Below, piece by piece: positions 1 to 64,000 of a stretch of 64,000 nt of DNA. Numbering within the stretch: position 1 is the first letter of the stretch; each line of letters begins with the position of its first letter. The notes beneath the pieces are model-generated. The model did not search any database. It had not been told where the DNA came from and saw only the letters and a list, made by a program, of their open reading frames with translations. This stretch comes from a virus. The DNA lies in IMG/VR virus record IMGVR_UViG_3300023174_000089, positions 1 through 64,000 of that record, one strand, 5' to 3'. The position numbers were made by a program, and so were the translations under genes.

Positions 1-670
1 TAGAAGGATTTGATGTTACTAATGATCCTGTGTTTGCAAGAGAATTATTTGCTTGATTGAAAGCAGCTTGTGCTTTAGTATCTGCTGCAGTAATATTTGT
101 ATTCTGAGTTAGGTCAACACCTTCAGCGACTGTGATTCTAGCATTGGCAGTTGTAAGTCCACCAGCAGTTGCATTGGCTTGAGCAAAGGCTGCTGTAGCT
201 GCATTGGTTGCTATGGTGATATTGGTATTTTGAGTTGTATCCACACCCTCAATGATTGTCATGCGAGTGTTCTGCCAAACATCTACACCTTCAGCAATTG
301 TAATTCTAGTATTCTGTGCTGTATCCACACCCTCAATGATTGTCATGCGGGTGTTTTGGCCAACATCAACACCTTCTGCAATTGTAATTCTGGTGTTTTG
401 ATCCGTATTTACACCTTGTAATATTGTTATGTTATTACTATTGGTGTTGGCTGTCGACCTAGCAAATGAATCAATATTTGTTGGTGCTGATGTTTGTGAA
501 GTACCATCAGAAAATATAATAGAACTTAATACTTGAAATGTATTTGATGTGATTACATTGGCACTTCCATCACCATAGCGGTACCATGCACCTTTACTAG
601 CATACCAATAGTATTCAATACCATTTACTAATGCTATTTGATTGTTTGACGGTGATAACGGAAATGACAT
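1..670 (-). CDS. tail fibre coiled-coil repeat protein (partial, C-terminus outside window)
   Basis: The reading frame begins with ATG at 670 behind an AGGAA ribosome site and runs off the left edge. The N-terminus (MSFPLSPSNNQIALVNGIEY) closely matches the start of the 2130-3920 gene, so it is the third copy of that fibre type here. Residues from about 75 on contain six copies of a 14-residue unit with core GVDxxQNT, interspersed with AxxAAFxxAN segments. This two-heptad period fits a trimeric coiled-coil fibre shaft. It is the last visible member of an alternating fibre/propeller array and sits 31 bases downstream of the 702-2120 propeller gene. Role as a virion fibre is inferred from repeats and context; no receptor domain is visible because the C-terminus is missing. 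Confidence 0.8.
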   Translation of the reverse strand, partial: MSFPLSPSNNQIALVNGIEYYWYASKGAWYRYGDGSANVITSNTFQVLSSIIFSDGTSQTSAPTNIDSFARSTANTNSNNITILQGVNTDQNTRITIAEGVDVGQNTRMTIIEGVDTAQNTRITIAEGVDVWQNTRMTIIEGVDTTQNTNITIATNAATAAFAQANATAGGLTTANARITVAEGVDLTQNTNITAADTKAQAAFNQANNSLANTGSLVTSNPS

Positions 671-693
671 GAAATATTCCTAAATTTATTTTA

Positions 694-701
694 TATTTAT
701 T
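694..701 (-). promoter_or_regulatory. late promoter-like AATAAATA
   Basis: AATAAATA on the minus strand (7/8 match to the T4 late -10 box TATAAATA) lies 23 bases before the ATG at 670, with an AGGAA ribosome site between. The same element and leader recur before the homologous gene at 3920. Confidence 0.5.
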
Positions 702-2120
702 CTATGTATTGGTAATTGCATGAGTTTTTCGATAGCCCATACTGACTAAACTCCAATTTGTTGATGTTCCCACTTGAACTGGACTGGACCTATATGTTCT
801 GTTATTTTGTCCCAATTGACCATTCCAATTATTTCCCCACATCCATAGTGTACCATCACTTTTAACAGCTGCGGCTGTCCTTTGGTCATCAAATGCTATA
901 CTAGTCCAAGTGTTTGTTCCTAATTGAGTTGGGCTAGATTTGTGAGTTCCGTCAGCTGCGTTATTAAATCCTAATTGACCCTCTTGATTATTCCCCCATA
1001 TCCACAAAGTTCCATCGGTTCTTAGAGCAATACAATTGTTGCTAAATCTATTCAATTGATTAACGACTGCTTCACTCCATGTTGTGAGTGATCCCACTTG
1101 TGTTGGACTGGATCTATAACCATAGTTAATATTTAATCCCATTGCTCTGCCTGTTCCCCATGTCCATAAAGTTCCATCGGTTTTAATTGCCATAGCAACT
1201 GATACACCAATATTTACTTTACTCCATGTAGTGTTTGTTCCCACTTGAACGGGGCTGGATCTGCTTATATAAGTATCACCAGGCCGAGCCAACATAGGAA
1301 CAGGATTTGTTCCAGGACGATCACGGCCCCATGTCCATAAAGTACCATCAGTTTTAATGGCTGCTGTTATAGTTTCAGCAGCACTTACTGACATCCAATT
1401 CGTTGATGTTCCTACTTGTGTCGGACTAGATCTGCCACGATATGATGGAGTAAGTATGTTATTCAGTCCTAATTGACCATAATCATTTTTTCCCCAAGCC
1501 CATAATGTACCATCGGTTTTAATGGCTAATGCATGTGTTCCACTATGGCTCACTTTACTCCAATTGGTATCTGTTCCTACTTGAACGGGACTGGATTTGT
1601 AAGAATAAACATCATCGTTTAGGCCCAATACACCTTGATAACTTCTACCCCAAGCCCATAATGTACCATCGGTTTTAATAGCGAGTGTGCTAAGTCCTTT
1701 GGTGCTCAATACACTCCAATTTATACCTGTTCCTACTTGAACTGGACTAGATCGATCAATCGTGTCATTAAGTGCTAATTCTCCGGCGCCATTATAACCC
1801 CAAGTGTATAGTTTTGCTGTTGGTGGTACCGAAGTATCTTCAACTGTGATCGGATTTGTAGTTTGTCCTACTGTTGGTCCGTTTACTGAACCTGTAGACA
1901 AAGCAATACCTAATGTTTTGGTTCCGTCTAATGTCACATCTAAAGAAGTAGTAACATTGAATGTTGCTTGATTATTTGTAATTGTAATCGATCCAGTATT
2001 GCCACCAACGATATCTGAATTGGTTGTATTGCCTGTGGTTTTCCAATACAACACCGTGCCATCAGCCACTCTGGTTGTGATTACTGTATATTGAACTGTT
2101 TGACCTTCATTTAATGGCAT
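702..2120 (-). CDS. RCC1-like seven-bladed beta-propeller tail protein
   Basis: This 472-residue protein starts MPLNEGQTVQYT behind a GGATT leader. Residues 1 to about 95 look like a Calx-beta/Ig-like beta-sandwich (LDGTKTLGI, ITVEDTS). From about residue 100 there are seven RCC1-type repeats. Each has a WG core (TDGTLWAWG or variants), then GQLG, then RSSPVQVG, then NWS. Seven repeats with a final AI-strand fit a closed seven-bladed propeller. Such repeats (RCC1, BLIP-II) are protein- or ligand-binding platforms; a receptor-binding or decorating role on the tail fibre is inferred. It is a paralogue of 3955-5349 and lies between two fibre genes. Product type is clear from the repeats; the exact function is not known. 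Confidence 0.85.
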   Translation of the reverse strand: MPLNEGQTVQYTVITTRVADGTVLYWKTTGNTTNSDIVGGNTGSITITNNQATFNVTTSLDVTLDGTKTLGIALSTGSVNGPTVGQTTNPITVEDTSVPPTAKLYTWGYNGAGELALNDTIDRSSPVQVGTGINWSVLSTKGLSTLAIKTDGTLWAWGRSYQGVLGLNDDVYSYKSSPVQVGTDTNWSKVSHSGTHALAIKTDGTLWAWGKNDYGQLGLNNILTPSYRGRSSPTQVGTSTNWMSVSAAETITAAIKTDGTLWTWGRDRPGTNPVPMLARPGDTYISRSSPVQVGTNTTWSKVNIGVSVAMAIKTDGTLWTWGTGRAMGLNINYGYRSSPTQVGSLTTWSEAVVNQLNRFSNNCIALRTDGTLWIWGNNQEGQLGFNNAADGTHKSSPTQLGTNTWTSIAFDDQRTAAAVKSDGTLWMWGNNWNGQLGQNNRTYRSSPVQVGTSTNWSLVSMGYRKTHAITNT

Positions 2121-2129
2121 TTTTAATCC

Positions 2130-3920
2130 TTATGCTACGTTAGCTGATATTAGATACGTTGGTCGTATGTATGATGATCTACCAATTGTTGGTCCAGTAA
2201 TATCAACCCAATTGTTTGCTGTGCCGTCATTTGTGTATCGGAGTAACACATCGATATCAGTATCATACCATAAATCACCAACTGTTGGATTGGCTGGTGC
2301 AGTTGTGCCTCCAGTCATTCTTAAATTTACGGCTGTTGCTTGAACTGTGCCATCCGGAAATGCTACGTTACCTTTAAAGTAATCTGCATTGACGTTTGCT
2401 TTGGCAAATGAAGCATGATTGATGTTGATGTTATTGTTTGCAACTACTTCTTGTGTATAACCTTTAAAAACATACCATTCTTTTGTTCCTACATCACGAA
2501 TAAATCCTGTATGTGCATTGGTACCATCATTGTAATGTCCTACTACACCAATATCCAATAGATCAGATGTATAATTTCCTACTCCTAATTGTATCAGAGA
2601 ATCATTGACTGTGAATGAAGATGTATTAATTGTTGTTGATGTACCTAATACAGTTAAATTTCCTGTAACGGCTAAATTCTGTGATACGTTGAGTGATCCA
2701 GTAATTGAACCACCAGATGTGGTGATTGCTGTATTTGCTAAATTAAAAGCAGCTTGTGCTTTAGTATCTGCTGCAGTAATGTTGGTGTTTTGTGTAAGGT
2801 CAACACCTTCAGCAACTGTAATTCTGGCATTAGCAGTTGTCAATCCGCCTGCTGTAGCATTTGCTTGAGCAAAGGCTGCTGTAGCTGCATTGGTTGAAAT
2901 TGTAATATTAGTATTCTGTGTTGCATCGACTGCTTCAGCATTTGTTAATCTGGTGTTTTGTGCCGCATCAACACCCTCGATGATTGACATACGAGTATTT
3001 TGTGCCGTATCCACACCTTGAATAATCGTAATATTGTTTGTTGCTGTATTAGCTTGAGTGAAGGCCGCATTGGCTGTTTGTCGAGCAAATGTATCAGCAC
3101 CACTCGCTGTATTGGCTGCATTAAAAGCAGCTTGTGCTTTGGTGTCTGCCGCAGTAATTTGTGTATTTTGCCAAAGGTCTACACCTTCAATAATTGTCAT
3201 GCGGGTGTTTTGGCCTACATCCACACCTTCAGCAATCGTTAATCTGGTGTTTGCTGATGTCAAGCCGCCAGCAGTCGCATTTGCTTGAGCAAAGGCTGCC
3301 GTAGCTGCATTGGTTGCTATGGTAATATTGGTGTTTTGGGTAACATCAACACCTTCTATAATTGTCATGCGGGTGTTTTGGCCTACATCTACACCTTCAA
3401 TGATTGACATACGAGTATTTTGACCTACATCAACACCTTCTGCTATCGTCAATCTTGTATTAGCACTTGTCAGACCACCAGCAGTTGCATTCGCTTGAGC
3501 AAAGGCAGCCTGTGCGGCATTGTTGGCTATAGTAATATTGGTGTTTTGAGTATCATCTACACCTTGAAGAACTACTGTGTTTGATGAAGCAGAGTTTGCC
3601 GTGCTTCTTGCAAACGCATCAACAGCAACACCAGCAGTTGTTTGAACTGTACCATCAGGAAATGTAATACCGTTGGCAGAACCAGTAATAAAAATTCCAC
3701 CAGTATAAACGTTACCTGTGATACCGGCACCACCAGAAACGATTAAAGTTCCTGAACCATTGGTTGTTGATTGTTGTGCAGAAGTTAAAAGTAATTGACC
3801 AATTGTTGCAGAGTTAATTGAACCATTTCTTTTCCAAACTCCAAGCACATTATTCCATTGATAAACAATGCCGTTTACAAGGGCAGTTTGGTTATTTGCT
3901 GGTGATAATGGGAAGGGCAT
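2130..3920 (-). CDS. tail fibre protein with 14-residue coiled-coil repeats
   Basis: This 596-residue protein begins MPFPLSPANNQTALVNG. It contains ten GVDxxQNT units of 14 residues (about residues 110-380), some separated by AQAAFNxANT blocks. A beta-rich module at about 390-520 (NLTVLGTSTTINTS... HYNDGTNAHTGF ... EWYVFKGYT) is shared with 5359-6648 and, more distantly, 10074-11873. The C-terminal domain holds PxxPTVGDLWYDT and ends NVA. The architecture (short N-terminal docking motif, coiled-coil shaft, beta modules) is that of a trimeric phage fibre. It lies 9 bases upstream of the downstream propeller gene, suggesting co-translation. The specific attachment site on the virion cannot be told from sequence. 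Confidence 0.85.
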   Translation of the reverse strand: MPFPLSPANNQTALVNGIVYQWNNVLGVWKRNGSINSATIGQLLLTSAQQSTTNGSGTLIVSGGAGITGNVYTGGIFITGSANGITFPDGTVQTTAGVAVDAFARSTANSASSNTVVLQGVDDTQNTNITIANNAAQAAFAQANATAGGLTSANTRLTIAEGVDVGQNTRMSIIEGVDVGQNTRMTIIEGVDVTQNTNITIATNAATAAFAQANATAGGLTSANTRLTIAEGVDVGQNTRMTIIEGVDLWQNTQITAADTKAQAAFNAANTASGADTFARQTANAAFTQANTATNNITIIQGVDTAQNTRMSIIEGVDAAQNTRLTNAEAVDATQNTNITISTNAATAAFAQANATAGGLTTANARITVAEGVDLTQNTNITAADTKAQAAFNLANTAITTSGGSITGSLNVSQNLAVTGNLTVLGTSTTINTSSFTVNDSLIQLGVGNYTSDLLDIGVVGHYNDGTNAHTGFIRDVGTKEWYVFKGYTQEVVANNNININHASFAKANVNADYFKGNVAFPDGTVQATAVNLRMTGGTTAPANPTVGDLWYDTDIDVLLRYTNDGTANNWVDITGPTIGRSSYIRPTYLISANVA

Positions 3921-3943
3921 GTAATGTTCCTAAATTTATTCTA

Positions 3944-3951
3944 TATTTATT
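3944..3951 (-). promoter_or_regulatory. late promoter-like AATAAATA
   Basis: AATAAATA on the minus strand, 23 bases before the ATG at 3920, followed by TTTAGGAAC as ribosome site. It has the same arrangement as the element at 694-701. Confidence 0.5.
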
Positions 3952-3954
3952 CTG

Positions 3955-5349
3955 TTACGAGGACTTGAGTGCTAAAATATGAGCAGGTCCGCTCACCACT
4001 TTCAACCAATTGGTTGCTGTTCCTACTTGTACTGGACTGGATCTATTAACTCTATCATTTTGTCCTAATGATCCATATTCATTGATTCCCCACAACCATA
4101 GTGTGCCATCTGTTTTAATTGCTGAAGATTGGCCAATATGAGCACCAACATCACTCCAAGTTGTGTCTGAACCTATTTGTGTTGGACTGGATTTATAGGT
4201 TGAGTTATTGAGTCCTAATTGGCCATTACCATCCGCACCGGTCGAAAATATACGTCCATCTGTTCTAACCATAATTGAGTGTAGATAACCATTAGCAACT
4301 TTGCTCCATGTTGTAAGTGCTCCCACTTGTGTTGGAGATAAAATATAGTTACCACCGGCACCATTTAATCCAACAGAAGCTCGATTGGTACCCCACACCC
4401 ATAGTGTGCCATCCGTTTTAATTGCGCTAGCGTGAAATCCGATATCATTACCAAAAACTTTGTTCCAATTTGTTGAAGAACCTATTTGAACTGGACTAGA
4501 TTTATCGAGATTGGAAAATGCTCCAGCGCCATTACCTAATGTACCAAAAATTTCTCGGCCACAAGCCCATAGTGTACCATCCGTTTTAATTGCGTGCCAA
4601 AAAATACTACAATGTTGTTCACTCAATTTACTCCAATTAGTTGACGTTCCCACCTGAGTTGGACTGGAGCTAGTGATTGCATTATTGTTTCCTGAAACAC
4701 CATACGCACCATTACCCCATAACCACAAAGTACCATTGGTTTTAATAGCCATGCTATATCTTCTACCTTGGCATATCTCAGACCAATCTGTTCCTGATCC
4801 CACTTGAACTGGAGAGGATCTACTAACCATATCATTTTGTCCTAATTCACCATAACCATTATAACCCCAAGTCCATAGTGTACCATTGGTTTTGAGTCCC
4901 ATGCTGCTCCATTGATTTGCGGATATTTTACTCCATGTGGCATCCGATCCTACTTGTACTGGACTGGATCTACTAACTCTATCATTGAGTCCTAATTGGC
5001 CATGACTAGGATAATCTGAATTTGAACCCCATGCATACAAATATACTGCTGGAGAATTTGAAGTATCATTAACTGTAATTAGATTGGTTGTTGATACTAC
5101 AGTTGGTCCATTTATTGAACCTGTAGATATGGAAATACCTAATGTTTTTGTTCCATCAAGGCTTTCGTCAGAAAAAACAGTAACATTAAATGTTGCACGA
5201 TTGTTTGTAATTGTAATTGATCCAGTATTACCACCTACAATATCAGAGTTAGTAGTATTACCTGTGGTTTTCCAATATAATACAGTACCATCAGCTGTAT
5301 TAGTTGTAGTTACTGTATATTGGACTGTTTGACCTTCATTTAATGGCAT
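3955..5349 (-). CDS. RCC1-like seven-bladed beta-propeller tail protein
   Basis: This 464-residue paralogue of 702-2120 has the same N-terminal beta-sandwich (MPLNEGQTVQYT, then VGGNTGSITIT) and seven RCC1-type blades from about residue 105. One blade is degenerate (TDGRIFSTGADGNGQ lacks the W) and one has ACG in place of WG. The protein ends HILALKSS, likely the strand closing the propeller. It is 9 bases from the preceding fibre gene, so a fibre-plus-propeller pair is the repeated unit. Divergence between the two propellers lies mainly in loops, which would fit changed binding specificity; that is inference. Confidence 0.85.
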   Translation of the reverse strand: MPLNEGQTVQYTVTTTNTADGTVLYWKTTGNTTNSDIVGGNTGSITITNNRATFNVTVFSDESLDGTKTLGISISTGSINGPTVVSTTNLITVNDTSNSPAVYLYAWGSNSDYPSHGQLGLNDRVSRSSPVQVGSDATWSKISANQWSSMGLKTNGTLWTWGYNGYGELGQNDMVSRSSPVQVGSGTDWSEICQGRRYSMAIKTNGTLWLWGNGAYGVSGNNNAITSSSPTQVGTSTNWSKLSEQHCSIFWHAIKTDGTLWACGREIFGTLGNGAGAFSNLDKSSPVQIGSSTNWNKVFGNDIGFHASAIKTDGTLWVWGTNRASVGLNGAGGNYILSPTQVGALTTWSKVANGYLHSIMVRTDGRIFSTGADGNGQLGLNNSTYKSSPTQIGSDTTWSDVGAHIGQSSAIKTDGTLWLWGINEYGSLGQNDRVNRSSPVQVGTATNWLKVVSGPAHILALKSS

Positions 5350-5358
5350 TTTTAATCC

Positions 5359-6648
5359 TTAACTTACATTAGATGTGATGGTGTATTGAACAACAATATT
5401 AGTTGATATTAATATTGGTCCTGATATATCGATCCAATTGTTGCTCACACCATCATATGAATACATATACAATGTTTCATCTGTTAAACTTAACCATAAA
5501 TCACCAACAGTATTGCTTGTTGGAGCTGTGTTACTTGTTGTTGCTCGAGCACCAGAGTTTGCTCTGTTGAATGCACCTTGTGCTAAAGAATTAATACTTG
5601 TAATCTGTGTATTTTGCCAAAGGTCAACACCTTCAATAATAGACATACGAGTATTTTGACCAACATCCACACCTTCAGCAATCGTTAATCTGGTATTCTG
5701 AGTGGCATCAACACCTTCTGCAATTGTAATTCTGGCATTAGCAGTTGTTAAACCACCTGCTGTAGCATTGGCTTGAGCAAAAGCTGCCGTAGCTGCATTG
5801 GTTGCTATGGTGATGTTACTATTCTGAGTAGCGTCAACGCCTTGAGTATAAACAGTATTTGAAGATGCAGTGTTTGCTGTGTTTCTAGCAAACGAATCTA
5901 TATTTGTTGCTGCGGTTGTTTGTGTAGTACCATCAGGAAACGCTACGTTGCCTTTAAAATAATCCGCATTAACATTAGCCTTAGTAAATGAAGCATGGTT
6001 AATATTGATATTATTATTTGCGGTAAGTTCTGGAGTGTAACCTTTAAAAACATACCATTCTTTTGTTCCAGGATCTCTTATGAATCCTGTATGTGCATTG
6101 GTACCATCATTATAATGTGCACTAATACCAATGTCTAATAAATCTGATGTGTAGTTTCCAACACCTAATTGTATTAAAGAATCAGTAACAGTAAAAGAAG
6201 TTGTATTAATTGTTGTGGATGTGCCTAATACAGTCAAGTTTCCTGTAACGGCTAAATCTTGTGATACATTTAATGATCCAGTAATTGTACCACCTGAAGT
6301 TGACAACTTTGTATTGGCAGCATTAAAGGCTGCCTGAGCATTAGTTTCTACGGCAGTAAGTCTATTGTTTTGTGCAAGATCAACACCAGAAAGATATAAC
6401 GTATTTGCTGAAGCGGTGTTTGCCTCAACGTATGCCGATTCACCTATTGAACCACGAATATCTCCTTGTGGTATCCATTTACGGCCACCTGGATACGAAC
6501 TGTTATAAGTCAATACATCACCAACATTAGCTGTACCTAAATTCGGTTCAGCAGAACTTAGGTCTAAGTATTGATATCGGTCAGCTGTAACATTTGCTGC
6601 AGTAGTAACTGGTACACGACCGCTAATTAATTGATTTTTGATTGACAT
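5359..6648 (-). CDS. tail fibre protein, first member of the fibre/propeller array
   Basis: 429 residues. The N-terminus (MSIKNQLISGRVPVTTAANVTADRYQYLDL) differs from the other array fibres and may be a different docking domain. The middle carries the same beta module as 2130-3920 (TVLGTSTTINT through EWYVFKGYT), then five GVDxxQNT coiled-coil units, and a C-terminal PTSNTVGDLWLSL domain resembling the corresponding domain of 2130-3920. The leader has no clear Shine-Dalgarno and the gene starts 8 bases after the upstream stop. Virion fibre role is inferred from repeats and neighbours. Confidence 0.8.
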   Translation of the reverse strand: MSIKNQLISGRVPVTTAANVTADRYQYLDLSSAEPNLGTANVGDVLTYNSSYPGGRKWIPQGDIRGSIGESAYVEANTASANTLYLSGVDLAQNNRLTAVETNAQAAFNAANTKLSTSGGTITGSLNVSQDLAVTGNLTVLGTSTTINTTSFTVTDSLIQLGVGNYTSDLLDIGISAHYNDGTNAHTGFIRDPGTKEWYVFKGYTPELTANNNININHASFTKANVNADYFKGNVAFPDGTTQTTAATNIDSFARNTANTASSNTVYTQGVDATQNSNITIATNAATAAFAQANATAGGLTTANARITIAEGVDATQNTRLTIAEGVDVGQNTRMSIIEGVDLWQNTQITSINSLAQGAFNRANSGARATTSNTAPTSNTVGDLWLSLTDETLYMYSYDGVSNNWIDISGPILISTNIVVQYTITSNVS

Positions 6649-6656
6649 ATTTGTTA

Positions 6657-6998
6657 TTAAGCGTTAGCAGTTTCAAGATAAGATAATACTAATTGTGCTC
6701 TATTATTTGCATTTGCACTAATTGTAAAAGAATCACCAGTTTGTAATATTAATTTACCCGATAACAAATTAACGGCATCATTAATTGGTATTGTTACATT
6801 TTTAATAATTGATGTGGAATTACCACCACGAACATGACTAGCAGAAATAGTTACAGAATTGGTGTCATCAATGTTTGAAACCTGTGTTAACAATACAACA
6901 GTTGTTACGCCAGCAGGTGTGGTGTATACGTTTGTGGTTGTTGTAGTAACATTAGCCGTTGTTGTTTTAAATGTATTTAATGGAATTTGTGTTGCCAT
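6657..6998 (-). CDS. small beta-rich structural protein
   Basis: 113 residues, start MATQIPLNTFKTTTANVTTTTTNVYTTP behind a GAAGG ribosome site. The pattern of Thr/Val-rich strands (VVLLTQVSNIDDTNSVTISASH, ending AQLVLSYLE) suggests a single beta-sandwich domain, of the kind found as small accessory tail proteins in T4-like cyanophages. It sits 4 bases after the beta-helix fibre gene and 8 bases before the next fibre, in a fibre operon. No specific function recognised. Confidence 0.7.
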   Translation of the reverse strand: MATQIPLNTFKTTTANVTTTTTNVYTTPAGVTTVVLLTQVSNIDDTNSVTISASHVRGGNSTSIIKNVTIPINDAVNLLSGKLILQTGDSFTISANANNRAQLVLSYLETANA

Positions 6999-7002
6999 TT
7001 TA

Positions 7003-8874
7003 TTAACCTTCTAGAGCGAGTATGTAAGGAGTCATTTCAGCAAAAAGGCTTTTCGAGAAAGTTCTTCCTGAAATTGTTGATGTTGATTGATTAATTGTTA
7101 AATCAGATACAACAAAATTACCACTTTGGTCTGTTGAAGTAGCAAACACAGCACCTTCACCTATACCAATAATTTGTGCAGTCGAGTTAGCAATACCACC
7201 TAACCTTGGCAAAGCATTGATTGATGTTCCGGCACCGACATATTCAAATGTTTGACCAGAAGCTCTCAACTGGCTTTGTTGATAGAATTTTACCGTTGTT
7301 CCATTTGGCCACGAATTTGCAATTGAGTTTTGGAATGTTACAGTTGTTACACCGCCACTCAAAGTTGTGGCTTCAACAACAGAGTAATAATTCTCAGCTG
7401 CATCACCATCTATTTTCATAATTAATCCTGCATATGGAATCGTTGCTGTAATACCTAATGAACTGTTTGCTGTAACACTATTTAGATTCATGGTGAAACC
7501 AGCTTCATCACTTGTTACATCAACTGTTGCAGTCATCGCTAATTTACCTTTACCGTTGGCAACTAGACCTTTATTACCAAAGTTTACGGTACAGTTACCC
7601 ATCGAAGCACTACCACCACTTTCGGCTAAGAATGCTGTATCACAGAAGATACCATAGATAGAAACTAACTGAGCATATCCATCATTTAAAATATGAACGC
7701 CAGTACCACCAGAATTAACTTGGGTAAACTGTGCAGAGATCATACTCTTGTTGCCTGTCACCAAATCCCCATCAATCTTAATGCCTGTTCCTGTTGTTGT
7801 TATAGAAGAACTATTGTAGATGTATGGACTGCCTGTGATATATGTCGTATAACGAGAAGAAGAAGATGCTGGTGATGTTCTGAGTGGTATGCCTATAGAG
7901 TAAACGGAAGTATTGTTTGGTTGTGTTGACCAGCTTGCATCTACTGTGGCCACTTTTGTTGTGCCATTGTATGATGTTACATTGGCTGATTGACCTGAAC
8001 CTGTACCACTAGTGATGGTTACTCTCATACTCTTATAATAATCAGTATATGTTGAGGCACCAGAATTTAATGTGATTGTATTTGTACCGCCTGCTTGTGC
8101 TGTACCTGTTTCTAGTGTTGAAGGTGGGAAAGAAACAGCAGCACCAGTATAATCAATAAATTTAAATCCTGTTATGTAACTATTATTATTTACATAGAAA
8201 ACATTGTTTGAACTGGTTTGTGGTTTAATGATACAAGTTCTTTCACCAGAACCTTGCACTTGAACATTTTGTGGAATAATAATTGGTGTAATCTCTGTAT
8301 ATGTTCCTGAATGAACTATAACAGAATCACCAGGATTTGCTGCAGCAACAGCAGCACGAATGGTTCTTTTTGCTGAACTAGGTGTGTCACCTTTAAAGTT
8401 ATCATTACCATTCATTGCCACATGCCATGTATTACCTGTTGGTGTAGAAGAAATATCAACAATTTGTCCGTTGTTCAACTGAATGAACATTCTACCATCA
8501 TTTAAATTGATTGATGGTTCACCTGGTTTTAATGTATTGGTTGCTGGTATAGCACCGGAAGCAGTATTAGAATATGTTAATGCTACATTTGAAACTGCAC
8601 CAAGTGCAACAGAGTTTGCTTTATCAAAGGCGGCATTGGCATGTGTGTAAGCTAATTGTCCAACAGTACCAGCTGCTGTATTGGCAGCGTCAAAGGCTGC
8701 TTGAGTAAAAGCTTTAGTTGAAAGTGCTGTACCACCGGCTGTTACGCCATCATGAACAACAACTGTTTTTTGATCTGTATCTACCGTGAGTTCGGCCAGA
8801 GCACCAGTAAATGATGCTGTCTGTGCCGTAGTACCTCTACGAATTTGAACTATAGTAGAATTATTAGCTGCCAT
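7003..8874 (-). CDS. tail fibre/spike with right-handed beta-helix (pectate-lyase-like fold)
   Basis: 623 residues. Residues 1-50 form a fibre N-terminal domain of the type found in Mtd-like proteins (VQIRRGTTAQTASF...LAELTVDT). After a short coiled-coil (AAFDAANTAAG), residues about 150-420 begin with NGNDNFKGDTPSSAKRTI, PGDSVIVHSGTYTE and QGSGERTCI. These are hallmarks of the pectate-lyase/beta-helix spikes that bind or cut polysaccharide. A C-terminal domain follows (GAGTSINALPRLGG... SLFAEMTPYILALEG). No catalytic triad can be assigned by eye. A late promoter precedes it at 8898-8905. A role in host surface glycan recognition is inferred. Confidence 0.8.
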   Translation of the reverse strand: MAANNSTIVQIRRGTTAQTASFTGALAELTVDTDQKTVVVHDGVTAGGTALSTKAFTQAAFDAANTAAGTVGQLAYTHANAAFDKANSVALGAVSNVALTYSNTASGAIPATNTLKPGEPSINLNDGRMFIQLNNGQIVDISSTPTGNTWHVAMNGNDNFKGDTPSSAKRTIRAAVAAANPGDSVIVHSGTYTEITPIIIPQNVQVQGSGERTCIIKPQTSSNNVFYVNNNSYITGFKFIDYTGAAVSFPPSTLETGTAQAGGTNTITLNSGASTYTDYYKSMRVTITSGTGSGQSANVTSYNGTTKVATVDASWSTQPNNTSVYSIGIPLRTSPASSSSRYTTYITGSPYIYNSSSITTTGTGIKIDGDLVTGNKSMISAQFTQVNSGGTGVHILNDGYAQLVSIYGIFCDTAFLAESGGSASMGNCTVNFGNKGLVANGKGKLAMTATVDVTSDEAGFTMNLNSVTANSSLGITATIPYAGLIMKIDGDAAENYYSVVEATTLSGGVTTVTFQNSIANSWPNGTTVKFYQQSQLRASGQTFEYVGAGTSINALPRLGGIANSTAQIIGIGEGAVFATSTDQSGNFVVSDLTINQSTSTISGRTFSKSLFAEMTPYILALEG

Positions 8875-8897
8875 ATTTTTTCCAAATTATATAGTGT

Positions 8898-8905
8898 TAT
8901 TTATA
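8898..8905 (-). promoter_or_regulatory. T4-type late promoter TATAAATA
   Basis: Perfect TATAAATA on the minus strand, overlapping the 3' end of the 8901-9392 gene. Expected transcription start is near 8892, giving an 18-base leader with a GGA ribosome site before the ATG at 8874. Confidence 0.75.
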
Positions 8906-9392
8906 GTGTTCCGTAATCGAATAATATTGGACCTGGTGTTTGAGGTATCCAACCATGATCAACATATTGTGCGCCAGTTATTGTATAAGTTCCCGTTCCA
9001 GTATTGGCTCTATCAAAAGCGGCTTGTGCTAGAACATTGGCCGAGTTGGCTTTGGTTCTAGCATAATTATCAATCGAATCTCCTACGCCTGCGGCAGTAG
9101 AATTAATAACAATTGTTTTATTAAATGTGTCTGTTGTTATGGTAATATTATTACCAGGAACAATGGATAGTGTATCTGAGGGAGAAGTTGCTAATATTAA
9201 AGATGAATTAGCATTGATTGTGGCAAACGATTGTGTTGATGAGCCAGTAGAAATACTAGCAATAGAACCATTTGCATGGCGATAAAACAGTCTACCATCG
9301 GCATAGTTTAACGCCAACTCACCATAAGATAGTGAAGATGGTACGTTACCTGACTGTCCTGATTTCTTTAACTGTAATGTTGTATTTGCCAT
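8901..9392 (-). CDS. small structural protein with Mtd-type N-terminal domain
   Basis: 163 residues. The first 45 residues (MANTTLQLKKSGQSG, then SYGELALNYADGRLFYRH) match the short fibre N-terminal domain also seen in the 10074, 11917 and 31785 genes. The rest is a beta region with a short coiled-coil (ANVLAQAAFDRANT) and a compact end ...GPILFDYGTL. It is probably a short fibre or adaptor of the tail. It starts 6 bases downstream of the 9398-10003 coiled-coil gene behind an AGGG ribosome site. Confidence 0.7.
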   Translation of the reverse strand: MANTTLQLKKSGQSGNVPSSLSYGELALNYADGRLFYRHANGSIASISTGSSTQSFATINANSSLILATSPSDTLSIVPGNNITITTDTFNKTIVINSTAAGVGDSIDNYARTKANSANVLAQAAFDRANTGTGTYTITGAQYVDHGWIPQTPGPILFDYGTL

Positions 9393-9397
9393 TTACC

Positions 9398-10003
9398 CTA
9401 AAAACTTCCGCCATCCTTTGTTATATCGGATTTAGTAAATACTTCAAGAGTATTCTCTATTGGTGTCACACTCACTTTCTCATCATCTAACTTTTTTCTT
9501 TTGGCAGGAGTTAATTGTAAATAGTCAATTTTATCACTCAATTCTTTAATGGTTTTTTCGTAACCATTTTTCAAATCATTAATTTGATTTTCATAATCTC
9601 TTTTACTTCTTTCAAATTCTTCACGAGTTTTTGATAGTTCATTTCTAAACGTATCAACGTGTTGAACCTGATGTTTTACATTTTCATATTCATTTTTAAG
9701 TTTGTCCGCTTCAGCAATTCGTTCATTTAGATTTTTAATGGTATCTAAATGTTCTTTAATACTATTTTCCAGGTTTTGGTATTTTTCTTGATCAGAAACC
9801 TGTTTACTATCTTTTAAAGATTGATTTTCTTTTTGCAAAGAATCAATAGTATTTTTTAATTCACCAATTGCTTTAACTTGATCCTCAGTTGTTTCTTTAC
9901 TAATTCTTTCGTTTGTTTGTAATGATATGTTCCTAAGCAAACAATCATTCATTGTGGCGATTAAATTTTCAATATAATAATTAACAAACTTTTCATTTCC
10001 CAT
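9398..10003 (-). CDS. coiled-coil protein with C-terminal DGGSF
   Basis: 201 residues, almost entirely predicted coiled-coil from residue 35 to about 160 (long runs of E/K/Q with heptad leucines and isoleucines), and a basic stretch PAKRKKLDDE near the end. The N-terminus (GNEKFVNYYIENLIATM) is helical. It ends DGGSF, a tail shared with neighbouring structural genes. Likely a virion-associated or assembly coiled-coil protein; proteins like this are common but uncharacterised in T4-like cyanophages. The leader contains a stable hairpin (10024-10041). Confidence 0.7.
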   Translation of the reverse strand: MGNEKFVNYYIENLIATMNDCLLRNISLQTNERISKETTEDQVKAIGELKNTIDSLQKENQSLKDSKQVSDQEKYQNLENSIKEHLDTIKNLNERIAEADKLKNEYENVKHQVQHVDTFRNELSKTREEFERSKRDYENQINDLKNGYEKTIKELSDKIDYLQLTPAKRKKLDDEKVSVTPIENTLEVFTKSDITKDGGSF

Positions 10004-10023
10004 TTCAAACTCCTAAATTGTAG

Positions 10024-10041
10024 GGCCACCCGAAGGTGGCC
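10024..10041 (-). promoter_or_regulatory. CUUCGG tetraloop hairpin between genes
   Basis: On the minus strand GGCCACC-UUCG-GGUGGCC forms a perfect 7-bp stem with the extra-stable C(UUCG)G loop. It is located in the leader of 9398-10003, just upstream of its AGGAG ribosome site. There is no U-tract after it on either strand, so it looks like an intercistronic mRNA-stabilising or processing element rather than a terminator. Such hairpins are known from T4. Confidence 0.75.
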
Positions 10042-10073
10042 ACATAAAAAATAATATAGATTACAAAACTACT

Positions 10074-11873
10074 TTAGAATGTACCACCATCTAAAGCAGT
10101 AGACCAAACTGGAACACCAGCATTTGTAACGGTGAGAATTTGGTTAGTCCATGTTTGATCAGCAGTACCTGCGGCAGCAGTTACGAGTAGACCATCAGTA
10201 GAATTACCATATATGATACCGTTAGTGGTAAATGTTGAACGACCTGTACCGCCTTGGCCAACAGTTAAACCAGAAATTGCTTGTTGTGTAAATGTTGTTA
10301 CACGGCCATAGGCATCGGTAGCAATTGAACCAACTGTATTTGCAGAAGTAACACTAACAGAAATTGTCGATACGTTAGCAACAGTTTGTAAAGCACCTGT
10401 TCCATTTCCAACGACCATTTGGCCAGAAGTAAACGTTGAAGCTCCTGTACCACCACGAGTTACACCTAATGTACCAGCAGTAATCTGCGAAGCATCAATT
10501 GCAATGTCAGCACCAGTAGCAGCAGTTACACGACCATAAGCATCAACTGTGAGTGATGTAATAGTCTTAGAAGCAGATAAAGAGCCAGTTAATGAATAAG
10601 AAGCATTTGCAAGGCTCTTTAATGAACTGTTTCCATCAGCAACAACCATTTGGCCAAAAGTAAAGCTTGATGAGGCTTGGACGGATCCGTTCGCCTTATC
10701 AAAAGCAGCTTGTGCCTTGGTGTCAGCATGAGTAATATTAGTATTTTGTGTTGCATCTACGCCTTGTGTGTAGATGGTGTTAGCATTTGCATTACTTGCT
10801 GTTGTTGATGTTGTATTGGCAAGGTTATAAAGACCTTGAATGTGTGTATTTAAGTTGTATCCGTTATTAATAATGCCAGCGGATTTAACATAACCAACAT
10901 TAATGTTTGCTGTATTAAAGCTTGCGTTGGCTACGTCAATACTATTACCAGTTAATTCTGGTGTATATCCATCAAATACGTAATATTCTTTTGTGCCTGC
11001 ATCACGGAATATACCAGTATGTCTTGCAACACTAGAACCGTCCGTGTAATGTGCAGCAAAACCGATATCAACAGAATCAGCTGTATTGTTTGCCGCTAAG
11101 ATGATTAATGGGTCAGCAACGTTTAAGGTATTTGTATTGGTTACAGTTTGTGTACCTTGAACGATTAAGTTACCAGCAATTGTTACAGAACCATCAATTG
11201 TTTGACTTGTGATTGCTGTATTAGAACGAACAACAGTTGTATCAACATCTAACGTGATGGTGTTAGCTGTGATGGCTGAAGTAATACCAGCACCACCAAC
11301 TACATATAGTGTTTCGCCACCATCAATAGCTGTTGTACCGGAATCACCAGCGATACCAAATGAAGTGGAAATCGACTGTGTTGAAATGGCTGTAACACGA
11401 CCGTTAGCAGCAACAGTTACAACTGGAATGGCAGTAGAAGAACCGTAAGTTCCACCACTTAGACCGGGAATAGAGTTCAGACTAGCACTTAAAACAACAC
11501 CAGCTGTACCATCAAATCCAACGGCGGCCGATGTAATATCACCACCTGAAATTTCAAAGTTTCTAGGATTGGTTAATTTATTGGCTTGTTCTGCTGTACC
11601 AGCAATTGTACCAACAATATTGGCAAAAATGTAATTGAACGAAGCATTACCCGTAGGATCTCGTTTAACTAGGGTTCCGCCTGTGGCAGCACTAGTAGCA
11701 TTATCAATAGTTTGTGTATATAATATACCACCAACGTTGATAACACCATTACCAGCGGCTGTGCCTAAGAATAATGTGTTTGATAGATACGAATACGCTA
11801 ATTCACCGGCTGCCAGCGAACTTGGCTTACTTGTGCTCGATGAGCGTTTAATTAAAATATTTGTATTTGCCAT
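10074..11873 (-). CDS. tail fibre protein with repeated glycine/threonine-rich modules
   Basis: 599 residues. The N-terminal 40 residues form the short fibre-type domain (TNILIKRSSSTSKPSSLAAGELAYSY). Then follow repeats containing SLTVDAYGRVT / AYGRVTTFTQQAI and GQMVVGNGTGALQ (three or four copies). A central module (TVTNTNTLNVADPLIIL ... HYTDGSSV ... EYYVFDGYTPEL) is homologous to the one in 2130 and 5359, and there is one GVDATQNT coiled-coil unit. It ends ALDGGTF. The repeats resemble tail-fibre shafts of marine T4-like phages. Preceded by a late promoter-like TCTAAATA and an AAGGA ribosome site. Confidence 0.8.
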   Translation of the reverse strand: MANTNILIKRSSSTSKPSSLAAGELAYSYLSNTLFLGTAAGNGVINVGGILYTQTIDNATSAATGGTLVKRDPTGNASFNYIFANIVGTIAGTAEQANKLTNPRNFEISGGDITSAAVGFDGTAGVVLSASLNSIPGLSGGTYGSSTAIPVVTVAANGRVTAISTQSISTSFGIAGDSGTTAIDGGETLYVVGGAGITSAITANTITLDVDTTVVRSNTAITSQTIDGSVTIAGNLIVQGTQTVTNTNTLNVADPLIILAANNTADSVDIGFAAHYTDGSSVARHTGIFRDAGTKEYYVFDGYTPELTGNSIDVANASFNTANINVGYVKSAGIINNGYNLNTHIQGLYNLANTTSTTASNANANTIYTQGVDATQNTNITHADTKAQAAFDKANGSVQASSSFTFGQMVVADGNSSLKSLANASYSLTGSLSASKTITSLTVDAYGRVTAATGADIAIDASQITAGTLGVTRGGTGASTFTSGQMVVGNGTGALQTVANVSTISVSVTSANTVGSIATDAYGRVTTFTQQAISGLTVGQGGTGRSTFTTNGIIYGNSTDGLLVTAAAGTADQTWTNQILTVTNAGVPVWSTALDGGTF

Positions 11874-11913
11874 TTCTTTTTCCTTATTATTAGGCTAAAT
11901 TATCCACTACTAC

Positions 11914-11921
11914 TATTTAGA
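11914..11921 (-). promoter_or_regulatory. late promoter-like TCTAAATA
   Basis: TCTAAATA on the minus strand overlaps the stop codon of 11917-12153, 40 bases before the ATG at 11873. It matches the late -10 consensus at 7/8 and has the CTAAATA core also seen at 12738 and 39306. Confidence 0.45.
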
Positions 11922-12153
11922 AATTTCCACCGTCTACTGTGGCTACATTAATGTTACCATTTTGATCTCTAAGAACTACTGTATTTGCTACACTTTCCGT
12001 TGTGGTCAAACCACCAATTGTAATAATTTGACCGTTTCTGTCACCAATAAAAAACGTATTGGATACAAAAGAGTATGCTAATTCACCATCATCTAAAGTA
12101 GATGGCCGTGTATTTGCATATGAACGGAGTATCTGTATGGTCGTATTGGCCAT
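11917..12153 (-). CDS. small structural protein with fibre N-terminal domain
   Basis: 78 residues. Residues 1-45 (TTIQILRSYANTRPSTLDDGELAYSF) are the same short N-terminal domain that begins the neighbouring fibre gene, followed by a short beta stretch and the terminal VDGGNF. It is effectively a stand-alone docking domain without a shaft. It overlaps the upstream gene by one base (TGATG), implying translational coupling. Possibly a cap, adaptor or regulator of fibre attachment; not determined. Confidence 0.7.
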   Translation of the reverse strand: MANTTIQILRSYANTRPSTLDDGELAYSFVSNTFFIGDRNGQIITIGGLTTTESVANTVVLRDQNGNINVATVDGGNF

Positions 12154-12377
12154 CAGAACTCTCCGGCATCTAAACTTGCTGCAGCTCCAGAAACGGGAGC
12201 CAACTTAAATGTGTTTGTATTTGCTTGATAAACCATAACGTCACCATCAGCTGCACCAGTTATTGACAGGTCAGTAGCACTTTTTAATGTTCTACCACCA
12301 TAAGTAATTGACCTAACTGAATTGGTTTTTTGAGTATTAACTTGCACATTGACTGTGCCTATAGTTTGTCCTGGCAT
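12153..12377 (-). CDS. small structural protein ending DAGEF
   Basis: 74 residues with a Val/Thr-rich N-terminus (GTVNVQVNTQKTNSVRSI) and a beta end (DGDVMVYQANTNTFKLAP) resembling the PTxGDxxxY modules at fibre C-termini. It ends LDAGEF, a variant of the DGGxF tail of its neighbours. It is translationally coupled to the downstream gene (TGATG). No known function; presumed minor virion component. Confidence 0.65.
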   Translation of the reverse strand: MPGQTIGTVNVQVNTQKTNSVRSITYGGRTLKSATDLSITGAADGDVMVYQANTNTFKLAPVSGAAASLDAGEF

Positions 12378-12379
12378 GT

Positions 12380-12721
12380 CTAAAACCTAGTTACTTGTGG
12401 AAGAACGCTAACAGTACCTTCCAATACTCTAGTAATCGTGTTAGCGGCATCTTTAATTGCCACATCATATACGTATCTACCTGCAGCAATATTGGCTGTT
12501 GTGTTTGCAGCTAGATTTAAAATAATACCACCTTCAGTTGGTGTAGGAATAGTCACTACAAATGTTGCCGTTGCATTGGCTGAGTAGTAAGACCTTCTTA
12601 TTTGTCCTTTTGCTGTAACACCAGTTAGGTCATAGGCCACACCATCTATATCATCTAAAGTGATGGTCGTGGTGAAGGTTGTACCTTGTTCTAAAAATAA
12701 GTCCTGATAACCTGCTGGCAT
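12380..12721 (-). CDS. small beta-sandwich structural protein (BppU-N-like)
   Basis: 113 residues. The pattern LFLEQGTTFTTTITLDD..GVAYDLTGVTAKGQIRRS, then GGIILNLAANTTANIAAGRYVYDVAI and TRVLEGTVSVLP, matches the short beta-sandwich found in phage baseplate/receptor-binding scaffolds (BppU N-terminal type). It follows a late promoter-like ACTAAATA and an AGGA ribosome site. Likely a baseplate-peripheral adaptor; family assignment is by pattern only. Confidence 0.65.
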   Translation of the reverse strand: MPAGYQDLFLEQGTTFTTTITLDDIDGVAYDLTGVTAKGQIRRSYYSANATATFVVTIPTPTEGGIILNLAANTTANIAAGRYVYDVAIKDAANTITRVLEGTVSVLPQVTRF

Positions 12722-12737
12722 TCTCTATCCTATATGG

Positions 12738-12745
12738 TATTTAGT
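12738..12745 (-). promoter_or_regulatory. late promoter-like ACTAAATA
   Basis: ACTAAATA on the minus strand just after the stop of 12747-14942. It would start transcription near 12732, about 10 bases before the ATG at 12721, leaving room for the AGGATAGAG ribosome site. Confidence 0.45.
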
Positions 12746-12746
12746 T

Positions 12747-14942
12747 TTACTCTTGTTTGGATTTGAGTAAATCCACTTCAGCTTTTAGTTCTTTTATTGC
12801 TTCAACCAATAAAGGTACCAACCTTTCATATCGAATCGTTAAATACTGTTCATCAATAGGTGCTGGCGCCACAACTTCAGGCATAACTTTTTGAACATCT
12901 TGAGCCGAAAGACCTACTTCTCTAACAGGTTTATATCCTAATTGCTGAGCAGTTTCATTGGCTTCATGATAGAAACCAGTTAATGTATTAAGTTTATCGA
13001 GAGCATTTTCTATATGACCCAATCGAGTTTTCAATCGATCATCTGAGAAATAGGCAGTAATATTACCAATTGCACGGAGGTCACCAGCAGTATTGGCTGG
13101 GTTGGTACCAACACCGACAGAGAAGAATCGAACATTGCTTCCTATACCAAGACTTTGATCTATGGTTAAACCAGTTATACCTCCAGCCGTTCCTGAAATA
13201 GCACCGGTAATTTTTGAACCAGCCAGAGATGTGATGAAAGAAGGATTGGCATACGAACCAGTCGTGTATACACCATTGGTAACTGTGTTGGCATTTCCTG
13301 TGATATTAATGCTAGCGGTACCACCACCAGTTCCACCCAAAGCTAAACCAATTGCTGTGTTTACGAATGCTGTTGTAGCGATTTGTGTTGAGTTTGTACC
13401 ATTGGCTGCTGTAGGAGCAGCTGGCACACCTGTGAATGTTGGGCTAGCAATCGTGGCTTTTCTTGTTTCTAAATCTTGTATCGCTAATTGAATTGTATTT
13501 TGACTAGCAATAATACCACCAAATGGTGCCGTAAATGTTATATTGTTAGCAAAGAAAGGACCACGAGTTGTCCAATATATGGTGTTTGCATTAGCCGCTA
13601 ATACTGATCCGTTGGCCACACCTACAGTAGAAGGTAGTAAGTTAATTAAACCTTGAACTTTATCAGATGCACCAATACCACCATTGTCGATTGAGAGTGG
13701 GTTGCCTAAACTATAGATACTATTGAATGTTGGATTAGAGAGTGTACCTAAATCTTGTGGTGTATTAACAAATACTGTATTTCCTGTGGCTGAAATAACA
13801 ACGCCATTATTACTGCTAAATGACATTCTTCCGTTAGTGGCTACAGCAGAAGAACCTGTTGTGCCTGTAAATACATTTGCAGAAGTGTTTGCACGAGCAA
13901 AAGATGTATTGGAATAATTACTTACAGCTGCAAGATTAGTTGTTAATGTGTTTACGTTTTCTGTAAATGTATTTGTGTTGGCTTGTAACTGTAATTGTAA
14001 ATTATTAATTGCTGCTGATGTGGCCACATTTGAAGAACTATTTAAATTTGTATTATCACTCAGATGCATATTGGTTAACAGTCTGAAGTGTTGACCATTC
14101 TGAACATCTAACGTTTCCCAATATTTAAGAGATTCATTCCAACGGAAAGAAGCATTTGCACCACTAACACCACGATCAACACCTAATGTGCTCGTTTGAC
14201 CTGCTCCACCTCCAGCATTTAATATAAAGGTGTTGGAGGAATATACAGTTGGTGAACTAACTACAAAGTTTCCAGATACAGTTAAACTACCAGCTACAAA
14301 ACTATCAAAGTTTCCAACTCGACCAAAGAAATCTCTGCCTCGAACATCTGTTGTTACATTTAAATCAGATGTGACGTTGGATGTCAAATTCAAATATGTG
14401 GTTGTTATCTGGTTATTAGCAGTGATGTCTTGAAAATAACCTCTTGTTGTTGCATTAATAACAGGAGCCGTTACGGCATTATTTGCTCTTAGATTATTAA
14501 CGAAAGCGGAGCCAGTTGTGTTTAATGTAGAAGTTAAAACAACATTGTTTGATGTTAAATTATTAACAAATGCTGTGCCGGTAACATTAAGTGTTGATGT
14601 TCTTACTAGTGTATTTGCTGTAATATTATCAGTAACTATTTGTCTGTGTATGATTGCATTGTTTGCAACTTGTAACGTGAATCCAGGAGCATCCAAATAA
14701 ACGTTTGCAAGTAATGTTGCGTCACCACCAACGGCCAAAGTTGTTGAAATTATTCCTGCACCAAGAGATGCTGTGTTTGTTACAGATAAACCAGTACCAA
14801 TACCGTTTAGGTAGAGTGTTCCACTATCTTTAGTATAATTATTAGCGCCAAGATTGTTTAATTCCTTGGCCATAATATTCTCTTGGGTGAGTAAATCACC
14901 AAAGGTATTTGTGAAGTTTAAAACGGATACGGTATTAGCCAT
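12747..14942 (-). CDS. tail fibre/spike with C-terminal S74 intramolecular chaperone
   Basis: 731 residues. The first about 300 residues consist of repeated LxTTGxAxVNNLxxNNxVxxS units, typical of a beta-structured fibre shaft. The middle has coiled-coil (LQLQLQANTNTF). The last 100 residues form the peptidase S74 (endosialidase-type) chaperone domain: DDRLKTRLGHIENAL, VGLSAQDVQKVMPEVV, TIRYERLVPLLVEAIKEL. S74 domains help trimerise fibres and then cleave themselves off, with a Ser/Lys dyad; the S in SDDRLK is the expected cleavage residue. A GGA ribosome site supports the start. The host receptor is not predictable. Confidence 0.9.
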   Translation of the reverse strand: MANTVSVLNFTNTFGDLLTQENIMAKELNNLGANNYTKDSGTLYLNGIGTGLSVTNTASLGAGIISTTLAVGGDATLLANVYLDAPGFTLQVANNAIIHRQIVTDNITANTLVRTSTLNVTGTAFVNNLTSNNVVLTSTLNTTGSAFVNNLRANNAVTAPVINATTRGYFQDITANNQITTTYLNLTSNVTSDLNVTTDVRGRDFFGRVGNFDSFVAGSLTVSGNFVVSSPTVYSSNTFILNAGGGAGQTSTLGVDRGVSGANASFRWNESLKYWETLDVQNGQHFRLLTNMHLSDNTNLNSSSNVATSAAINNLQLQLQANTNTFTENVNTLTTNLAAVSNYSNTSFARANTSANVFTGTTGSSAVATNGRMSFSSNNGVVISATGNTVFVNTPQDLGTLSNPTFNSIYSLGNPLSIDNGGIGASDKVQGLINLLPSTVGVANGSVLAANANTIYWTTRGPFFANNITFTAPFGGIIASQNTIQLAIQDLETRKATIASPTFTGVPAAPTAANGTNSTQIATTAFVNTAIGLALGGTGGGTASINITGNANTVTNGVYTTGSYANPSFITSLAGSKITGAISGTAGGITGLTIDQSLGIGSNVRFFSVGVGTNPANTAGDLRAIGNITAYFSDDRLKTRLGHIENALDKLNTLTGFYHEANETAQQLGYKPVREVGLSAQDVQKVMPEVVAPAPIDEQYLTIRYERLVPLLVEAIKELKAEVDLLKSKQE

Positions 14943-14944
14943 TA

Positions 14945-15163
14945 TTATTTCCTGGATGATAACTGAAGTAACATTTCTTTGATGACTTTGATATCATCTT
15001 TCACTTCGTTAATTTCATTTTTAATTTTATTTATTTCTTCTTTTTGGTTGCCCATCAGTTGTTTTTTAAAGTTATATTCTTCCAAACCAGCATTATCAAC
15101 ATTGATTAATGCCATTGTTTTGGTATCTCTTATAAAGGTCGTACCAGGAACTTTAACTAACAT
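14945..15163 (-). CDS. small conserved structural protein with C-terminal coiled-coil
   Basis: 72 residues from the ATG at 15163 (MLVKVPGTTFIRDTKTMALIN). A longer in-frame start at 15217 is rejected because it would lie inside the upstream gene. The N-terminal half is a compact segment and residues 35-72 form a heptad coiled-coil (EEINKIKNEINEVKDDI). Very similar small proteins occur beside large tail genes in T4-like cyanophages, where they are uncharacterised. Placed 1 base after the 15165-21410 gene. Confidence 0.75.
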   Translation of the reverse strand: MLVKVPGTTFIRDTKTMALINVDNAGLEEYNFKKQLMGNQKEEINKIKNEINEVKDDIKVIKEMLLQLSSRK

Positions 15164-15164
15164 A

Positions 15165-18100
15165 TTAGACCGCCGATGGTAGAGCGATAGCACGAATGTC
15201 CGATAGATACGGAACAAAGGTGTTATCTGATGTTGCTAAAACAATCTTAATGGCAAATTGGCTAAAATTATTATACGTCTGGTTTGTTACGCCACTTGTA
15301 TAAGAAACATAGTTTTGTGGTTTACTTAATGTTCCTGGAGCAGCAACAAATTCATACGTATTATCTCTTGTTTGAGAATATAATGAATCACTATTATTGA
15401 TCAATGTCATTAATTGCCAATTTCCATCTTCGAATTTCTGTGTATCGTTTCTCGAAAGTATCTTATAGTAAACATAGATGTTTGTATTCACAGGACGATA
15501 AGCGGTGAAGTAAACTCTTAAATCACCAGAATCAAAGCCTTGATTCAAAACAACTTTCTTGGTAAAGTATTTTGCTAAGGCATTACCACCAGACTTAGAT
15601 GTTTCTCCTGCTACAATAATAGAAGCATTTGAATTTCCTGAACGTGTGGCATTATCTGTAACTGTGATTGTAGGTGTTGTCAAGTAACCAGAACCAGAAT
15701 TTGTAATGTAAACATTATCAATAACTCCACCAACTACATTGGCTACAGCCGTAGCACCTGTTCCATAGCCATCGGTTGAATTTACAGTTACAGAAACAGT
15801 TTGTGCATTGTATCCTGTTCCACCTGAAGCAACTGTTATAACATTATTGGACAATCCAAGATTGTTAATATTCCATGTAATACTATACACACTTAAACCA
15901 TCATCTGAAATTACAGGAGAAACTGCATCGTTTACAGAACTCATTGTTGCAAATAGTGAGAACGAGGTATTCGAATTTGCATCCAATACACGTTGACCCA
16001 ATCCATCATTCAAATAAATGTCATCATAGGTTGGTGTACCAAATTTTCCTGGTGTTACACTTGCTGCAGGTGCACCCGTGTAGGATGATTTTACTGTTGA
16101 AGAATATTGGTAACTTAGAGCGGTTGTACCAGGTATAAAATCAGTTGTTGATACGTTAAAAGCATCAACAGAGATATCTGTATTTGCAAATGAAGTACCT
16201 AGATTTGAGATTGTGTTTGCATTCAAGTAATAGTCAATCTCTTGACCAACAAACTTTCTATATGGTAGTTTCTTAGGTACAACAAACTGTATCTGTGGTT
16301 GTGTACCAACATTAAACTTACAACGTTCAACCACAAACATCATTGATTCATTTTGATCTGCTGTCCATGTTTGTGAATTTTGTGACAAGAATAAAGAACC
16401 AACATATGGAGCTGAACTAATTTTGGTAATAGTTGATGGTGTTGGATCTGTTGGTAAGTTTTTAACGGAAGAAGAAATAGCCGTATCACCATTCTGTGCT
16501 GTATAAATTGTATACTCATTGGATGTAGGACATTTCAAAATGAATGCATACAATTTGTTTGGTTCCAAATAAACTGGTGTTGGGAACTTGAATACAGTAT
16601 ATGTATTAGAATCTAAGTAATGTGGATTATTAGATGTCTTGATATGTTCAGATGTTAATGTTACCTGAGAATGATCTAATGTTTCTCCACTAGGATATCC
16701 ATTAACTGTACCTACAATCGATAAAGTTACTGGTGCAAATCCTGTAGAAGGTTTGGTAGCAAAGAAAAACTTCACAGAATCAATAAAGCATCCATTTGGA
16801 TAGTTATCTTTATCAATAATGAATGTTTGTGCTACAGGATCCCAAACTGTTGTATAGTTATAACTTGTTTGGTTTGTCTTGGTTGATGTTTGTGTAAATG
16901 TATTCTTAGCTGAATCGATAGAAGAAGCGTAGTTTACACCTTGTTTAGTTGTCTGTAAACCAGAAGCATAGAATGTGGCTTCTGAGAATGTTGTAGCTGA
17001 ATCTAAATTGCCAGCAATTCTATTATCAATTCTGAATGCTCTTTGACCTGTATGGAAAGTAGCACCAGGTATTGCAAAGATGCCTGACAACATACCAACT
17101 TCATTTGTTGTTAATTTACCAATCGAGTAAATATCTCCTGCTGTAGTTGTGATTGCACTTGATAGTGTTGCAGTCTTAGTTGTTGTATTAAAGGCACTAA
17201 TTACTGCTGACTGGCCTGCACCAGTTCCGTTGATGATGTAGACTGTGTTACCGGTGTAAATATCGGTAGTTGCTGATGATGCAGACAACTGAATAGATGT
17301 TGTTGAGTTTGCACTTCTCAGTATTCCGGATATGCTGGTGTATGAAGATATTTTACCACTGGCTGTTGTTGATTGATACTGACCCGAACTATTAAATTTA
17401 GAGTTTTGTAATGTTACACCAGCTGTAAATGTCATTCCCTCTAAACCAATAACATATAAACGAACATCAGTAGTTCCTGGATAAGCATAGTAGGAAATTA
17501 CTTTTGCATAAGGAGTAAAATTGCCTCCAGCATATACACCAATAATATCACCATCAACAAACGATCCAGTGACGTTAATCAATTCTAATATGTTTGGTCT
17601 ACGAACATACTTATCAACCAATATGCCATCAAAGTAGGCATGAACATCGGTATTAACCAACATACCATATGTATTGAATTGTAAGAACTGTTTACGAATG
17701 TATGGCAGAATACTAACGTCAGTAATGTAGCCCGCAGTTTCAAGATAACTAGAATTTAATTTATCGTATTTACCTAATACAGTTTTTTGTTGTTGTTCTG
17801 TGTAAGTTGTAACTTGATTTACACGCCAGTTTCTACCAGAAGCAATAACATTATCTGTTGTGGTTGAAACTGTAGTTTTCCAATCACCCACCTGTAATAC
17901 GTTTACTTGATCACTTGCTCTATAGACTTGTAAATTGGGATCAACAATCAATAAGTCTGGAGCTTTCTCTGTGTCAACCCAATTGTCCATTGGAGGAGTT
18001 AAATCCATTACACCAGAATTTAATGTAACAGCAAACGGATTTAAATTAACGGTACGAGAAGCAATTTGTTGAGTAATTACATTTGCTGTTGTATATGATA

Positions 18101-21100
18101 GGGTGAAGAAATTAGATTTACCAGAAGTTGAAATATTATATCCTAGATTGTTTGCACTTGTAGAATCTAATTGTCCCATATTGTATATCAAAGAAATTGA
18201 TTGCAATGGGAAATTTTTGACTACTTGTGATGCAGTCATCTGTTTGGTTCTACGATTAACAGTAACCAAATAGTCAAGATTAGAAGTATCAGAAGATGCA
18301 TAACTAGAAAAATCATCAACTAAAATTCCATTTTTGAAACGATTCAATCCGTTACTATCAGGAATTTGTAATGATGCTGCACCTTTTTCTAATACATTCA
18401 ATGCTGTATAGTATTCAATGTTGTTAACACGACTTTCTAAATCAGAAATATCTCGCATCAACCAACGTTTATGTTTAACTCTTTCAATCGAAAGGTTAGG
18501 TAATTTGCCTGTTGCTTCACCTGGAATGTATGCTGTATATGGATCATGTGTCAAATTTGCAATCACCAATGCACCATCAGGTTCATTAGGAGAAATTGGA
18601 TTAGAAGATGGTGTACCTTGAATGATCTCAAAAGAACGGTCTTTGGTTAAAATTAATTTATCTTTTCTAGCCAAATAATATCCAAAATCAGATTCAAATA
18701 CAGATAGGTCGACTGGAATATAAGCACCTAAAGCACCAGAGCCAGAAGAACTTGCTCTGATTGTGAAGTTAGTTTGAGCATTAACTAATGATGGTCTGAA
18801 ATCTAAACAATCTCTTAGTTGATATAAATTACCTGTTGAACTTGTATATGATGGTATCTGTGCATAGTTTTCAGGTGAAGAAGAAATTGGTGCCAAGTAT
18901 GACATTACAGAATAATATCCATCACCACCTGTTGTTGCATAGTAATCTAATACAACAAGTAAGTTACCTTTGATTGCTGGTTGACCTATGCCTAATGTAA
19001 CTGTGGCAAAATCATAGTGTGAATCTCTTTGACCATTATCAAAAGTAAATCGATTGGTAACATCATATGAAGGGTCAGATAACATGGCGTTTGTTGGGAA
19101 TGTTCCTTGAGCCTTAGTATCAATGATCTTTACAATTCGTTTTACATCAGTAATGTATAATTTTTGTGGTGATCCAGGATTAACAATTCCTTGCCAAGTA
19201 ATATAAACCTGACCATTATTAGTATCAACAGATGTGTAACTATTTACCGTGGTGCCAGAAAGATTAACACCAGTTGTATTACCTGTTACCAAGTTTTTAG
19301 CTTTGATGATATAACTGGTATCATTACCAGCTTTAACAAAAGCCTTTGCAATAATTGTTCCAGTAAATGCAGTTAAATCAGATGTTGGTGTTGTGAACGT
19401 TGCTGTTGATCCTGCACCAGTGATAGCACAAGTCCTGGATAATATGTTCCAAGGAACGACTTGACCAACTTTTAATCCTGCATTTGAACCAGGATTTGTA
19501 ACTATAATTTGAAAGTTTTGGGAAACAGCGTCAGCCGATAAAGTTCCAGAACCTAAAAATGCCAGTGTGGAAACTGGTGCCGAACCAAAAGTTAATGTTG
19601 CAACAATATTTCCACCAGAAATACCAAATGCAACGTTTCTAAACACTTGTGTTGTAACATAAGAAGTGTTGTTTGCATAACTTACATACTCATTACCTAA
19701 ATTAAACAATAATTCAGGTGCATTTGGATTTTGAAGTACCGTATCAGCAAGAACATCATTAGTTGCTTTGCTTGATGTATCAATTGTTGCATTAGCTGTA
19801 ACTGTGTATGGTGTTCCAGATGTTGCCTTGACAATAGTTTCTATATCTGTTACATCAAATCTCAAAGTAAACTGTGAAGATGTCGTTGGTGATAATGTAA
19901 ATGGACGGTCAACATAGGCCACTTTTGCTGCAGCATCGTAACTCGTAATTACACGAAAATCTCCAGCAGAGGTGCCTTTATCAATACTTACTGTTACATT
20001 ATAGTAAGCATTGGCCACATTTGAAAACTGATTTGTATTTGGTAATGTTATATAAGTATTATTCGCTGAGTTGCTAGCAACGTTTGCAGTCAGAGTTTGA
20101 TTTTGTAAACCAAAAACGTATGCTTTATACACGTAAGCCGAACCATTGGCTGTATTAGATGTGCTAGAATATACCATATTTCTGATATATCCTGTTGCTG
20201 CTTTGGTTGAATTATATGACGCTTCGTTGGTTAAAACAATACTTGATTTATCTACTGTATGAAAATCAACAGAAGGCAAAGTTGTTACATCAAATACACC
20301 GTTAGCGGAGTTTACAAAAAAGTAATTTCCATAATCAATAAATGTAGGATTATTTGAAACAGAATCTTGTGCTCTTGCTCGGTCGTTGGTTAACTTTACT
20401 TCACTTTGATTTTCTAATCTATAACCACGAACATAAGAAATGCCTTTAGAAATACCAAGGTCATATTTGCTTGAATTAACTGTATTTGCTTTTGGTGTTA
20501 ATGTATAATCATTGACAATGAAATCACCATTGGTGTCATTGGTTCTTTTAGCAAAGTAATCATCAATAACTGAATAGACAGTTCCATTAACTTGTTTTTG
20601 AACTGTGCCTTCAGATAAACGAACTAATTCAATAAAACTATCATCATCACCTAAGGTCAATGGTCGTGTTTCAAGTGCCAATGTAATTTGATAACGATCA
20701 GCACCAGGTGCTTGATAGTTAGTGGCGTTTAAAGCAGGATCCAATAATGTAGTATCATCATTCGAATCAATGATTGTTTCGGTTGAATTTAAACCTACTC
20801 TTAAAGATGGGTTTGCACTATATTTTGAAAGTATAATTGTATCTTCAGAAACAGTTACAAAGTTTCCACGAACATAAAAAATACCTTTTGAAATTGATGC
20901 TACTGATCCTTTTCCTGTTGCTTCGTTACCTATGGATGATGTAATGATTGTTGCAACATAGTTTGAACCATTTAAGTATACTGTATCACCACTAGCAAAT
21001 TGACTACCAGTGATGTATGTTACCATCAATGTGGGTAAATCACCGGCAACTCCAGCGGCTGTTGATGTTGCTTCAGCATAGGCTACAACCTTTGCAACGA

Positions 21101-21410
21101 TTGAACCGCTTTGATTTCTAATTATTCCATTGTCAAATGTGGCCGCAGAAGTTGTAACTCCAGCAGGAGTCGTGGCGTTTAACTTTAAGAAATATACATT
21201 CTGATTGATAGTTACTTTACCACCAGAAACAGGAGTATTTTGTGCAAAAATGGCATCAGCAAAACTTGTGATTTGATTTTGCAGAATGGTTTGTGATTGT
21301 GTTAATTCACGGGCTTGAACAGAATAACCTGGTTTAAAAAGAATTCGATGGTAGTTTTTAGTTACATCAAAGTCATCATAGTATGGGTCTACGTTAAAGT
21401 TAAGTGCCAT
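15165..21410 (-). CDS. giant tail/baseplate structural protein (DUF4815-type N-terminus)
   Basis: 2081 residues. The N-terminus (NVDPYYDDFD, then NYHRILFKPGYSVQARELTQ) is the signature of DUF4815-type proteins in marine T4-like phages, which are large tail proteins. The body is beta-rich. Near the C-terminus (about residues 1820-1890) are two copies of an NxGxGYxxxPxI beta repeat, also present in gp6, the gp7-like and gp8 proteins here. The ATG has a GGAAAG ribosome site. It lies directly downstream of gp8, so a baseplate-periphery or long-fibre base role is likely. Exact T4 equivalent (gp10/gp12 region) not assignable. Confidence 0.8.
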   Translation of the reverse strand: MALNFNVDPYYDDFDVTKNYHRILFKPGYSVQARELTQSQTILQNQITSFADAIFAQNTPVSGGKVTINQNVYFLKLNATTPAGVTTSAATFDNGIIRNQSGSIVAKVVAYAEATSTAAGVAGDLPTLMVTYITGSQFASGDTVYLNGSNYVATIITSSIGNEATGKGSVASISKGIFYVRGNFVTVSEDTIILSKYSANPSLRVGLNSTETIIDSNDDTTLLDPALNATNYQAPGADRYQITLALETRPLTLGDDDSFIELVRLSEGTVQKQVNGTVYSVIDDYFAKRTNDTNGDFIVNDYTLTPKANTVNSSKYDLGISKGISYVRGYRLENQSEVKLTNDRARAQDSVSNNPTFIDYGNYFFVNSANGVFDVTTLPSVDFHTVDKSSIVLTNEASYNSTKAATGYIRNMVYSSTSNTANGSAYVYKAYVFGLQNQTLTANVASNSANNTYITLPNTNQFSNVANAYYNVTVSIDKGTSAGDFRVITSYDAAAKVAYVDRPFTLSPTTSSQFTLRFDVTDIETIVKATSGTPYTVTANATIDTSSKATNDVLADTVLQNPNAPELLFNLGNEYVSYANNTSYVTTQVFRNVAFGISGGNIVATLTFGSAPVSTLAFLGSGTLSADAVSQNFQIIVTNPGSNAGLKVGQVVPWNILSRTCAITGAGSTATFTTPTSDLTAFTGTIIAKAFVKAGNDTSYIIKAKNLVTGNTTGVNLSGTTVNSYTSVDTNNGQVYITWQGIVNPGSPQKLYITDVKRIVKIIDTKAQGTFPTNAMLSDPSYDVTNRFTFDNGQRDSHYDFATVTLGIGQPAIKGNLLVVLDYYATTGGDGYYSVMSYLAPISSSPENYAQIPSYTSSTGNLYQLRDCLDFRPSLVNAQTNFTIRASSSGSGALGAYIPVDLSVFESDFGYYLARKDKLILTKDRSFEIIQGTPSSNPISPNEPDGALVIANLTHDPYTAYIPGEATGKLPNLSIERVKHKRWLMRDISDLESRVNNIEYYTALNVLEKGAASLQIPDSNGLNRFKNGILVDDFSSYASSDTSNLDYLVTVNRRTKQMTASQVVKNFPLQSISLIYNMGQLDSTSANNLGYNISTSGKSNFFTLSYTTANVITQQIASRTVNLNPFAVTLNSGVMDLTPPMDNWVDTEKAPDLLIVDPNLQVYRASDQVNVLQVGDWKTTVSTTTDNVIASGRNWRVNQVTTYTEQQQKTVLGKYDKLNSSYLETAGYITDVSILPYIRKQFLQFNTYGMLVNTDVHAYFDGILVDKYVRRPNILELINVTGSFVDGDIIGVYAGGNFTPYAKVISYYAYPGTTDVRLYVIGLEGMTFTAGVTLQNSKFNSSGQYQSTTASGKISSYTSISGILRSANSTTSIQLSASSATTDIYTGNTVYIINGTGAGQSAVISAFNTTTKTATLSSAITTTAGDIYSIGKLTTNEVGMLSGIFAIPGATFHTGQRAFRIDNRIAGNLDSATTFSEATFYASGLQTTKQGVNYASSIDSAKNTFTQTSTKTNQTSYNYTTVWDPVAQTFIIDKDNYPNGCFIDSVKFFFATKPSTGFAPVTLSIVGTVNGYPSGETLDHSQVTLTSEHIKTSNNPHYLDSNTYTVFKFPTPVYLEPNKLYAFILKCPTSNEYTIYTAQNGDTAISSSVKNLPTDPTPSTITKISSAPYVGSLFLSQNSQTWTADQNESMMFVVERCKFNVGTQPQIQFVVPKKLPYRKFVGQEIDYYLNANTISNLGTSFANTDISVDAFNVSTTDFIPGTTALSYQYSSTVKSSYTGAPAASVTPGKFGTPTYDDIYLNDGLGQRVLDANSNTSFSLFATMSSVNDAVSPVISDDGLSVYSITWNINNLGLSNNVITVASGGTGYNAQTVSVTVNSTDGYGTGATAVANVVGGVIDNVYITNSGSGYLTTPTITVTDNATRSGNSNASIIVAGETSKSGGNALAKYFTKKVVLNQGFDSGDLRVYFTAYRPVNTNIYVYYKILSRNDTQKFEDGNWQLMTLINNSDSLYSQTRDNTYEFVAAPGTLSKPQNYVSYTSGVTNQTYNNFSQFAIKIVLATSDNTFVPYLSDIRAIALPSAV

Positions 21411-21422
21411 TTTTTCTTTCCA

Positions 21423-22832
21423 TTAAAATCTTAACACAACACGGAATTGTTCAGTAGCATCACCACTTCTCTCAACTCCTGTTCTATTTTCTATGTAGGT
21501 CATATAACCGGAGTATATGATAAAGTCTGGTTCTGTTACTTGTAATAGGGTTCTAATGATAGCTTGTCCAGTCGATACACTTTCTTGCACAAGAACTTCA
21601 TTTAAAGATGGTGTTCCTGTTGTATTTATGACCTTTAGTATATTGGTTGCTGGGTTGAAACTAACAATTTTTGCTTTAAAGGTTGCTCGAGCCAGAGATG
21701 GTCCTTGATATAACACCTCACCACTACTATACGAACCTAGTCCAGAGGAAACAAATAGATGAATAGTGGCATCATATACCGTTTCTGTGGCATATGGAAT
21801 TCGTTTAGTCAAATTACTCTTAGAAAATGGATCTAATATCATTCCTAATTGTCTATAGGTAATATCGGTTGGTATTAAACCACCTTCACTACCATTAAAA
21901 TCTAGAGCCGTCATAACATGACTACATCCTAACTCTGATATAGGATCGAATCCGTGACCTCCTACTGGCGAAACAGGACTGATCGCAGTAGCAACTACAT
22001 TGGGTGTTGGATAACCTATCTCCGTTGTTATTACCGTTTCAGCATAGGTATACCCTTGACCAGTATTTGCCACAACGATATCGGTAATATATCCAGCCGA
22101 ATTAACTGTGGCGGTACCGTTGGCATTCTGGCCATCACCATTGATTGTGATTTTAACTCCGCCAGAAAAGTATCCACGACCAGTATTCGTCACATTAATA
22201 ACTTCTATATCACCATGAGTTGCATAAGTATCTACTGGATTTGGAATTCGTTCTCCAATAGGAACAGGCATCCAGTTTGCATCTAAAAACTTTTGCTTCT
22301 GACCAATGTTGATGGTATACATAAATTTCCATTTGTAACCATCAGCTGTTTTAACCAAGAATGTTTTATCGAATGTTCCAGGCAAAAATTCTGGTTCTAC
22401 TGTCGATGCTCCGTTATTATTGTTCCATAAACACTTAAACACCTGGTCAAAACGATTACGAATATAAAAATTCTTAGTTAGGATACCATTCGAATCAACA
22501 GTAAACATATCTTCTGTATCAGAATAAACATCATAAACTGTACCTGTTTTCCAGTCCCTTCTTGGTATTACTGGAGATATATCAGAAGATGTTACTTTTT
22601 TGGCTGCAATTATATTTTTAAAAACTTGTTTTAATGAATATTGATCCTGTTCAGGTACAGGAGGAGATTCTTCATCTGGCCAAGGATCAACCTGTCCAAT
22701 GAAAGCATACAAAGCATTCTGTAAAGAATTAAAAGAATTGGCTGTTGATGCTGGTGCATAGTAATATTGTAACACTTCATATATCTTACTGCCGTATATG
22801 AGTTGTGATGAGTTTGCTGTATAATTTGCCAT
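21423..22832 (-). CDS. 8: baseplate wedge protein gp8
   Basis: 469 residues. The N-terminal pattern (GSKIYEVLQYYYAP, YAFIGQVDPWPDEESPPVP) and the middle (WKTGTVYDVYSDTEDM, YIRNRFDQVFKCLWNNN, TADGYKWKFMYTI) are diagnostic for T4 gp8, which forms the wedge joining gp7 and gp10. It is longer than T4 gp8 (334 residues) because of an insert at about residues 210-270 carrying NTGRGYFSGGV and NTGQGYTYAET repeats. It ends YRQLGMIL... FRVVLRF. No Shine-Dalgarno is visible; the leader is AATAAATAAATC. Confidence 0.85.
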   Translation of the reverse strand: MANYTANSSQLIYGSKIYEVLQYYYAPASTANSFNSLQNALYAFIGQVDPWPDEESPPVPEQDQYSLKQVFKNIIAAKKVTSSDISPVIPRRDWKTGTVYDVYSDTEDMFTVDSNGILTKNFYIRNRFDQVFKCLWNNNNGASTVEPEFLPGTFDKTFLVKTADGYKWKFMYTINIGQKQKFLDANWMPVPIGERIPNPVDTYATHGDIEVINVTNTGRGYFSGGVKITINGDGQNANGTATVNSAGYITDIVVANTGQGYTYAETVITTEIGYPTPNVVATAISPVSPVGGHGFDPISELGCSHVMTALDFNGSEGGLIPTDITYRQLGMILDPFSKSNLTKRIPYATETVYDATIHLFVSSGLGSYSSGEVLYQGPSLARATFKAKIVSFNPATNILKVINTTGTPSLNEVLVQESVSTGQAIIRTLLQVTEPDFIIYSGYMTYIENRTGVERSGDATEQFRVVLRF

Positions 22833-22842
22833 GATTTATTTA

Positions 22843-24885
22843 TTAAGCGTGTTGAACAGTAACAAAAGTATTTGCTAAATCACCATCAATGCTAAAGTAT
22901 CTTAGGTAAGCAGAACTTGTTGCTGGCATGGTAAACGTTGTAGAGTTTATGGTTGAATTTAGTGCTGAACAACCATGTGTAACTGTTCTTTGTGTGCCGC
23001 CAGTATTTGTTAACCAAACCTCAACAACTTTACCGTAAACAAAATTAGAAAGAGTAAATGTTAAATCTGCGGTAAGTGTGGCTCTAATTAATGATGTTGT
23101 TGAGAAGTTAATTGTAATAGCTGTTTGAGCACCTTGATAAATTGTTGGTACATAAATGAACCCTTTACTTGGTTGAATTGTACCAGTAAATTCAACGGAA
23201 TCAGCATTGAACGAAGCAATCTTTTGTATTGTATTCGAACCTGTCGGTGTATTCCAGAATTCGATACGGGTGCCACGGTTCGTATTACTAAAATTCTCAG
23301 CAGCCACCATATCAATCTTTGATGGGCTCGATGCTGGAAATTGTGTGCCAGTATAACCATTACCAGCAAAACGTAACAAAACATCATTGTTGGCTACAGC
23401 TGTAGGTGTGGCAGCTGACCCACGACCCATCCTACCTGTGTATAATGGATACGTATTTGTACCAAAGGAATCAGCAACAATTCGTGTTACAGAATTTGCT
23501 TTGCCTGTAACATGCAGCATGTAATTTGTATTTGATGGAGGTACTGTAACAAAACCATCACTGGCTGTAATACTAATTAAAGGAACACTTGTTGAGAAAG
23601 TGGAATTATTAACATGTAACCCACCTGTTGCATGTATTACACCTGGTGTAGTAAAACTTCCATCTAATCCAAATAAAAAATCTTGTGTATTTGCTTGAAT
23701 TCCAAAAGCATAATTAGATGAAATCATAAAAACGGCAGGACTTGCCATTGGTGCCGAATTAAATTCTGTATTTGCTATTGTGATACTAACAGGAACAGAT
23801 AAACTTCCATCTTCTCCAAAATTGAATTGTTTTTGAACACCATCTGTATCAGTTTGTATTTGAACACCGGCAACCGATCCAATAAAGAGGTCATCAGTTG
23901 CCTGTATAGAAGCAGTACCATCAAAATTTAAATCACCAGTAATGGTTAATGTGCCACCAAAAATGCCTGTTGTGTTGGCTAAAGCATTGTTTGCTTTGTT
24001 GAATGCAGCCCAAGCATGATTATTGGCGGTTGTAATATTAGTATTTTGAGTGGTATTTACACCTTGAATAATGGTAATATTACCAGAGTTTGTGTTGGCT
24101 AAATTAAAAGCCGCCTGAGATTTAACATTGGCTGCTGTAATTTCTGTATTTTGTTTAACATCAACACCTTGAATTACAGTTATGTTATTACCATGTGTGT
24201 TGGCTTGATTGTAAATGGTTGCAACATAATTGTTCAAATCAATGGCAAAATTGTATGCTGAATTGGCTTGATTGAATATGACTTGTGAATGTGCTGCAGA
24301 AACGGCTGCTGTATTTTGTGTTGTTGCATCAGCAAATGTAAGTGGTTTTGATTTGAGAGCAAATCCATTTTTATTAAAACGTGCTGCCTCATTTGCTCTT
24401 AATGTACCACCTAAAAATACAACAACATCAGTATTGGCTTGACCTGTACCTATCCATAAATTTCCATTTGGTGAACCTGGTTTACCTTGAACATACAAAT
24501 AACCATCATTGTTTGCCAAATTGAAGTCGTTACAAGCCGCCATGGCTGAACCTTGAATACCCAAATCAATGTAGTTATTAGCATTATCACCATTATCAGA
24601 AGTAATTACGAAATCACCAGATCCTTTTTCATTAATATTTTGAACCCAAATTTGAGAGTATTGTGCCGTATTTGAAATAAACTGTGCAACAACATTTGGG
24701 TTTAAATTTTCTTGAGAAGTTCCGACATTTAATACATTATCTTCATAGAGAGCACCAGCAAGAGTAGTCGTAGAAAACTGTCCTGTTGTATTGGTTGTTT
24801 TATCTACCGCAACAAATATGGTATTGGCATTATTAGCCGATAGATGTGTGATAATAGGAAGTTGTGATATTTTTACTGTTGCCAT
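22843..24885 (-). CDS. virion structural protein / fibre with coiled-coil repeats
   Basis: 680 residues. It starts MATVKISQLPIITHLSANNANTI, a common N-terminus of T4-like marine phage structural proteins. The middle includes AAFNxANT blocks and two GVxxxQNT units (about residues 230-300) like those of the distal fibres. Then come beta modules (DFLFGLDGSFTTPGVIH) and a C-terminal beta domain (TLTADLTFTLSNFVYGKVVEVWL) ending VQHA. Its place between gp8 and the gp7-like gene suggests a fibre attached at the baseplate periphery, functionally like T4 gp9/gp10, but no sequence homology can be claimed. Confidence 0.75.
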   Translation of the reverse strand: MATVKISQLPIITHLSANNANTIFVAVDKTTNTTGQFSTTTLAGALYEDNVLNVGTSQENLNPNVVAQFISNTAQYSQIWVQNINEKGSGDFVITSDNGDNANNYIDLGIQGSAMAACNDFNLANNDGYLYVQGKPGSPNGNLWIGTGQANTDVVVFLGGTLRANEAARFNKNGFALKSKPLTFADATTQNTAAVSAAHSQVIFNQANSAYNFAIDLNNYVATIYNQANTHGNNITVIQGVDVKQNTEITAANVKSQAAFNLANTNSGNITIIQGVNTTQNTNITTANNHAWAAFNKANNALANTTGIFGGTLTITGDLNFDGTASIQATDDLFIGSVAGVQIQTDTDGVQKQFNFGEDGSLSVPVSITIANTEFNSAPMASPAVFMISSNYAFGIQANTQDFLFGLDGSFTTPGVIHATGGLHVNNSTFSTSVPLISITASDGFVTVPPSNTNYMLHVTGKANSVTRIVADSFGTNTYPLYTGRMGRGSAATPTAVANNDVLLRFAGNGYTGTQFPASSPSKIDMVAAENFSNTNRGTRIEFWNTPTGSNTIQKIASFNADSVEFTGTIQPSKGFIYVPTIYQGAQTAITINFSTTSLIRATLTADLTFTLSNFVYGKVVEVWLTNTGGTQRTVTHGCSALNSTINSTTFTMPATSSAYLRYFSIDGDLANTFVTVQHA

Positions 24886-24888
24886 TTT

Positions 24889-27798
24889 TTACCCTATGAT
24901 TAGATAAGTTCCTTGTTCTGTAATAATATTATCGCCGGTTTCTGTTGCCAATAATGGATAATCATATACAAATACTTGGCCATATATTATTGCAACTTGC
25001 GTATTAGCATTCTTGTTTACTGTTATTCTAGAATTACCTGATGGTCCAAATGAACTATTGGCCACAGATATATTACCGTTGGCAAATACTCTGGTGACCT
25101 TATAATATGGCCCACCATTCAATGAAACTTGGTCTCCAACGTAAATGATATTATTTGCTGGTGTTTTTCTGTCAAAATTACCATCATATTGGCCTGTAAC
25201 TGATGTTATATTTATGACGTTTGAGGACGCATTTGCATACCCAAAAGCTACATTTGCAAAAGTTAGGAATACATTGTCATCAATTGTCAGTTTGTTATTT
25301 ACATAATCAACGTCAGTAATTAAAGAATATACTTTCACGTTATTACTGGCATCAAATTTTATATAATCATTAGCAAATATAGTATTACCAATGTTACCAG
25401 ATATAACATTGTTGACTTTAATAACATTTGTGCTGATGATATTGGTAGATGTATTAACTTCCAAAGTCAAATAAGCTGCTCCGCCAGCTACATATTCTAA
25501 TGTATATCCTTTTTGAAGTCCTGTGTCCGTACCAAGGTTAAATGAATTGGAAGTTCTTATTAAGTTTCTGCCAATCAACTTTGAACCAGACGGATGTAAT
25601 AAGTTCAGTATTAAATCTTTATATGACTTTAGAGCTTTTTCTACAGACAGAACGTAAGTATACTTGTTATAATTCAAACTCTGTAATACGAGGCCGAGAG
25701 AAGAAGGTTGACCATCTTCGTTTAGATATACACCTTGACCAACAATGAGGCCATTTAAAAATGAAGCATTTGCCTTGGCATTTCCATCACCATACTGAAT
25801 AAAACTAGAAGAAACTCCTGCCTTATTGATTAATACTGGTTGAGGAGTAAAACTCAATTGTGTTGTTGTGTTACCAACCTCTCGATCAACTTTTAAATCT
25901 ACACTTTCTGTAAAATTTCCAGAATAGTCATATACTCTTAACCTATAGATATCATTTTGTGTATTTCCTGTAACGTCAAAAGATGTTCGAGTGAAAGAAT
26001 AGACATTAGCAGAATAAGTTGAAGATAAGTATGTATTACCTTGATAGATAATGTCACCAGGAACAATTGAATTTGATCCCGATACATTACTTAGAGCCAA
26101 ATCTTGAACATTCAAATATACTTTTGGTGCAGAAATGTAATCTTCACCTGGATTTATAATGTTGATTGTTGATATTTGTCCAATACGGTCTGTCGTAGGT
26201 GATAAAATAGCTCCGTCACCCATAATTCCTGTGATTGACAATTCAGCATCTGTTCCGTATTGTGTATTTATTATAACTTTTGGTAAATCTCTAGTAACAT
26301 ATCCACATCCACCTAAAGGATAAGTTACTTTTGTATTATTATTGGCAAAAACATAAGGCACACTAACGATTGTTCCTGTTGCATTGACTACGATGTTTGC
26401 GAATGCTCCCTCTCCTGTGCCACCAACAATTGTAATCGTATCATTATTTCCATAACCAGTTCCACCATTTACAATTTTAATTGGCTGTAAAATGCCAAGA
26501 TTTTTCAAGTCACTTTGACCAACATCTGTTGTGTATAGTGATATTGCTGTTACGTTTGGTGTCTTAGTATATCCAGCACCTTGATTTGTAATCTTCACAG
26601 AACCTATTGGTCCAACTGTGAAAGAAGTGAATGTGAAAGCATCAACTAATCTTGAATTAGTATTAGTTACACCAGGATTGGCAAAAATTGAATATGTTTG
26701 TGCTGATGTTGAATTACCAATCACCACATTCTTGGCAATACCTATAGAATTATTTACAATATAAGAAACGTTTGATAACTTTTCATTATCTAATAAATTA
26801 ATTTCTGCTCGTGCCGATGCATCAGCTGTACCTGTGAAAACGATACTAGAATTTGGTGGCAATCGATAACCATTTGAACCATCTGTAACAACAATAGTTG
26901 CAATACTACCTTTAGTGGTTTGACCAACCAAAGCTTCTGCACCAACAGGATTTTGTACATCAGTATTCAATCCACCAAAAACAATAACTGGATCACCAGT
27001 TTCATAGAATTGTCCACGATCTTTAGAGTTTATTCTTATTGATGAAACGACACCAATAATTTTTCCTCTTAATGTTGTGGCACTTTCTGGTATGGATACA
27101 CCTTGATTTTGAATGTATACTTTATTATTATAAAAATAAACATCCAAATTATTGTTATCGACTACACGAACAAATTCTCCAGAATTGAATAGTCGTTGTA
27201 TATTTGATATAAAGACTTCAGTTTTTGAACCAGTAACACTTGAATAGTCGATTGTTGCATATGATTTTGTAGTTTCACCAAAAATTCTTAGATTGTTAAT
27301 TAACAACCAATTTGGATTTAAAGAATCTATTCTTAGTGATTTCGTAATAACCCATTTACCATCTGATGCTTTTAAAATGGTATCAGATGTATTGAATATC
27401 TCTGCACTTGAATTATATAAGGCTCTGAATAAAAATTTGTAAGAATTTTCTGTGCCTTTGGTGTTGTATAACTCTTTTGATATTTTTAATAATTTTCTCT
27501 TATCAGTTAAGGCTTCTTTTGGCACATAAGGTAGAAAATCATTAATAAAATAATCAACAAACTCATCTAGTGTATTGTCTACATCAGAATAGTTTAATAA
27601 ATTTTTAGATGCATGGGTTACACCTTGATTGGTTGAAGTAACCATAGTGTTGGAAGCATTAGCACTATATGACGCTTCCATCCATTGATAATATGCTTCT
27701 ATAAAAGCAACAAAATTTTGATAGCTCGCTTCATCCTGAATAAATTCAGGAAGTTGTTTGACTATTTGTAATGATGTTTTATAATTATTAGAAATCAT
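24889..27798 (-). CDS. 7: baseplate wedge protein, gp7-like
   Basis: 969 residues, close to T4 gp7 (1032). The N-terminal 140 residues are helical and charged (LQIVKQLPEFIQDEASYQNFVAFIEAYYQWME, YFINDFLPYVPKE, TENSYKFLFRALYN). The remainder is beta-rich with four NxGxGY-type repeats at about residues 300-560 (NQGAGYTKTP, NGGTGYGNND, NPGEDYISAP and a related GSNGYRLPP). In T4 gp7 links gp6, gp8 and gp10. Position directly after gp6 and before gp8 matches T4 gene order. Assignment rests on length, order and the N-terminal pattern. Confidence 0.7.
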   Translation of the reverse strand: MISNNYKTSLQIVKQLPEFIQDEASYQNFVAFIEAYYQWMEASYSANASNTMVTSTNQGVTHASKNLLNYSDVDNTLDEFVDYFINDFLPYVPKEALTDKRKLLKISKELYNTKGTENSYKFLFRALYNSSAEIFNTSDTILKASDGKWVITKSLRIDSLNPNWLLINNLRIFGETTKSYATIDYSSVTGSKTEVFISNIQRLFNSGEFVRVVDNNNLDVYFYNNKVYIQNQGVSIPESATTLRGKIIGVVSSIRINSKDRGQFYETGDPVIVFGGLNTDVQNPVGAEALVGQTTKGSIATIVVTDGSNGYRLPPNSSIVFTGTADASARAEINLLDNEKLSNVSYIVNNSIGIAKNVVIGNSTSAQTYSIFANPGVTNTNSRLVDAFTFTSFTVGPIGSVKITNQGAGYTKTPNVTAISLYTTDVGQSDLKNLGILQPIKIVNGGTGYGNNDTITIVGGTGEGAFANIVVNATGTIVSVPYVFANNNTKVTYPLGGCGYVTRDLPKVIINTQYGTDAELSITGIMGDGAILSPTTDRIGQISTINIINPGEDYISAPKVYLNVQDLALSNVSGSNSIVPGDIIYQGNTYLSSTYSANVYSFTRTSFDVTGNTQNDIYRLRVYDYSGNFTESVDLKVDREVGNTTTQLSFTPQPVLINKAGVSSSFIQYGDGNAKANASFLNGLIVGQGVYLNEDGQPSSLGLVLQSLNYNKYTYVLSVEKALKSYKDLILNLLHPSGSKLIGRNLIRTSNSFNLGTDTGLQKGYTLEYVAGGAAYLTLEVNTSTNIISTNVIKVNNVISGNIGNTIFANDYIKFDASNNVKVYSLITDVDYVNNKLTIDDNVFLTFANVAFGYANASSNVINITSVTGQYDGNFDRKTPANNIIYVGDQVSLNGGPYYKVTRVFANGNISVANSSFGPSGNSRITVNKNANTQVAIIYGQVFVYDYPLLATETGDNIITEQGTYLIIG

Positions 27799-27801
27799 TT
27801 A

Positions 27802-29874
27802 TTAGCTTTTTGCTATAATGTTTACTTCTACTGCTGACTGGTCTGTATTATCTAGTGTGATAATTTTATCTCTATCAGAAGAAATGATAGTAGAATTTGG
27901 AATAGCCTGTAGAGTTAATATACCTAATGGGTTATTTACCTGAGAAGGATTGAAATCTGTCAGTTCTACTATTCCGTTTTCATAATCTACAGTACCAGCA
28001 TTGGCATTTAAAATTGTTTTAACACCATCACTAAAATAATATGTTCTTAGTGTTCCTTTATTACCAGCTAACACAGCTAAAGCAGAACACAAAGCACCAT
28101 TACCATCAGCCGATGTAATTTCTATTAAGGCCTGAGTGTAGTTTATACCAGGATTAGTTATTGTAATTTTATTAACTTGACCATTTACAACAGTTGCTTT
28201 TGCTGTTGCACCTGAACCATCACCAATAATTGTAACTATGGGTGCCGATGTATAACCAAATCCAGGATTAACAATCGTAATAGAATCTAAGAATGTTGTT
28301 CCTGATGGAGTTTCTTCCAAATATACAGAATTTCTAACGATGCTATTATTTTTTACATCAATTACTTGAAAGGTAGGAGTAATACTAATACTTTTTGAGA
28401 AAATATCTTTCTTTAAGGCTGTACCAAATTTAAATGTATATGTTGTCGAATTGAATAGATTAGGTGCAAATCGTTTTTGTAAAACAAGTGAAGCATCATT
28501 TGTTATAAATGATTGATTTACTGATTGAACTGTTGTTATAAGTGATGACAATTGAAACGTTGAATTAAATTTATTCAAGGTATTGGTTGCAAATGATTGT
28601 ATGCCATTAAATACCTGTGTTTTCAATTGTGCCGTCGACAATGATGTGAGTTTTGGATTATAATAAACATTTGATATAATTTTCAAATAAGTATAGTCGA
28701 CATCTATAATTTTTGGTTTGATTGTCAATACCGATATTGGTTTAATAATTCTTTCTTCAATAATATTTTTCTGTGTTTGTGTTAATGTATAACCACCTTT
28801 TGGTTTAATGGCAATAAAGATGGTACCGTAAACAGGAGGATCATTTTCTTCTCCACCCCACACATTAACAGCATCTACTGGAAATATACCAGCATTATTT
28901 TGAATCAAATAAATGTAATCTTCTTTTGTTACTGCACGACCTTGTGCTGAGTATGATTTTGGTGCGGTGTATTTAATTGATTCGATACTTTCTCTGGCTG
29001 AACCTTGAGTTGCAGATGTTAGAGGAAATACTGTTGTGTTTGAGTATCCAGAAACAGCATCCATCAATACGAAATTGTTGGCTCCTGTTGAACTGGTGCC
29101 ACTTGTTACAATGTATGAAACAGTTACAATATTACCATCAGTGATTGCTTTACCTAAAATACCATCACCAAAATAAACTTGATAATAACCATTGATACCT
29201 TCTTGTAAGAAATATACAGCAGAAGTTGAATCAAGGCTCAAGTAGTCGGTTGCTAGATTGTAAATTTCAAAAGCAGTATTCGAACCACTTTGTTGAACCG
29301 ATACTGTGAGAGATGATGTGTCGATGTTTGTATCTGGTAATTCAAATATTGCTGATGGATTGGCAGCAGAATCATAAGTATAATTTAAAGTAATTGGCTC
29401 ACCTTGTTTGATTACTAGATTTGAAAATGTTATCGAGTTAGAAAAGGTATTTGTATTTTCTGTGGTTGAATTAACAGTTACAAATTTGTAATTCACACCA
29501 TCAATAGCTTCAGACATGAATGTGGTAAATTTGGGTATTGTTAAAGACGAATCAGTTACCTGATTAAATCTGATATTAATCGTGGCTGAAGGAGCTGATG
29601 CTGATTTAGGAACATAGTTTAAAAGTTTTGCATGAGAAACAACTGATGACCTCTGTAATGCTGAATCTAAAAACATTTCATTAGCAACCATGTTCAAATA
29701 ATAAGCATTATATTGAGTATTGTAGGCAAGAACATCTAACAAAGTAGAAAGAGCTGAACCTTCATAGTTGTAATCTTTTAATGTGTCTTGAGATTGCAGA
29801 TATTTTTTAAGATTTGTTTTGATTGTATTGAAATCTAAATCTGTAATCTGAATATTGGATTTATTTCCAGCCAT
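27802..29874 (-). CDS. 6: baseplate wedge protein gp6
   Basis: 690 residues. The N-terminus is classic for gp6: DFNTIKTNLKKYLQ, DYNYEGSALSTLLDVLAYNTQYNAYYLNMVANEMFLDSA. The central region has YLQEGINGYYQVYFGDG and VTKEDYIYLIQNN, the gpJ/gp6 baseplate core. A C-terminal insert at about 530-595 holds NPGFGYTSAP and NPGINYTQAL repeats. Gp6 dimers form the inner ring of the baseplate wedge and drive sheath contraction. It starts 1 base after gp25 ends. Confidence 0.93.
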   Translation of the reverse strand: MAGNKSNIQITDLDFNTIKTNLKKYLQSQDTLKDYNYEGSALSTLLDVLAYNTQYNAYYLNMVANEMFLDSALQRSSVVSHAKLLNYVPKSASAPSATINIRFNQVTDSSLTIPKFTTFMSEAIDGVNYKFVTVNSTTENTNTFSNSITFSNLVIKQGEPITLNYTYDSAANPSAIFELPDTNIDTSSLTVSVQQSGSNTAFEIYNLATDYLSLDSTSAVYFLQEGINGYYQVYFGDGILGKAITDGNIVTVSYIVTSGTSSTGANNFVLMDAVSGYSNTTVFPLTSATQGSARESIESIKYTAPKSYSAQGRAVTKEDYIYLIQNNAGIFPVDAVNVWGGEENDPPVYGTIFIAIKPKGGYTLTQTQKNIIEERIIKPISVLTIKPKIIDVDYTYLKIISNVYYNPKLTSLSTAQLKTQVFNGIQSFATNTLNKFNSTFQLSSLITTVQSVNQSFITNDASLVLQKRFAPNLFNSTTYTFKFGTALKKDIFSKSISITPTFQVIDVKNNSIVRNSVYLEETPSGTTFLDSITIVNPGFGYTSAPIVTIIGDGSGATAKATVVNGQVNKITITNPGINYTQALIEITSADGNGALCSALAVLAGNKGTLRTYYFSDGVKTILNANAGTVDYENGIVELTDFNPSQVNNPLGILTLQAIPNSTIISSDRDKIITLDNTDQSAVEVNIIAKS

Positions 29875-29875
29875 T

Positions 29876-30268
29876 TTATCTATTTCTTTCTAGAAGTAAT
29901 GTTACTGATGTTGGTAATGTAGCATTTTCAATATAAAAGCTAATGGTAACATCATAGGAATTTTTATCAGGATAAGGAACTATTGTAATTTCTTTAAGTT
30001 TAGCTCTCTTTTCATAATTCTTTATTACCAATTCAACCTCTTTTTCTAAACTGGTTGCAGTTACAGGTGTTATTGGTTCAAATAGTATTGCATCGATATT
30101 TGATCCAATTTCTGGATTGAAAGGTCTTTCGTAATGCTTAGTTAATAAGAGGTTGCGAATGGAACGAACAACAGCTAATTCATCATAACTAAGAGCAACG
30201 TCACCAACTACCGGCTTTTTGGTAAATGTGAAGTCGATGTCGGAGTATATCTTTGTTAGGTTTGCCAT
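29876..30268 (-). CDS. 25: baseplate wedge protein gp25 (lysozyme-like fold)
   Basis: 130 residues, matching T4 gp25 (132). Signature segments: YSDIDFTFTKKP, AVVRSIRNLLLTKHYERPFNPEIGS (containing the conserved ERPFxPxxG), and VTPVTATSLEKEVELVI. Gp25 homologues are the sheath-binding wedge component in phage tails and type VI secretion (TssE). The leader has no Shine-Dalgarno but an A-rich AATAAATAAAAG. First gene of the gp25-gp6-gp7-like-gp8 wedge set. Confidence 0.95.
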   Translation of the reverse strand: MANLTKIYSDIDFTFTKKPVVGDVALSYDELAVVRSIRNLLLTKHYERPFNPEIGSNIDAILFEPITPVTATSLEKEVELVIKNYEKRAKLKEITIVPYPDKNSYDVTISFYIENATLPTSVTLLLERNR

Positions 30269-30369
30269 CTTTTATTTATTACGCTTCAGGAGTAAAATGC
30301 GCAATTTGGAATTTGAAAAGCGCAGGAAAAAATTTTTGGGCCGGATTGCAAAATTTCAAATTTTTCATT
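30269..30369. other. AT-rich intergenic segment with inverted repeats
   Basis: About 100 bases between the glycine-rich gene and gp25. It contains AAAATTT-C-AAATTTT (hairpin with a one-base loop), AAAAAATTTTT, and a GCGC...GCGC pair flanking AATTTGGAATTTGAAAA. No clear late promoter at usable spacing and no open frame. It may hold a weak terminator or a regulatory hairpin for the wedge genes. Confidence 0.4.
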
Positions 30370-31173
30370 TTATGATATCCATACACAGGCTTGTTGTGTA
30401 CCAGAGGGCTCATACGTAATTCTTACAACACCATTATTTCCAGGTAAAGCATTTTTTGTGACTTGGGCCGGATCAATCCCACCTGTTGTGCCAAATCGAT
30501 TACCATACACAATATAATTATTAACAAGTGTTTGGGCTTGGCCACCTCTACCATAAGCTAAAAATCCTGGTCCTCCTGCTGCACCACCAAATGAAATTGG
30601 GTCAGAAGTGTCTATTCTAAAATCTGGATCACCAACAAAACCAAGATATCTTTTATCTTCACCTTTACCTGTAATGAGATTGGTATATGATCCTGCTGGC
30701 CAGTTATTAAAATTCAAATCTCCACCAATGTGACTATAGAGTTTTGAGAAAAAGCTCTCAGAAAGATATCTTCCACCATAAACACTCATATAACTTCCAA
30801 AAGTTGTTGTTCCTGTTGAAAAAAATGTAGGATGAAAATGAAATCCAGTAACTCTAAGTATATCTCTAACATAAGTTGGACTACTTAAAAGTGTAGGCAT
30901 AAACCATTCATCCGCAGCTGCACCACCTTGACCAATAGTAACACTTATTTGTTGTTTAACTTGTAATACACTAACATTTTCTACTTTTACATATCCTCCA
31001 CCAGCACCAGCTCGACTATAATTACGCCATTGTCTAGTTTGAGTTGGATAACTATCTCTGGCTATGGCATTTCCTCCGCCACCACCGCCACCGATAATTT
31101 CAATGGCATTAACTGATGACCAATCATCGGGAACAGTCCATGTTTGACTGGACGTTAATATAATTTCAATCAA
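30370..31173 (-). CDS. glycine-rich tail tip protein
   Basis: 267 residues starting at a TTG codon (31173); no ATG exists in the first part and the frame is blocked just upstream. It begins IEIILTSSQTWTVPDDW, then IEIIGGGGGGGN, GAGGGYVKVEN, SVTIGQGGAA, and later SFGGAAGGPGFLAYGRGGQAQ. The spaced polyglycine runs resemble the glycine-rich motifs of T-even gp38-type adhesins and other tail-tip beta-sandwich/PGII domains. A receptor-binding role at the end of a fibre is inferred. Two bases from the upstream collagen-like gene. Confidence 0.7.
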   Translation of the reverse strand: MIEIILTSSQTWTVPDDWSSVNAIEIIGGGGGGGNAIARDSYPTQTRQWRNYSRAGAGGGYVKVENVSVLQVKQQISVTIGQGGAAADEWFMPTLLSSPTYVRDILRVTGFHFHPTFFSTGTTTFGSYMSVYGGRYLSESFFSKLYSHIGGDLNFNNWPAGSYTNLITGKGEDKRYLGFVGDPDFRIDTSDPISFGGAAGGPGFLAYGRGGQAQTLVNNYIVYGNRFGTTGGIDPAQVTKNALPGNNGVVRITYEPSGTQQACVWIS

Positions 31174-31174
31174 T

Positions 31175-31774
31175 TTAAGAAAATCCTAAAGTAACCACTA
31201 AAACTGTATTTGAAGTGGTAACATTATAACTGTTGACTACAACATAAACTGAGTTTCCTGTTGCAACATTGAAGTTTGAACTGGGTATATTAAAAGTTCC
31301 TAATACGGAAACAGGAATGTTTAATAAACTACCAACAAAATTTGTTCCATTGTAAATTGTTACAACAGCACTACCTGAACCATTTACTACTCTAGATGAC
31401 AAATACTGTAACGTTAAATTTCTTGGAGAATAATTAGTAAAATAGTATGTGTTTGAAGTGATGACACCTGTAATATTTAAAGTTGCTGTTGTGTTTGCAA
31501 ATGGACCTGTTGCACCAATAGGTCCGGTGGCACCAGTTGAACCTACCGGTCCTGTTGCACCAGTTGAACCAATAGGTCCTGTTGATCCGGTTGCACCTTG
31601 AGGTCCAGTAGGACCAGTAGCGCCAGTAGTTCCTGCACCAGTAGATCCTACAGGTCCTGTTGCACCAGTAGAACCAATAGGTCCAGTAGAACCGGTTGCA
31701 CCAATTGGCCCAATTGGTCCTGTTGCACCACGGCCTAACCCACTATTTGCAAGTTCACTTTGTTTTAATGGCAT
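31175..31774 (-). CDS. short collagen-like fibre protein
   Basis: 199 residues. After [16 protein letters not shown] there are about 85 residues of Gly-X-Y triplets, mostly [15 protein letters not shown] with Thr at Y, interrupted once by a GAGTTGATG irregularity that recurs in the other collagen-like genes. The C-terminal 105 residues form a beta-sandwich ([34 protein letters not shown]). Such a trimeric collagen rod ending in a globular tip is a plausible short tail fibre. The Thr-rich Y positions could be O-glycosylated, as in bacillus collagen-like proteins (inference). Confidence 0.85.
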
Positions 31775-31784
31775 TTAAAACCTT

Positions 31785-39261
<7,477 letters not shown>

Positions 39262-39300
39262 GGTTCACTATCCCCTTTGATTTAAAACATACTTCTATAA

Positions 39301-40461
39301 CTAAGTATTTAGTTTAATAGTTTGAGGCAAATCGTGAGGATAATTTTTCTTTAACCAATTCAATTGAAGTCTTGCATCATTTCTTTCATACCAACCATTA
39401 CCAGTGTAAACATTTAAAACGGATTGAAAATATTCCTCATACATTTTGCCAACTTTCTCCAATGTAAAGTTTTCAGCAAAAGCACGACAATTTTTAGGAT
39501 TTATATTGTGTATATTTTGTGCAGCCCACATAAATTGTTCAAAAGTTCTACAACGATAACCGGTAATACCATGAATATTATTTTCTGTAAATGAACCCCA
39601 ATCGGTTGTAATAGTAGGAGTTCCAGAGAACAACATTTCTACCTGAACACCGCCAAAAGGTTCAACATACATTGATGGCACAAAGGCTGCTTTTGCACCA
39701 GACATTAATTTTCTTCGTGTTTCAACGTCAGCATAACCAATTTCAGTAACATGAGCTGGTATTTCTTTGTAACCCATTTGTGTCAATGAGTTTTGACCAG
39801 CAATAACTAATTTTGCACCTATTGCTTCAGTCGCTTGAACGGCAACATTAACACCTTTGCCATCATACACACGACCTAAGAATAGAAAGTAATCTTCTTT
39901 TTTCTCCTGAAAAGTAAAATCATCAGGATCGAAATAGTTTGGAATTACTGCATCATACCAATCTTGTTTACAACTGCCAACTGCTGTCATTCCATAATAA
40001 GCGTGATAGATTGCATATGATTCAAATATTTTCCAACGAGCCCAATGGCCACCAGCATAACCAATTCCTGGTTCTACACAGATCATATCAGAGTGTGCAT
40101 CACAAACTGGACGAACACCAGAACCCCAAAATGGAAGAATGAAATCGTGTTTTTGTTTTCTTAGACCAACTTCACGGATGGCATTTTTATAAAATGTTTG
40201 ATAAGCGTGGTCATTGACATCAAACTTATAGAAGTTCTTCCGCCAGTCATAATCACCATAAGCAATTTCTAAATCTTTATTGGTGGTTACTGTAACGTGT
40301 TCATCACAAACTAAATTTGAATCTTCGTGACCATAGTGAATGATGGTATGGCCAAGAGCCTTCATCATTTTACCAAACTTAACTACCTTTTGTGTATAAG
40401 CACAGGCATTATATTCTTTTGAAGATACTGTATGTGGTAAACCTAAAATATGAAAACGCAT
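39301..40461 (-). CDS. glycosyltransferase, GT4/GT-B type
   Basis: 386 residues, GT-B layout. An N-terminal acceptor half starts [16 protein letters not shown] with a [17 protein letters not shown] segment. The C-terminal nucleotide-sugar half has [28 protein letters not shown], and the hallmark [20 protein letters not shown] (the EPFG/EX7E-like donor-binding motif). Retaining GT4 enzymes transfer sugars from nucleotide donors. Placement directly upstream of three Thr-rich collagen-like fibre genes suggests it glycosylates fibre threonines or makes a virion glycan. DNA-base glycosylation is an alternative. A strong AGGTGA ribosome site is present. Confidence 0.85.
39306..39313 (-). promoter_or_regulatory. 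late promoter-like ACTAAATA
   Basis: ACTAAATA on the minus strand inside the 3' end of the glycosyltransferase gene, 44 bases before the TTG start of the 1352-residue collagen-like gene. It has the same CTAAATA core as at 11914 and 12738. Confidence 0.5.
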
Positions 40462-40482
40462 AATAAAATCACCTTTTAAAAA

Positions 40483-41859
40483 TTATATCGTGATTAGCCT
40501 TCTAATCATTTTAACAGTATTTATTGCTTGTGTGGGACGGAAATATAGGTTGACCAAATTGTTGTTTACGTCAGCATCAAACTGACCTAAAGTAATATCA
40601 CTTACCAATTCACCATATTGTGTCATAAAGGCACAGATACCATTGTGCATGACTCTCAATTCAATTACTTGATAATAAGAACCTGAAGTAATCTGAATTT
40701 CATACTTAGCACTTCGATAAGTATAAATGTCAAAATTGTCAACGGCAATAGGATTTGTGGTAGTTGTATCGAACTGTATAATTGAAACTCCACCACCAGC
40801 AGCTTCTAGTGCTGTTGCTGATGTGATGCGACCAAAACGATCAACCGTTATAATTGGAATTCGATTGGCTGAACCGTAAGTTCCAGGACTTACACCAGTT
40901 TCAGTTAATGCAAATGTACCAGTACCGCCAGTCCCACCAGTTCCACCGGTTATGATTGTTGTTGCTGTGCCTGTACCTGATGTTAATCCTGAGGCATACG
41001 GGTTACTATACAACACAGATGAAACATTTGTTGTTACTGCTAACGGTCTTGCAGTTGCTAAATCTGTTTTTAGTTTTGTTGTTCCAACTATTTGTAATAA
41101 AGAGTTTTGTGTATCACCTACACTTGAAAAAGTGAGAACAGTTTGGTAATCTTTTACGATAGCCAATGAGTTTTGATAGAAATTGATATCACCATTACGT
41201 CTAACATTTAATAAAGATTCTAAGGCATTGACATCAGTTATAATTGTATTGATACTAGAAACAGAAATATTACTGTAAGTATTTCCATCAAATTCATATA
41301 AAGAATTGCCTAAAGTTATTGCATCCTGAATTATTGAATTGCTTGTTGAATTAACATCATCACGAATATAAAGACTGGTGAAATTACCTAGTATAGGTAC
41401 ATTATTCTGTGTTTGGTCCGCTTTATTCGTTAATGCTAAAACCTGTCGACCTATCGATAAGGCAGTATTTAAATCTGGATACAAAACCGTATTTGCTGAG
41501 CGTTCAACACCAGAGATATAATCTGTATGTGTTTTAAAATTTGAAACTGCTGTAAGTGTATTGATGACAGATGTGTATAGAGTATTTGCTTGAGTTGGTG
41601 CAGCATTAAATGTTATATTACTTGTATTACAATTAGCAGCCATGCCATTTAAAACGATTGTAATATTATTCAATACTGATGTGTAAGGATTTTGATAATA
41701 TCCTGTGGCTGTGGCAGATGCAATGTCATCAACCTGCCATTGGCTTAAATTGATTGAAGAATTATTAAGAAAGTTATTTGCACCAGGAGCTAAATCAACA
41801 TCATCACCAAATTTGGTGGTATCAAAATTATAACCTAGTCGATTGTATATGCTAGACAT
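40483..41859 (-). CDS. virion structural protein, unknown role
   Basis: 458 residues. The first 280 are helical/mixed (SSIYNRLGYNFDTTKFGDD, DIASATATGYYQNPY). A glycine-rich linker (GGTGGTGGTGTFALTETGV) then leads to a repeat like that of 10074-11873 (GTYGSANRIPIITVDRFGRITSATAL). The C-terminal 110 residues form a beta domain (VDNFDIYTYRSAKYEIQI ... MHNGICAFMTQYGELVSDITLG) seen at the end of many cyanophage tail proteins. It follows the needle gene, so it may be a fibre or baseplate-attached protein. No T4 homologue recognised. Confidence 0.7.
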   Translation of the reverse strand: MSSIYNRLGYNFDTTKFGDDVDLAPGANNFLNNSSINLSQWQVDDIASATATGYYQNPYTSVLNNITIVLNGMAANCNTSNITFNAAPTQANTLYTSVINTLTAVSNFKTHTDYISGVERSANTVLYPDLNTALSIGRQVLALTNKADQTQNNVPILGNFTSLYIRDDVNSTSNSIIQDAITLGNSLYEFDGNTYSNISVSSINTIITDVNALESLLNVRRNGDINFYQNSLAIVKDYQTVLTFSSVGDTQNSLLQIVGTTKLKTDLATARPLAVTTNVSSVLYSNPYASGLTSGTGTATTIITGGTGGTGGTGTFALTETGVSPGTYGSANRIPIITVDRFGRITSATALEAAGGGVSIIQFDTTTTNPIAVDNFDIYTYRSAKYEIQITSGSYYQVIELRVMHNGICAFMTQYGELVSDITLGQFDADVNNNLVNLYFRPTQAINTVKMIRRLITI

Positions 41860-41860
41860 A

Positions 41861-42604
41861 TTATGATTCCATTGGTGCGTTTAGAGGTGGCGATGTTGGG
41901 AATCCACGGTTACCAATATGTGTATGCATGTTTACTTTGATTCTGAACATTTCTACTGAACCAAACATATCAGAAACCATTGGTGCAAACATTGATACAC
42001 CTGCATCGATAGTTGTTCCTGCAATCATGTAACCTAAAGTTTCAACAGATTTGTTACCAGATACAGAAAGACCTGCTGTTATATTACCATCAGCCTGAAT
42101 AGACTGTGATGTGCCTATATCACCACGAACATATAGATCAGCATTAACATTAACTGTTGATGCACCTAGTGTAATATCACCTGAAGAATTAATTTCTACA
42201 TCACCATCAACAGATTGTATTGCATCACCGGAGATGGCTTGATTGACATCACCTTTGATATTTTGAAAAGCTGATCCATCAATTTGTGTGTAAGCATCAC
42301 CTTTTACATGAAGCACCGAATTACCTTCAATCGTTATATTACATATGCCTTTAATTAATACATTTTTATCAGAGGCAATAATCTCATAACCTTTGCCAAC
42401 AATTTTGTGAACTTCATCACCATTTGGGTGCATCTCAATGAATGAACCAGAACGGTGTTGTATGCGCACACGTTCCCGTGTTGGTGTATCATCCATTTCA
42501 AATGAATGACCAGATTCAGTTTGTTGTATATTATTATATGAATATATTGGCTGGTAATCAGTATTGGCTGCTGATTCCGGTTCGGTCCATGACATATCTG
42601 GCAT
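41861..42604 (-). CDS. baseplate hub needle, gp5 C-terminal beta-helix-like
   Basis: 247 residues. After an acidic N-terminus the segment TRERVRIQHRSGSFIEMHPNGDEVHKIVGKG is typical of the gp5/VgrG spike transition. Residues about 80-190 are short beta repeats of GDxxxxIxGD type (HVKGDAYTQIDGSAFQNIKGDVNQAISGD), fitting a triple-stranded beta-helix needle. The C-terminus (HTHIGNRGFPTSPPLNAP) matches the PAAR-binding or tip end seen in VgrG-like spikes. It overlaps the OB-domain gene by one base, so T4 gp5 appears split in two polypeptides here. Confidence 0.8.
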   Translation of the reverse strand: MPDMSWTEPESAANTDYQPIYSYNNIQQTESGHSFEMDDTPTRERVRIQHRSGSFIEMHPNGDEVHKIVGKGYEIIASDKNVLIKGICNITIEGNSVLHVKGDAYTQIDGSAFQNIKGDVNQAISGDAIQSVDGDVEINSSGDITLGASTVNVNADLYVRGDIGTSQSIQADGNITAGLSVSGNKSVETLGYMIAGTTIDAGVSMFAPMVSDMFGSVEMFRIKVNMHTHIGNRGFPTSPPLNAPMES

Positions 42605-43539
42605 TATGGCTTCACAATCGTTTTTTGAGTTGGCACAATAGTTTCTTTATCGGTCAATGCCTTTTCAGCTGCAATTGCAGATGAGTTGGCTAAAGAAACA
42701 TTACCTTCTAAAATATTTTTCTGTATTTCTTGGCCAACAGCAATTGCTCCCGAAATTCCACTAACCGCTTCATTTAAACATTGTTGTAAAAGTTTAGCAA
42801 TTCTAGTTGGTAATGTGGCAATATAATTAACTAATTTTTGTAATTCATCTATTAAATCTTTTGCTGCTTTAATATTATCTTGCACCTTTTTAATAAATTT
42901 TTGTACCACTTTAATTTGTGATTTAATTGTTTTCACTGCACTTCTTATCTCATCAGCAAAAGGACTCGATGATGCACTAGCCCAAAGTGCTTTAAGTTCT
43001 GTTCTAATTACTTCTACAAGTTCACTTACTTTAAATGACATCTTGGCGATTTCAAATTTCATACTCATAGATATATCACATACGTGAGCAACTTTTGAAT
43101 TTGATTCTGCAATAGCCGTTTTATCAACTACACCTCTTGATAAAGGTGAAAGTGTTGGTTTTCCAACTTCATATTGAACCTGACCTTTAGGTGGCGTTGC
43201 AGGTTTTAAATCACTTTGAGGTGAAAATCCTTTACTTTTATCTGGTGAGGCTTCAAGACCAGGAAAAACACCCATCATTACTGGCGCTTGAGAAGAACTA
43301 CCATCTGAAAAGAAACCCATCACATAATCACCCAATCTAGGTGCACTAAATGATTTTGAGTTATTAACAGGATTAACCGCTGCAGCCCAAGGCAAATCTT
43401 TAGTTGGCAATTCGGCTAGATTATCTGTATGGTGACCAAAGATACGAACCTTTGCACGACCTAGTTTGGCAGGATCATTAACATCCTCCACTACACCATA
43501 CCACCAATTAAATCCGTCTTTTCCTATAAAATTGTTCAT
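42604..43539 (-). CDS. 5: baseplate hub protein, gp5 N-terminal OB-fold type
   Basis: 311 residues. Residues 1-95 (WWYGVVEDVNDPAKLGRAKVRIFGHH, PRLGDYVMGFFSDGSSSQAPVMMGVFPG) are the gp5 OB-fold domain that sits on gp27. After KPTLSPLSRGV the rest is a long helical/coiled-coil segment (KTIKSQIKVVQKFIKKVQDN). The lysozyme domain of T4 gp5 is absent; a lysozyme-like domain is instead found in the 49195-50751 protein. It overlaps the gp27-like gene by four bases (ATGA). Confidence 0.85.
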   Translation of the reverse strand: MNNFIGKDGFNWWYGVVEDVNDPAKLGRAKVRIFGHHTDNLAELPTKDLPWAAAVNPVNNSKSFSAPRLGDYVMGFFSDGSSSQAPVMMGVFPGLEASPDKSKGFSPQSDLKPATPPKGQVQYEVGKPTLSPLSRGVVDKTAIAESNSKVAHVCDISMSMKFEIAKMSFKVSELVEVIRTELKALWASASSSPFADEIRSAVKTIKSQIKVVQKFIKKVQDNIKAAKDLIDELQKLVNYIATLPTRIAKLLQQCLNEAVSGISGAIAVGQEIQKNILEGNVSLANSSAIAAEKALTDKETIVPTQKTIVKP

Positions 43540-44912
43540 TCTTCTACTGCCTCTTTAAATTCAGCTGTGTTGATATTTTGATAATTACTTGGTACACTAT
43601 CTTTACTAATCTCAACAACGGTTTGATATTTGTTTGGCTGTATGATATGCCTTACTGCTGTGACCAAATATTTACCTGAATAAAATTTATCTAATTGTTT
43701 CTCTCTTGTTTCTGGTTTCAATGACATCAAATTAAATTCAATCGTTCTTCCTACTGTGAGGCCTGGATCTCCAGGTATCGTTATCTTAACTACAGTATAG
43801 TTTGCCAATGCTATTTGTGCTGTTCTATTCGGTACGTAAGTTTCTACTGCAATATTTTTTGCAACTGATCCTGGTATTTCTTTGAAATAAGCTGCATCAT
43901 TTTGTCCTGAGTTTGATAATGCCACTTTTAAAGTAGCGTCATATGTTTCATACTGTGTCAAACCTAATCTATTTTTTAGTGCATTACTGACATCACCATC
44001 ATTTAATGAAACAGCCTGATCTTTGTATTTTGAATAATTGAAATCAGTTATTTTGTATGTTCTTGTTAATGGATCGATAGATATCAATCGGTTTGCAAAT
44101 GTACCGGAACTTATTTCATTTACCGAATCATATGTCTTAACGAACTCATAATCCAAAACACTTATTGTTTTTTCTTTGAACGATTGTTTGTCCATTTCAA
44201 TGTTTTGTGCCTGATATTTATAGGTGGCATATGGTTTTTCTTTAAACATTGATTGTAATGATCTATAATTATAACCTTCTTTTGTTTCAAAAAACAACAT
44301 ATCAGCACCAATTGAACCATTACCAGCAGGCCGAGCATATGTTGATAACCAACTAATTGCTTCAAATGGTTTTAATCTTGGTATTACAAAATCATATAAA
44401 CCTGTTGTGGGTTCAATAATATTAATTTTATCTTTCGATACTCTTAATCTATCAACTAATATATTTTCAACTATATCTGATATTTTATAACCAGTATATG
44501 ACTTACTAATTTTAATTTGTTCAGATAACAATAATTCTTCAGAACAAAAATATAATGTATATGTTTCTGTGTTTAAATTGCCAGAAGGTTTTTTATCACC
44601 AATTTTATATACACGAAATAATTGAATATTGTTATTTGGCCCATTCTTTACTTTGCCAAAGTTAACTTCAATAAATTCATTACCAGTTAATTGAAAGAGT
44701 TCAATGAAACCTTGAGAGTCGGTAATTGTAATATAACCAGATGCTGTAAAACTATACAAATCTTCATAGTATGACATATCGACCAATAATTTCTTTAACT
44801 CAAACCTTTGACCACTAGCAGTCAAAAAATTTAGAGTTTCTAAAGAAAAATCTTGTGCGTAGTAGGCGCCAGGAGATTCTACACCTACAGATGATTGATC
44901 AATTTCTGCCAT
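43536..44912 (-). CDS. 27: baseplate hub protein, gp27-like
   Basis: 458 residues (T4 gp27 is 391). The order gp27-like, then OB-fold gp5-like, then needle is the expected hub set. Visible features: FLTASGQRFELKKLLVDMSYYEDLYSFTASG and TDSQGFIELFQLTGNEFIEV at the N-terminus, and YKISDIVENIL ... FVIPRLKPFEAISWLSTYA in the middle, a pattern shared by gp27/gpD hub proteins. A C-terminal domain ends TVVEISKDS. The hub forms the trimeric platform between tube and spike. Assignment by context and pattern, not by a verified alignment. Confidence 0.78.
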   Translation of the reverse strand: MAEIDQSSVGVESPGAYYAQDFSLETLNFLTASGQRFELKKLLVDMSYYEDLYSFTASGYITITDSQGFIELFQLTGNEFIEVNFGKVKNGPNNNIQLFRVYKIGDKKPSGNLNTETYTLYFCSEELLLSEQIKISKSYTGYKISDIVENILVDRLRVSKDKINIIEPTTGLYDFVIPRLKPFEAISWLSTYARPAGNGSIGADMLFFETKEGYNYRSLQSMFKEKPYATYKYQAQNIEMDKQSFKEKTISVLDYEFVKTYDSVNEISSGTFANRLISIDPLTRTYKITDFNYSKYKDQAVSLNDGDVSNALKNRLGLTQYETYDATLKVALSNSGQNDAAYFKEIPGSVAKNIAVETYVPNRTAQIALANYTVVKITIPGDPGLTVGRTIEFNLMSLKPETREKQLDKFYSGKYLVTAVRHIIQPNKYQTVVEISKDSVPSNYQNINTAEFKEAVEE

Positions 44913-44913
44913 G

Positions 44914-45507
44914 TTATGCCATCAATTTTTTAAACTGCTTTTCTAATTCACCTACGTAACTTGAATTTAATAGTTTTATGTTTCTGTATGATTCATTTAA
45001 ATCAGATTCATAATCATAATAAGAAACAGTTCTTTTACTTGTAGTGATACTAAAAGGTCCAGTGGCCATACTACGTTCAAATATACCTGTGCTCATTGTA
45101 TTGTATGTGTTTTGATCGATTGTGTATTTTTCTACCGTGGTCGTATTTGTATTTAAATCAATTTTTGTAATTACTTTTTCATAGTGATGTATTGTTGACT
45201 TTGTATTAAAAGTATATTTGTCCGCCAAATAGGATTCAAACACACTTGATTGTAGCGGCCAATGCCATTGTGGATCTAATATTTCATTAACATATAAAAC
45301 AATCCAGTAACGATAAGAATCACCATAATACTTATAAGCAATAATTTCTGGTGTATCACCTTCTTGTATATCATAAGCATAATATACTAAAGGATTTTTT
45401 AATATTTCTGGAATAATACTACATCTTGCCATCAGGTTAACCATTAAAGATGATTGACCATTTGGCTCCGTTTTTATAATTTTAGGAAGTGTGTCGAAGT
45501 ATTGCAT
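44914..45507 (-). CDS. 53: baseplate wedge protein gp53
   Basis: 197 residues, like T4 gp53 (196). It begins QYFDTLPKI and contains YDIQEGDTPEIIAYKYYGDSYRYWIVLYVNEILDPQWHWPL, the conserved LysM-like signature of gp53. Gp53 clamps wedges together around the hub. It overlaps the tube-cap gene by one base (TAATG) and lies one base before the gp27-like gene, in a hub/wedge operon. Confidence 0.92.
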   Translation of the reverse strand: MQYFDTLPKIIKTEPNGQSSLMVNLMARCSIIPEILKNPLVYYAYDIQEGDTPEIIAYKYYGDSYRYWIVLYVNEILDPQWHWPLQSSVFESYLADKYTFNTKSTIHHYEKVITKIDLNTNTTTVEKYTIDQNTYNTMSTGIFERSMATGPFSITTSKRTVSYYDYESDLNESYRNIKLLNSSYVGELEKQFKKLMA

Positions 45508-46514
45508 TAATAACCTTGATTTTCTATTTTTTCTCTTGTAATGAGTTCGATTTCTTTAAAATTGATTGTTACTGTTGTTTGCACTGGTGCACCATCACCG
45601 AATGTGGAGAATCCATTAGGTGAATAATTGACATCAATACTTTCAATCACACTTTCTGCAACACGACCAACATTCTGGTTTCTTTTACCGTCAAATAAAA
45701 AATCTAAATTAAATGTCGATGGAGGAATAAAAAACATTCCTGCTGTGCCTTCTACCAACCTTGGTGCCGCATGCATCTTTAACATTTTTACAATTTTTGC
45801 AACTGTTTCGGCTTCTTTTTTAGAATATGGTGTAAATGTAAATGCCATTTGATATGTTCTGAAATCGATGCCATCAAATAGTAATTGTTGTTGTGGGTTG
45901 AAAGCGATACCAGCACCTTTAGCCAACAATCTTGCTGGCCCACTATTTGCTATAGAAGCAAGTGCACCAACTGCTTTTCCTGCCAAAGGTACTTGTGAAG
46001 CAGCATCAACTAAACTTAATTGACCATATGAGGCATTGTATGTAAATGCCATTGTGTCTGGTATATACAAAGAAATTGTTGCAACTGATCTTTTTGTTGG
46101 ACTTTTAATATTAATATTTTCATTGCCCAAAAATTCTTTTACGCCAGCAACACCTTTATCTAAAGCAGACTCGATTGTAAAATTTTCAAGTGGATTCTCT
46201 ATTTTTCCGTTTCTTACATTGTCGACAAAGGTGCCTACATTTTTTTTGGCGGTTTCTAAAGATTCACCAGCTGAACCGAGTATTTTATCTTTAGCTTTGA
46301 TGAATGAACTTTTTACTGATTCATAGGTTGCTGGTTCTACTTCATTGACATTGATTACTACAACATGGCCTCTCGTAGATGTTTGTAAATCTCTTGGATA
46401 TTGTAAGTCTGTTCGACCAAACTTGTTTCCAAACAGAGCACCCAATGGTCCTTCAACCACAGCACCAGGTATAGAAACACCACCTATGGAATTTGGTATG
46501 GTAATGATAGCCAT
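45507..46514 (-). CDS. baseplate-tail tube protein, gp48/gp54-like
   Basis: 335 residues from ATG at 46514 (MAIITIPNSIGGVSIPGA), chosen because an AGAGGA ribosome site precedes it and a perfect late promoter sits 30 bases upstream; a longer frame to 46589 would run into gp4. The C-terminal half has tube-fold features (IDFRTYQMAFTFTPYSKKEAETVAKIVKMLKMHAAPRL, FFIPPSTFNLDFLFDGKRN, SIDVNYSPNGF), as in gp48/gp54, which start tube polymerisation on the baseplate. A basic coiled segment lies at 70-120. Which of gp48 or gp54 cannot be decided. Confidence 0.8.
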   Translation of the reverse strand: MAIITIPNSIGGVSIPGAVVEGPLGALFGNKFGRTDLQYPRDLQTSTRGHVVVINVNEVEPATYESVKSSFIKAKDKILGSAGESLETAKKNVGTFVDNVRNGKIENPLENFTIESALDKGVAGVKEFLGNENINIKSPTKRSVATISLYIPDTMAFTYNASYGQLSLVDAASQVPLAGKAVGALASIANSGPARLLAKGAGIAFNPQQQLLFDGIDFRTYQMAFTFTPYSKKEAETVAKIVKMLKMHAAPRLVEGTAGMFFIPPSTFNLDFLFDGKRNQNVGRVAESVIESIDVNYSPNGFSTFGDGAPVQTTVTINFKEIELITREKIENQGY

Positions 46515-46534
46515 TAAGTCCTCTGTAAAAAAGT

Positions 46535-46551
46535 TATACATAGTATTTATA
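46535..46551. promoter_or_regulatory. face-to-face divergent late promoters
   Basis: Minus strand: perfect TATAAATA at 46544-46551, giving a 24-base leader with a ribosome site for the tube-cap gene. Plus strand: TATACATA (7/8) at 46535-46542, 8 bases before the gp4 ATG at 46551, which would give a nearly leaderless message. The gp4 start codon overlaps the minus -10 box. Confidence 0.65.
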
Positions 46552-46985
46552 TGGCTTATAATGGACGTTTCACACCTTCTAATCCTCAAAAATACGTTGG
46601 GGACCCTAAAAATATCATCTATCGCTCATCTTGGGAGTGTAAGATGATGAACTGGCTCGACAAAAATCCAGATATTATATCGTGGGCTTCTGAAGAATTG
46701 ACTATTCCATACAAATCTCCGTCAGATGGCCGTTGGCATCGTTACTTTCCAGACTTCTTGGTTAAAGTAAAGACTAAAAACGGAACACTAAAAACCATGT
46801 TACTTGAAGTGAAACCAAAGAAACAAACGGTTACTCCTGAACCTAGAAAACGTGTTACCAAACAATATGTAAACGAGGTAGTTACATATGGAGTCAATCA
46901 GGCTAAGTGGAAAGCAGCAACCGAATACTGTTTAGACCGTGGTTGGGAGTTCAAGATTATAACAGAGGAACATCTAGGACTCTAG
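46551..46985 (+). CDS. 4: head completion protein gp4
   Basis: 144 residues, as T4 gp4 (150). The start MAYNGRFTPSNPQKYVGDPKNIIYRSSWE matches the conserved N-terminus of gp4, which fixes the start despite the lack of a Shine-Dalgarno. Gp4 acts at the portal to complete heads before tail joining. The sequence has a restriction-nuclease-like pattern (RYFPDFLV ... LLEVKPKKQ, i.e. D followed by ExK), consistent with a PD-(D/E)XK fold. First gene of the plus-strand block. Confidence 0.93.
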   Translation: MAYNGRFTPSNPQKYVGDPKNIIYRSSWECKMMNWLDKNPDIISWASEELTIPYKSPSDGRWHRYFPDFLVKVKTKNGTLKTMLLEVKPKKQTVTPEPRKRVTKQYVNEVVTYGVNQAKWKAATEYCLDRGWEFKIITEEHLGL

Positions 46986-46998
46986 ACTAAATAATCCA

Positions 46999-47595
46999 AT
47001 GGGATCAAAACTTACACAACTGGCTAAAGAAAGAACCACTGCTCAACTACAAGTAATGGGCCGTGAGTCAATTAAATGGTTAACTGCAAAGATTGCTGAT
47101 TTAAGAAATCCATCTGGAATAGCATCAACAATCAATAATGAGGCCTTTCGAAAAAGAAATAGATTTGTAACTGGTGGTTTGTATTATTTTTACTATGACC
47201 CCAAAACAAAAAAAGATATGCCATACTATGATAGATTTCCTCTGGTATTGGTATTAGAAAGATATAAAGATGGTTTTCTTGGTTTGAACCTACATTATTT
47301 ACCGGTAAAATACCGAATTGCACTTTTGGATAAATTGATGGATTACGCCATCCTTGACGGCAATAATGACATTATGCGTATGAGAGTCAGCTACGATATT
47401 TTAAACGCCTCCAAGCGTTACAGAGAGTTTCGGCCATGCCTTAAAAAGTATTTACATGGTCACATACAATCAAAAATACTTGCCGTCCAACCAAATGAGT
47501 GGGATATTGCGGCATACTTACCAATTCAACAGTTTAAAAAGGCAACTGTAAATGAAGTTTGGCAAGATTCATTAGACGAAATAAGGAAACACTAA
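46999..47595 (+). CDS. conserved T4-like virion assembly protein, unknown
   Basis: 198 residues, helical N-terminus (LTQLAKERTTAQLQVMGRESIKWL), then RFVTGGLYYFYYDPKTKKDMPYYDRFPLVLVLE and GFLGLNLHYLPVKYRIALLDKLMDYA, a combination conserved in T4-like marine phages beside gp4. It ends just before the tube-like gene (adjacent, no gap). Its company (gp4, tube, gp26-like) suggests a head or tail completion role; a relation to T4 gp2 or gp3 is possible but I cannot verify it. Confidence 0.75.
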   Translation: MGSKLTQLAKERTTAQLQVMGRESIKWLTAKIADLRNPSGIASTINNEAFRKRNRFVTGGLYYFYYDPKTKKDMPYYDRFPLVLVLERYKDGFLGLNLHYLPVKYRIALLDKLMDYAILDGNNDIMRMRVSYDILNASKRYREFRPCLKKYLHGHIQSKILAVQPNEWDIAAYLPIQQFKKATVNEVWQDSLDEIRKH

Positions 47596-48264
47596 ATGCC
47601 TCGTACCATTAACGACTTTAAATCCACTTTCACAAAAGACCTAGCCAGAGCAAATAGGTTTGATGTAAACATTCCCATTCCTTTAACTTTAATACCATAC
47701 ATCAAATCTGCCAAAAATTTGACATACCGTTGTGAGAATGCTCATTTACCTGGCAGAAGTTTAATGACTGTAGAGCAAAAGATTGGATCAAATCCAGTTG
47801 AAAAGTATCCATATCTAACTGGTTACAACGATATCGATTTAACATTTATTGTTGACGGCGATATGCAACAGAAAATATTTTTTGATGCATGGATAAACTT
47901 TATCAATCCAACATACAATTATAATTTTAGATACAAAGGTGATTATGCAACAACAATGCAAGTTAATCAATATGATTTAGAAAATAAAATATCATATTCG
48001 GTTAATTTGTTTGATGCTTTTCCGATTTCAATGAACCAATTAGATTTGGATTGGTCATCAGACAATCCACATAAACTTTCAGTAACTTTTGCATACACCC
48101 GTTGGAGTAATAATTCGTTACAAGCATTTGGTATGGAATTGGTCGATGCAGGTTTGGCCAATTTCTCAGATATAGTTGGCGGATTAGGCGGAAATGCTCA
48201 AGGTGCTTTGAGTAATGCTGGTCAATCAATAATAAACAAGGTGCAAAATACTATATTCAAGTGA
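47596..48264 (+). CDS. tail tube-like protein (gp19/gp54 family)
   Basis: 222 residues. Tube-fold cues: ARANRFDVNIPIPL, LTYRCENAHLPGRSLMTVEQKIGSNPVEKYPYLTGYNDIDLTFIVDG, FFDAWINFINP..YNYNFRYKGDY, FDAFPISMNQLDLDWSSDNPHKLSVTFAYTRW. These match the T4 gp19/gp54 tube family. The plus-strand location next to the gp26-like gene argues for a gp54-type tube initiator rather than the major tube protein, which normally lies by gp18. The C-terminal 40 residues are Gly/Ala-rich. Confidence 0.8.
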   Translation: MPRTINDFKSTFTKDLARANRFDVNIPIPLTLIPYIKSAKNLTYRCENAHLPGRSLMTVEQKIGSNPVEKYPYLTGYNDIDLTFIVDGDMQQKIFFDAWINFINPTYNYNFRYKGDYATTMQVNQYDLENKISYSVNLFDAFPISMNQLDLDWSSDNPHKLSVTFAYTRWSNNSLQAFGMELVDAGLANFSDIVGGLGGNAQGALSNAGQSIINKVQNTIFK

Positions 48265-48283
48265 TTTTATAAGGAGATAAATT

Positions 48284-49009
48284 ATGGCTTTACCAAAACT
48301 TGACGTGCCGACATATGAAATAGAATTACCATTGTCAGGAAAAAAAATTAAGTATCGACCATTTTTGGTCAAAGAGCAAAGAAATCTTTTGATGGCAGTA
48401 GAATCAAATGAAACATCTACCATACATCAAAATGTAAAAGATATTCTCTACAATTGCACTCTGACAGAAGGTGTCGATATTGAAAAATTACCCATCATTG
48501 ACGTTGAATTTTATTTTGTCAATTTACGTGCCAAATCAGTAGGTGAAGTCGTTGAATCAAAATACAAATGCAACAACGAAGTTGATGGTAAAGTTTGTGG
48601 CAATCTAATGGAGAAAGATATTAATCTATTAGATTTGAAGGTTTCACAAGATAATCCTGTTAGTCCAGAAATTCAATTAACAGATTCAATTTCAATTAAA
48701 TTAAAATATCCTGAATTCAATATAGTTCAAGATTCATTGAAATATAATAACATTACTGAAACAACATTCAACATGATTGCCAACTCAATAGAGTATATCT
48801 ATGATGGTGAGCAATTTTATTATGCATCTGAAGCACAACCAGGTGAAATGTTAGAATTTGTAGAAGGTATGAATCAGGCACAGTTTTCTAAAGTTGAAGA
48901 ATTTTTTAATAACTTGCCAAGATTAAAAGAAACAATTGAAATTGATTGCTCAAAATGTGGGTTTCACCATAAATTAGAAGTAGAAGGCCTAGAAAATTTT
49001 TTCGGCTAA
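48284..49009 (+). CDS. 26: baseplate hub subunit gp26-like (zero-frame product)
   Basis: 241 residues behind a strong AAGGAG site. MALPKLDVPTYEIELPLSGKKIKYRPFLVKEQRNLLMA is the hallmark of the T4 gp26/T4 baseplate family. A Cys pair region (YKCNNEVDGKVCGN) and another (IDCSKCGFHHKLEVEG) could bind metal. Gp26 acts in baseplate hub assembly. The end of the gene carries a T TTT TTC heptamer (48997-49003) immediately before its stop, allowing a -1 extension (see next entry). Confidence 0.88.
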   Translation: MALPKLDVPTYEIELPLSGKKIKYRPFLVKEQRNLLMAVESNETSTIHQNVKDILYNCTLTEGVDIEKLPIIDVEFYFVNLRAKSVGEVVESKYKCNNEVDGKVCGNLMEKDINLLDLKVSQDNPVSPEIQLTDSISIKLKYPEFNIVQDSLKYNNITETTFNMIANSIEYIYDGEQFYYASEAQPGEMLEFVEGMNQAQFSKVEEFFNNLPRLKETIEIDCSKCGFHHKLEVEGLENFFG

Positions 49010-49191
49010 TTTTTCGTCATGACAATCTGAGTAATTATTACAAGACAAACTTTTCATTGATACAACACCACAAATATAGTTTGTCAGAGCTTGAAAATAT
49101 GATGCCTTGGGAACGGGACATTTACGTTTCTATGTTGATTGCGTATATTGAAGAAGAAAACCAAAAGATACGAGAAAGACAAAGAAAATAG
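48997..49191 (+). CDS. candidate -1 frameshift extension of gp26-like (gp51-type domain)
   Basis: Zero frame reads GAA AAT TTT TTC GGC TAA. Slipping back one base at T TTT TTC (48997-49003) continues as CGG CTA ATT and stays open for 62 codons to TAG at 49191, four bases before the next gene. The extension (RLIFRHDNLSNYYKTNFSLI..., then LENMMPWERDIYVSMLIAYI) has a tail-assembly-chaperone-like composition. It has no ATG start before its last third, so an independent gene is unlikely. An AGAAGG sits 9 bases upstream of the heptamer, as in known stimulated -1 sites. Product about 302 residues. Confidence 0.75.
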   Translation, partial: FFRLIFRHDNLSNYYKTNFSLIQHHKYSLSELENMMPWERDIYVSMLIAYIEEENQKIRERQRK

Positions 49192-49194
49192 TAG

Positions 49195-50751
49195 ATGGAT
49201 TATTACAGAGCCCAAGACATTAGAAAAAAAGGTTTAATATCCATGATGACTGAAAGATTGTCATCTGGCATGGGCACGGGTGCGGCCATCAGAAGTTCTA
49301 TCTCGGATAAAACAAAAGCAACATTCACTGGTATAAAACAACGACTAGATCCATTAAACATCGCTAGAGTTGTAACTGGTGGTTCAAAGTTTGCACCTGC
49401 TTTACTTGGTGCTGTAACAGGAAGAAGCAGGCGAGATATTGGATTTTTTACTGGTAAAAAGAATCGTGAGTTTGCAGGTTTAAAAAGTTCTTCTATACAA
49501 GGTTCAGGAGAGGTTGTTCAATATCTTGGGCAAATATATGAACTATTACTTAAAATTGAAAATGATAGAACATTAGAATTAGAACAATTAAAAAACAAAC
49601 AGGAAGAAATTGAGTTAGAAGAAACTCGTAGAAATCAAGCCATCATTCAGGCGCTGACTGCAAGAAAGAAAGCCAAACCACCAAAGAAAGAAGTAAAGAA
49701 GTTAGAAGATGCCAATAAACAAATTGGTAAACAAAAAAAGAAAACAGATGAAATAGAAGGTGTAACACCGCCTGCTATGCCAAAGCCAACAGCTGCTCCA
49801 TCTCCAGCTCCAACTGTGCCAAAACCAACCGCAGCACCAGCACCTGCGCCAGCACCAAAACCACCAACGCCTGCACCAGCACCAGCGCCAACAGTAAAAC
49901 CACCTACAGCAGGAAAAGTTATTACAGGTGCAGCAATATTAGGTGGTGCCGTTGTTGCTGGCACCGCTGGTTTAATTGGTAAAGAAGCTCTTGCTGCAAA
50001 CATTTCAAAATATGAAAGTGGAAAAGCAGGTTATAATGCTTACAATAAAGGAACTGTTGGTAACACAATGATACCTTCGGATAAACCTATCGATTTTAGT
50101 AAAATGACCATTACAGAATATCTAAGACGAGGTGATTTAAAGAAAGATGATCCTGACAGGTTATTCGCTGTTGGTAAATATCAAATTATTCCGTCAACAA
50201 TGAGAGAACTAGTCAAACAATTAAAAATAAATCCGGATACTACATACTTGGATCCAGCCACACAAGATTTATTATTTACGAATGGATTGGTCGGTGTAAG
50301 GCGAAAGAAAGTTGATGCCTACGTAAAAGGACAAAGTGATGACAGAGATGGTGCCATATTAGAATTGGCCAAAGAATTCGCATCAGTTGGTATACCATAT
50401 GATATGGATGTTGGTAAGAAGAAACTAAAGAAAGGCGATTCTTACTATTCTGGCGTAGGTGGTAATAAAGCTCATAACTCTCCAGAACAAGTTGGTGCAG
50501 CATTAGATGCTGATAGATTGAAGAACATGCGAGGGGGAGATAAATCTTCTGCTGTTACAGAAATACCTACAGGAAACAAAATTGATACAGAAACAAAAGA
50601 AAATATTGGTTTAAAGAAATCATTTCAGGAATCTCCAGCAACCAGTAAAAGTGTAAATAATACCAATGTAAGTAATAAAACAGTATCCAGTAATGAAACA
50701 AAGAAAGAGGATGATACAAATCCTTTAATAAAGAAAGCTAGATCAACATGA
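49195..50751 (+). CDS. tail protein with coiled-coil, Pro/Ala linker and lysozyme-like domain
   Basis: 518 residues. Residues 1-95 share homology with the next gene (RKKGLISMMTERLSSGMGTGAAIRSSIS ... FDPLN/LDPLNIA, TGGSKFAPALLGAVTGR). Coiled-coil at 110-180 is followed by a Pro/Ala-rich linker (190-235) and a hydrophobic segment (ITGAAILGGAVVAGTAGLIG, about 242-262). Residues 265-390 form a lysozyme/transglycosylase-like domain: ISKYESGKAGYNAYN (E likely catalytic), FAVGKYQIIPSTMRELV, LDPATQDLLFTNGLVG. Position after the chaperone-like frameshift gene suggests a tape-measure or hub-associated tail lysozyme that could cut peptidoglycan at infection. Confidence 0.78.
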   Translation: MDYYRAQDIRKKGLISMMTERLSSGMGTGAAIRSSISDKTKATFTGIKQRLDPLNIARVVTGGSKFAPALLGAVTGRSRRDIGFFTGKKNREFAGLKSSSIQGSGEVVQYLGQIYELLLKIENDRTLELEQLKNKQEEIELEETRRNQAIIQALTARKKAKPPKKEVKKLEDANKQIGKQKKKTDEIEGVTPPAMPKPTAAPSPAPTVPKPTAAPAPAPAPKPPTPAPAPAPTVKPPTAGKVITGAAILGGAVVAGTAGLIGKEALAANISKYESGKAGYNAYNKGTVGNTMIPSDKPIDFSKMTITEYLRRGDLKKDDPDRLFAVGKYQIIPSTMRELVKQLKINPDTTYLDPATQDLLFTNGLVGVRRKKVDAYVKGQSDDRDGAILELAKEFASVGIPYDMDVGKKKLKKGDSYYSGVGGNKAHNSPEQVGAALDADRLKNMRGGDKSSAVTEIPTGNKIDTETKENIGLKKSFQESPATSKSVNNTNVSNKTVSSNETKKEDDTNPLIKKARST

Positions 50752-52130
50752 ACTACCAAGAAGCCAAAAAAATAAGAGAAAAATCTTACATGGCATATCT
50801 GACAGAAAAACTTTCAGAAGGCCGTGGTGTTGGTTCGGCCATAAAATCAACAATATCTGAAAAATCTCGAGCAAGGTCTATGGGTTACAAAGAAAAGTTT
50901 GATCCATTAAATGTTGTTAAATTTATGACCGGGGGCTCTAAGTTTGCAACTGCTCTTTATGGTAGTATGAGTGGCAGAACTCAACAAGATATACAATATT
51001 TTGCTGGTACCAAAAAAGCAAAAGAAGTTGGTGGCACCGCTACACGAATAGGTCAATTAGAATCTGATAATCAAGTATTAGATGTTCTCTCCAAGATATA
51101 CAGTTTGTTAAAAACGACAAATGAAAATAATACTTTGCGTATGGAGAAAGAAGGTAATACACAAGAAGAAAAAGAATTAGAAAGAGAAAAAAGGCATAAA
51201 GAATTGATTGCTGCTATTACAGGCAAAAAACAAACTGGCAGCACAGCCGTGCCAACAGCAACTAAGGCTGATGATGGTTCTGGACTAATATCTACAATTT
51301 TAGGAATGGTAACGGGTTTGATTGGTGATGCAATTAAAGGTGTGATGTCTGTTATATCTGGTATTACCAGTTTTATCTCAATGATTACATCAGCATTAGG
51401 TGGTGGCGGTGTTGCTAGTATTGGTAAATTATTATTTGGATTAGGAAGATTTTTAGTATTTAATCCTGTTGGTATAGCTATTGTTGCTGGTACGGGAATA
51501 GCACTAGCTATTTGGAAAATGATAAAATCTGAGCCTAGTGAAGAAGCTAAGGCTGAAGCCGCAGGAATAGAGCAGGCTGAAAAAGTTGGTGGTTTTGTTG
51601 GTGTAAGAGATGAGATGGATCGCCGTAAAAAATTACCAGAGTATGATAGAACTGTTTTAGAAATAAAAGATTATGAAAAATCGTATAATGAAGGCCAAAA
51701 GTTAAACAATAAACAATTAGAAGGTTTCGCTAAACGTGGACCTGGAGCTTTAGAAGCAGTTGAAGATTATAAATCAGAGAGAGATAGAGTTCAATCAGTA
51801 ATTGATTCCAGAAATCAAACTGCAACACCAGTAACACCTCCACCACAAACAACAGAACCCACAGAAAATCCAACGATGAGTAGGCAAGATGCTGGCCCAG
51901 CACTAATGAATCAGATGAGTGATGCAGTGAGTAAGTTGAATACAGTAACAAGTGAGAATCTAGAGTTGAATTTACCAAGCACACCAGAGGCTGTTACTAC
52001 AGCACAGATAACAAACAATATGAATGTCAATTCAACAAAAGAACAGAAACCGAAAGGTTCTATACCTTCTGTAAGAAATATGGAAGATTCGTTTCAAAGA
52101 ATGTTATTAAGCAGTTTACGAGTTGTATAA
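50748..52130 (+). CDS. tail hub/tape-measure-like protein, paralogue of the preceding gene
   Basis: 460 residues, overlapping the preceding gene by four bases (ATGA). The N-terminal 90 residues are homologous to those of 49195-50751 (IREKSYMAYLTEKLSEGRGVGSAIKSTIS, KFDPLNVVKFMTGGSKFATALYG). Coiled-coil at 100-170. Residues 180-265 form a strongly hydrophobic stretch (LISTILGMVTGLIGDAIKGVMSVISGI, FLVFNPVGIAIVAGTGIALAIW) that could span membranes on DNA ejection, as in tape measure proteins. The C-terminus is polar and ends LSSLRVV. No enzymatic domain seen. Confidence 0.7.
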   Translation: MNYQEAKKIREKSYMAYLTEKLSEGRGVGSAIKSTISEKSRARSMGYKEKFDPLNVVKFMTGGSKFATALYGSMSGRTQQDIQYFAGTKKAKEVGGTATRIGQLESDNQVLDVLSKIYSLLKTTNENNTLRMEKEGNTQEEKELEREKRHKELIAAITGKKQTGSTAVPTATKADDGSGLISTILGMVTGLIGDAIKGVMSVISGITSFISMITSALGGGGVASIGKLLFGLGRFLVFNPVGIAIVAGTGIALAIWKMIKSEPSEEAKAEAAGIEQAEKVGGFVGVRDEMDRRKKLPEYDRTVLEIKDYEKSYNEGQKLNNKQLEGFAKRGPGALEAVEDYKSERDRVQSVIDSRNQTATPVTPPPQTTEPTENPTMSRQDAGPALMNQMSDAVSKLNTVTSENLELNLPSTPEAVTTAQITNNMNVNSTKEQKPKGSIPSVRNMEDSFQRMLLSSLRVV

Positions 52131-52131
52131 T

Positions 52132-52162
52132 AAAAAACCCACCATAAAGGTGGGTTTCTTTT
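52132..52162. terminator. bidirectional rho-independent terminator
   Basis: AAAAAACCCACC-ATAAA-GGTGGGTTTCTTTT: an 8-bp stem (52136-52143 with 52149-52156), A-tract before and T-tract after. It lies between the converging plus block (ending 52130) and the minus gene ending at 52176, so it can stop both. Confidence 0.92.
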
Positions 52163-52175
52163 AAGTGAAAGAAAA

Positions 52176-52304
52176 TTACTTCTTCTTTTCTTCTTTCTTA
52201 ACTTCTGCTTTTGGAGCTTCTTTCTTTGGCTCTTCTTTCTTAGGAGCTTGAGCAAAGGCGGTTACTGCAAATGCAGCTGCGAGTAGAGATACGAGATACT
52301 TCAT
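52176..52304 (-). CDS. tiny secreted Lys/Glu/Pro-rich protein
   Basis: 42 residues with start at 52304 behind an AGGAAG site. The N-terminus MKYLVSLLAAAFAVTAFAQA is a clear Sec signal peptide with an AFA-QA cleavage site. The mature part is only about 23 residues of PKKEE/PKKEAP repeats, highly charged. It would reach the periplasm. Similar short signal-plus-KEAP proteins are frequent in betaproteobacterial genomes, so acquisition from the host is possible. Function unknown; candidates are envelope modification or lysis timing. It is too short to be found by most gene callers. Confidence 0.85.
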   Translation of the reverse strand: MKYLVSLLAAAFAVTAFAQAPKKEEPKKEAPKAEVKKEEKKK

Positions 52305-52350
52305 TTTACTTCCTTTCAATCAAAGTTAAAAAATCACAAACAACTCATCA

Positions 52351-53235
52351 TTAATTTTCTTCGGCCAATTTAGCAAAATAAGCCATGTCATCATCATCTG
52401 CTAAATCAGGTTCAACATCAACGGCTTTCTTAGGTGCCTTTGCTTGTTCTTTAACTTGTTCAACAGTTGTTTTTGCTGCAGGTGTTTCACCATTCAATCC
52501 AAGAACTTTGTCAAGGCGTTTCTTTAGATCATCATATGATTTAAATTCTTTGTCACCAATCAACTCTTGCAAAGAGTGTTGTGATTTCCAAATTGTTTCA
52601 AGTTCAGAATCATCTGTCGAAAGAGGAGAAGCAGATTCAAATTCAGACTTATCATAATTCTGATAGCCTTCAACTTTACGAATCTTTAGTTTAAAGTTAG
52701 CACCTTTCCATAAATCAAATGGGTTAACTGCCTGTTCATCTTCAAACTGAGGATTCATCGCCTCTGAAATCTTATCAAAGATTTTCTTGCCATAACGGAA
52801 CAAGAATACTTTGCCTTCATTCTCAGGATGTTTTGGATCAGATACAATGTAAACATTTGAAACATAGTTTAGTTTACGTTTTTGTTTGCGAACAATATCT
52901 TTATTCGCTTCGATGCCAGAATTCCATAATGTAGAATTATGTTCACAAACAGGACATTTTTCGTCCTTTGTGGTCAAACAATTATCAATCAACCAACCAC
53001 CAGGACCTTGGAATCCGTGTGAGAAGATTTTGACCCATGGTAGACTATCTTCACCATCTTTTTCAGATGCGGGAAGAAAACGGATAGTGGCCATGCCATT
53101 ACCTGCTTTGTCAACTTCTGGTCGCCAGTAATTATCAGGCTTTTCAGAACCTTCGGATGTTTGAGAGAGTGCCTCGATTGCTTTAGATAGTTTGTCGAGG
53201 TTGCCAGATTGGCGTTTAAGATTTGCAAAACTCAT
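52351..53235 (-). CDS. 32: single-stranded DNA-binding protein gp32
   Basis: 294 residues (T4 gp32: 301). The basic N-terminal motif for cooperativity is FANLKRQSGNLDKLSKA. Zinc ligands H73, C86, C94, C97 (H-x12-C-x7-C-x2-C) match the gp32 zinc site. The C-terminus is acidic (VEPDLADDDDMAYFA), the segment that recruits replication proteins. Gp32 coats ssDNA in replication, recombination and repair. A consensus sigma70 promoter at 53300-53328, plus a possible late box inside it, drives expression; a strong AAGGAAA site precedes the ATG. Confidence 0.96.
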   Translation of the reverse strand: MSFANLKRQSGNLDKLSKAIEALSQTSEGSEKPDNYWRPEVDKAGNGMATIRFLPASEKDGEDSLPWVKIFSHGFQGPGGWLIDNCLTTKDEKCPVCEHNSTLWNSGIEANKDIVRKQKRKLNYVSNVYIVSDPKHPENEGKVFLFRYGKKIFDKISEAMNPQFEDEQAVNPFDLWKGANFKLKIRKVEGYQNYDKSEFESASPLSTDDSELETIWKSQHSLQELIGDKEFKSYDDLKKRLDKVLGLNGETPAAKTTVEQVKEQAKAPKKAVDVEPDLADDDDMAYFAKLAEEN

Positions 53236-53299
53236 AGTATTTCCTTTCGTATAAACGGAATATTAACGGTGTATAAAACGACTTATCCACAAACAACTC

Positions 53300-53328
53300 A
53301 TTATATAATAGTATTTATCCAATGTCAA
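53300..53328 (-). promoter_or_regulatory. consensus sigma70 promoter for gp32, with embedded late-type box
   Basis: Minus strand: TTGACA (53323-53328), 17-base spacer, TATAAT (53300-53305), a perfect match to both hexamers. The spacer contains GATAAATA (53312-53319), a 7/8 late promoter match. The region overlaps the 3' end of the HAD gene and leaves an about 60-base leader before gp32, within which ATAAACG-like units repeat three times. Confidence 0.9.
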
Positions 53329-53813
53329 GCATACATCTTCAAAATACCAATGGTAGTTAAGGCATCCGTGTGAAGTATACCAATACCACCATCTGTTCTC
53401 CATTGATCAATGTTTTGTGAAGTGTCATCAATCAATAGATAATCTGGTCGAGCATATGTTCTTTTCAATCTTTTACCTGGTACCAGGTTAACAGGAAACT
53501 CAATGTTGTGTTTCTTTAACCAATCTATCTTCTGTTCTCTAATTTCAGCATCACGTTTCTCGGAAGATGTTGATGATAGAATTTCAGTAGGCAGGGGTAA
53601 CGACCTTAGATAGTTAATTAATGTCAAAGCATCAGGCATTAAATCCAACTTTGCAAATTCTCTATCAGCAATAAACATTGTGAAGAACTTGTCAAAAGTT
53701 TTATATGTGTCTGCGTCCCTTGGAGCAATTTTATATAATTCTTTATATCTCTTGTCAAAGTCAGCGATTACACCGTCCATGTCAAGATATATTTTTGTAA
53801 CTTTAGTATGCAT
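53325..53813 (-). CDS. HAD-family 5'-nucleotidase/phosphatase
   Basis: 162 residues. Motif I is D11-M-D13-G-V (YLDMDGVIADFD), the nucleophile and acid/base pair of HAD phosphatases. Motif II is probably EILSSTSS, and the late acidic motif is LLIDDTSQNI. Size and pattern fit the 5'(3')-deoxyribonucleotidase or polynucleotide-phosphatase-like HADs common in phages. It could dephosphorylate host nucleotides or trim nucleic-acid ends. It is inserted between gp59 and gp32, overlapping gp59 by 11 bases. Confidence 0.85.
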   Translation of the reverse strand: MHTKVTKIYLDMDGVIADFDKRYKELYKIAPRDADTYKTFDKFFTMFIADREFAKLDLMPDALTLINYLRSLPLPTEILSSTSSEKRDAEIREQKIDWLKKHNIEFPVNLVPGKRLKRTYARPDYLLIDDTSQNIDQWRTDGGIGILHTDALTTIGILKMYA

Positions 53814-54417
53814 TTTCTTTTATTTTTTCTTTCAAAATTTGTTTGAACTTATTTTTATCATAATGTAAAAATGGTTTATACTTTACACATTTCATTTTAA
53901 AATTTGGCCAAACAATGTCATCATATATTTCTTTTTCCCACATTGGAAAAAAATTCATTAAATCATCCAAAATAACCAGTGTTTCTATCGAAATGTCACC
54001 GTGTTGAGCATATTGCATCAATTTAGGAAATTCATTTTTATTTGCAATCAATAATTCATTTGGATTATCAACATTTTCTAACAGTTTAATTATATCATTT
54101 TCAAAGGTATAAGTCAAGCTTTGTTGCCGTTTTTGCCACTTCTTGTAATTATCTTCGGCTTCTGGACCAAGTATATCACCAATCCATTGGACATTATCTA
54201 CCAAAAAATTGGCAATATAATAATCTCGTAATTCTGTCAATCCAAATTTACGTGATAAACGATAGAATGAATACTTGTCTTTTCTGGTAGAGAATGTGGT
54301 TTTGCTGACATTGGTTTTACCTTTATATTTGATATAATCATAACTATCTGAGGTAAAATGCAACTTCAACGCATGAAACATTGCGAAAGCGGCAAAGCCC
54401 GAATTTTCAACTGTCAT
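53803..54417 (-). CDS. 59: helicase loader gp59
   Basis: 204 residues (T4 gp59: 217). Landmarks shared with T4 gp59: SYDYIKYKGKTNVSKTTFSTRKDKYSFYRLSRKFG, YIANFLVDNVQWIGDI, the mid-protein FENDI, and ISIETLVILDDLMNFF. Gp59 binds fork DNA and gp32 and loads the gp41 helicase. Its place next to gp33 and near gp32 is as in T4. Confidence 0.93.
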   Translation of the reverse strand: MTVENSGFAAFAMFHALKLHFTSDSYDYIKYKGKTNVSKTTFSTRKDKYSFYRLSRKFGLTELRDYYIANFLVDNVQWIGDILGPEAEDNYKKWQKRQQSLTYTFENDIIKLLENVDNPNELLIANKNEFPKLMQYAQHGDISIETLVILDDLMNFFPMWEKEIYDDIVWPNFKMKCVKYKPFLHYDKNKFKQILKEKIKENAY

Positions 54418-54418
54418 A

Positions 54419-54640
54419 CTATAATGGTAATCTAGATGTTTTCTTCAACATATTATTGTCTTGCGCTTCTTCTTTGATTTTAGCTTTGAGCGCAGGTGAG
54501 ATTAGTGTTGCTGCTACTTCAATTTCCAAACCTGTTTCTTTACAATGATGGCAGATTGCATCCATATAACCTAACCGATGTTCTACCACCAATTCTTCAA
54601 TCATCATACTAAATTTTTTTATTTCATCACGGGTGGGCAT
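54419..54640 (-). CDS. 33: late transcription co-activator gp33
   Basis: 73 residues, shorter than T4 gp33 (112). The helical core (KFSMMIEELVVEHRLGYMDAICHHCKETGLEIEVAATLISPALKAKI) follows the gp33 pattern, and the C-terminus ends in hydrophobic SRLPL, the position used for sliding-clamp contact. Gp33 binds RNA polymerase beta-flap and links it to the clamp at TATAAATA late promoters, which are present in this window. Location beside gp59 supports the call. Two Cys/His residues (CHHC) are an oddity. Confidence 0.85.
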   Translation of the reverse strand: MPTRDEIKKFSMMIEELVVEHRLGYMDAICHHCKETGLEIEVAATLISPALKAKIKEEAQDNNMLKKTSRLPL

Positions 54641-54642
54641 AT

Positions 54643-55185
54643 TTAAATTCTACTATAAAATATATGATTACCTATTTTTGTTACAACCTTATTTCTATTC
54701 CAACCAGGATTTACATAAGTTGCGTGGTAATACAACGCATTTGTTTCTGCTATCTTATCATGTAAAACTGGAACTGTCAATGCTCTTTTTGCAATTAAAT
54801 GAGATTCTTCCCATCTATACCGATCATGAATGTGTACCATTTCTTTGACCATACAAGTCCATGAGAATTGGCAAACTGTTCTTAAATTTTGATCAGTTGT
54901 TTTCTGATAAACAACCGAACATATATCTTTAGGGAAAATGCCACTATTTACACGGTTCAATGTGACCTGTGCTACGGCTAATTTACCTTCATATGTTTCG
55001 CCTGCTGATTCATAGTAAATGTTTTTAGCAAGGCATTCTACTTGTTTCTGATAATCTGCTGCAACTTGTTTTTGTGTTGCAGTTGTAACAAACTCTCTCG
55101 ATAGAGTTGGTGCTGTGTATACGATTGTCAATACTGCTAATACTACTGCTAATGTGTTAAACTTCTGTGTGTTAAATTTAAACAT
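54643..55185 (-). CDS. cell wall hydrolase, SleB/CwlJ (Hydrolase_2) family
   Basis: 180 residues. Residues 1-28 are a membrane/signal segment (TLAVVLAVLTIVYTAP). The catalytic domain has CLAKNIYYESAGETYEGKLAVAQVTLNRV, with E59 as the likely acid, then FPKDICSVVYQ, QFSWTC, and ALYYHATYVNPGW near the end. SleB-family enzymes cleave peptidoglycan glycan strands. The N-terminal hydrophobic segment suggests export to the periplasm (signal-arrest-release-like), so an endolysin role is plausible. Leader contains a short GGCAG...CTGCC stem and a GGAAGAAAG site. Confidence 0.88.
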   Translation of the reverse strand: MFKFNTQKFNTLAVVLAVLTIVYTAPTLSREFVTTATQKQVAADYQKQVECLAKNIYYESAGETYEGKLAVAQVTLNRVNSGIFPKDICSVVYQKTTDQNLRTVCQFSWTCMVKEMVHIHDRYRWEESHLIAKRALTVPVLHDKIAETNALYYHATYVNPGWNRNKVVTKIGNHIFYSRI

Positions 55186-55238
55186 CTTTCTTCCTTATTG
55201 ATTACGGCAGCCAAACATCTGACTGCCTTGGTCTCCAA

Positions 55239-55517
55239 TTACGAATTTGTTTTCGTTTTTACTTTAACTTCAGGTTGTGGAGTGGTTTGAGAAACGAATT
55301 GATTGAGAGCTTCCGCTTTCTTTACAATTTCATCTTCTGTGGGAAATGCCGGTAAGGCAGGGTAGTCAGGTGATGTTGTACCAGCAATTTTAGCTGCATC
55401 GACCTGTGTATGCCATTGTTGCTGTAGAGAATCACGTTTGGTGTGAAAATCATCAGTTAGCATATCTTTGGCCATTTTTAAGAGTTCTAGCCGTATCTCG
55501 TATGGTGTCATACTCAT
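55239..55517 (-). CDS. small conserved T4-like phage protein
   Basis: 92 residues starting MSMTPYEIRLELLKMAKDMLTDDFHTKRDSL, a sequence type found in many T4-like marine phages with no assigned role. Helical N-terminal half, Pro-rich middle (PDYPALPAFPTED), and a Lys/Thr-rich end. Excellent ribosome site AAAGGAGAAG. First coding gene after the tmRNA locus. Confidence 0.8.
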   Translation of the reverse strand: MSMTPYEIRLELLKMAKDMLTDDFHTKRDSLQQQWHTQVDAAKIAGTTSPDYPALPAFPTEDEIVKKAEALNQFVSQTTPQPEVKVKTKTNS

Positions 55518-55546
55518 TTACTTCTCCTTTTGTGTGTTGTGTGTGT

Positions 55547-55571
55547 TATCAGCGAAATGTGTGTGCTGATA
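55547..55571 (-). promoter_or_regulatory. hairpin downstream of tmRNA coding piece
   Basis: TATCAGC (55547-55553) pairs with GCTGATA (55565-55571), with an 11-base loop. No T-tract on the minus strand, so probably a processing or stabilising element at the 3' end of the tmRNA transcript. Confidence 0.5.
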
Positions 55572-55630
55572 CATTATATAGGCCAGGTGATTCTGTTGCT
55601 AAGTTCACCTGGTGAAACTCCGCTTACCGT

Positions 55631-55663
55631 TTAGGCAGCAAGTGCAAACTTATTATCGTTAGC
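55631..55663 (-). other. tmRNA tag-peptide reading frame ANDNKFALAA-stop
   Basis: GCT AAC GAT AAT AAG TTT GCA CTT GCT GCC TAA on the minus strand. The ALAA end is the usual ClpXP-type degron and AND- starts are typical of proteobacterial tags. It follows an A/T-rich stretch (AAATTAAATTAAAC) as around known resume sites. Confidence 0.9.
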
Positions 55664-55770
55664 GTTTAATTTAATTTGCTTCTTCGGCCGAGTATCTTCA
55701 ACCCTAACGTCTTTAGCTTTGACGATTCTCCATTGTTCTAATTATTGCTATGTCGAATCTAGGCACCCCC

Positions 55771-55831
55771 ATCAGAAGTATATTGCCACATTTGTGTTTG
55801 CTACCAAGAACCTGGTTCGTCAATATACTTT
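55771..55831 (-). other. tmRNA intervening segment with 10-bp closing stem
   Basis: AAGTATATTG (55776-55785) and CAATATACTT (55821-55830) are perfect inverted repeats flanking the segment between the CCA end and the 5' G of the coding piece. They extend the acceptor helix in the precursor, as in known permuted pre-tmRNAs; the loop is removed to give two pieces. Confidence 0.85.
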
Positions 55832-55884
55832 TGGTGGAGGTGGTGGGAATCGCACCCACGTCCACAACAACTTTGAAACAACTT

Positions 55885-55992
55885 CTACGAATTTCCTAGA
55901 ATTAATAATGTTGCCATAACTAAAGCAACACCACCAATCCAATAATTAAATCTATTTACTTTTTTTTGTTCTACACAATCTTTACTAGGCAT
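55885..55992 (-). CDS. tiny single-pass membrane protein
   Basis: 35 residues from ATG at 55992 (MPSKDCVEQKKVNRFNYWIG), preceded by GGAAGGA. Basic N-terminus, then a hydrophobic helix WIGGVALVMATLLILG. The start overlaps the stop of the 42-residue gene upstream (TAATG), so the two are coupled. The stop lies at the very beginning of the tmRNA acceptor piece. Function unknown; may be envelope-targeted. A longer open frame upstream to 56106 is not credible because it overlaps the other gene. Confidence 0.7.
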   Translation of the reverse strand: MPSKDCVEQKKVNRFNYWIGGVALVMATLLILGNS

Positions 55993-56120
55993 TACAGAAT
56001 CCTTCCTAACAACCAAATGATAAAAAGAAAACTTAAACCACCAGCCAATACTTTTAGAGCCCCGATTTGTCTTGCGTTCTGCTCGGGAGTGCAGAGTTTT
56101 TTCCAATATTTGTTTTGCAT
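55992..56120 (-). CDS. tiny single-pass membrane protein
   Basis: 42 residues (MQNKYWKKLCTPEQNARQIG..., then VLAGGLSFLFIIWLLGRIL). N-terminal basic/polar half, C-terminal hydrophobic helix. AGGAA ribosome site. First gene after a promoter-like region, followed by a second tiny membrane protein and the tmRNA. Unrecognised; holin-like or superinfection-related small proteins have this size, but no specific assignment is justified. Confidence 0.68.
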   Translation of the reverse strand: MQNKYWKKLCTPEQNARQIGALKVLAGGLSFLFIIWLLGRIL

Positions 56121-56129
56121 AGTGTTCCT

Positions 56130-56158
56130 ATTATAAGTGTTTATACTTATATAGGCAA
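56130..56158 (-). promoter_or_regulatory. promoter region with operator-like palindrome
   Basis: Minus strand TTGCCT (56153-56158), 17 bases, TATAAT (56130-56135): a good sigma70 match. Within it TATAAACA resembles a late box. TATAAGT...ACTTATA (56132-56151) forms a 7-bp inverted repeat across the spacer. A sigma70 start would fall almost at the ATG (56120), while the late-type start would include the ribosome site, so which is used is unclear. Confidence 0.55.
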
Positions 56159-56167
56159 CCAGCTTAC

Positions 56168-56827
56168 TTAATATTTACCACTTTTCTCATAATATGAAAT
56201 GGCGTTGACTAGACCTGTGATGTGGTCCTCGGTCTTTTGTTTGAATACGATTGGATGGTTATTCTCAACGGCCATAATGATTACTAGGTCGTGGATAGGT
56301 TCACCTATCAACTCCTCATACATCAACGCATAGGCGCTTGTTTGCCAAAAATAATCTTCAATATCTTCATGGCTTTTAACTTTTTTGGATGTTTTGAAAT
56401 CAATTACCGAAAGCACACCATCAAATTCGGCAATACAATCTACACGACCTGCCATATTCAATTGTTTTGACCAAAGTGCCTGTTCTTGGTAATGAATGTT
56501 ATTAATACGATTCAGGTGTGGTTTAATTGATAAGAACATTTCATGTGCATCAGGCATCACATTACCCAAATCTTCATTATTCAAATATCGTTCACATAGT
56601 GTATGAACATTTGTACCACGAGAAGTTGCTTTCTTGGTAATTGCATTAGCAACATCATCACCTACTTTATTACGCCATGCTTGAAAGATGTGTTTCTTTT
56701 GAGCACCAATCACTGTAGTGACTGATGGTAATTTTGTACCATCAGGCAGTTTGTAGAATCGTCTACCATCAGGAAAAGTTTCTGATTGTAAATCTTGTAA
56801 TTGTTTTGGTGGGCAGTAATTAAACAT
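56168..56827 (-). CDS. PD-(D/E)XK nuclease (RecB-like exonuclease)
   Basis: 219 residues. Motif region: ALWSKQLNMAGRVDCIAEFDGVLSVIDFKTSKK, giving D...(I)DFKxxK, the PD-(D/E)XK core, with a preceding conserved E (CERYLNNE). TSRGTNVHTLCERY is the helical motif typical of phage RecB/Cas4-like nucleases, and FWQTSAYALMYEE follows. Found widely in T4-like cyanophages. Probable role in DNA degradation, repair or recombination. It overlaps the 2OG oxygenase gene by 8 bases. Confidence 0.88.
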   Translation of the reverse strand: MFNYCPPKQLQDLQSETFPDGRRFYKLPDGTKLPSVTTVIGAQKKHIFQAWRNKVGDDVANAITKKATSRGTNVHTLCERYLNNEDLGNVMPDAHEMFLSIKPHLNRINNIHYQEQALWSKQLNMAGRVDCIAEFDGVLSVIDFKTSKKVKSHEDIEDYFWQTSAYALMYEELIGEPIHDLVIIMAVENNHPIVFKQKTEDHITGLVNAISYYEKSGKY

Positions 56828-57599
56828 TTTTTTTCGTCAAAAACTTTTCTTTTAATCTATCAAATAATGCTATATCTTCTGGTGTAAGAGTAACAGCATC
56901 TACATTTTTTCTATATTCTTTTGCTTGATTCTCAACTTGAAAGATATTCCCATAATATTTGAAATTTTTGGTGATTTGCCTTGTGTCATAGGCATCCATA
57001 ATTATATGATAACGATCTTCATCTGAATCATTTCTAATTTGGTGCCACAAATTCACCCACAGAATATAAACTGAACCATCAGCTGGCATATGTAGATTTT
57101 CACCTTGGCAGATATGCACACATTTCTTATTTGTAATTAATGGAATATGAATTCTTGCCATATAGTTATTTGTGTCTGAATCTTTATGAACCAAAGATTT
57201 TGAATGTGCCTGTAAACAAGATACCCTTGCTCGTCTAGGATAAAACCCTAATGATTCCAAATCATCCAACACTTCTTTAATATAACCAACACATCCTGCT
57301 GTTGGATTTTTATGTTCAAATCCTTCTGCGACATTCATATATTTCATGGCTTTATAATTATATTGGCCATTTGGAAAAAATACATCATTTGTTTCTTTAT
57401 CATCAGAATGATAAACTTCCCAACCATCTCGCCAATCACCAGTTCTAGACAATAATGTCCAACCACCAAAGCCATGGTATTCTAGTGTTTCAAATTCTTC
57501 ACCTTGAATCTGTTGTTTACCAAGAGTGAATACATTATTCTCAACCTCTTTTCTCAATCGGTCGATATCAACTTTATAATCCAACTTTTCATACCACAT
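56820..57599 (-). CDS. 2OG-Fe(II) oxygenase, aspartyl/asparaginyl beta-hydroxylase-like
   Basis: 259 residues from ATG at 57599, which overlaps the upstream stop (TAATG) and has a GGAAAC site; a longer frame to 57632 is less likely. The cupin core is RVSCLQAHSKSLVHKDSDTNNYMARIHIPLITN, with H138 and D140 as HxD, and VNLWHQIRNDSDEDRYHIIMDAYD, with H186 and R196 as distal His and 2-oxoglutarate Arg. RIHIPL is typical of the Asp/Arg hydroxylase branch. Substrate unknown; protein hydroxylation is the family norm. It is part of the operon carrying the radical SAM gene. Confidence 0.85.
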   Translation of the reverse strand: MWYEKLDYKVDIDRLRKEVENNVFTLGKQQIQGEEFETLEYHGFGGWTLLSRTGDWRDGWEVYHSDDKETNDVFFPNGQYNYKAMKYMNVAEGFEHKNPTAGCVGYIKEVLDDLESLGFYPRRARVSCLQAHSKSLVHKDSDTNNYMARIHIPLITNKKCVHICQGENLHMPADGSVYILWVNLWHQIRNDSDEDRYHIIMDAYDTRQITKNFKYYGNIFQVENQAKEYRKNVDAVTLTPEDIALFDRLKEKFLTKKNV

Positions 57600-58162
57600 T
57601 ATAAGTTTCCTGTTTCTTTTAAAATTTGACACACATCTTGATAATAATACTGTGTACCTAGAGTAATGGCAAGCCTTTCACTCAAAACATTATTTGGTTT
57701 TACTGCGTGTGGTCGTGTTACATCAAGTAACCACACTTCATTATCTTTTGCGATGAATGATTCTGTTTTTTCCAAATCGTCCTCTTGGTAGATAAATCCA
57801 TTGGTTTGATTATCTATCTGATAGGTATTTGGTTGTTCATCTTTAAACTTATAAAACTGTGTTAAGCAATTTTCAGTTTTTATATAGAAGTTAATTGTTG
57901 AATTTATACCACTATCGGTGTGAGGAGGTATTGAATGGTTCACTTTCATTAAAGACATGAAGAAGTCTTTACGACATCTTTCCGGCAAAACAGAATATAT
58001 TTGTGGATGTAATAATGAATTCAAGTTTAAATATTGTATGCCTTTAAATTGGCCATCAATATTTACACCGTAAGATATTTGAACATCAAGTGGTTCATAA
58101 CCAGGAACAATGAAATTGTTTTTTAATTTAACAAAACTACTTCTTTGATTTCCATTCTTCAT
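57599..58162 (-). CDS. 2OG-Fe(II) oxygenase-like protein
   Basis: 187 residues. MKVNHSIPPHTDSGINSTINFYI gives H81-x-D83; the distal site is TRPHAVKPNNVLSERLAITLG with H152 and R163. The HxD...H...R pattern fits the double-stranded beta-helix of 2OG-Fe(II) oxygenases. It overlaps the next gene by one base (TAATG) and the upstream EF-hand gene by 26 bases. Substrate unknown. Such enzymes next to virion or host-modifying genes are frequent in cyanophages. Confidence 0.78.
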   Translation of the reverse strand: MKNGNQRSSFVKLKNNFIVPGYEPLDVQISYGVNIDGQFKGIQYLNLNSLLHPQIYSVLPERCRKDFFMSLMKVNHSIPPHTDSGINSTINFYIKTENCLTQFYKFKDEQPNTYQIDNQTNGFIYQEDDLEKTESFIAKDNEVWLLDVTRPHAVKPNNVLSERLAITLGTQYYYQDVCQILKETGNL

Positions 58163-58499
58163 ATTGTTTCACGATTTGACATTCATAATCCCAATTAATA
58201 CCTTCATGTGGATTATCCTTAGCGGCTTGCCAAGGTTTACCCAAAATATGTTCGAGAATAGGAATGCCAGGATGTAATATTTTTTCTAATACATCAGCAT
58301 AATCAGTAAACATTTGAAACAACCGCTCTTTATCGGGTTGTTGTAGATTTAAAATGTCGCTGTTCAATTGAGTATCGAAATATTTTACGATATGTTTACG
58401 ATATAACTCAATTTCTTCTTCTGTAACAATACCATCACGGTTGATGTCGGCGTCTGCTACACCATCGTTATTTAAATCAATATCTTTAATATCAGACAT
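58137..58499 (-). CDS. EF-hand-containing small protein
   Basis: 120 residues. The N-terminus MSDIKDIDLNNDGVADADINRDGIVTEEEIELY has two overlapping Ca-binding loops (DLNNDGVADAD and DINRDGIVTEEE), EF-hand or dockerin-like. The remainder is helical (FQMFTDYADVLEKILHPGIPILEHILGKPW) and ends EEWKSKK. It overlaps the Cys-rich gene by 8 bases. Calcium-binding virion or assembly proteins of this size occur in T4-like marine phages; role unknown. Confidence 0.8.
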   Translation of the reverse strand: MSDIKDIDLNNDGVADADINRDGIVTEEEIELYRKHIVKYFDTQLNSDILNLQQPDKERLFQMFTDYADVLEKILHPGIPILEHILGKPWQAAKDNPHEGINWDYECQIVKQYEEWKSKK

Positions 58500-59475
58500 T
58501 TTCTAATTTCCCCTGAAACAGTTTTTCTTTAAATTCTATTAATTTACTTAGATATAGAGCTGTGTAATAAGTAAAAAATACAAGAGCCCAAATTGTGTAT
58601 ACGGCCAAGACTTGTTGTTTTCTATTTGATTTTGGTTTTGGTGGTATATAACTGACCACTCTACAGATAACTGTACCAATTTTCATAATGATACGACCCA
58701 TGGTGTTATCTTGTTTCAAAACACCCATCTTATAAGCCATATGTTCAGACCAAGGTGTTCCAATCTTAACAGCCATTTCAGTTGCAACAATCTTTTGTTC
58801 AATTTTACGGCGTGATTCTTTTTTGATCCAGAACATAAAATCTGGACCTTTAGCATTCATCCATGATGTAACGATACGAGCCCAACGGATATAACCACGA
58901 TAAACCCTCTTATCTGTTTTACGTAACATCTGGCCATATGCCTGATCAGCTGCCCATATTGTAGAACTCATTAGGCCTTTATCATACAAATCAGCACAAA
59001 CGATCTTAGAACAGTTACATGCACAGTTACAATTAAATGTTGCTGAAGCTGCGGCGCCACAATTGTAGCCTACAGTTGCATTACAGTTACAATTATATCC
59101 AGAAGAACAGTTACAATTGGCTTGAAGATACGATTGTGTATCACAGTTTGTGCAATTTATACCAGAACAATTTGTGCACTGAGATTCAAAGGCACCAAAA
59201 GGTAAACACTGCTGACATTGAATGTTTCCACAGTTACAGTTACAGTTTGTGCAATTTGTAGGAGGACAATTGGTATTTGAACAGTTACCATTATCACAGT
59301 TTCCGTCCATATTTCTCTGATAGTATGCTTTATCTTTAAAAGCATCCATGTTTGGACTGGCTGGAGGATTCTTTAAATAACCATTTAAAAACTGCAAAGA
59401 TGCAGAATATGTTGCACCTAAACCTAGTTCGGTCGTTACATCAGATGTCGATATTTGGCCACTTGGTGTTGTCAT
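58492..59475 (-). CDS. Cys/Asn-rich protein with virion-type N-terminus and C-terminal membrane segment
   Basis: 327 residues. The first about 55 resemble phage tail/virion N-termini (MTTPSGQISTSDVTTELG ... AFKDKAYYQRN). Residues 58-160 contain 23 cysteines, most preceded by Asn (GNCSNTNC, TNCNCNCGN, YNCNCN, FNCNCACNC). Residues 165-290 are basic and helical. A hydrophobic segment near the end (VLAVYTIWALVFFTYYTALYL) could span a membrane. It has its own late promoter-like box and sits 30 bases downstream of a radical SAM/SPASM gene, which makes it the obvious candidate substrate. Metal binding through NC repeats is the alternative. Confidence 0.85.
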   Translation of the reverse strand: MTTPSGQISTSDVTTELGLGATYSASLQFLNGYLKNPPASPNMDAFKDKAYYQRNMDGNCDNGNCSNTNCPPTNCTNCNCNCGNIQCQQCLPFGAFESQCTNCSGINCTNCDTQSYLQANCNCSSGYNCNCNATVGYNCGAAASATFNCNCACNCSKIVCADLYDKGLMSSTIWAADQAYGQMLRKTDKRVYRGYIRWARIVTSWMNAKGPDFMFWIKKESRRKIEQKIVATEMAVKIGTPWSEHMAYKMGVLKQDNTMGRIIMKIGTVICRVVSYIPPKPKSNRKQQVLAVYTIWALVFFTYYTALYLSKLIEFKEKLFQGKLENV

Positions 59476-59502
59476 TTTACTGTCCGTTACAATTTATTGT
59501 AG

Positions 59503-59510
59503 TATTTATG
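59503..59510 (-). promoter_or_regulatory. late promoter-like CATAAATA
   Basis: CATAAATA (7/8) on the minus strand overlaps the stop codon of the radical SAM gene. It lies 27 bases before the ATG of the Cys-rich gene, with GGACAG as ribosome site. Confidence 0.5.
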
Positions 59511-60951
59511 TTGTTTCCAACCGTGATTTTCCATATACTTCAATACCTTCTACCTGACCTATTTTTTCACTTACGACCTTGATGGGTATAACCTTTTTCT
59601 TTGGTTCCTCTTTGTGTTCATAGATTGTACCAAAAATATCTTGGCGTTCTAGGGGTAGACCTTCCGCCTTAATTAAAGTTGGAATGTAACCACCAGTAAT
59701 TTTCTCAATGGCCAAGGCAAACAATGGTACATTATCTGAATATGAGTTTGCACAAGATATATCCCAAAACTTTTCATCTAGGAACATACAAGCACCTTTA
59801 CATAGGTGTAAAACTGGACAACCGCTACATTCTTTACGATTACTCCAATGTGTAGAACTTTTGATTCGAACATTATCAAAATCATCTAGTGTTCCACTAT
59901 GGTGACTTTCACCATTTTTACCCATTTCTAAAGAACTTACGTTTTGACAGGTCATAACATTACCACGCAGGTCAACAGCAAGGGTGTGTTCATCATCCAT
60001 GCCACACTTTTGACCTAAGAATTTAGAATTTGTGTGTGTTAATACTGAACCAATAAACCCATCGATTTTGGCCAACTGGCCAAAGAATCCTATTTTACCT
60101 TGTGTGGTGAATATATCAGCAAATGCTGTTCTACGATATTCAAAGTGTTCTTGTTTTGTTTGTAATGAATTAACGATACCATCTTCATCATAAGCGTCAA
60201 CAATACCACCTTCACCCAATACAACATTTGGATCACCGGTTAGTTTAACAAACCATTCATAAATTTCTTTACGTGATTTGTTTTTCGAATTCATCATTGG
60301 GTTGAAACTAAATGATTTACCCAATCTACTCATCATACGGTGAAATCCAAGAATTCTTTTCTTGGCTTCTGGATCATCAAATGGATCTGGCCCACGAACT
60401 GATTGTCCTGGTCCATCATGTGATATTGATACGGAGAAATCCATCATCATCAACCAATCAATGATATCATCAGTTAGAATTGACCCGTTGGTAATGATAG
60501 AGAATTGTGGTTTTCTTTTCCAATCAGAAAACTTTTCTGCAATAGTTTCGGCCAAAGGTTTTAATGTTTTCCAATATACAAGTGGTTCACCACCCCAAAA
60601 CTCAACTCTTAAGCCAGACTGTTCATCAAATTCTAGTTTGTTAAATTTTTCCATAAAAGAATCGATATCTTTTTTGGATGTTTCTGGCATTCTTTCAACA
60701 AATTTCTGTGAACAATAATCGCAGGAGTAGTTACAACTCAAACCTAATTGAATTTTAATATGTTTAACTAATCTAGATTTTTTGAGTGGATTATTCTTGT
60801 CGAATGGGACATAAGGTTTTAAACCATGTGGTTGAATATTATTGTATTGTAATATGTTTCCATTTTCATCAGACAATATGTTGGTCATATTATCATAATA
60901 AAAAATCCTCTTATCGTCTTTTGACTTCTCGGTGTGTATTTCAAATAACAT
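59506..60951 (-). CDS. radical SAM / SPASM peptide maturase
   Basis: 481 residues. Cluster motif C73-NYS-C77-DY-C80 (CxxxCxxC). GGEP at 120-123, ITNGSIL at 153-159 and SISHDGPG at 176-182 are the SAM-binding and core motifs of anSME/peptide-maturase enzymes. The C-terminal half has a full SPASM set: C316, G330-x4-C335, then C375-x2-C378-x5-C384-x3-C388, and C400. These proteins hold three Fe-S clusters and modify peptides by radical chemistry (thioether links, formylglycine and related). The adjacent Cys-rich protein is the likely substrate. The start overlaps the preceding stop (TAATG). Confidence 0.93.
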   Translation of the reverse strand: MLFEIHTEKSKDDKRIFYYDNMTNILSDENGNILQYNNIQPHGLKPYVPFDKNNPLKKSRLVKHIKIQLGLSCNYSCDYCSQKFVERMPETSKKDIDSFMEKFNKLEFDEQSGLRVEFWGGEPLVYWKTLKPLAETIAEKFSDWKRKPQFSIITNGSILTDDIIDWLMMMDFSVSISHDGPGQSVRGPDPFDDPEAKKRILGFHRMMSRLGKSFSFNPMMNSKNKSRKEIYEWFVKLTGDPNVVLGEGGIVDAYDEDGIVNSLQTKQEHFEYRRTAFADIFTTQGKIGFFGQLAKIDGFIGSVLTHTNSKFLGQKCGMDDEHTLAVDLRGNVMTCQNVSSLEMGKNGESHHSGTLDDFDNVRIKSSTHWSNRKECSGCPVLHLCKGACMFLDEKFWDISCANSYSDNVPLFALAIEKITGGYIPTLIKAEGLPLERQDIFGTIYEHKEEPKKKVIPIKVVSEKIGQVEGIEVYGKSRLETT

Positions 60952-61214
60952 TATTTTTCCTGTAGTCCTTTAGTTGTTCTACTTCTCTTTGTTGTTTTAT
61001 ATATTCTATTAGTTCCTGTCGAACTCTTTCCTTGTTGTGATATTCGTAATATAGCCGCTGTTGTTTTGACATCATTCTTTTTTTGCTCATTAAAACTCCT
61101 ATCGTTATTATTGTATTTTGGAATTTTAGAAGCAGGTTCTACAGGATTAACTTTGCCATTATCTGACCTCCTGATATTAAGTAGATGGGGAATTTGACTA
61201 TTCACTGTTACCAT
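60951..61214 (-). CDS. small basic disordered phage protein
   Basis: 87 residues, rich in Lys, Asn, Ser and Thr (SQIPHLLNIRRSDNGKVNPVEPASKIP ... IYKTTKRSRTTKGLQEK). No domain recognised. Translationally coupled to the radical SAM gene (TAATG) and overlapping the upstream gene by 7 bases. Could be an accessory factor of the rSAM step, but similar small genes are scattered through T4-like phages. Confidence 0.7.
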   Translation of the reverse strand: MVTVNSQIPHLLNIRRSDNGKVNPVEPASKIPKYNNNDRSFNEQKKNDVKTTAAILRISQQGKSSTGTNRIYKTTKRSRTTKGLQEK

Positions 61215-61483
61215 TCTCTAGGCATCTTTGTTTTGTGACCGTGTTTAACAGTATTTTGTGGAACTTTTTCTTTGATACGACCAATAATCTCACGTTCAAA
61301 TCTTGCATCAGGTTGACCAATACCTGGTACTGACATACGCATGCCGTCACCAAACATTGGTACATCTGTAATGTGTCGTTCTAAATGGGGATTATTTTGT
61401 TTGAAACCATCCAACTCCGATATCTTCATCGTGTGGGTTTCTATTTCGTTTGTTGTTTTATTTAAAAAATCATAGGTTGGCAT
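61208..61483 (-). CDS. conserved small phage protein (FmdB-like N-terminus)
   Basis: 91 residues, MPTYDFLNKTTNEIETHTMKISELDGFKQNNPHLERHI. The N-terminus resembles the beta-hairpin of FmdB-type zinc-ribbon proteins but has no cysteines. Conserved in T4-like cyanophages without known role. One-base overlap with the upstream gene (TAATG). Confidence 0.78.
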   Translation of the reverse strand: MPTYDFLNKTTNEIETHTMKISELDGFKQNNPHLERHITDVPMFGDGMRMSVPGIGQPDARFEREIIGRIKEKVPQNTVKHGHKTKMPREW

Positions 61484-62085
61484 TAACTATACTCATAGGA
61501 AAGTGATTCACGAACATTTTGTGACCACTCTTTCATAAAAGGTGGCACCTCTCTCTTATTTATCTTACCTTTCCATGACCACATTCTCTGTTTTTCCATG
61601 ATATAGTAATTGCGATAAGACTTCAATGAATCACCTGGTACCTTACAAGCATCAGGCATGGCAGGTGTAGGACCAGTAAAACTTACTGCCTTTGGTATGT
61701 TGTTTGGTAGATTCCAAAATAAAGCTTTGACCAAACCATCAGATTCACATTTGTGAACTTTACCATAACGATAGGTGTATTCTTTACATAACTCATTTAA
61801 CAATTTGCTTAACCAAATGTAATTTGAATCTGATTGGCGGCACCATACGGCTGATGGATGATTTACATGAGTGGCTGAATAAAGAATCGTTTCTCTTTCA
61901 TCAGGTAAAATCCAGCGTTTCACTTTACGACCAGTTTTCGATTCAGCAATGGTTTCTTTGCCGTCAATGATACGGTGTGCCGTTGATAATAGTTGGCAAT
62001 ATTCTAGAATCATTTTTACAACGTGCTTATCAACATGATATTGAGCACATTTCACAGGATCATAATCAAGATAAAAAATATTCAT
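61483..62085 (-). CDS. conserved phage protein, unknown
   Basis: 200 residues starting MNIFYLDYDPVKCAQYHVDKHVVKMILEYCQLLSTAHR, with HVNHPSAVWCRQSDSNYIWLSKLLNELCKEYTYRYGKVH in the middle and PDACKVPGDSLKSYRNYYIMEKQRMWSWKG later. This His/Tyr/Trp-rich pattern is conserved among T4-like marine phages, perhaps an enzyme, but I do not recognise a family. It overlaps the upstream membrane gene by four bases (ATGA). Confidence 0.78.
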   Translation of the reverse strand: MNIFYLDYDPVKCAQYHVDKHVVKMILEYCQLLSTAHRIIDGKETIAESKTGRKVKRWILPDERETILYSATHVNHPSAVWCRQSDSNYIWLSKLLNELCKEYTYRYGKVHKCESDGLVKALFWNLPNNIPKAVSFTGPTPAMPDACKVPGDSLKSYRNYYIMEKQRMWSWKGKINKREVPPFMKEWSQNVRESLSYEYS

Positions 62086-62366
62086 AGCATTCTAATTAAG
62101 CCGATTGTATCAATAGTAGTAAGTAAAACGTAATTAGCAACCATGCCAAATGATTTACGAGTATAAGCAGCCCAACCATACATAGCACAACCAAGGATCC
62201 AAATAGGGTATAGAATAAGTAGGGGCGGGTTTGGTACTGTAAGAGCCATTGTGATAGAGCATCCAATAGAGATTGCCCATGCCAAGAGCTCCACAACAAA
62301 GCGGAACTTACCAGATTTCCAATCATCACGAATCCAATCAAATAAATTATAAAATAAATCGTTCAC
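62082..62366 (-). CDS. small multi-pass membrane protein
   Basis: 94 residues, starting at GTG (62366) directly after the upstream stop; the sequence NDLFYNLFDWIRDDWKSGKFRFVVELLAWAISIG is followed by three hydrophobic segments (about 25-43, 48-65, 73-92). Ends DTIGLIRML. The type is common in T4-like cyanophages; a transport or envelope role is possible, none demonstrated. Confidence 0.75.
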   Translation of the reverse strand: MNDLFYNLFDWIRDDWKSGKFRFVVELLAWAISIGCSITMALTVPNPPLLILYPIWILGCAMYGWAAYTRKSFGMVANYVLLTTIDTIGLIRML

Positions 62367-62633
62367 TTAACACTCATCAGACCTGATTATACTCTTTCTG
62401 CCAGAAAAAATAGAATCCAAATCATCTAAATCATCATCTTCAACAATTTTTTGATCAGGCTTTACAACTTCTAAGTAACCGTCTAAATGAAAACCACAAC
62501 CACGCAGAAAGGTTTCAAACTCACCAACCACACCATCTAGTGTATCAGCATTGAATTCAAATGTTCTTTTAGTAACGATTGTGTCACCAAATGGTGATGG
62601 TTCATCTTCACAGACAAATGTAAATTTACTCAT
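62367..62633 (-). CDS. conserved small phage protein with acidic C-terminus
   Basis: 88 residues. MSKFTFVCEDEPSPFGDTIVTKRTFEF, then LDGVVGEFETFLRGCGFHLDGYLEVV, then an acidic region (VEDDDLDDLDSIF). Seen in other T4-like phages, function unknown. It overlaps the upstream gene (ATGA). Confidence 0.75.
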   Translation of the reverse strand: MSKFTFVCEDEPSPFGDTIVTKRTFEFNADTLDGVVGEFETFLRGCGFHLDGYLEVVKPDQKIVEDDDLDDLDSIFSGRKSIIRSDEC

Positions 62634-62884
62634 AGTTTTGGAATTTCCAATTCAGCAGGTTTCTTTTTTGGTGGAAAACGTTTTGCAATATCTTCGGCTG
62701 ATACAGTTTGCATTGCAAATTGTTTGAATTGGTCATATGAATCTTTTACTTTCATAATACTACCATGTGTCATAAACAATGCACAACCACCATCAACTAG
62801 AGGAGCAATTTCACCAACCCTATCTAAATTGATAATAATTTTACACGATTTTTCTACTGATTCAACTTCAACAAATAATGCCAT
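62630..62884 (-). CDS. conserved small phage protein
   Basis: 84 residues from ATG at 62884 (MALFVEVESVEKSCKIIINLDRVGEIAPL); a GTG one codon earlier is not preferred. A beta-rich core (DGGCALFMTHGSIMKVKDSY) and a basic-Pro end (FPPKKKPAELEIPKL). The start overlaps the upstream stop by one base (TGATG). Function unknown. Confidence 0.75.
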   Translation of the reverse strand: MALFVEVESVEKSCKIIINLDRVGEIAPLVDGGCALFMTHGSIMKVKDSYDQFKQFAMQTVSAEDIAKRFPPKKKPAELEIPKL

Positions 62885-63054
62885 CACTCATCTCCTTTAT
62901 CAGACTTCATAGTTAACTTGGCCATCTTGGCACGTTTTTCGGATACTTCTGCTTCAATCATCATATTCTTCCAATGTCCACGTTTATCTGCCGGCATAAG
63001 TGCCAATATTCTTTTGGACGATTTACTTAATTTAAAATCTTTGTTGGTTTTCAT
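62884..63054 (-). CDS. short basic protein
   Basis: 56 residues (MKTNKDFKLSKSSKRILALM..., then MPADKRGHWKNMMIEAEVSEK), Lys-rich and helical, possibly nucleic-acid-binding. Overlaps both neighbours by 1-4 bases (ATGA at its start, TGATG at its end), so it is clearly part of the same translationally coupled run. Confidence 0.75.
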   Translation of the reverse strand: MKTNKDFKLSKSSKRILALMPADKRGHWKNMMIEAEVSEKRAKMAKLTMKSDKGDE

Positions 63055-63317
63055 TTACCTGCCTTTTGAACTAATTCAACTTTATCACAATCTTTTACAC
63101 GAACTAACAGCGTATCAGTTTGATTCAATGGTCGAACAAAAAAACATTCGCCTTTAACTGACCAAACCAATTTATTCTGTATGCCGCCATCAAAATTACC
63201 GTTGACTGGCAAATTCATAAAATATGGTGTGTAGTAAAATGTTAAACCAAACACAACAACAGCTACAAAAAATAAAGTTTTATTTAATTGTAACCATTCA
63301 TTAATTTTTTTAAACAT
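63051..63317 (-). CDS. single-pass membrane protein
   Basis: 88 residues. N-terminal helix KKINEWLQLNKTLFFVAVVVFGLTFYY (membrane, about 15-30), then a beta domain (NFDGGIQNKLVWSVKGECFFVRPLNQTDTLLVRVKDCDKVELV) with two cysteines that could be disulfide-bonded outside the cytoplasm. No family recognised. Confidence 0.7.
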   Translation of the reverse strand: MFKKINEWLQLNKTLFFVAVVVFGLTFYYTPYFMNLPVNGNFDGGIQNKLVWSVKGECFFVRPLNQTDTLLVRVKDCDKVELVQKAGK

Positions 63318-63546
63318 GAATCAATCCTTGAGTATATAATACTAACATTATACTAGCAAATACTGCCAATGTCAATAGAATTAAGGTAAACTTCTGTGAT
63401 TCTTCTTGGTAATATTCCATTTCTCTTTGAATCATTTCGTGTTGAGCTAGAACCATATTAGGCACATCTGGTTCCATCATATTGATTGTTTTTTGTGATG
63501 ATTCGAAACGCTTCAATGCCTGCCAATAACGATAATATGATATCAT
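63310..63546 (-). CDS. small membrane protein with cytoplasmic coiled-coil
   Basis: 78 residues from ATG at 63546 (MISYYRYWQALKRFESSQKT), which lies one base after the upstream stop; a start at 63609 would overlap that gene by 62 bases. Helical polar region and a hydrophobic C-terminal segment (FTLILLTLAVFASIMLVLYTQG). Overlaps the next gene by 8 bases. Function unknown. Confidence 0.65.
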   Translation of the reverse strand: MISYYRYWQALKRFESSQKTINMMEPDVPNMVLAQHEMIQREMEYYQEESQKFTLILLTLAVFASIMLVLYTQGLIHV

Positions 63547-63547
63547 A

Positions 63548-64000
63548 TCAATCCCAAAGGTTTTCGTAATACTTTCCAAATAGTCTAAATGCGTTACGCT
63601 TTCTTTCATTGTGTGCGTTGAGGCCGTCCCAATCTACTTTTGGTCCAACATAATCTTCATGCCATGGCAACTTGCCTTTACTTTCAGAGTGGTCAAAGAA
63701 CTTACTTTCTGCATCATCAATTACTTTCTGTTCAAATGCCCAAATCATTTCATCTAACACATATTGCCAGCGTTGGTGAATCATGTCATCTTCACTTGAT
63801 TCTAAAGCTTGAATAGAAGGATCAACCATCTTTTTACTTTTCTTTTTGCCACTACGCATTTCAGCCGGCACATCTTCTTCATCAACAAAAGGTGAACCAT
63901 GAGATTCTGCTTTGAGTTGCTTCAGCATTGGTAGAATGATATAAGCCAAAGTGTGATCCATCGACCATGTATCCCAACGGTCAATCTTTACATAATCAAT
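63548..64000 (-). CDS. conserved T4-like phage protein (5' end outside window)
   Basis: The frame is open to the right edge; upstream residues IDYVKIDRWDTWSMDHTLAYIILPMLKQLK show that the gene continues past the ATG at 63961, as do its relatives in T4-like marine phages. Visible part: SPFVDEEDVPAEMRS, a charged linker, WQYVLDEMIWAFEQK. Acidic/Trp-rich, function unknown. Confidence 0.8.
   Translation of the reverse strand: MDYVKIDRWDTWSMDHTLAYIILPMLKQLKAESHGSPFVDEEDVPAEMRSGKKKSKKMVDPSIQALESSEDDMIHQRWQYVLDEMIWAFEQKVIDDAESKFFDHSESKGKLPWHEDYVGPKVDWDGLNAHNERKRNAFRLFGKYYENLWD

Follow-up and report, generated by a model that had tools for sequence, protein, structure and literature searches.

A circularly permuted tmRNA gene with a coding tag maintained at one locus in a group of T4-like phages

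Introduction

The interval between a PD-(D/E)XK nuclease gene and the gp33-gp59-gp32 genes of a T4-like phage raises the question of whether such a phage carries a working ribosome-rescue RNA of its own and, if so, how it is kept and used. The window analysed here is the whole stretch of 64,000 nucleotides at positions 1 to 64,000 of the virus record IMGVR_UViG_3300023174_000089, which has 114,873 bases and is probably a fragment. The presence of gp32, gp33, gp59, tail tube and other genes agreed with its assignment to a T4-like phage. tmRNA is cut by RNase P and tRNA-processing enzymes, charged by alanyl-tRNA synthetase (AlaRS) through the G3.U70 pair, enters stalled ribosomes with the aid of SmpB and tags their products. 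A preliminary description of the window, made from its letters, had proposed a permuted two-piece tmRNA at 55575-55895, considered it unusual for a lytic T4-like phage and regarded its architecture as a mark of the source lineage. The phage-borne permuted tmRNA is a kind already known from two marine phages, having been reported for Melnitz and Mosig (PMC9004378). In that study, the two-piece form accounted for 53 of 133 distinct phage tmRNAs, mostly aquatic, and was present in 17 of 47 contigs of the Melnitz cluster (PMC9004378).

Results

The locus contains a complete permuted tmRNA gene

The minus strand between 55540 and 55924 was identified by ARAGORN as a complete circularly permuted tmRNA gene with the tag ANDNKFALAA, and the earlier outline is a fair match to it. 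The Rfam model RF04321 (tmRNA_permuted) matched over its full length (1-213) with 112.4 bits (E 4.1e-21, cut-off 47), far beyond chance. The elements follow in transcription as 3' tRNA half, spacer, 5' tRNA half, tag frame and 3' hairpin (Table 1). The 3' half contains the T-arm GTGGG-TGCGATT-CCCAC (stem GTGGG/CCCAC) and the acceptor strand CACCTCC (55842-55836), followed by the encoded ACCA (55835-55832). The spacer contains a 10-bp precursor helix, AAGTATATTG (55830-55821) with CAATATACTT (55785-55776), which extends the acceptor stem, and the tag frame reads GCT-AAC-GAT-AAT-AAG-TTT-GCA-CTT-GCT-GCC-TAA (55663-55631). Every element listed in the preliminary description (minus-strand T-arm, CACCTCC, ACCA, GGGGGTG, TTCGAC and ANDNKFALAA-stop) was found in the sequence, and the permuted two-piece form is backed by ARAGORN, Rfam and covariation across relatives.

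Table 1. Positions of the permuted tmRNA gene, its parts and the neighbouring genes in the window.
Feature	Position	Strand	Evidence or remark
PD-(D/E)XK nuclease / exonuclease (phrog_298), upstream flank	56168-56827	-	also flanks ssrA in both Mosig and Melnitz
Small upstream ORF, 73 aa, no family	55885-56106	-	stop codon overlaps tmRNA 5' end
Whole permuted tmRNA gene	55540-55924	-	ARAGORN; covariance-model core 55631-55892
3' tRNA half (acceptor piece)	55832-55870	-	T-arm, acceptor strand and encoded ACCA
Intervening spacer, 61 nt, expected to be removed	55771-55831	-	sequence; covarying helices 7 and 8; minimum-energy fold
5' tRNA half	55745-55770	-	acceptor strand GGGGGTG 55770-55764; TTCGAC motif
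Tag reading frame ANDNKFALAA-stop, resume codon GCT	55631-55663	-	ARAGORN; codon comparison, 70 sequences
3' hairpin CCAGGTGA/TCACCTGG enclosing TTAGCAACAGAA motif	55583-55612	-	helix 10, two-sided change at 8/8 pairs
92-aa protein just downstream, no known family	55239-55517	-	found in most close relatives
Cell wall hydrolase (PF07486), lysis-type	54643-55185	-	
gp33-like late-transcription coactivator (PF16805)	54419-54640	-	
gp59-like helicase loader	53803-54417	-	
gp32-like single-stranded DNA-binding protein	52351-53235	-	

The slot of the tmRNA is thus between the PD-(D/E)XK nuclease gene and the gp33-gp59-gp32 genes. Homologues of the 73-aa upstream ORF (61-66%) occurred in relatives L167, L199, L209, L210 and L213. 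A sigma-70-like scan for promoters found no excess over shuffled sequences. In relatives L005, L024, L028 and L031, a second copy of the initial tmRNA segment, GTAATTCGTAGAAGTTGTTT, lies some 160 bases further upstream, beyond a small inserted ORF, and resembles a duplication made by insertion. In two relatives, the gp32 gene has an abiF RNA (RF03085) downstream of it (L209:6673-6710 and L213:10087-10124).

Elsewhere in the window, an Asp/Asn beta-hydroxylase-like protein (PF05118; 56820-57632), a Cys/Asn-rich repeat protein of no family (58492-59475) and, beside the latter, a radical-SAM protein (PF04055; 59506-60951) are encoded with other small ORFs between them, and the region 56820-60951 is possibly a phage cassette modifying a Cys/Asn-rich peptide. 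Two very long collagen-like proteins with G-A-T-G-type repeats (1138 and 1352 aa) are encoded at 31785-39261. An RCC1-like repeat protein (702-2120; RCC1 matches at E 1e-42) and a second one, alike by eye (3955-5349), lie among the tail genes.

Paired positions of the RNA covary among relatives

Relatives were gathered from IMG/VR by scans for a tmRNA pattern and for the two neighbouring proteins, and 34 representatives were compared over 48 pairs of the expected structure. Judging from the IMG sample numbers, their sources are presumably freshwater. Pairing was found in 92.6% of the cells, as compared with 72.0% in shuffled alignments and 40-51% when the structure was slid, a comparison biased towards the structure, which derives from the window and from the Rfam model. 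Two-sided changes, which are independent of that bias, were found at 42 of the 48 pairs, and the covariation score was 0.525 versus 0.177. The T-stem pairs were formed in 100% of the 34 sequences. The 7-bp acceptor stem, whose strands lie on separate pieces, was likewise paired in 34/34, as the preliminary description had proposed for the window, with two-sided change at 3 of its 7 pairs. It occurred in seven versions (GGGGGTG/CACCTCC, GGGCCGG/CCGGTCC, GGGGATG/CATCTCC, GGGCCAG/CTGGTCC, GGGGCTG/CAGCTCC, GGGCCTG/CAGGTCC and GGGGGCG/CGCCTCC), and the alanine identity pair G3.U70 was kept in 34/34. Every pair of the spacer helices 7 and 8 covaried, which fits, as a hint, a folded precursor that is cut into two pieces. 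Helix 9 was just 63% paired, is probably misaligned and was given no weight. Because the paired positions covary in relatives, these comparisons indicate that the tmRNA is maintained under selection as an RNA.

The tag peptide is conserved while its codons change

Of the 70 distinct permuted sequences whose tags were compared, 65 belong to this phage group and the others to different phages. The last two residues were Ala-Ala in 70/70, with all four alanine codons occurring at each place, and leucine preceded them in 64/70, encoded by CTT, TTA, CTA or TTG. A stop codon (TAA, TGA or TAG) was always present after the tag. Because the peptide is kept while its codons change, the comparison argues that the tag is under selection as a translated peptide and that the frame and its stop are under clear selection as a coding tag. 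An artefact was rejected on the covariation and codon evidence together. Within the group the tags were found to be diverse, including ANDKYALAA, ANDEKFALAA, ANDSAYRLAA, ANESVYKIAA, ANDESYRIAA, ANDSRFLMAA, ANEDAFLMAA and others. Most phage tags end in ALAA; the odd endings RLAA, KIAA, RIAA and LMAA belong to relatives, and the window's own tag has no such ending.

The tmRNA is nearly constant at this locus in the phage group

The PD-(D/E)XK nuclease on one side and gp33 or gp59 on the other were present at 134 loci. This sample, which includes the window, Mosig and Melnitz, is non-random, as proteins of the phage itself served to find the flanks and some loci entered via the tmRNA. ARAGORN placed a permuted tmRNA between the flanks at 116 of these loci, with identical gene order and strand throughout, and 12 of the 18 apparent absences held a tmRNA by Rfam, giving 128/134. 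When identical flanks were merged, 86 distinct pairs remained, the same three phages included, and 80 of them contained the tmRNA. The gene was absent from five distinct flank pairs and from the marine virus AG-345-P14 among these 86; one relative without the gene, L199, has a 45-nt remnant left. Because these five relatives and AG-345-P14 do without it, the tmRNA is not indispensable.

By position the window fits the ssrA locus of the two marine phages. Pelagibacter phage Mosig EXVC030M (MT647606), a T4-like phage (Kyanoviridae), likewise has a permuted two-piece ssrA in the same slot, with a PD-(D/E)XK nuclease preceding it and gp33 and gp59 following. Methylophilales phage Melnitz EXVC044M (MZ577097) has the same form and slot, in the order PDDEXK, two small ORFs, ssrA, gp33 and gp59. 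Thus, the view that such a gene is unusual in a T4-like phage did not hold, given these precedents at the same locus and its presence in most flank pairs. The loci differ in detail. Compared with Mosig, the window has the genes of the 92-aa protein and the hydrolase between tmRNA and gp33, and the best clade model for Mosig ssrA is the alpha model (67.6 bits, tag GEDNFALAA), whereas it is the beta model for the window. Melnitz ssrA is also alpha-type (106.7 bits), with a longer tag, ANDNYVPVDYALAA. A glutamine riboswitch, reported for both phages, adjoins ssrA in Melnitz and was detected there with the same library as used on the window; none was found at threshold in the window or the rest of the record. 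Mosig has a manA RNA motif (RF01745; L041:9089-9296) downstream of its ssrA locus, before a rubrerythrin gene.

The RNA leans towards the betaproteobacterial type

In a permissive search, the betaproteobacterial model RF01850 was the best clade model for the window with 76.8 bits, below its cut-off of 84, and several close relatives scored above this cut-off (L008 98.2, L009 97.4, L006 94.7 and L034 85.2). The alphaproteobacterial model RF01849 passed its cut-off of 50 with 58.0 bits, yet scored lower than the beta model, and the window thus falls outside the alphaproteobacterial clade, taken as cut-off passed and best model together. Betaproteobacterial permuted tmRNAs (RF01850; e.g. L242, L243 and L246-L257) have the same permuted order and tags like the phage ones (ANDESYALAA, ANDENFALAA, ANDDKFALAA and ANDERFALAA), although most sampled beta hosts score 142-331 bits with RF01850 as against 76.8 for the window. 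These features lean towards a window tmRNA most like the betaproteobacterial type. A tree of permuted tmRNAs over 255 columns set the phage sequences apart from host sequences with weak support (78-85), and tree tests rejected no alternative origin (p 0.145-0.514), whether a single ancient capture or separate captures by Mosig/Melnitz and by this group. Thus, of the proposal that the architecture marks the source lineage, the preference for beta over alpha models stands, and the tree leaves the origin undecided.

A near-relative DNA search of phage records gave nothing useful. The window tag, searched as a degenerate pattern, had no match in 84,980 species genomes, and the sole match of the acceptor and T-arm pattern was a standard-form tmRNA in one MAG. 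Neither pattern thus pointed to a host. As a side observation, L049 and L078 (genomes G026 and G434) have a permuted tmRNA with the tag ANDDNFEVALAA; they are the only two with one among 85 genomes of a proteobacterial order that was reached through a gammaproteobacterial MAG, so that its occurrence there is apparently scattered.

Discussion

The permuted tmRNA is near-fixed at one locus in a wider T4-like phage group and most resembles the betaproteobacterial type, with widely varied tags and no phage SmpB found, and this is what is new here. On the sequence evidence, it is very probably a functional phage ssrA gene whose RNA would be processed, charged with alanine and used with host SmpB for rescuing stalled ribosomes and tagging their products. 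The gene would be read as a single transcript in which the acceptor halves and the spacer helix pair on folding. Host RNase P and 3' tRNA-processing enzymes would then cut it in two, leaving the acceptor part base-paired to the coding part, and host AlaRS would charge it through G3.U70. With host SmpB and EF-Tu as partners, it would free ribosomes that stall on broken mRNA in the infected cell, and ANDNKFALAA added to the stalled product would direct degradation by host proteases. SmpB was found neither in this record nor in 10 relatives of up to 177 kb, Mosig and Melnitz, by a search positive in 10 of 14 control genomes; the phage tmRNA would therefore have to use the SmpB of the host.

Most likely, the phage tmRNA supplements or replaces host ssrA during infection through host SmpB and AlaRS. 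The benefit would be that ribosomes stay free while host mRNA is destroyed and host ssrA is perhaps no longer made; a phage copy would keep them available if the host's own ssrA were lost or fell short. A study of T4 infection found that host SsrA remains abundant during the degradation of host mRNA, and its authors suggest that it keeps ribosomes available (PMC9697503), so tmRNA activity is compatible with lytic growth.

The diversity of the tags could also mean that the phage RNA competes with host tmRNA and that its tag alters recognition by host ClpXP/ClpAP or an adaptor, so that a different set of proteins is degraded. The endings RLAA, KIAA, RIAA and LMAA, and the absence of the window tag from the species genomes with the pattern used, are in favour of this, as are the sampled beta hosts, which end in ALAA, AIAA or AMAA, one odd reading apart. 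None of 268 genomes from the beta family that has permuted tmRNA showed a Y/F-R-L-A-A ending, a count that had no ALAA-ending positive control. On the other side, some phage tags are the same as sampled host tags (ANDESYALAA and ANDERFALAA), ALAA is the commonest phage ending, and drift among LAA, IAA and MAA occurs in bacteria too, and we consider such phage-specific tagging unlikely. Equally doubtful is its stronger form, in which the tmRNA would be a core takeover gene with a tag diverged from the host's, rescue being kept and proteolysis of tagged products retuned for the phage.

An RNA that binds SmpB or ribosomes and inhibits host trans-translation has a precedent in mycobacteriophage DS6A, whose tmRNA is phage-borne too and is reported to inhibit the resident one (PMC11915505). 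By its description the DS6A RNA is set apart, as it has no tag frame, whereas here the frame and stop are under clear selection and all charging elements are intact, which makes a decoy very improbable. Least probable is that the gene is a passenger, picked up recently from a host genome through imprecise excision or recombination and unused by the phage. tmRNA genes are common integration sites and prophages contain fragments of them (PMC9004378), but at least 65 distinct group members maintain the structure and the tag at a fixed syntenic position, and no near-identical host copy was found. A recent unused capture was thus excluded on covariation, codon evidence and fixed synteny.

Supplementing or replacing host ssrA remains the preferred reading of the gene. 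Phage tmRNAs have so far been treated as occasional oddities. The covariation, the codon evidence, the shared locus and the many natural tags, seen in at least 65 distinct sequences, together indicate that one phage group maintains ribosome rescue as part of its gene set. The same sequences form a ready comparison for whether phages steer proteolysis by tagging during infection.

Follow-up and report, generated by a model that had tools for sequence, protein, structure and literature searches.

The window analysed here, a 64,000-nucleotide stretch, belongs to a virus record of 114,873 bases from a freshwater phage and carries T4-like replication genes, namely those for a single-strand binding protein and a helicase loader. 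On its minus strand, a row of genes runs from 61214 to 56168 and encodes, in order, a small basic protein of 87 aa (60951..61214), a radical SAM/SPASM protein of 481 aa (rSAM; 59506..60951, phrog_1802), a 327-aa protein comprising an N-terminal domain, an Asn-Cys tract and a C-terminal domain termed NCct (the NC protein; 58492..59475), a 120-aa 'EF' protein from a helical core family adjoining NCct (58137..58499), two 2OG-Fe(II) oxygenase-like proteins, OX1 (187 aa, 57599..58162) and OX2 (56820..57599), and a PD-(D/E)XK exonuclease (56168..56827, phrog_298). As OX2 homologues begin M(W/F)YEKL, OX2 probably starts at the ATG at 57599, giving 259 aa, rather than at the GTG at 57632. The tight coupling in one direction from 61.2 to 56.2 kb described in the earlier note is borne out: the small/rSAM and OX1/OX2 pairs overlap by 1 nt at TAATG, NC/EF by 8 nt, EF/OX1 by 26 nt and OX2/nuclease by 8 nt, while rSAM and NC are separated by a 30-nt gap. 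That note had also placed the nuclease in the row of shared function; we take this phrog_298 exonuclease to be phage backbone, outside the cassette, because it comes after the cassette in 19 of the 26 loci with enough room to show it. In L078, the small basic protein gene is also found upstream of an NC/rSAM pair that comes without oxygenases. The row in the window is closely followed downstream by a permuted tmRNA gene (55540-55924, minus strand; RF04321, 112 bits), for which ARAGORN gives the tag ANDNKFALAA.

The two tandem HxD...H...R oxygenase-like genes noted earlier hold up on comparison with their relatives, as H81, D83, H152 and R163 are invariant in 30 homologues of OX1 (23-51% identical to it), and H149, D151, H197 and R207 (numbering from the longer GTG reading frame) in 21 homologues of OX2. 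OX1 falls outside every curated Pfam 2OG family: the window protein matches no profile, one of its 30 homologues matches PF03171 at no better than E 0.008, and an OX1 profile gives chance-level matches only against PDB sequences. Its AlphaFold2 model is a double-stranded beta-helix (DSBH; pLDDT 94.5) whose top VIA matches listed are mostly 2OG oxygenases. The best structural matches listed are the 2OG protein/amino-acid hydroxylases YcfD (Z 10.2, rmsd 3.5 over 154), P3H, P4H and PHD2, with AlkB also among the matches. The HxD...H motif with its Arg and the modelled DSBH fold thus place OX1, as a predicted member, in the 2OG-Fe(II) oxygenase superfamily.

OX2 is of the Asp_Arg_Hydrox type (PF05118), scoring 40.5 bits against a cut-off of 22.6, and the profile matches all of its homologues (21/21 at E <= 0.001); a tblastn search of named phages gave no direct match to the window protein. 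Among proteins of solved structure, it is closest in sequence to a nucleoside-antibiotic beta-hydroxylase and a proline hydroxylase, and PF05118 also holds enzymes acting on small molecules and lipid A, with LpxO weakly matching three members. OX2 resembles the aspartyl/asparaginyl beta-hydroxylase family in profile score and in its HxD...H...R residues, but the iron site of animal AspH is formed by two His residues whereas OX2 keeps HxD, so the substrate cannot be read from the family name. Among phages, AspH-type genes are reported as core in pelagimyophages (PMC7029224), and the PF05118 family is reported in Limnohabitans phage DC33 (PMC12195039) and in cyanophages (PMC3037559). The available portions of these sources name no protein substrate for the phage members, whereas OX2 here shares a fixed operon with rSAM and an Asn-Cys protein.

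In rSAM, the C73xxxC77xxC80 motif and the SPASM-region cysteines are invariant across 23 homologues, and the protein exceeds the threshold of the SPASM profile TIGR04085 (33.9 vs 27 bits). Its best matches in NCBIfam and the PDB are peptide-modifying rSAM enzymes, several of them thioether-forming, and it shares CxxxCxxC and SPASM cysteines with the peptide maturases of the PapB, QhpD and CteB types. Unlike these, it scores far under the equivalog cut-offs of the best-matching maturase families, including that for PapB-type ranthipeptide maturases (NF047865, 77.1 vs 340 bits), and its presumed substrate is not a short precursor but a structural protein of ~300 aa with further domains. An inspection of the annotation around the rSAM gene of Campylobacter CPt10 did not find a related cassette. 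The NC protein carries its Asn-Cys tract to about residue 155, with several Asn-Cys pairs nearly invariant, followed by NCct (residues ~157-327), which has a hydrophobic stretch close to its end. A search of PHROGs with this protein gave no convincing match. Set against the hallmarks of a RiPP precursor, a short peptide with a leader and a cleaved core, it is 327 aa long and bears a C-terminal domain. The EF-hand assignment made earlier for the neighbouring gene did not survive: PF00036 scores 14.5 bits, below its 25.4 cut-off, and the DxNxDG loop, modelled at low confidence and lying in a sporadic N-terminal tail, is present in 5 of 28 homologues, whose common part is a helical core. We have accordingly dropped an EF-hand role, given the sporadic loop.

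The row is kept well beyond the window. Across 80 viral loci found with rSAM and 39 found with OX2, the common order is rSAM, NC, one or two 'EF' genes, an optional 2OG oxygenase (c2), one or two OX1 genes and OX2, and this order is maintained in different phage backbones, with desaturase-like proteins (c23, PF00487) and a B12-binding rSAM (c25) as further optional members. The relatives thus indicate that the row would travel between different phages as a unit. In some backbones, the cassette is flanked by virion, central-fibre-J-like or lysis genes. The optional c2 enzyme (PF13759, 2OG-FeII_Oxy_5; phrog_81) belongs to a 2OG family other than those of OX1 and OX2 and is absent from the window's own row, but forms a third oxygenase in many cassettes. 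It also adjoins rSAM in 26 of 79 prophage loci, where 25 of 27 matches lie within -2.5 to +2 kb of rSAM and all are on the rSAM strand, which supports the combination of a 2OG oxygenase, rSAM and a Cys tract as a recurring one. In L118 (2196-6801), as read from sequence only, an rSAM gene is followed by genes for a FAD-dependent tryptophan halogenase-like protein, two 2OG oxygenases and a sulfotransferase-like protein. Three other phage contigs without an rSAM of the cassette type (L116, L331 and L334) hold 2OG-oxygenase-like arrays and/or several desaturase-like membrane proteins, with Asn-synthase-like genes in L331 as well, these assignments being in part readings of sequence alone.

To relate the oxygenases to the NC protein, we compared 78 distinct copies of NCct, 71 joined to an Asn-Cys tract and seven to poly-Gly, poly-Pro or other tracts. 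The proposed co-occurrence of both oxygenases with the NC-repeat protein was confirmed, in that rSAM, OX1 and OX2 all lie alongside 64 of the 71 proteins with Asn-Cys tract and NCct, the remaining seven coming from truncated loci, which are short or run into a contig end. The fetched flanks of the seven NCct proteins with other tracts hold neither rSAM nor OX1 nor OX2; one of these loci spans only 3.5 kb, and over 24 kb of that phage the annotated genes tested gave no match. In such settings, NCct forms the C-terminus of Gly-rich tail-region or fibre-neighbour proteins, as in contig G003, where it ends Gly-rich tail-region proteins and an EF-core gene follows each copy. In gp028 of Synechococcus phage SynMITS9220M01 (L204, 10669-12519), about 35 prolines and eight arginines precede NCct.

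The converse arrangement is seen in prophages, where a strict Asn-Cys pattern occurs on the rSAM strand in 58 of 79 rSAM loci vs 6 of 79 on the other strand. Most of these 79 loci lie beside Asn-Cys tracts and none has OX1 or OX2 nearby; the rSAM relatives beside Asn-Cys tracts in prophages and phages likewise lack EF and NCct. In three loci, L078, L119 and L120, the N-terminal domain and the spacing of the Asn-Cys pairs are the same but NCct is lacking, and no OX1 or OX2 was found in the searched record or genome. In the complete Achromobacter phage JWF, rSAM accompanies a fusion of an Asn-Cys tract with a Hint domain, and no match was obtained for OX1, OX2 or c2. Since pairs of Asn-Cys tract and rSAM are common without OX1 and OX2, the Asn-Cys signature is independent of these enzymes. 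The local OX1 and OX2 pair, on the other hand, depends on tract and NCct together, as a correlation across related phages. Two stricter rules fail: that the oxygenases track the Asn-Cys repeats is ruled out by the prophage loci, L078, L119, L120 and JWF, and that they track NCct by the NCct proteins with other tracts. Hint-like starts (CFPAGT/CFPAAT...) fused directly or nearly so to an Asn-Cys tract occur in L001, L185, L186, L187, L190 and L193, a set made up of phage JWF and several prophage loci, and autoprocessing is possible in such fusions.

Oxygenases without the Cys-rich gene had been named in the earlier note as the finding that would speak against its proposal, and they do occur in part. 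We gave weight here to long contigs and complete genomes only, because short contigs can hide genes, and the contig scan covered a subset. Twelve contigs of 14-167 kb carry OX1 but no rSAM, two of them with NCct (G024/G025); the rSAM profile, which did detect G001 as a positive control, has no match in the 12. OX1 is also present in the complete Roseobacter phage CRP-3, where rSAM, NC tract and NCct are all missing and the homologue (L347, 2563-3120) has thymidylate synthase on one side and primase on the other. For OX2, copies without rSAM lie in L113, L114/G003 and L294/G018, with G003 also encoding two NCct proteins with poly-Gly tracts. In the OX1 tree, in which two short-contig rows (L287 and L297) are labelled NC with no NC gene in view, orphan copies are mixed among cassette copies with four changes, as expected for exchangeable tailoring enzymes.

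On balance, we favour OX1 and OX2 being Fe(II)/2-oxoglutarate hydroxylase-type tailoring enzymes encoded in a mobile phage cassette whose target would be a single structural (tail) protein. The motifs, the OX2 family, the OX1 DSBH model, the gene coupling, the kept neighbourhood and the dependence on tract plus NCct point this way, as does the position of the cassette in some backbones between tail-fibre-J-like or virion genes on one side and lysis genes on the other. Counting against it are the copies of each oxygenase without rSAM or tract, the interspersed orphan OX1 branches, the small-molecule and lipid A enzymes of PF05118 and AlkB among the structural matches of OX1. The suggestion that co-translation reflects shared function is supported for the oxygenases with rSAM and the NC protein, linked in different backbones, and would not extend to the nuclease, taken as backbone. 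We infer the NC-NCct protein as the candidate substrate of OX1 and OX2, bearing the residues that they would oxidise, and a virion location for the modified protein. The rSAM/SPASM enzyme would act on the Asn-Cys tract, probably forming Cys-linked thioethers, NCct and the small helical partner would form the C-terminal end of the tail protein, and further oxidations would come from OX1 and OX2, often together with another 2OG oxygenase, with a B12-type rSAM or with membrane enzymes of the desaturase-like kind.

Within this reading, OX1 and OX2 may oxidise NCct or its junction with the tract rather than the repeats, a sub-case of tail-protein tailoring that we consider unlikely: an NC domain without NCct comes without OX1 and OX2 (L078, L119, L120), and OX2 in G003 and OX1 in G024/G025 are paired with NCct where rSAM is missing, but most poly-Gly or poly-Pro NCct proteins lack both enzymes in the whole contig, and these pairings are few and come from records that may be fragments. 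A rather unlikely alternative is that the two enzymes act elsewhere, on the helical partner, another fibre, a host factor, a nucleotide or a lipid, having been gathered among many exchangeable 2OG oxygenases. Densely packed 2OG-like genes with neither rSAM nor tract (L116, L331, L334), the OX1 setting in CRP-3, a published cyanophage in which 24 ORFs encode 2OG oxygenases (PMC9602691) and the AspH-type genes reported as core in pelagimyophages (PMC7029224) are in line with this, yet both genes occur together in every long-enough locus with NC tract and NCct, in different backbones, and are locally missing where NCct follows other tracts. The original idea that OX2 (and OX1) beta-hydroxylate Asn of the Asn-Cys repeats, another sub-case whose probability overlaps with that of tail-protein tailoring, now seems improbable, since the repeats retain Asn where both enzymes are absent (L078, L119, L120), none of the 79 prophage loci has either enzyme nearby and the HxD of OX2 departs from the AspH site, even though OX2 is a PF05118 protein, several Asn-Cys pairs are nearly invariant and 77% of tract cysteines follow an Asn in the NC plus NCct set vs 63% in prophage tracts.

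Returning to the tailoring of one tail protein by a mobile cassette, we tentatively extend it to a phage-encoded assembly line, in which rSAM cross-linking of a virion protein's Asn-Cys tract would be followed by two to four 2OG oxidations, with B12-rSAM or desaturase-type steps added in some phages, to yield a chemically hardened or host-binding fibre tip through RiPP-like chemistry on a structural protein. Our search of the open-licence literature found no report of a phage tail protein modified by an rSAM enzyme or an oxygenase. AspH-type and other 2OG genes are reported from pelagimyophages, from cyanophages and from a Limnohabitans phage (PMC7029224, PMC3037559, PMC9602691, PMC12195039), with no protein target given in the available portions of these papers; where a role is proposed, it concerns 2OG levels or the repair of DNA (PMC9602691, PMC3037559). 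Aquatic T4-like phages commonly encode 2OG oxygenases, for two of which the cassette offers a candidate protein target, tying OX1 and OX2 to an rSAM family whose genes adjoin Asn-Cys tracts in both phages and prophages. Phages would then, if this is true, build part of their particle by enzymatic cross-linking and hydroxylation.

Follow-up and report, generated by a model that had tools for sequence, protein, structure and literature searches.

What does a radical SAM/SPASM maturase act on when it is encoded by a phage, and is the cysteine-rich protein encoded beside it the substrate? The question is raised by the window analysed here, which covers positions 1–64,000 of an uncultivated virus record of 114,873 bases and contains T4-type baseplate and tail genes. 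A preliminary description of this DNA suggested a maturase next to a Cys-rich substrate and, with it, a RiPP-like or virion-modification system. With a probability of roughly 0.6, we read the locus as a phage-encoded cassette for protein maturation whose radical SAM enzyme modifies Asn-Cys (NC) repeats, probably by thioether cross-links. On the minus strand, the genes run in the order radical SAM enzyme, Cys-rich protein, 120-aa protein and two 2OG-type genes:

59506..60951, minus strand: radical SAM/SPASM enzyme, 481 aa, phrog_1802 family (Pfam Radical_SAM 1.5e-08; phrog_1802 2.1e-64)
58492..59475, minus strand: Cys-rich protein, 327 aa with 24 Cys, the proposed substrate (40 further non-redundant homologues from radical SAM loci aligned)
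58137..58499, minus strand: small accessory protein, 120 aa (family in 51 window-type loci by neighbour clustering, among the matches listed)
57599..58162, minus strand: putative 2OG-Fe(II) oxygenase, 187 aa (family in 49 window-type loci, among the matches listed)
56820..57602, minus strand: Asp/Asn beta-hydroxylase-like 2OG oxygenase (Pfam Asp_Arg_Hydrox 3.3e-10; family in 48 window-type loci, among the matches listed)

The phrog_1802 profile covers residues 17–428 and thus most of the length of the enzyme, which carries the two cluster-binding elements expected of its class:

60712..60735, minus strand: CxxxCxxC (C73, C77, C80), ligands of the SAM-binding cluster, invariant in 55 of 55 aligned homologues
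59752..60006, minus strand: seven-Cys SPASM region, C316 to C400 (NCBIfam TIGR04085, 33.9 bits; cut-off 27)

All ten cluster cysteines, i.e. the three SAM ligands and C316, C335, C375, C378, C384, C388 and C400 of the SPASM region, are invariant in 53–55 homologues with identities down to ~33%, in agreement with the intact CxxxCxxC and complete seven-Cys SPASM pattern noted previously. The AF2 model (pLDDT 91, pTM 0.90) is closest in fold to TigE, anaerobic sulfatase-maturating enzymes (anSME), ChlB and the thioether-forming CteB at TM ~0.5, with values of 0.5–0.65 for anSME structures. TigE (PDB 8vpo) is both the best solved sequence relative (9.5e-22) and the top fold match, at a modest similarity of TM 0.45–0.48 and 15% identity; it acts on another substrate, and its rank as best solved relative is not evidence for thioether chemistry. 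No score of the enzyme reaches the curated cut-off of an NCBIfam maturase family, and all fall far short: PapB is the best profile (77.1 bits; cut-off 340), and TIGR03906 (quinohemoprotein amine dehydrogenase maturase), among the top three, scores 69.9 bits against a cut-off of 453. In the model, residues 1–60 form beta strands and loops and include no helix (block pLDDT 84–97), and a winged-helix leader-recognition domain (RRE, beta3-alpha3) is absent from this modelled N-terminus. Searches of plasmids returned no close relative. At some loci, a second, shorter radical SAM protein directly adjoins the first (L204, 4695-5708 and 5745-7088; L112; L113; L201).

The neighbouring 327-aa protein is divided into the following parts:

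58996..59304, minus strand: Asn-Cys repeat region, residues 58–160
58495..59007, minus strand: C-terminal helical domain, residues 157–327 (AF2 pLDDT ~90 or more over most of it)
58537..58611, minus strand: hydrophobic, membrane-like helix within the C-terminal domain, residues ~289–313 (from sequence and AF2 helix)

Residues 58–160 hold 23 Cys, as had been claimed, and 18 of these are preceded by Asn, compared to 4.9 NC pairs on average and at most 13 in 10,000 shuffles of the segment; the 24th Cys sits in the C-terminal half. The region is not a pure DNA repeat, because its Asn and Cys codons are mixed, and a chance DNA repeat as the origin of the tracts was rejected, with only 19 of 124 (NC)4 tracts being pure hexamer repeats. 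AF2 gave no usable structure for the Asn-Cys region (pLDDT <50 for residues 46–156). The membrane segment reported behind this region corresponds to the hydrophobic helix. A PDB fold search with the C-terminal helical domain yielded no match, and comparison of the family to PDB sequences a single marginal one. The N-terminus (SGQIxxSDVxxELG), which we take to resemble those of phage tail proteins, has no PHROG match. Homologues are mostly ~180–600 aa long, a few of them 65–140 aa.

We surveyed the co-occurrence of enzyme and repeat in both directions. Three viral scans, each started from a different part of the enzyme family, gave at least 230 loci, which were scored for an open reading frame containing a dense NC tract. 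Among the matches listed, such a tract is encoded on the enzyme's strand at a distance of at most 6 kb in 189 of 230 enzyme-chosen loci (77/80, 60/78 and 52/72 for the individual scans) and in 99 of the 101 loci with adequate flanks (38/38, 30/32 and 31/31, the latter two counting CxCxC with NC at least twice), counts that are not independent since the surveyed loci share ancestry. The two exceptions with adequate flanks among the matches listed are L219 and L250; where enough flanking DNA is available, the enzyme family thus hardly ever occurs apart from an NC tract, and the neighbourhood survey bears out the association proposed in the preliminary description. In the reverse direction, the NCNCNCNC-coding DNA pattern alone retrieved at least 120 viral loci; the fetched flank contains the enzyme in 74 of 120 and lacks it in 46 (among the matches listed). 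Many of the latter are contig ends, wrong-frame matches or contigs that carry the enzyme elsewhere, and a whole-record search of 25 remaining records recovered an enzyme match in 13, three of them divergent. The control pattern (NT)5 was accompanied by the enzyme in 0 of 120 loci and by an NC tract in 0 of 120, among the matches listed. The pairing is also found at prophage loci in the cellular genomes of Limnohabitans, Polynucleobacter, Burkholderia paludis and Paraburkholderia. It fades in the most distant enzyme homologues at prophage and genome loci, where those at ~400–470 bits (Variovorax, Ramlibacter, Bacteriovorax) have no clear NC tract. The pairing of enzyme and NC tract is well supported.

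Does the enzyme follow the NC region or the protein that bears it? We picked at least 80 loci by the C-terminal domain of the Cys-rich protein alone. Among the matches listed, the enzyme is present in 27 of 27 loci with an NC region and in 0 of 53 without, and a 2OG oxygenase in 24 of 27 and 0 of 53, respectively, these counts not being phylogenetically independent. The 53 NC-less loci carry poly-Gly, poly-Pro, Hint or other sequence before the C-terminal domain, and a whole-record search of 25 of these 53 records found no family enzyme (best match 59.6 bits). By this contrast, the enzyme is linked to the NC region and not to the protein as such, and the C-terminal domain as the enzyme's associate is rejected on the same counts. 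Together with the 99 of 101 paired loci, this corroborates for phages the layout of a maturase beside a Cys-rich substrate. In cyanophages (L003:4669-6519, Synechococcus phage SynMITS9220M01; L555), the C-terminal domain stands behind long poly-Pro and poly-Arg tracts.

Outside the lineage of the window, most NC tracts form the very C-terminal end of tail-fibre-like proteins: 107 of 122 tracts in the A3, A4 and genome sets (tail-type and prophage; among the matches listed) end at most 5 residues from the stop. Coarse clustering distributes the tract-bearing scaffolds over several families, two large and several small. The residue preceding Cys is Asn at 66–74% of positions across three sets and otherwise mainly Ala and Asp, and a Cys-Cys spacing of 2 accounts for 64–67% of spacings in tail-type tracts versus 29% in window-type NC regions. 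The C-terminal placement on tail-fibre-like proteins fits the virion modification suggested earlier, and a virion location of the NC protein is likely.

Two isolated phages, Achromobacter phages JWF and 2-1, encode a phrog_1802 homologue with 43% and 41% identity to the window enzyme. They likewise carry an NC run, NCNCDCNCNCSC or NCNCDCNCSC, in a tail-fibre-like protein two genes upstream of the homologue. Here, the run immediately precedes a Hint domain, whereas the window protein continues into a helical C-terminal domain. Self-cleavage at the first Cys of Hint would place the run of JWF and 2-1 at a new C-terminus, and in some proteins a Hint domain directly behind the run could expose it in this manner. 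None of the papers found treats enzyme and NC run as a maturation pair.

Both genes at the downstream end of the window cassette encode the HxD...H facial triad and downstream Arg of 2OG-Fe(II) oxygenases, a signature overlooked in the preliminary description. In the 187-aa protein, which has no Pfam match, H81-x-D83, H152 and R163 reach at least 90% conservation across 74 aligned sequences; in the product of 56820–57602, the same holds for H139-x-D141, H187 and R197 in 49. Across 299 non-redundant loci, the commonest non-enzyme neighbour is a 2OG-FeII_Oxy_5 (PF13759) family, present in 176 (by clustering, among the matches listed) and matched by the Pfam model in 43 of 52 diverse members. A PF13759-type oxygenase is encoded no more than 4 kb from the enzyme in 58 of the 78 A3-scan loci listed, compared to 5 of 120 control loci with one anywhere. 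It was not found in the window's own record, where the two other 2OG-type genes may take its place. The 120-aa accessory protein gives a weak EF-hand match only, and its DxNxDG-type EF-hand-like repeats are not conserved across its family.

Some further genes stand near the cassette, here or elsewhere. At some loci, a protein whose family representative matches Pfam FA_desaturase (L009:2572-3291; family in 22 loci) is encoded between enzyme and NC gene and, judged by this match, is possibly a further oxidative enzyme. The product of 61483-62085 (minus strand) resembles pyrimidine dimer DNA glycosylases, with a Pfam Pyr_excise match at the cut-off, and its family is frequent upstream of the radical SAM enzyme in window-type loci. 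An RCC1-like repeat protein (702-2120, minus strand) adjoins phage structural genes, and an RNA gene was recognised as well:

55540-55924, minus strand: permuted tmRNA gene with the tag ANDNKFALAA (Rfam tmRNA_permuted, 112.4 bits; gathering score 47)

Gene pairing, conserved catalytic Cys and 2OG triads, and tract placement are observed; the following mechanism is proposed. The radical SAM/SPASM enzyme would target x-Cys repeats (x = Asn, then Ala or Asp) of tail-type proteins. We consider it very likely that the NC tract is the enzyme's substrate, which in the window would be the 327-aa neighbour. With a Cys bound to an auxiliary cluster, a 5'-deoxyadenosyl radical would take a hydrogen from a residue close to this Cys, and a thioether would then join the Cys sulfur to a carbon of a nearby residue such as Asn or Asp. 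To this thioether chemistry we give an even chance. One or more 2OG-Fe(II) oxygenases of the same operon probably hydroxylate residues of the same proteins, and a substrate shared between oxygenase and radical SAM enzyme is probable. The product would likely be a covalently stapled, stable segment, usually at the extreme C-terminal tip of a tail fibre. PapB and QhpD form Cys-Asp/Glu thioethers, in the case of QhpD on a protein (PMC8172795, PMC9413430). Known products of the enzyme group include Cys-to-Asn sactionines and Cys-to-Asp thioethers (PMC8172795), and PapB accepts Cys-Xn-Asp with n = 0–6 (PMC9413430). Strict xC alternation counts against such cross-links, as it limits the partners to near neighbours in a single extended chain.

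The system is built from known enzyme classes. QhpD is a radical SAM maturase directed at a protein subunit with several Cys instead of a short peptide, as we propose for the window enzyme; its substrate subunit is encoded in the same operon, and here enzyme and putative substrate show a strong genetic pairing. In contrast to QhpD, which belongs to a bacterial operon for an enzyme and crosslinks Cys to Asp/Glu (PMC8172795), the system here is encoded by phages, involves Asn-Cys repeats and has a 2OG oxygenase as partner, and no qhp-type genes were recognised among the neighbours examined. PapB and the ranthipeptide/sactipeptide maturases share with the window enzyme an adjoining Cys-rich protein, here the proposed substrate, and the window enzyme also has the intact SPASM region and cluster ligands of ranthipeptide/sactipeptide maturases. 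Unlike their short leader-bearing precursors, the proposed window substrate comprises 327 aa, and unlike in PapB-type systems, the substrates here are mostly long tail-type proteins. The plain RiPP label is therefore dropped: the substrates are long and of structural type, the modelled enzyme has no winged helix as RRE, and among the neighbours examined neither an exporter nor a leader peptidase recurs. Literature searches on the NCNCNC motif and on radical SAM enzymes in connection with tail fibres, prophages or virions, with most subscription papers and preprints outside their scope, found no such phage system described, consistent with the earlier statement that none was known.

Other explanations have to account for the same observations. 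Enzyme and NC protein could be mere neighbours, the enzyme acting on a host protein, lipid or nucleotide and the NC protein being an unmodified, possibly disulfide-bonded structural component. The 46 of 120 repeat-chosen loci (among the matches listed) without enzyme in the fetched flank and the two loci L219 and L250 speak for this; however, many of the missing cases are explained by contig ends, wrong frames or an enzyme elsewhere, the pairing repeats across several scaffold families and in prophages, and 27 of 27 versus 0 of 53 within one protein family (among the matches listed) makes a chance neighbourhood very improbable. The NC tract could also form a metal- or cluster-binding tip, with the enzyme tuning metal binding or helping to install the metal. 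The tip of T4 gp37 binds iron through His-x-His, and alternating Cys on one strand face at fibre C-termini would suit metal binding in a trimer. This idea by itself leaves unexplained the Asn at 66–74% of pre-Cys positions and gives no reason why a radical SAM enzyme and an oxygenase should be needed, and we regard it as unlikely.

With the tract as substrate, the chemistry could still differ. A peptide epimerase would turn every second residue of the NC run into its D form, and the tail would fold as a beta-helix, the fold of polytheonamide-type peptides. In such proteusin systems, radical SAM and 2OG oxygenase genes occur together and act on a repetitive ribosomal product. The strict i, i+2 alternation in 64–67% of the Cys-Cys spacings of tail-type tracts and the oxygenase as common partner fit this picture, and there is weak sequence similarity to the epimerase YydG (5.4e-07). 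Yet YydG stands further from the enzyme than the SPASM thioether maturases and TigE do, the alternation is less regular in window-type NC regions (29%), no proteusin-type precursor is seen here, and Cys is the constant residue although alternation needs none; epimerization is quite unlikely. Oxidation of Cys to formylglycine or another aldehyde would follow the anSME style, and both the anSME structures among the closest folds and the GenBank annotation of the JWF homologue as anaerobic sulfatase-maturating enzyme point in this direction. In anSME, the Asp that follows the cluster Cys of the G-x4-C loop is the proposed base; in the alignment with 4k37/4k36 its position is taken by Gln336, at least 90% conserved in the family, and the anSME reading was rejected on this exchange. 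With no C-x-P-x-R sulfatase-type motif seen in NC tracts and up to 23 Cys per protein as an odd target, aldehyde formation is highly unlikely, and modification of the NC repeats, probably by thioether cross-links, is the reading we retain.

A broader proposal is tentative, and we place it somewhat short of even odds: radical SAM enzymes and 2OG oxygenases would remake Asn-Cys repeats into a new covalently modified virion element, a widespread, hitherto undescribed class of phage self-modification, in which the repeats act as C-terminal tags on unrelated tail proteins and the stapled or otherwise chemically new tip functions in adsorption or DNA delivery. If this holds, tailed phages modify their own structural proteins by radical chemistry, a role undescribed for these enzymes in the literature searched. 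In that case, phrog_1802 as well as many phage 2OG oxygenases would gain a function, radical SAM/SPASM maturation would reach beyond peptides to fibre tips, and protein stapling could draw on a genetically encoded C-terminal tag. Hundreds of viral contigs and prophages show the pairing, among them prophages of the cultured bacteria Limnohabitans, Burkholderia paludis, Paraburkholderia and Polynucleobacter and the two isolated Achromobacter phages, and it is therefore directly testable.

A related system consists of proteins of 67–82 aa with tails such as STACNCNCNCNCTRGIL, which occur together with divergent radical SAM proteins (L091, L097, L132, L140, L156); in several cases, two to three divergent radical SAM proteins are encoded per record.
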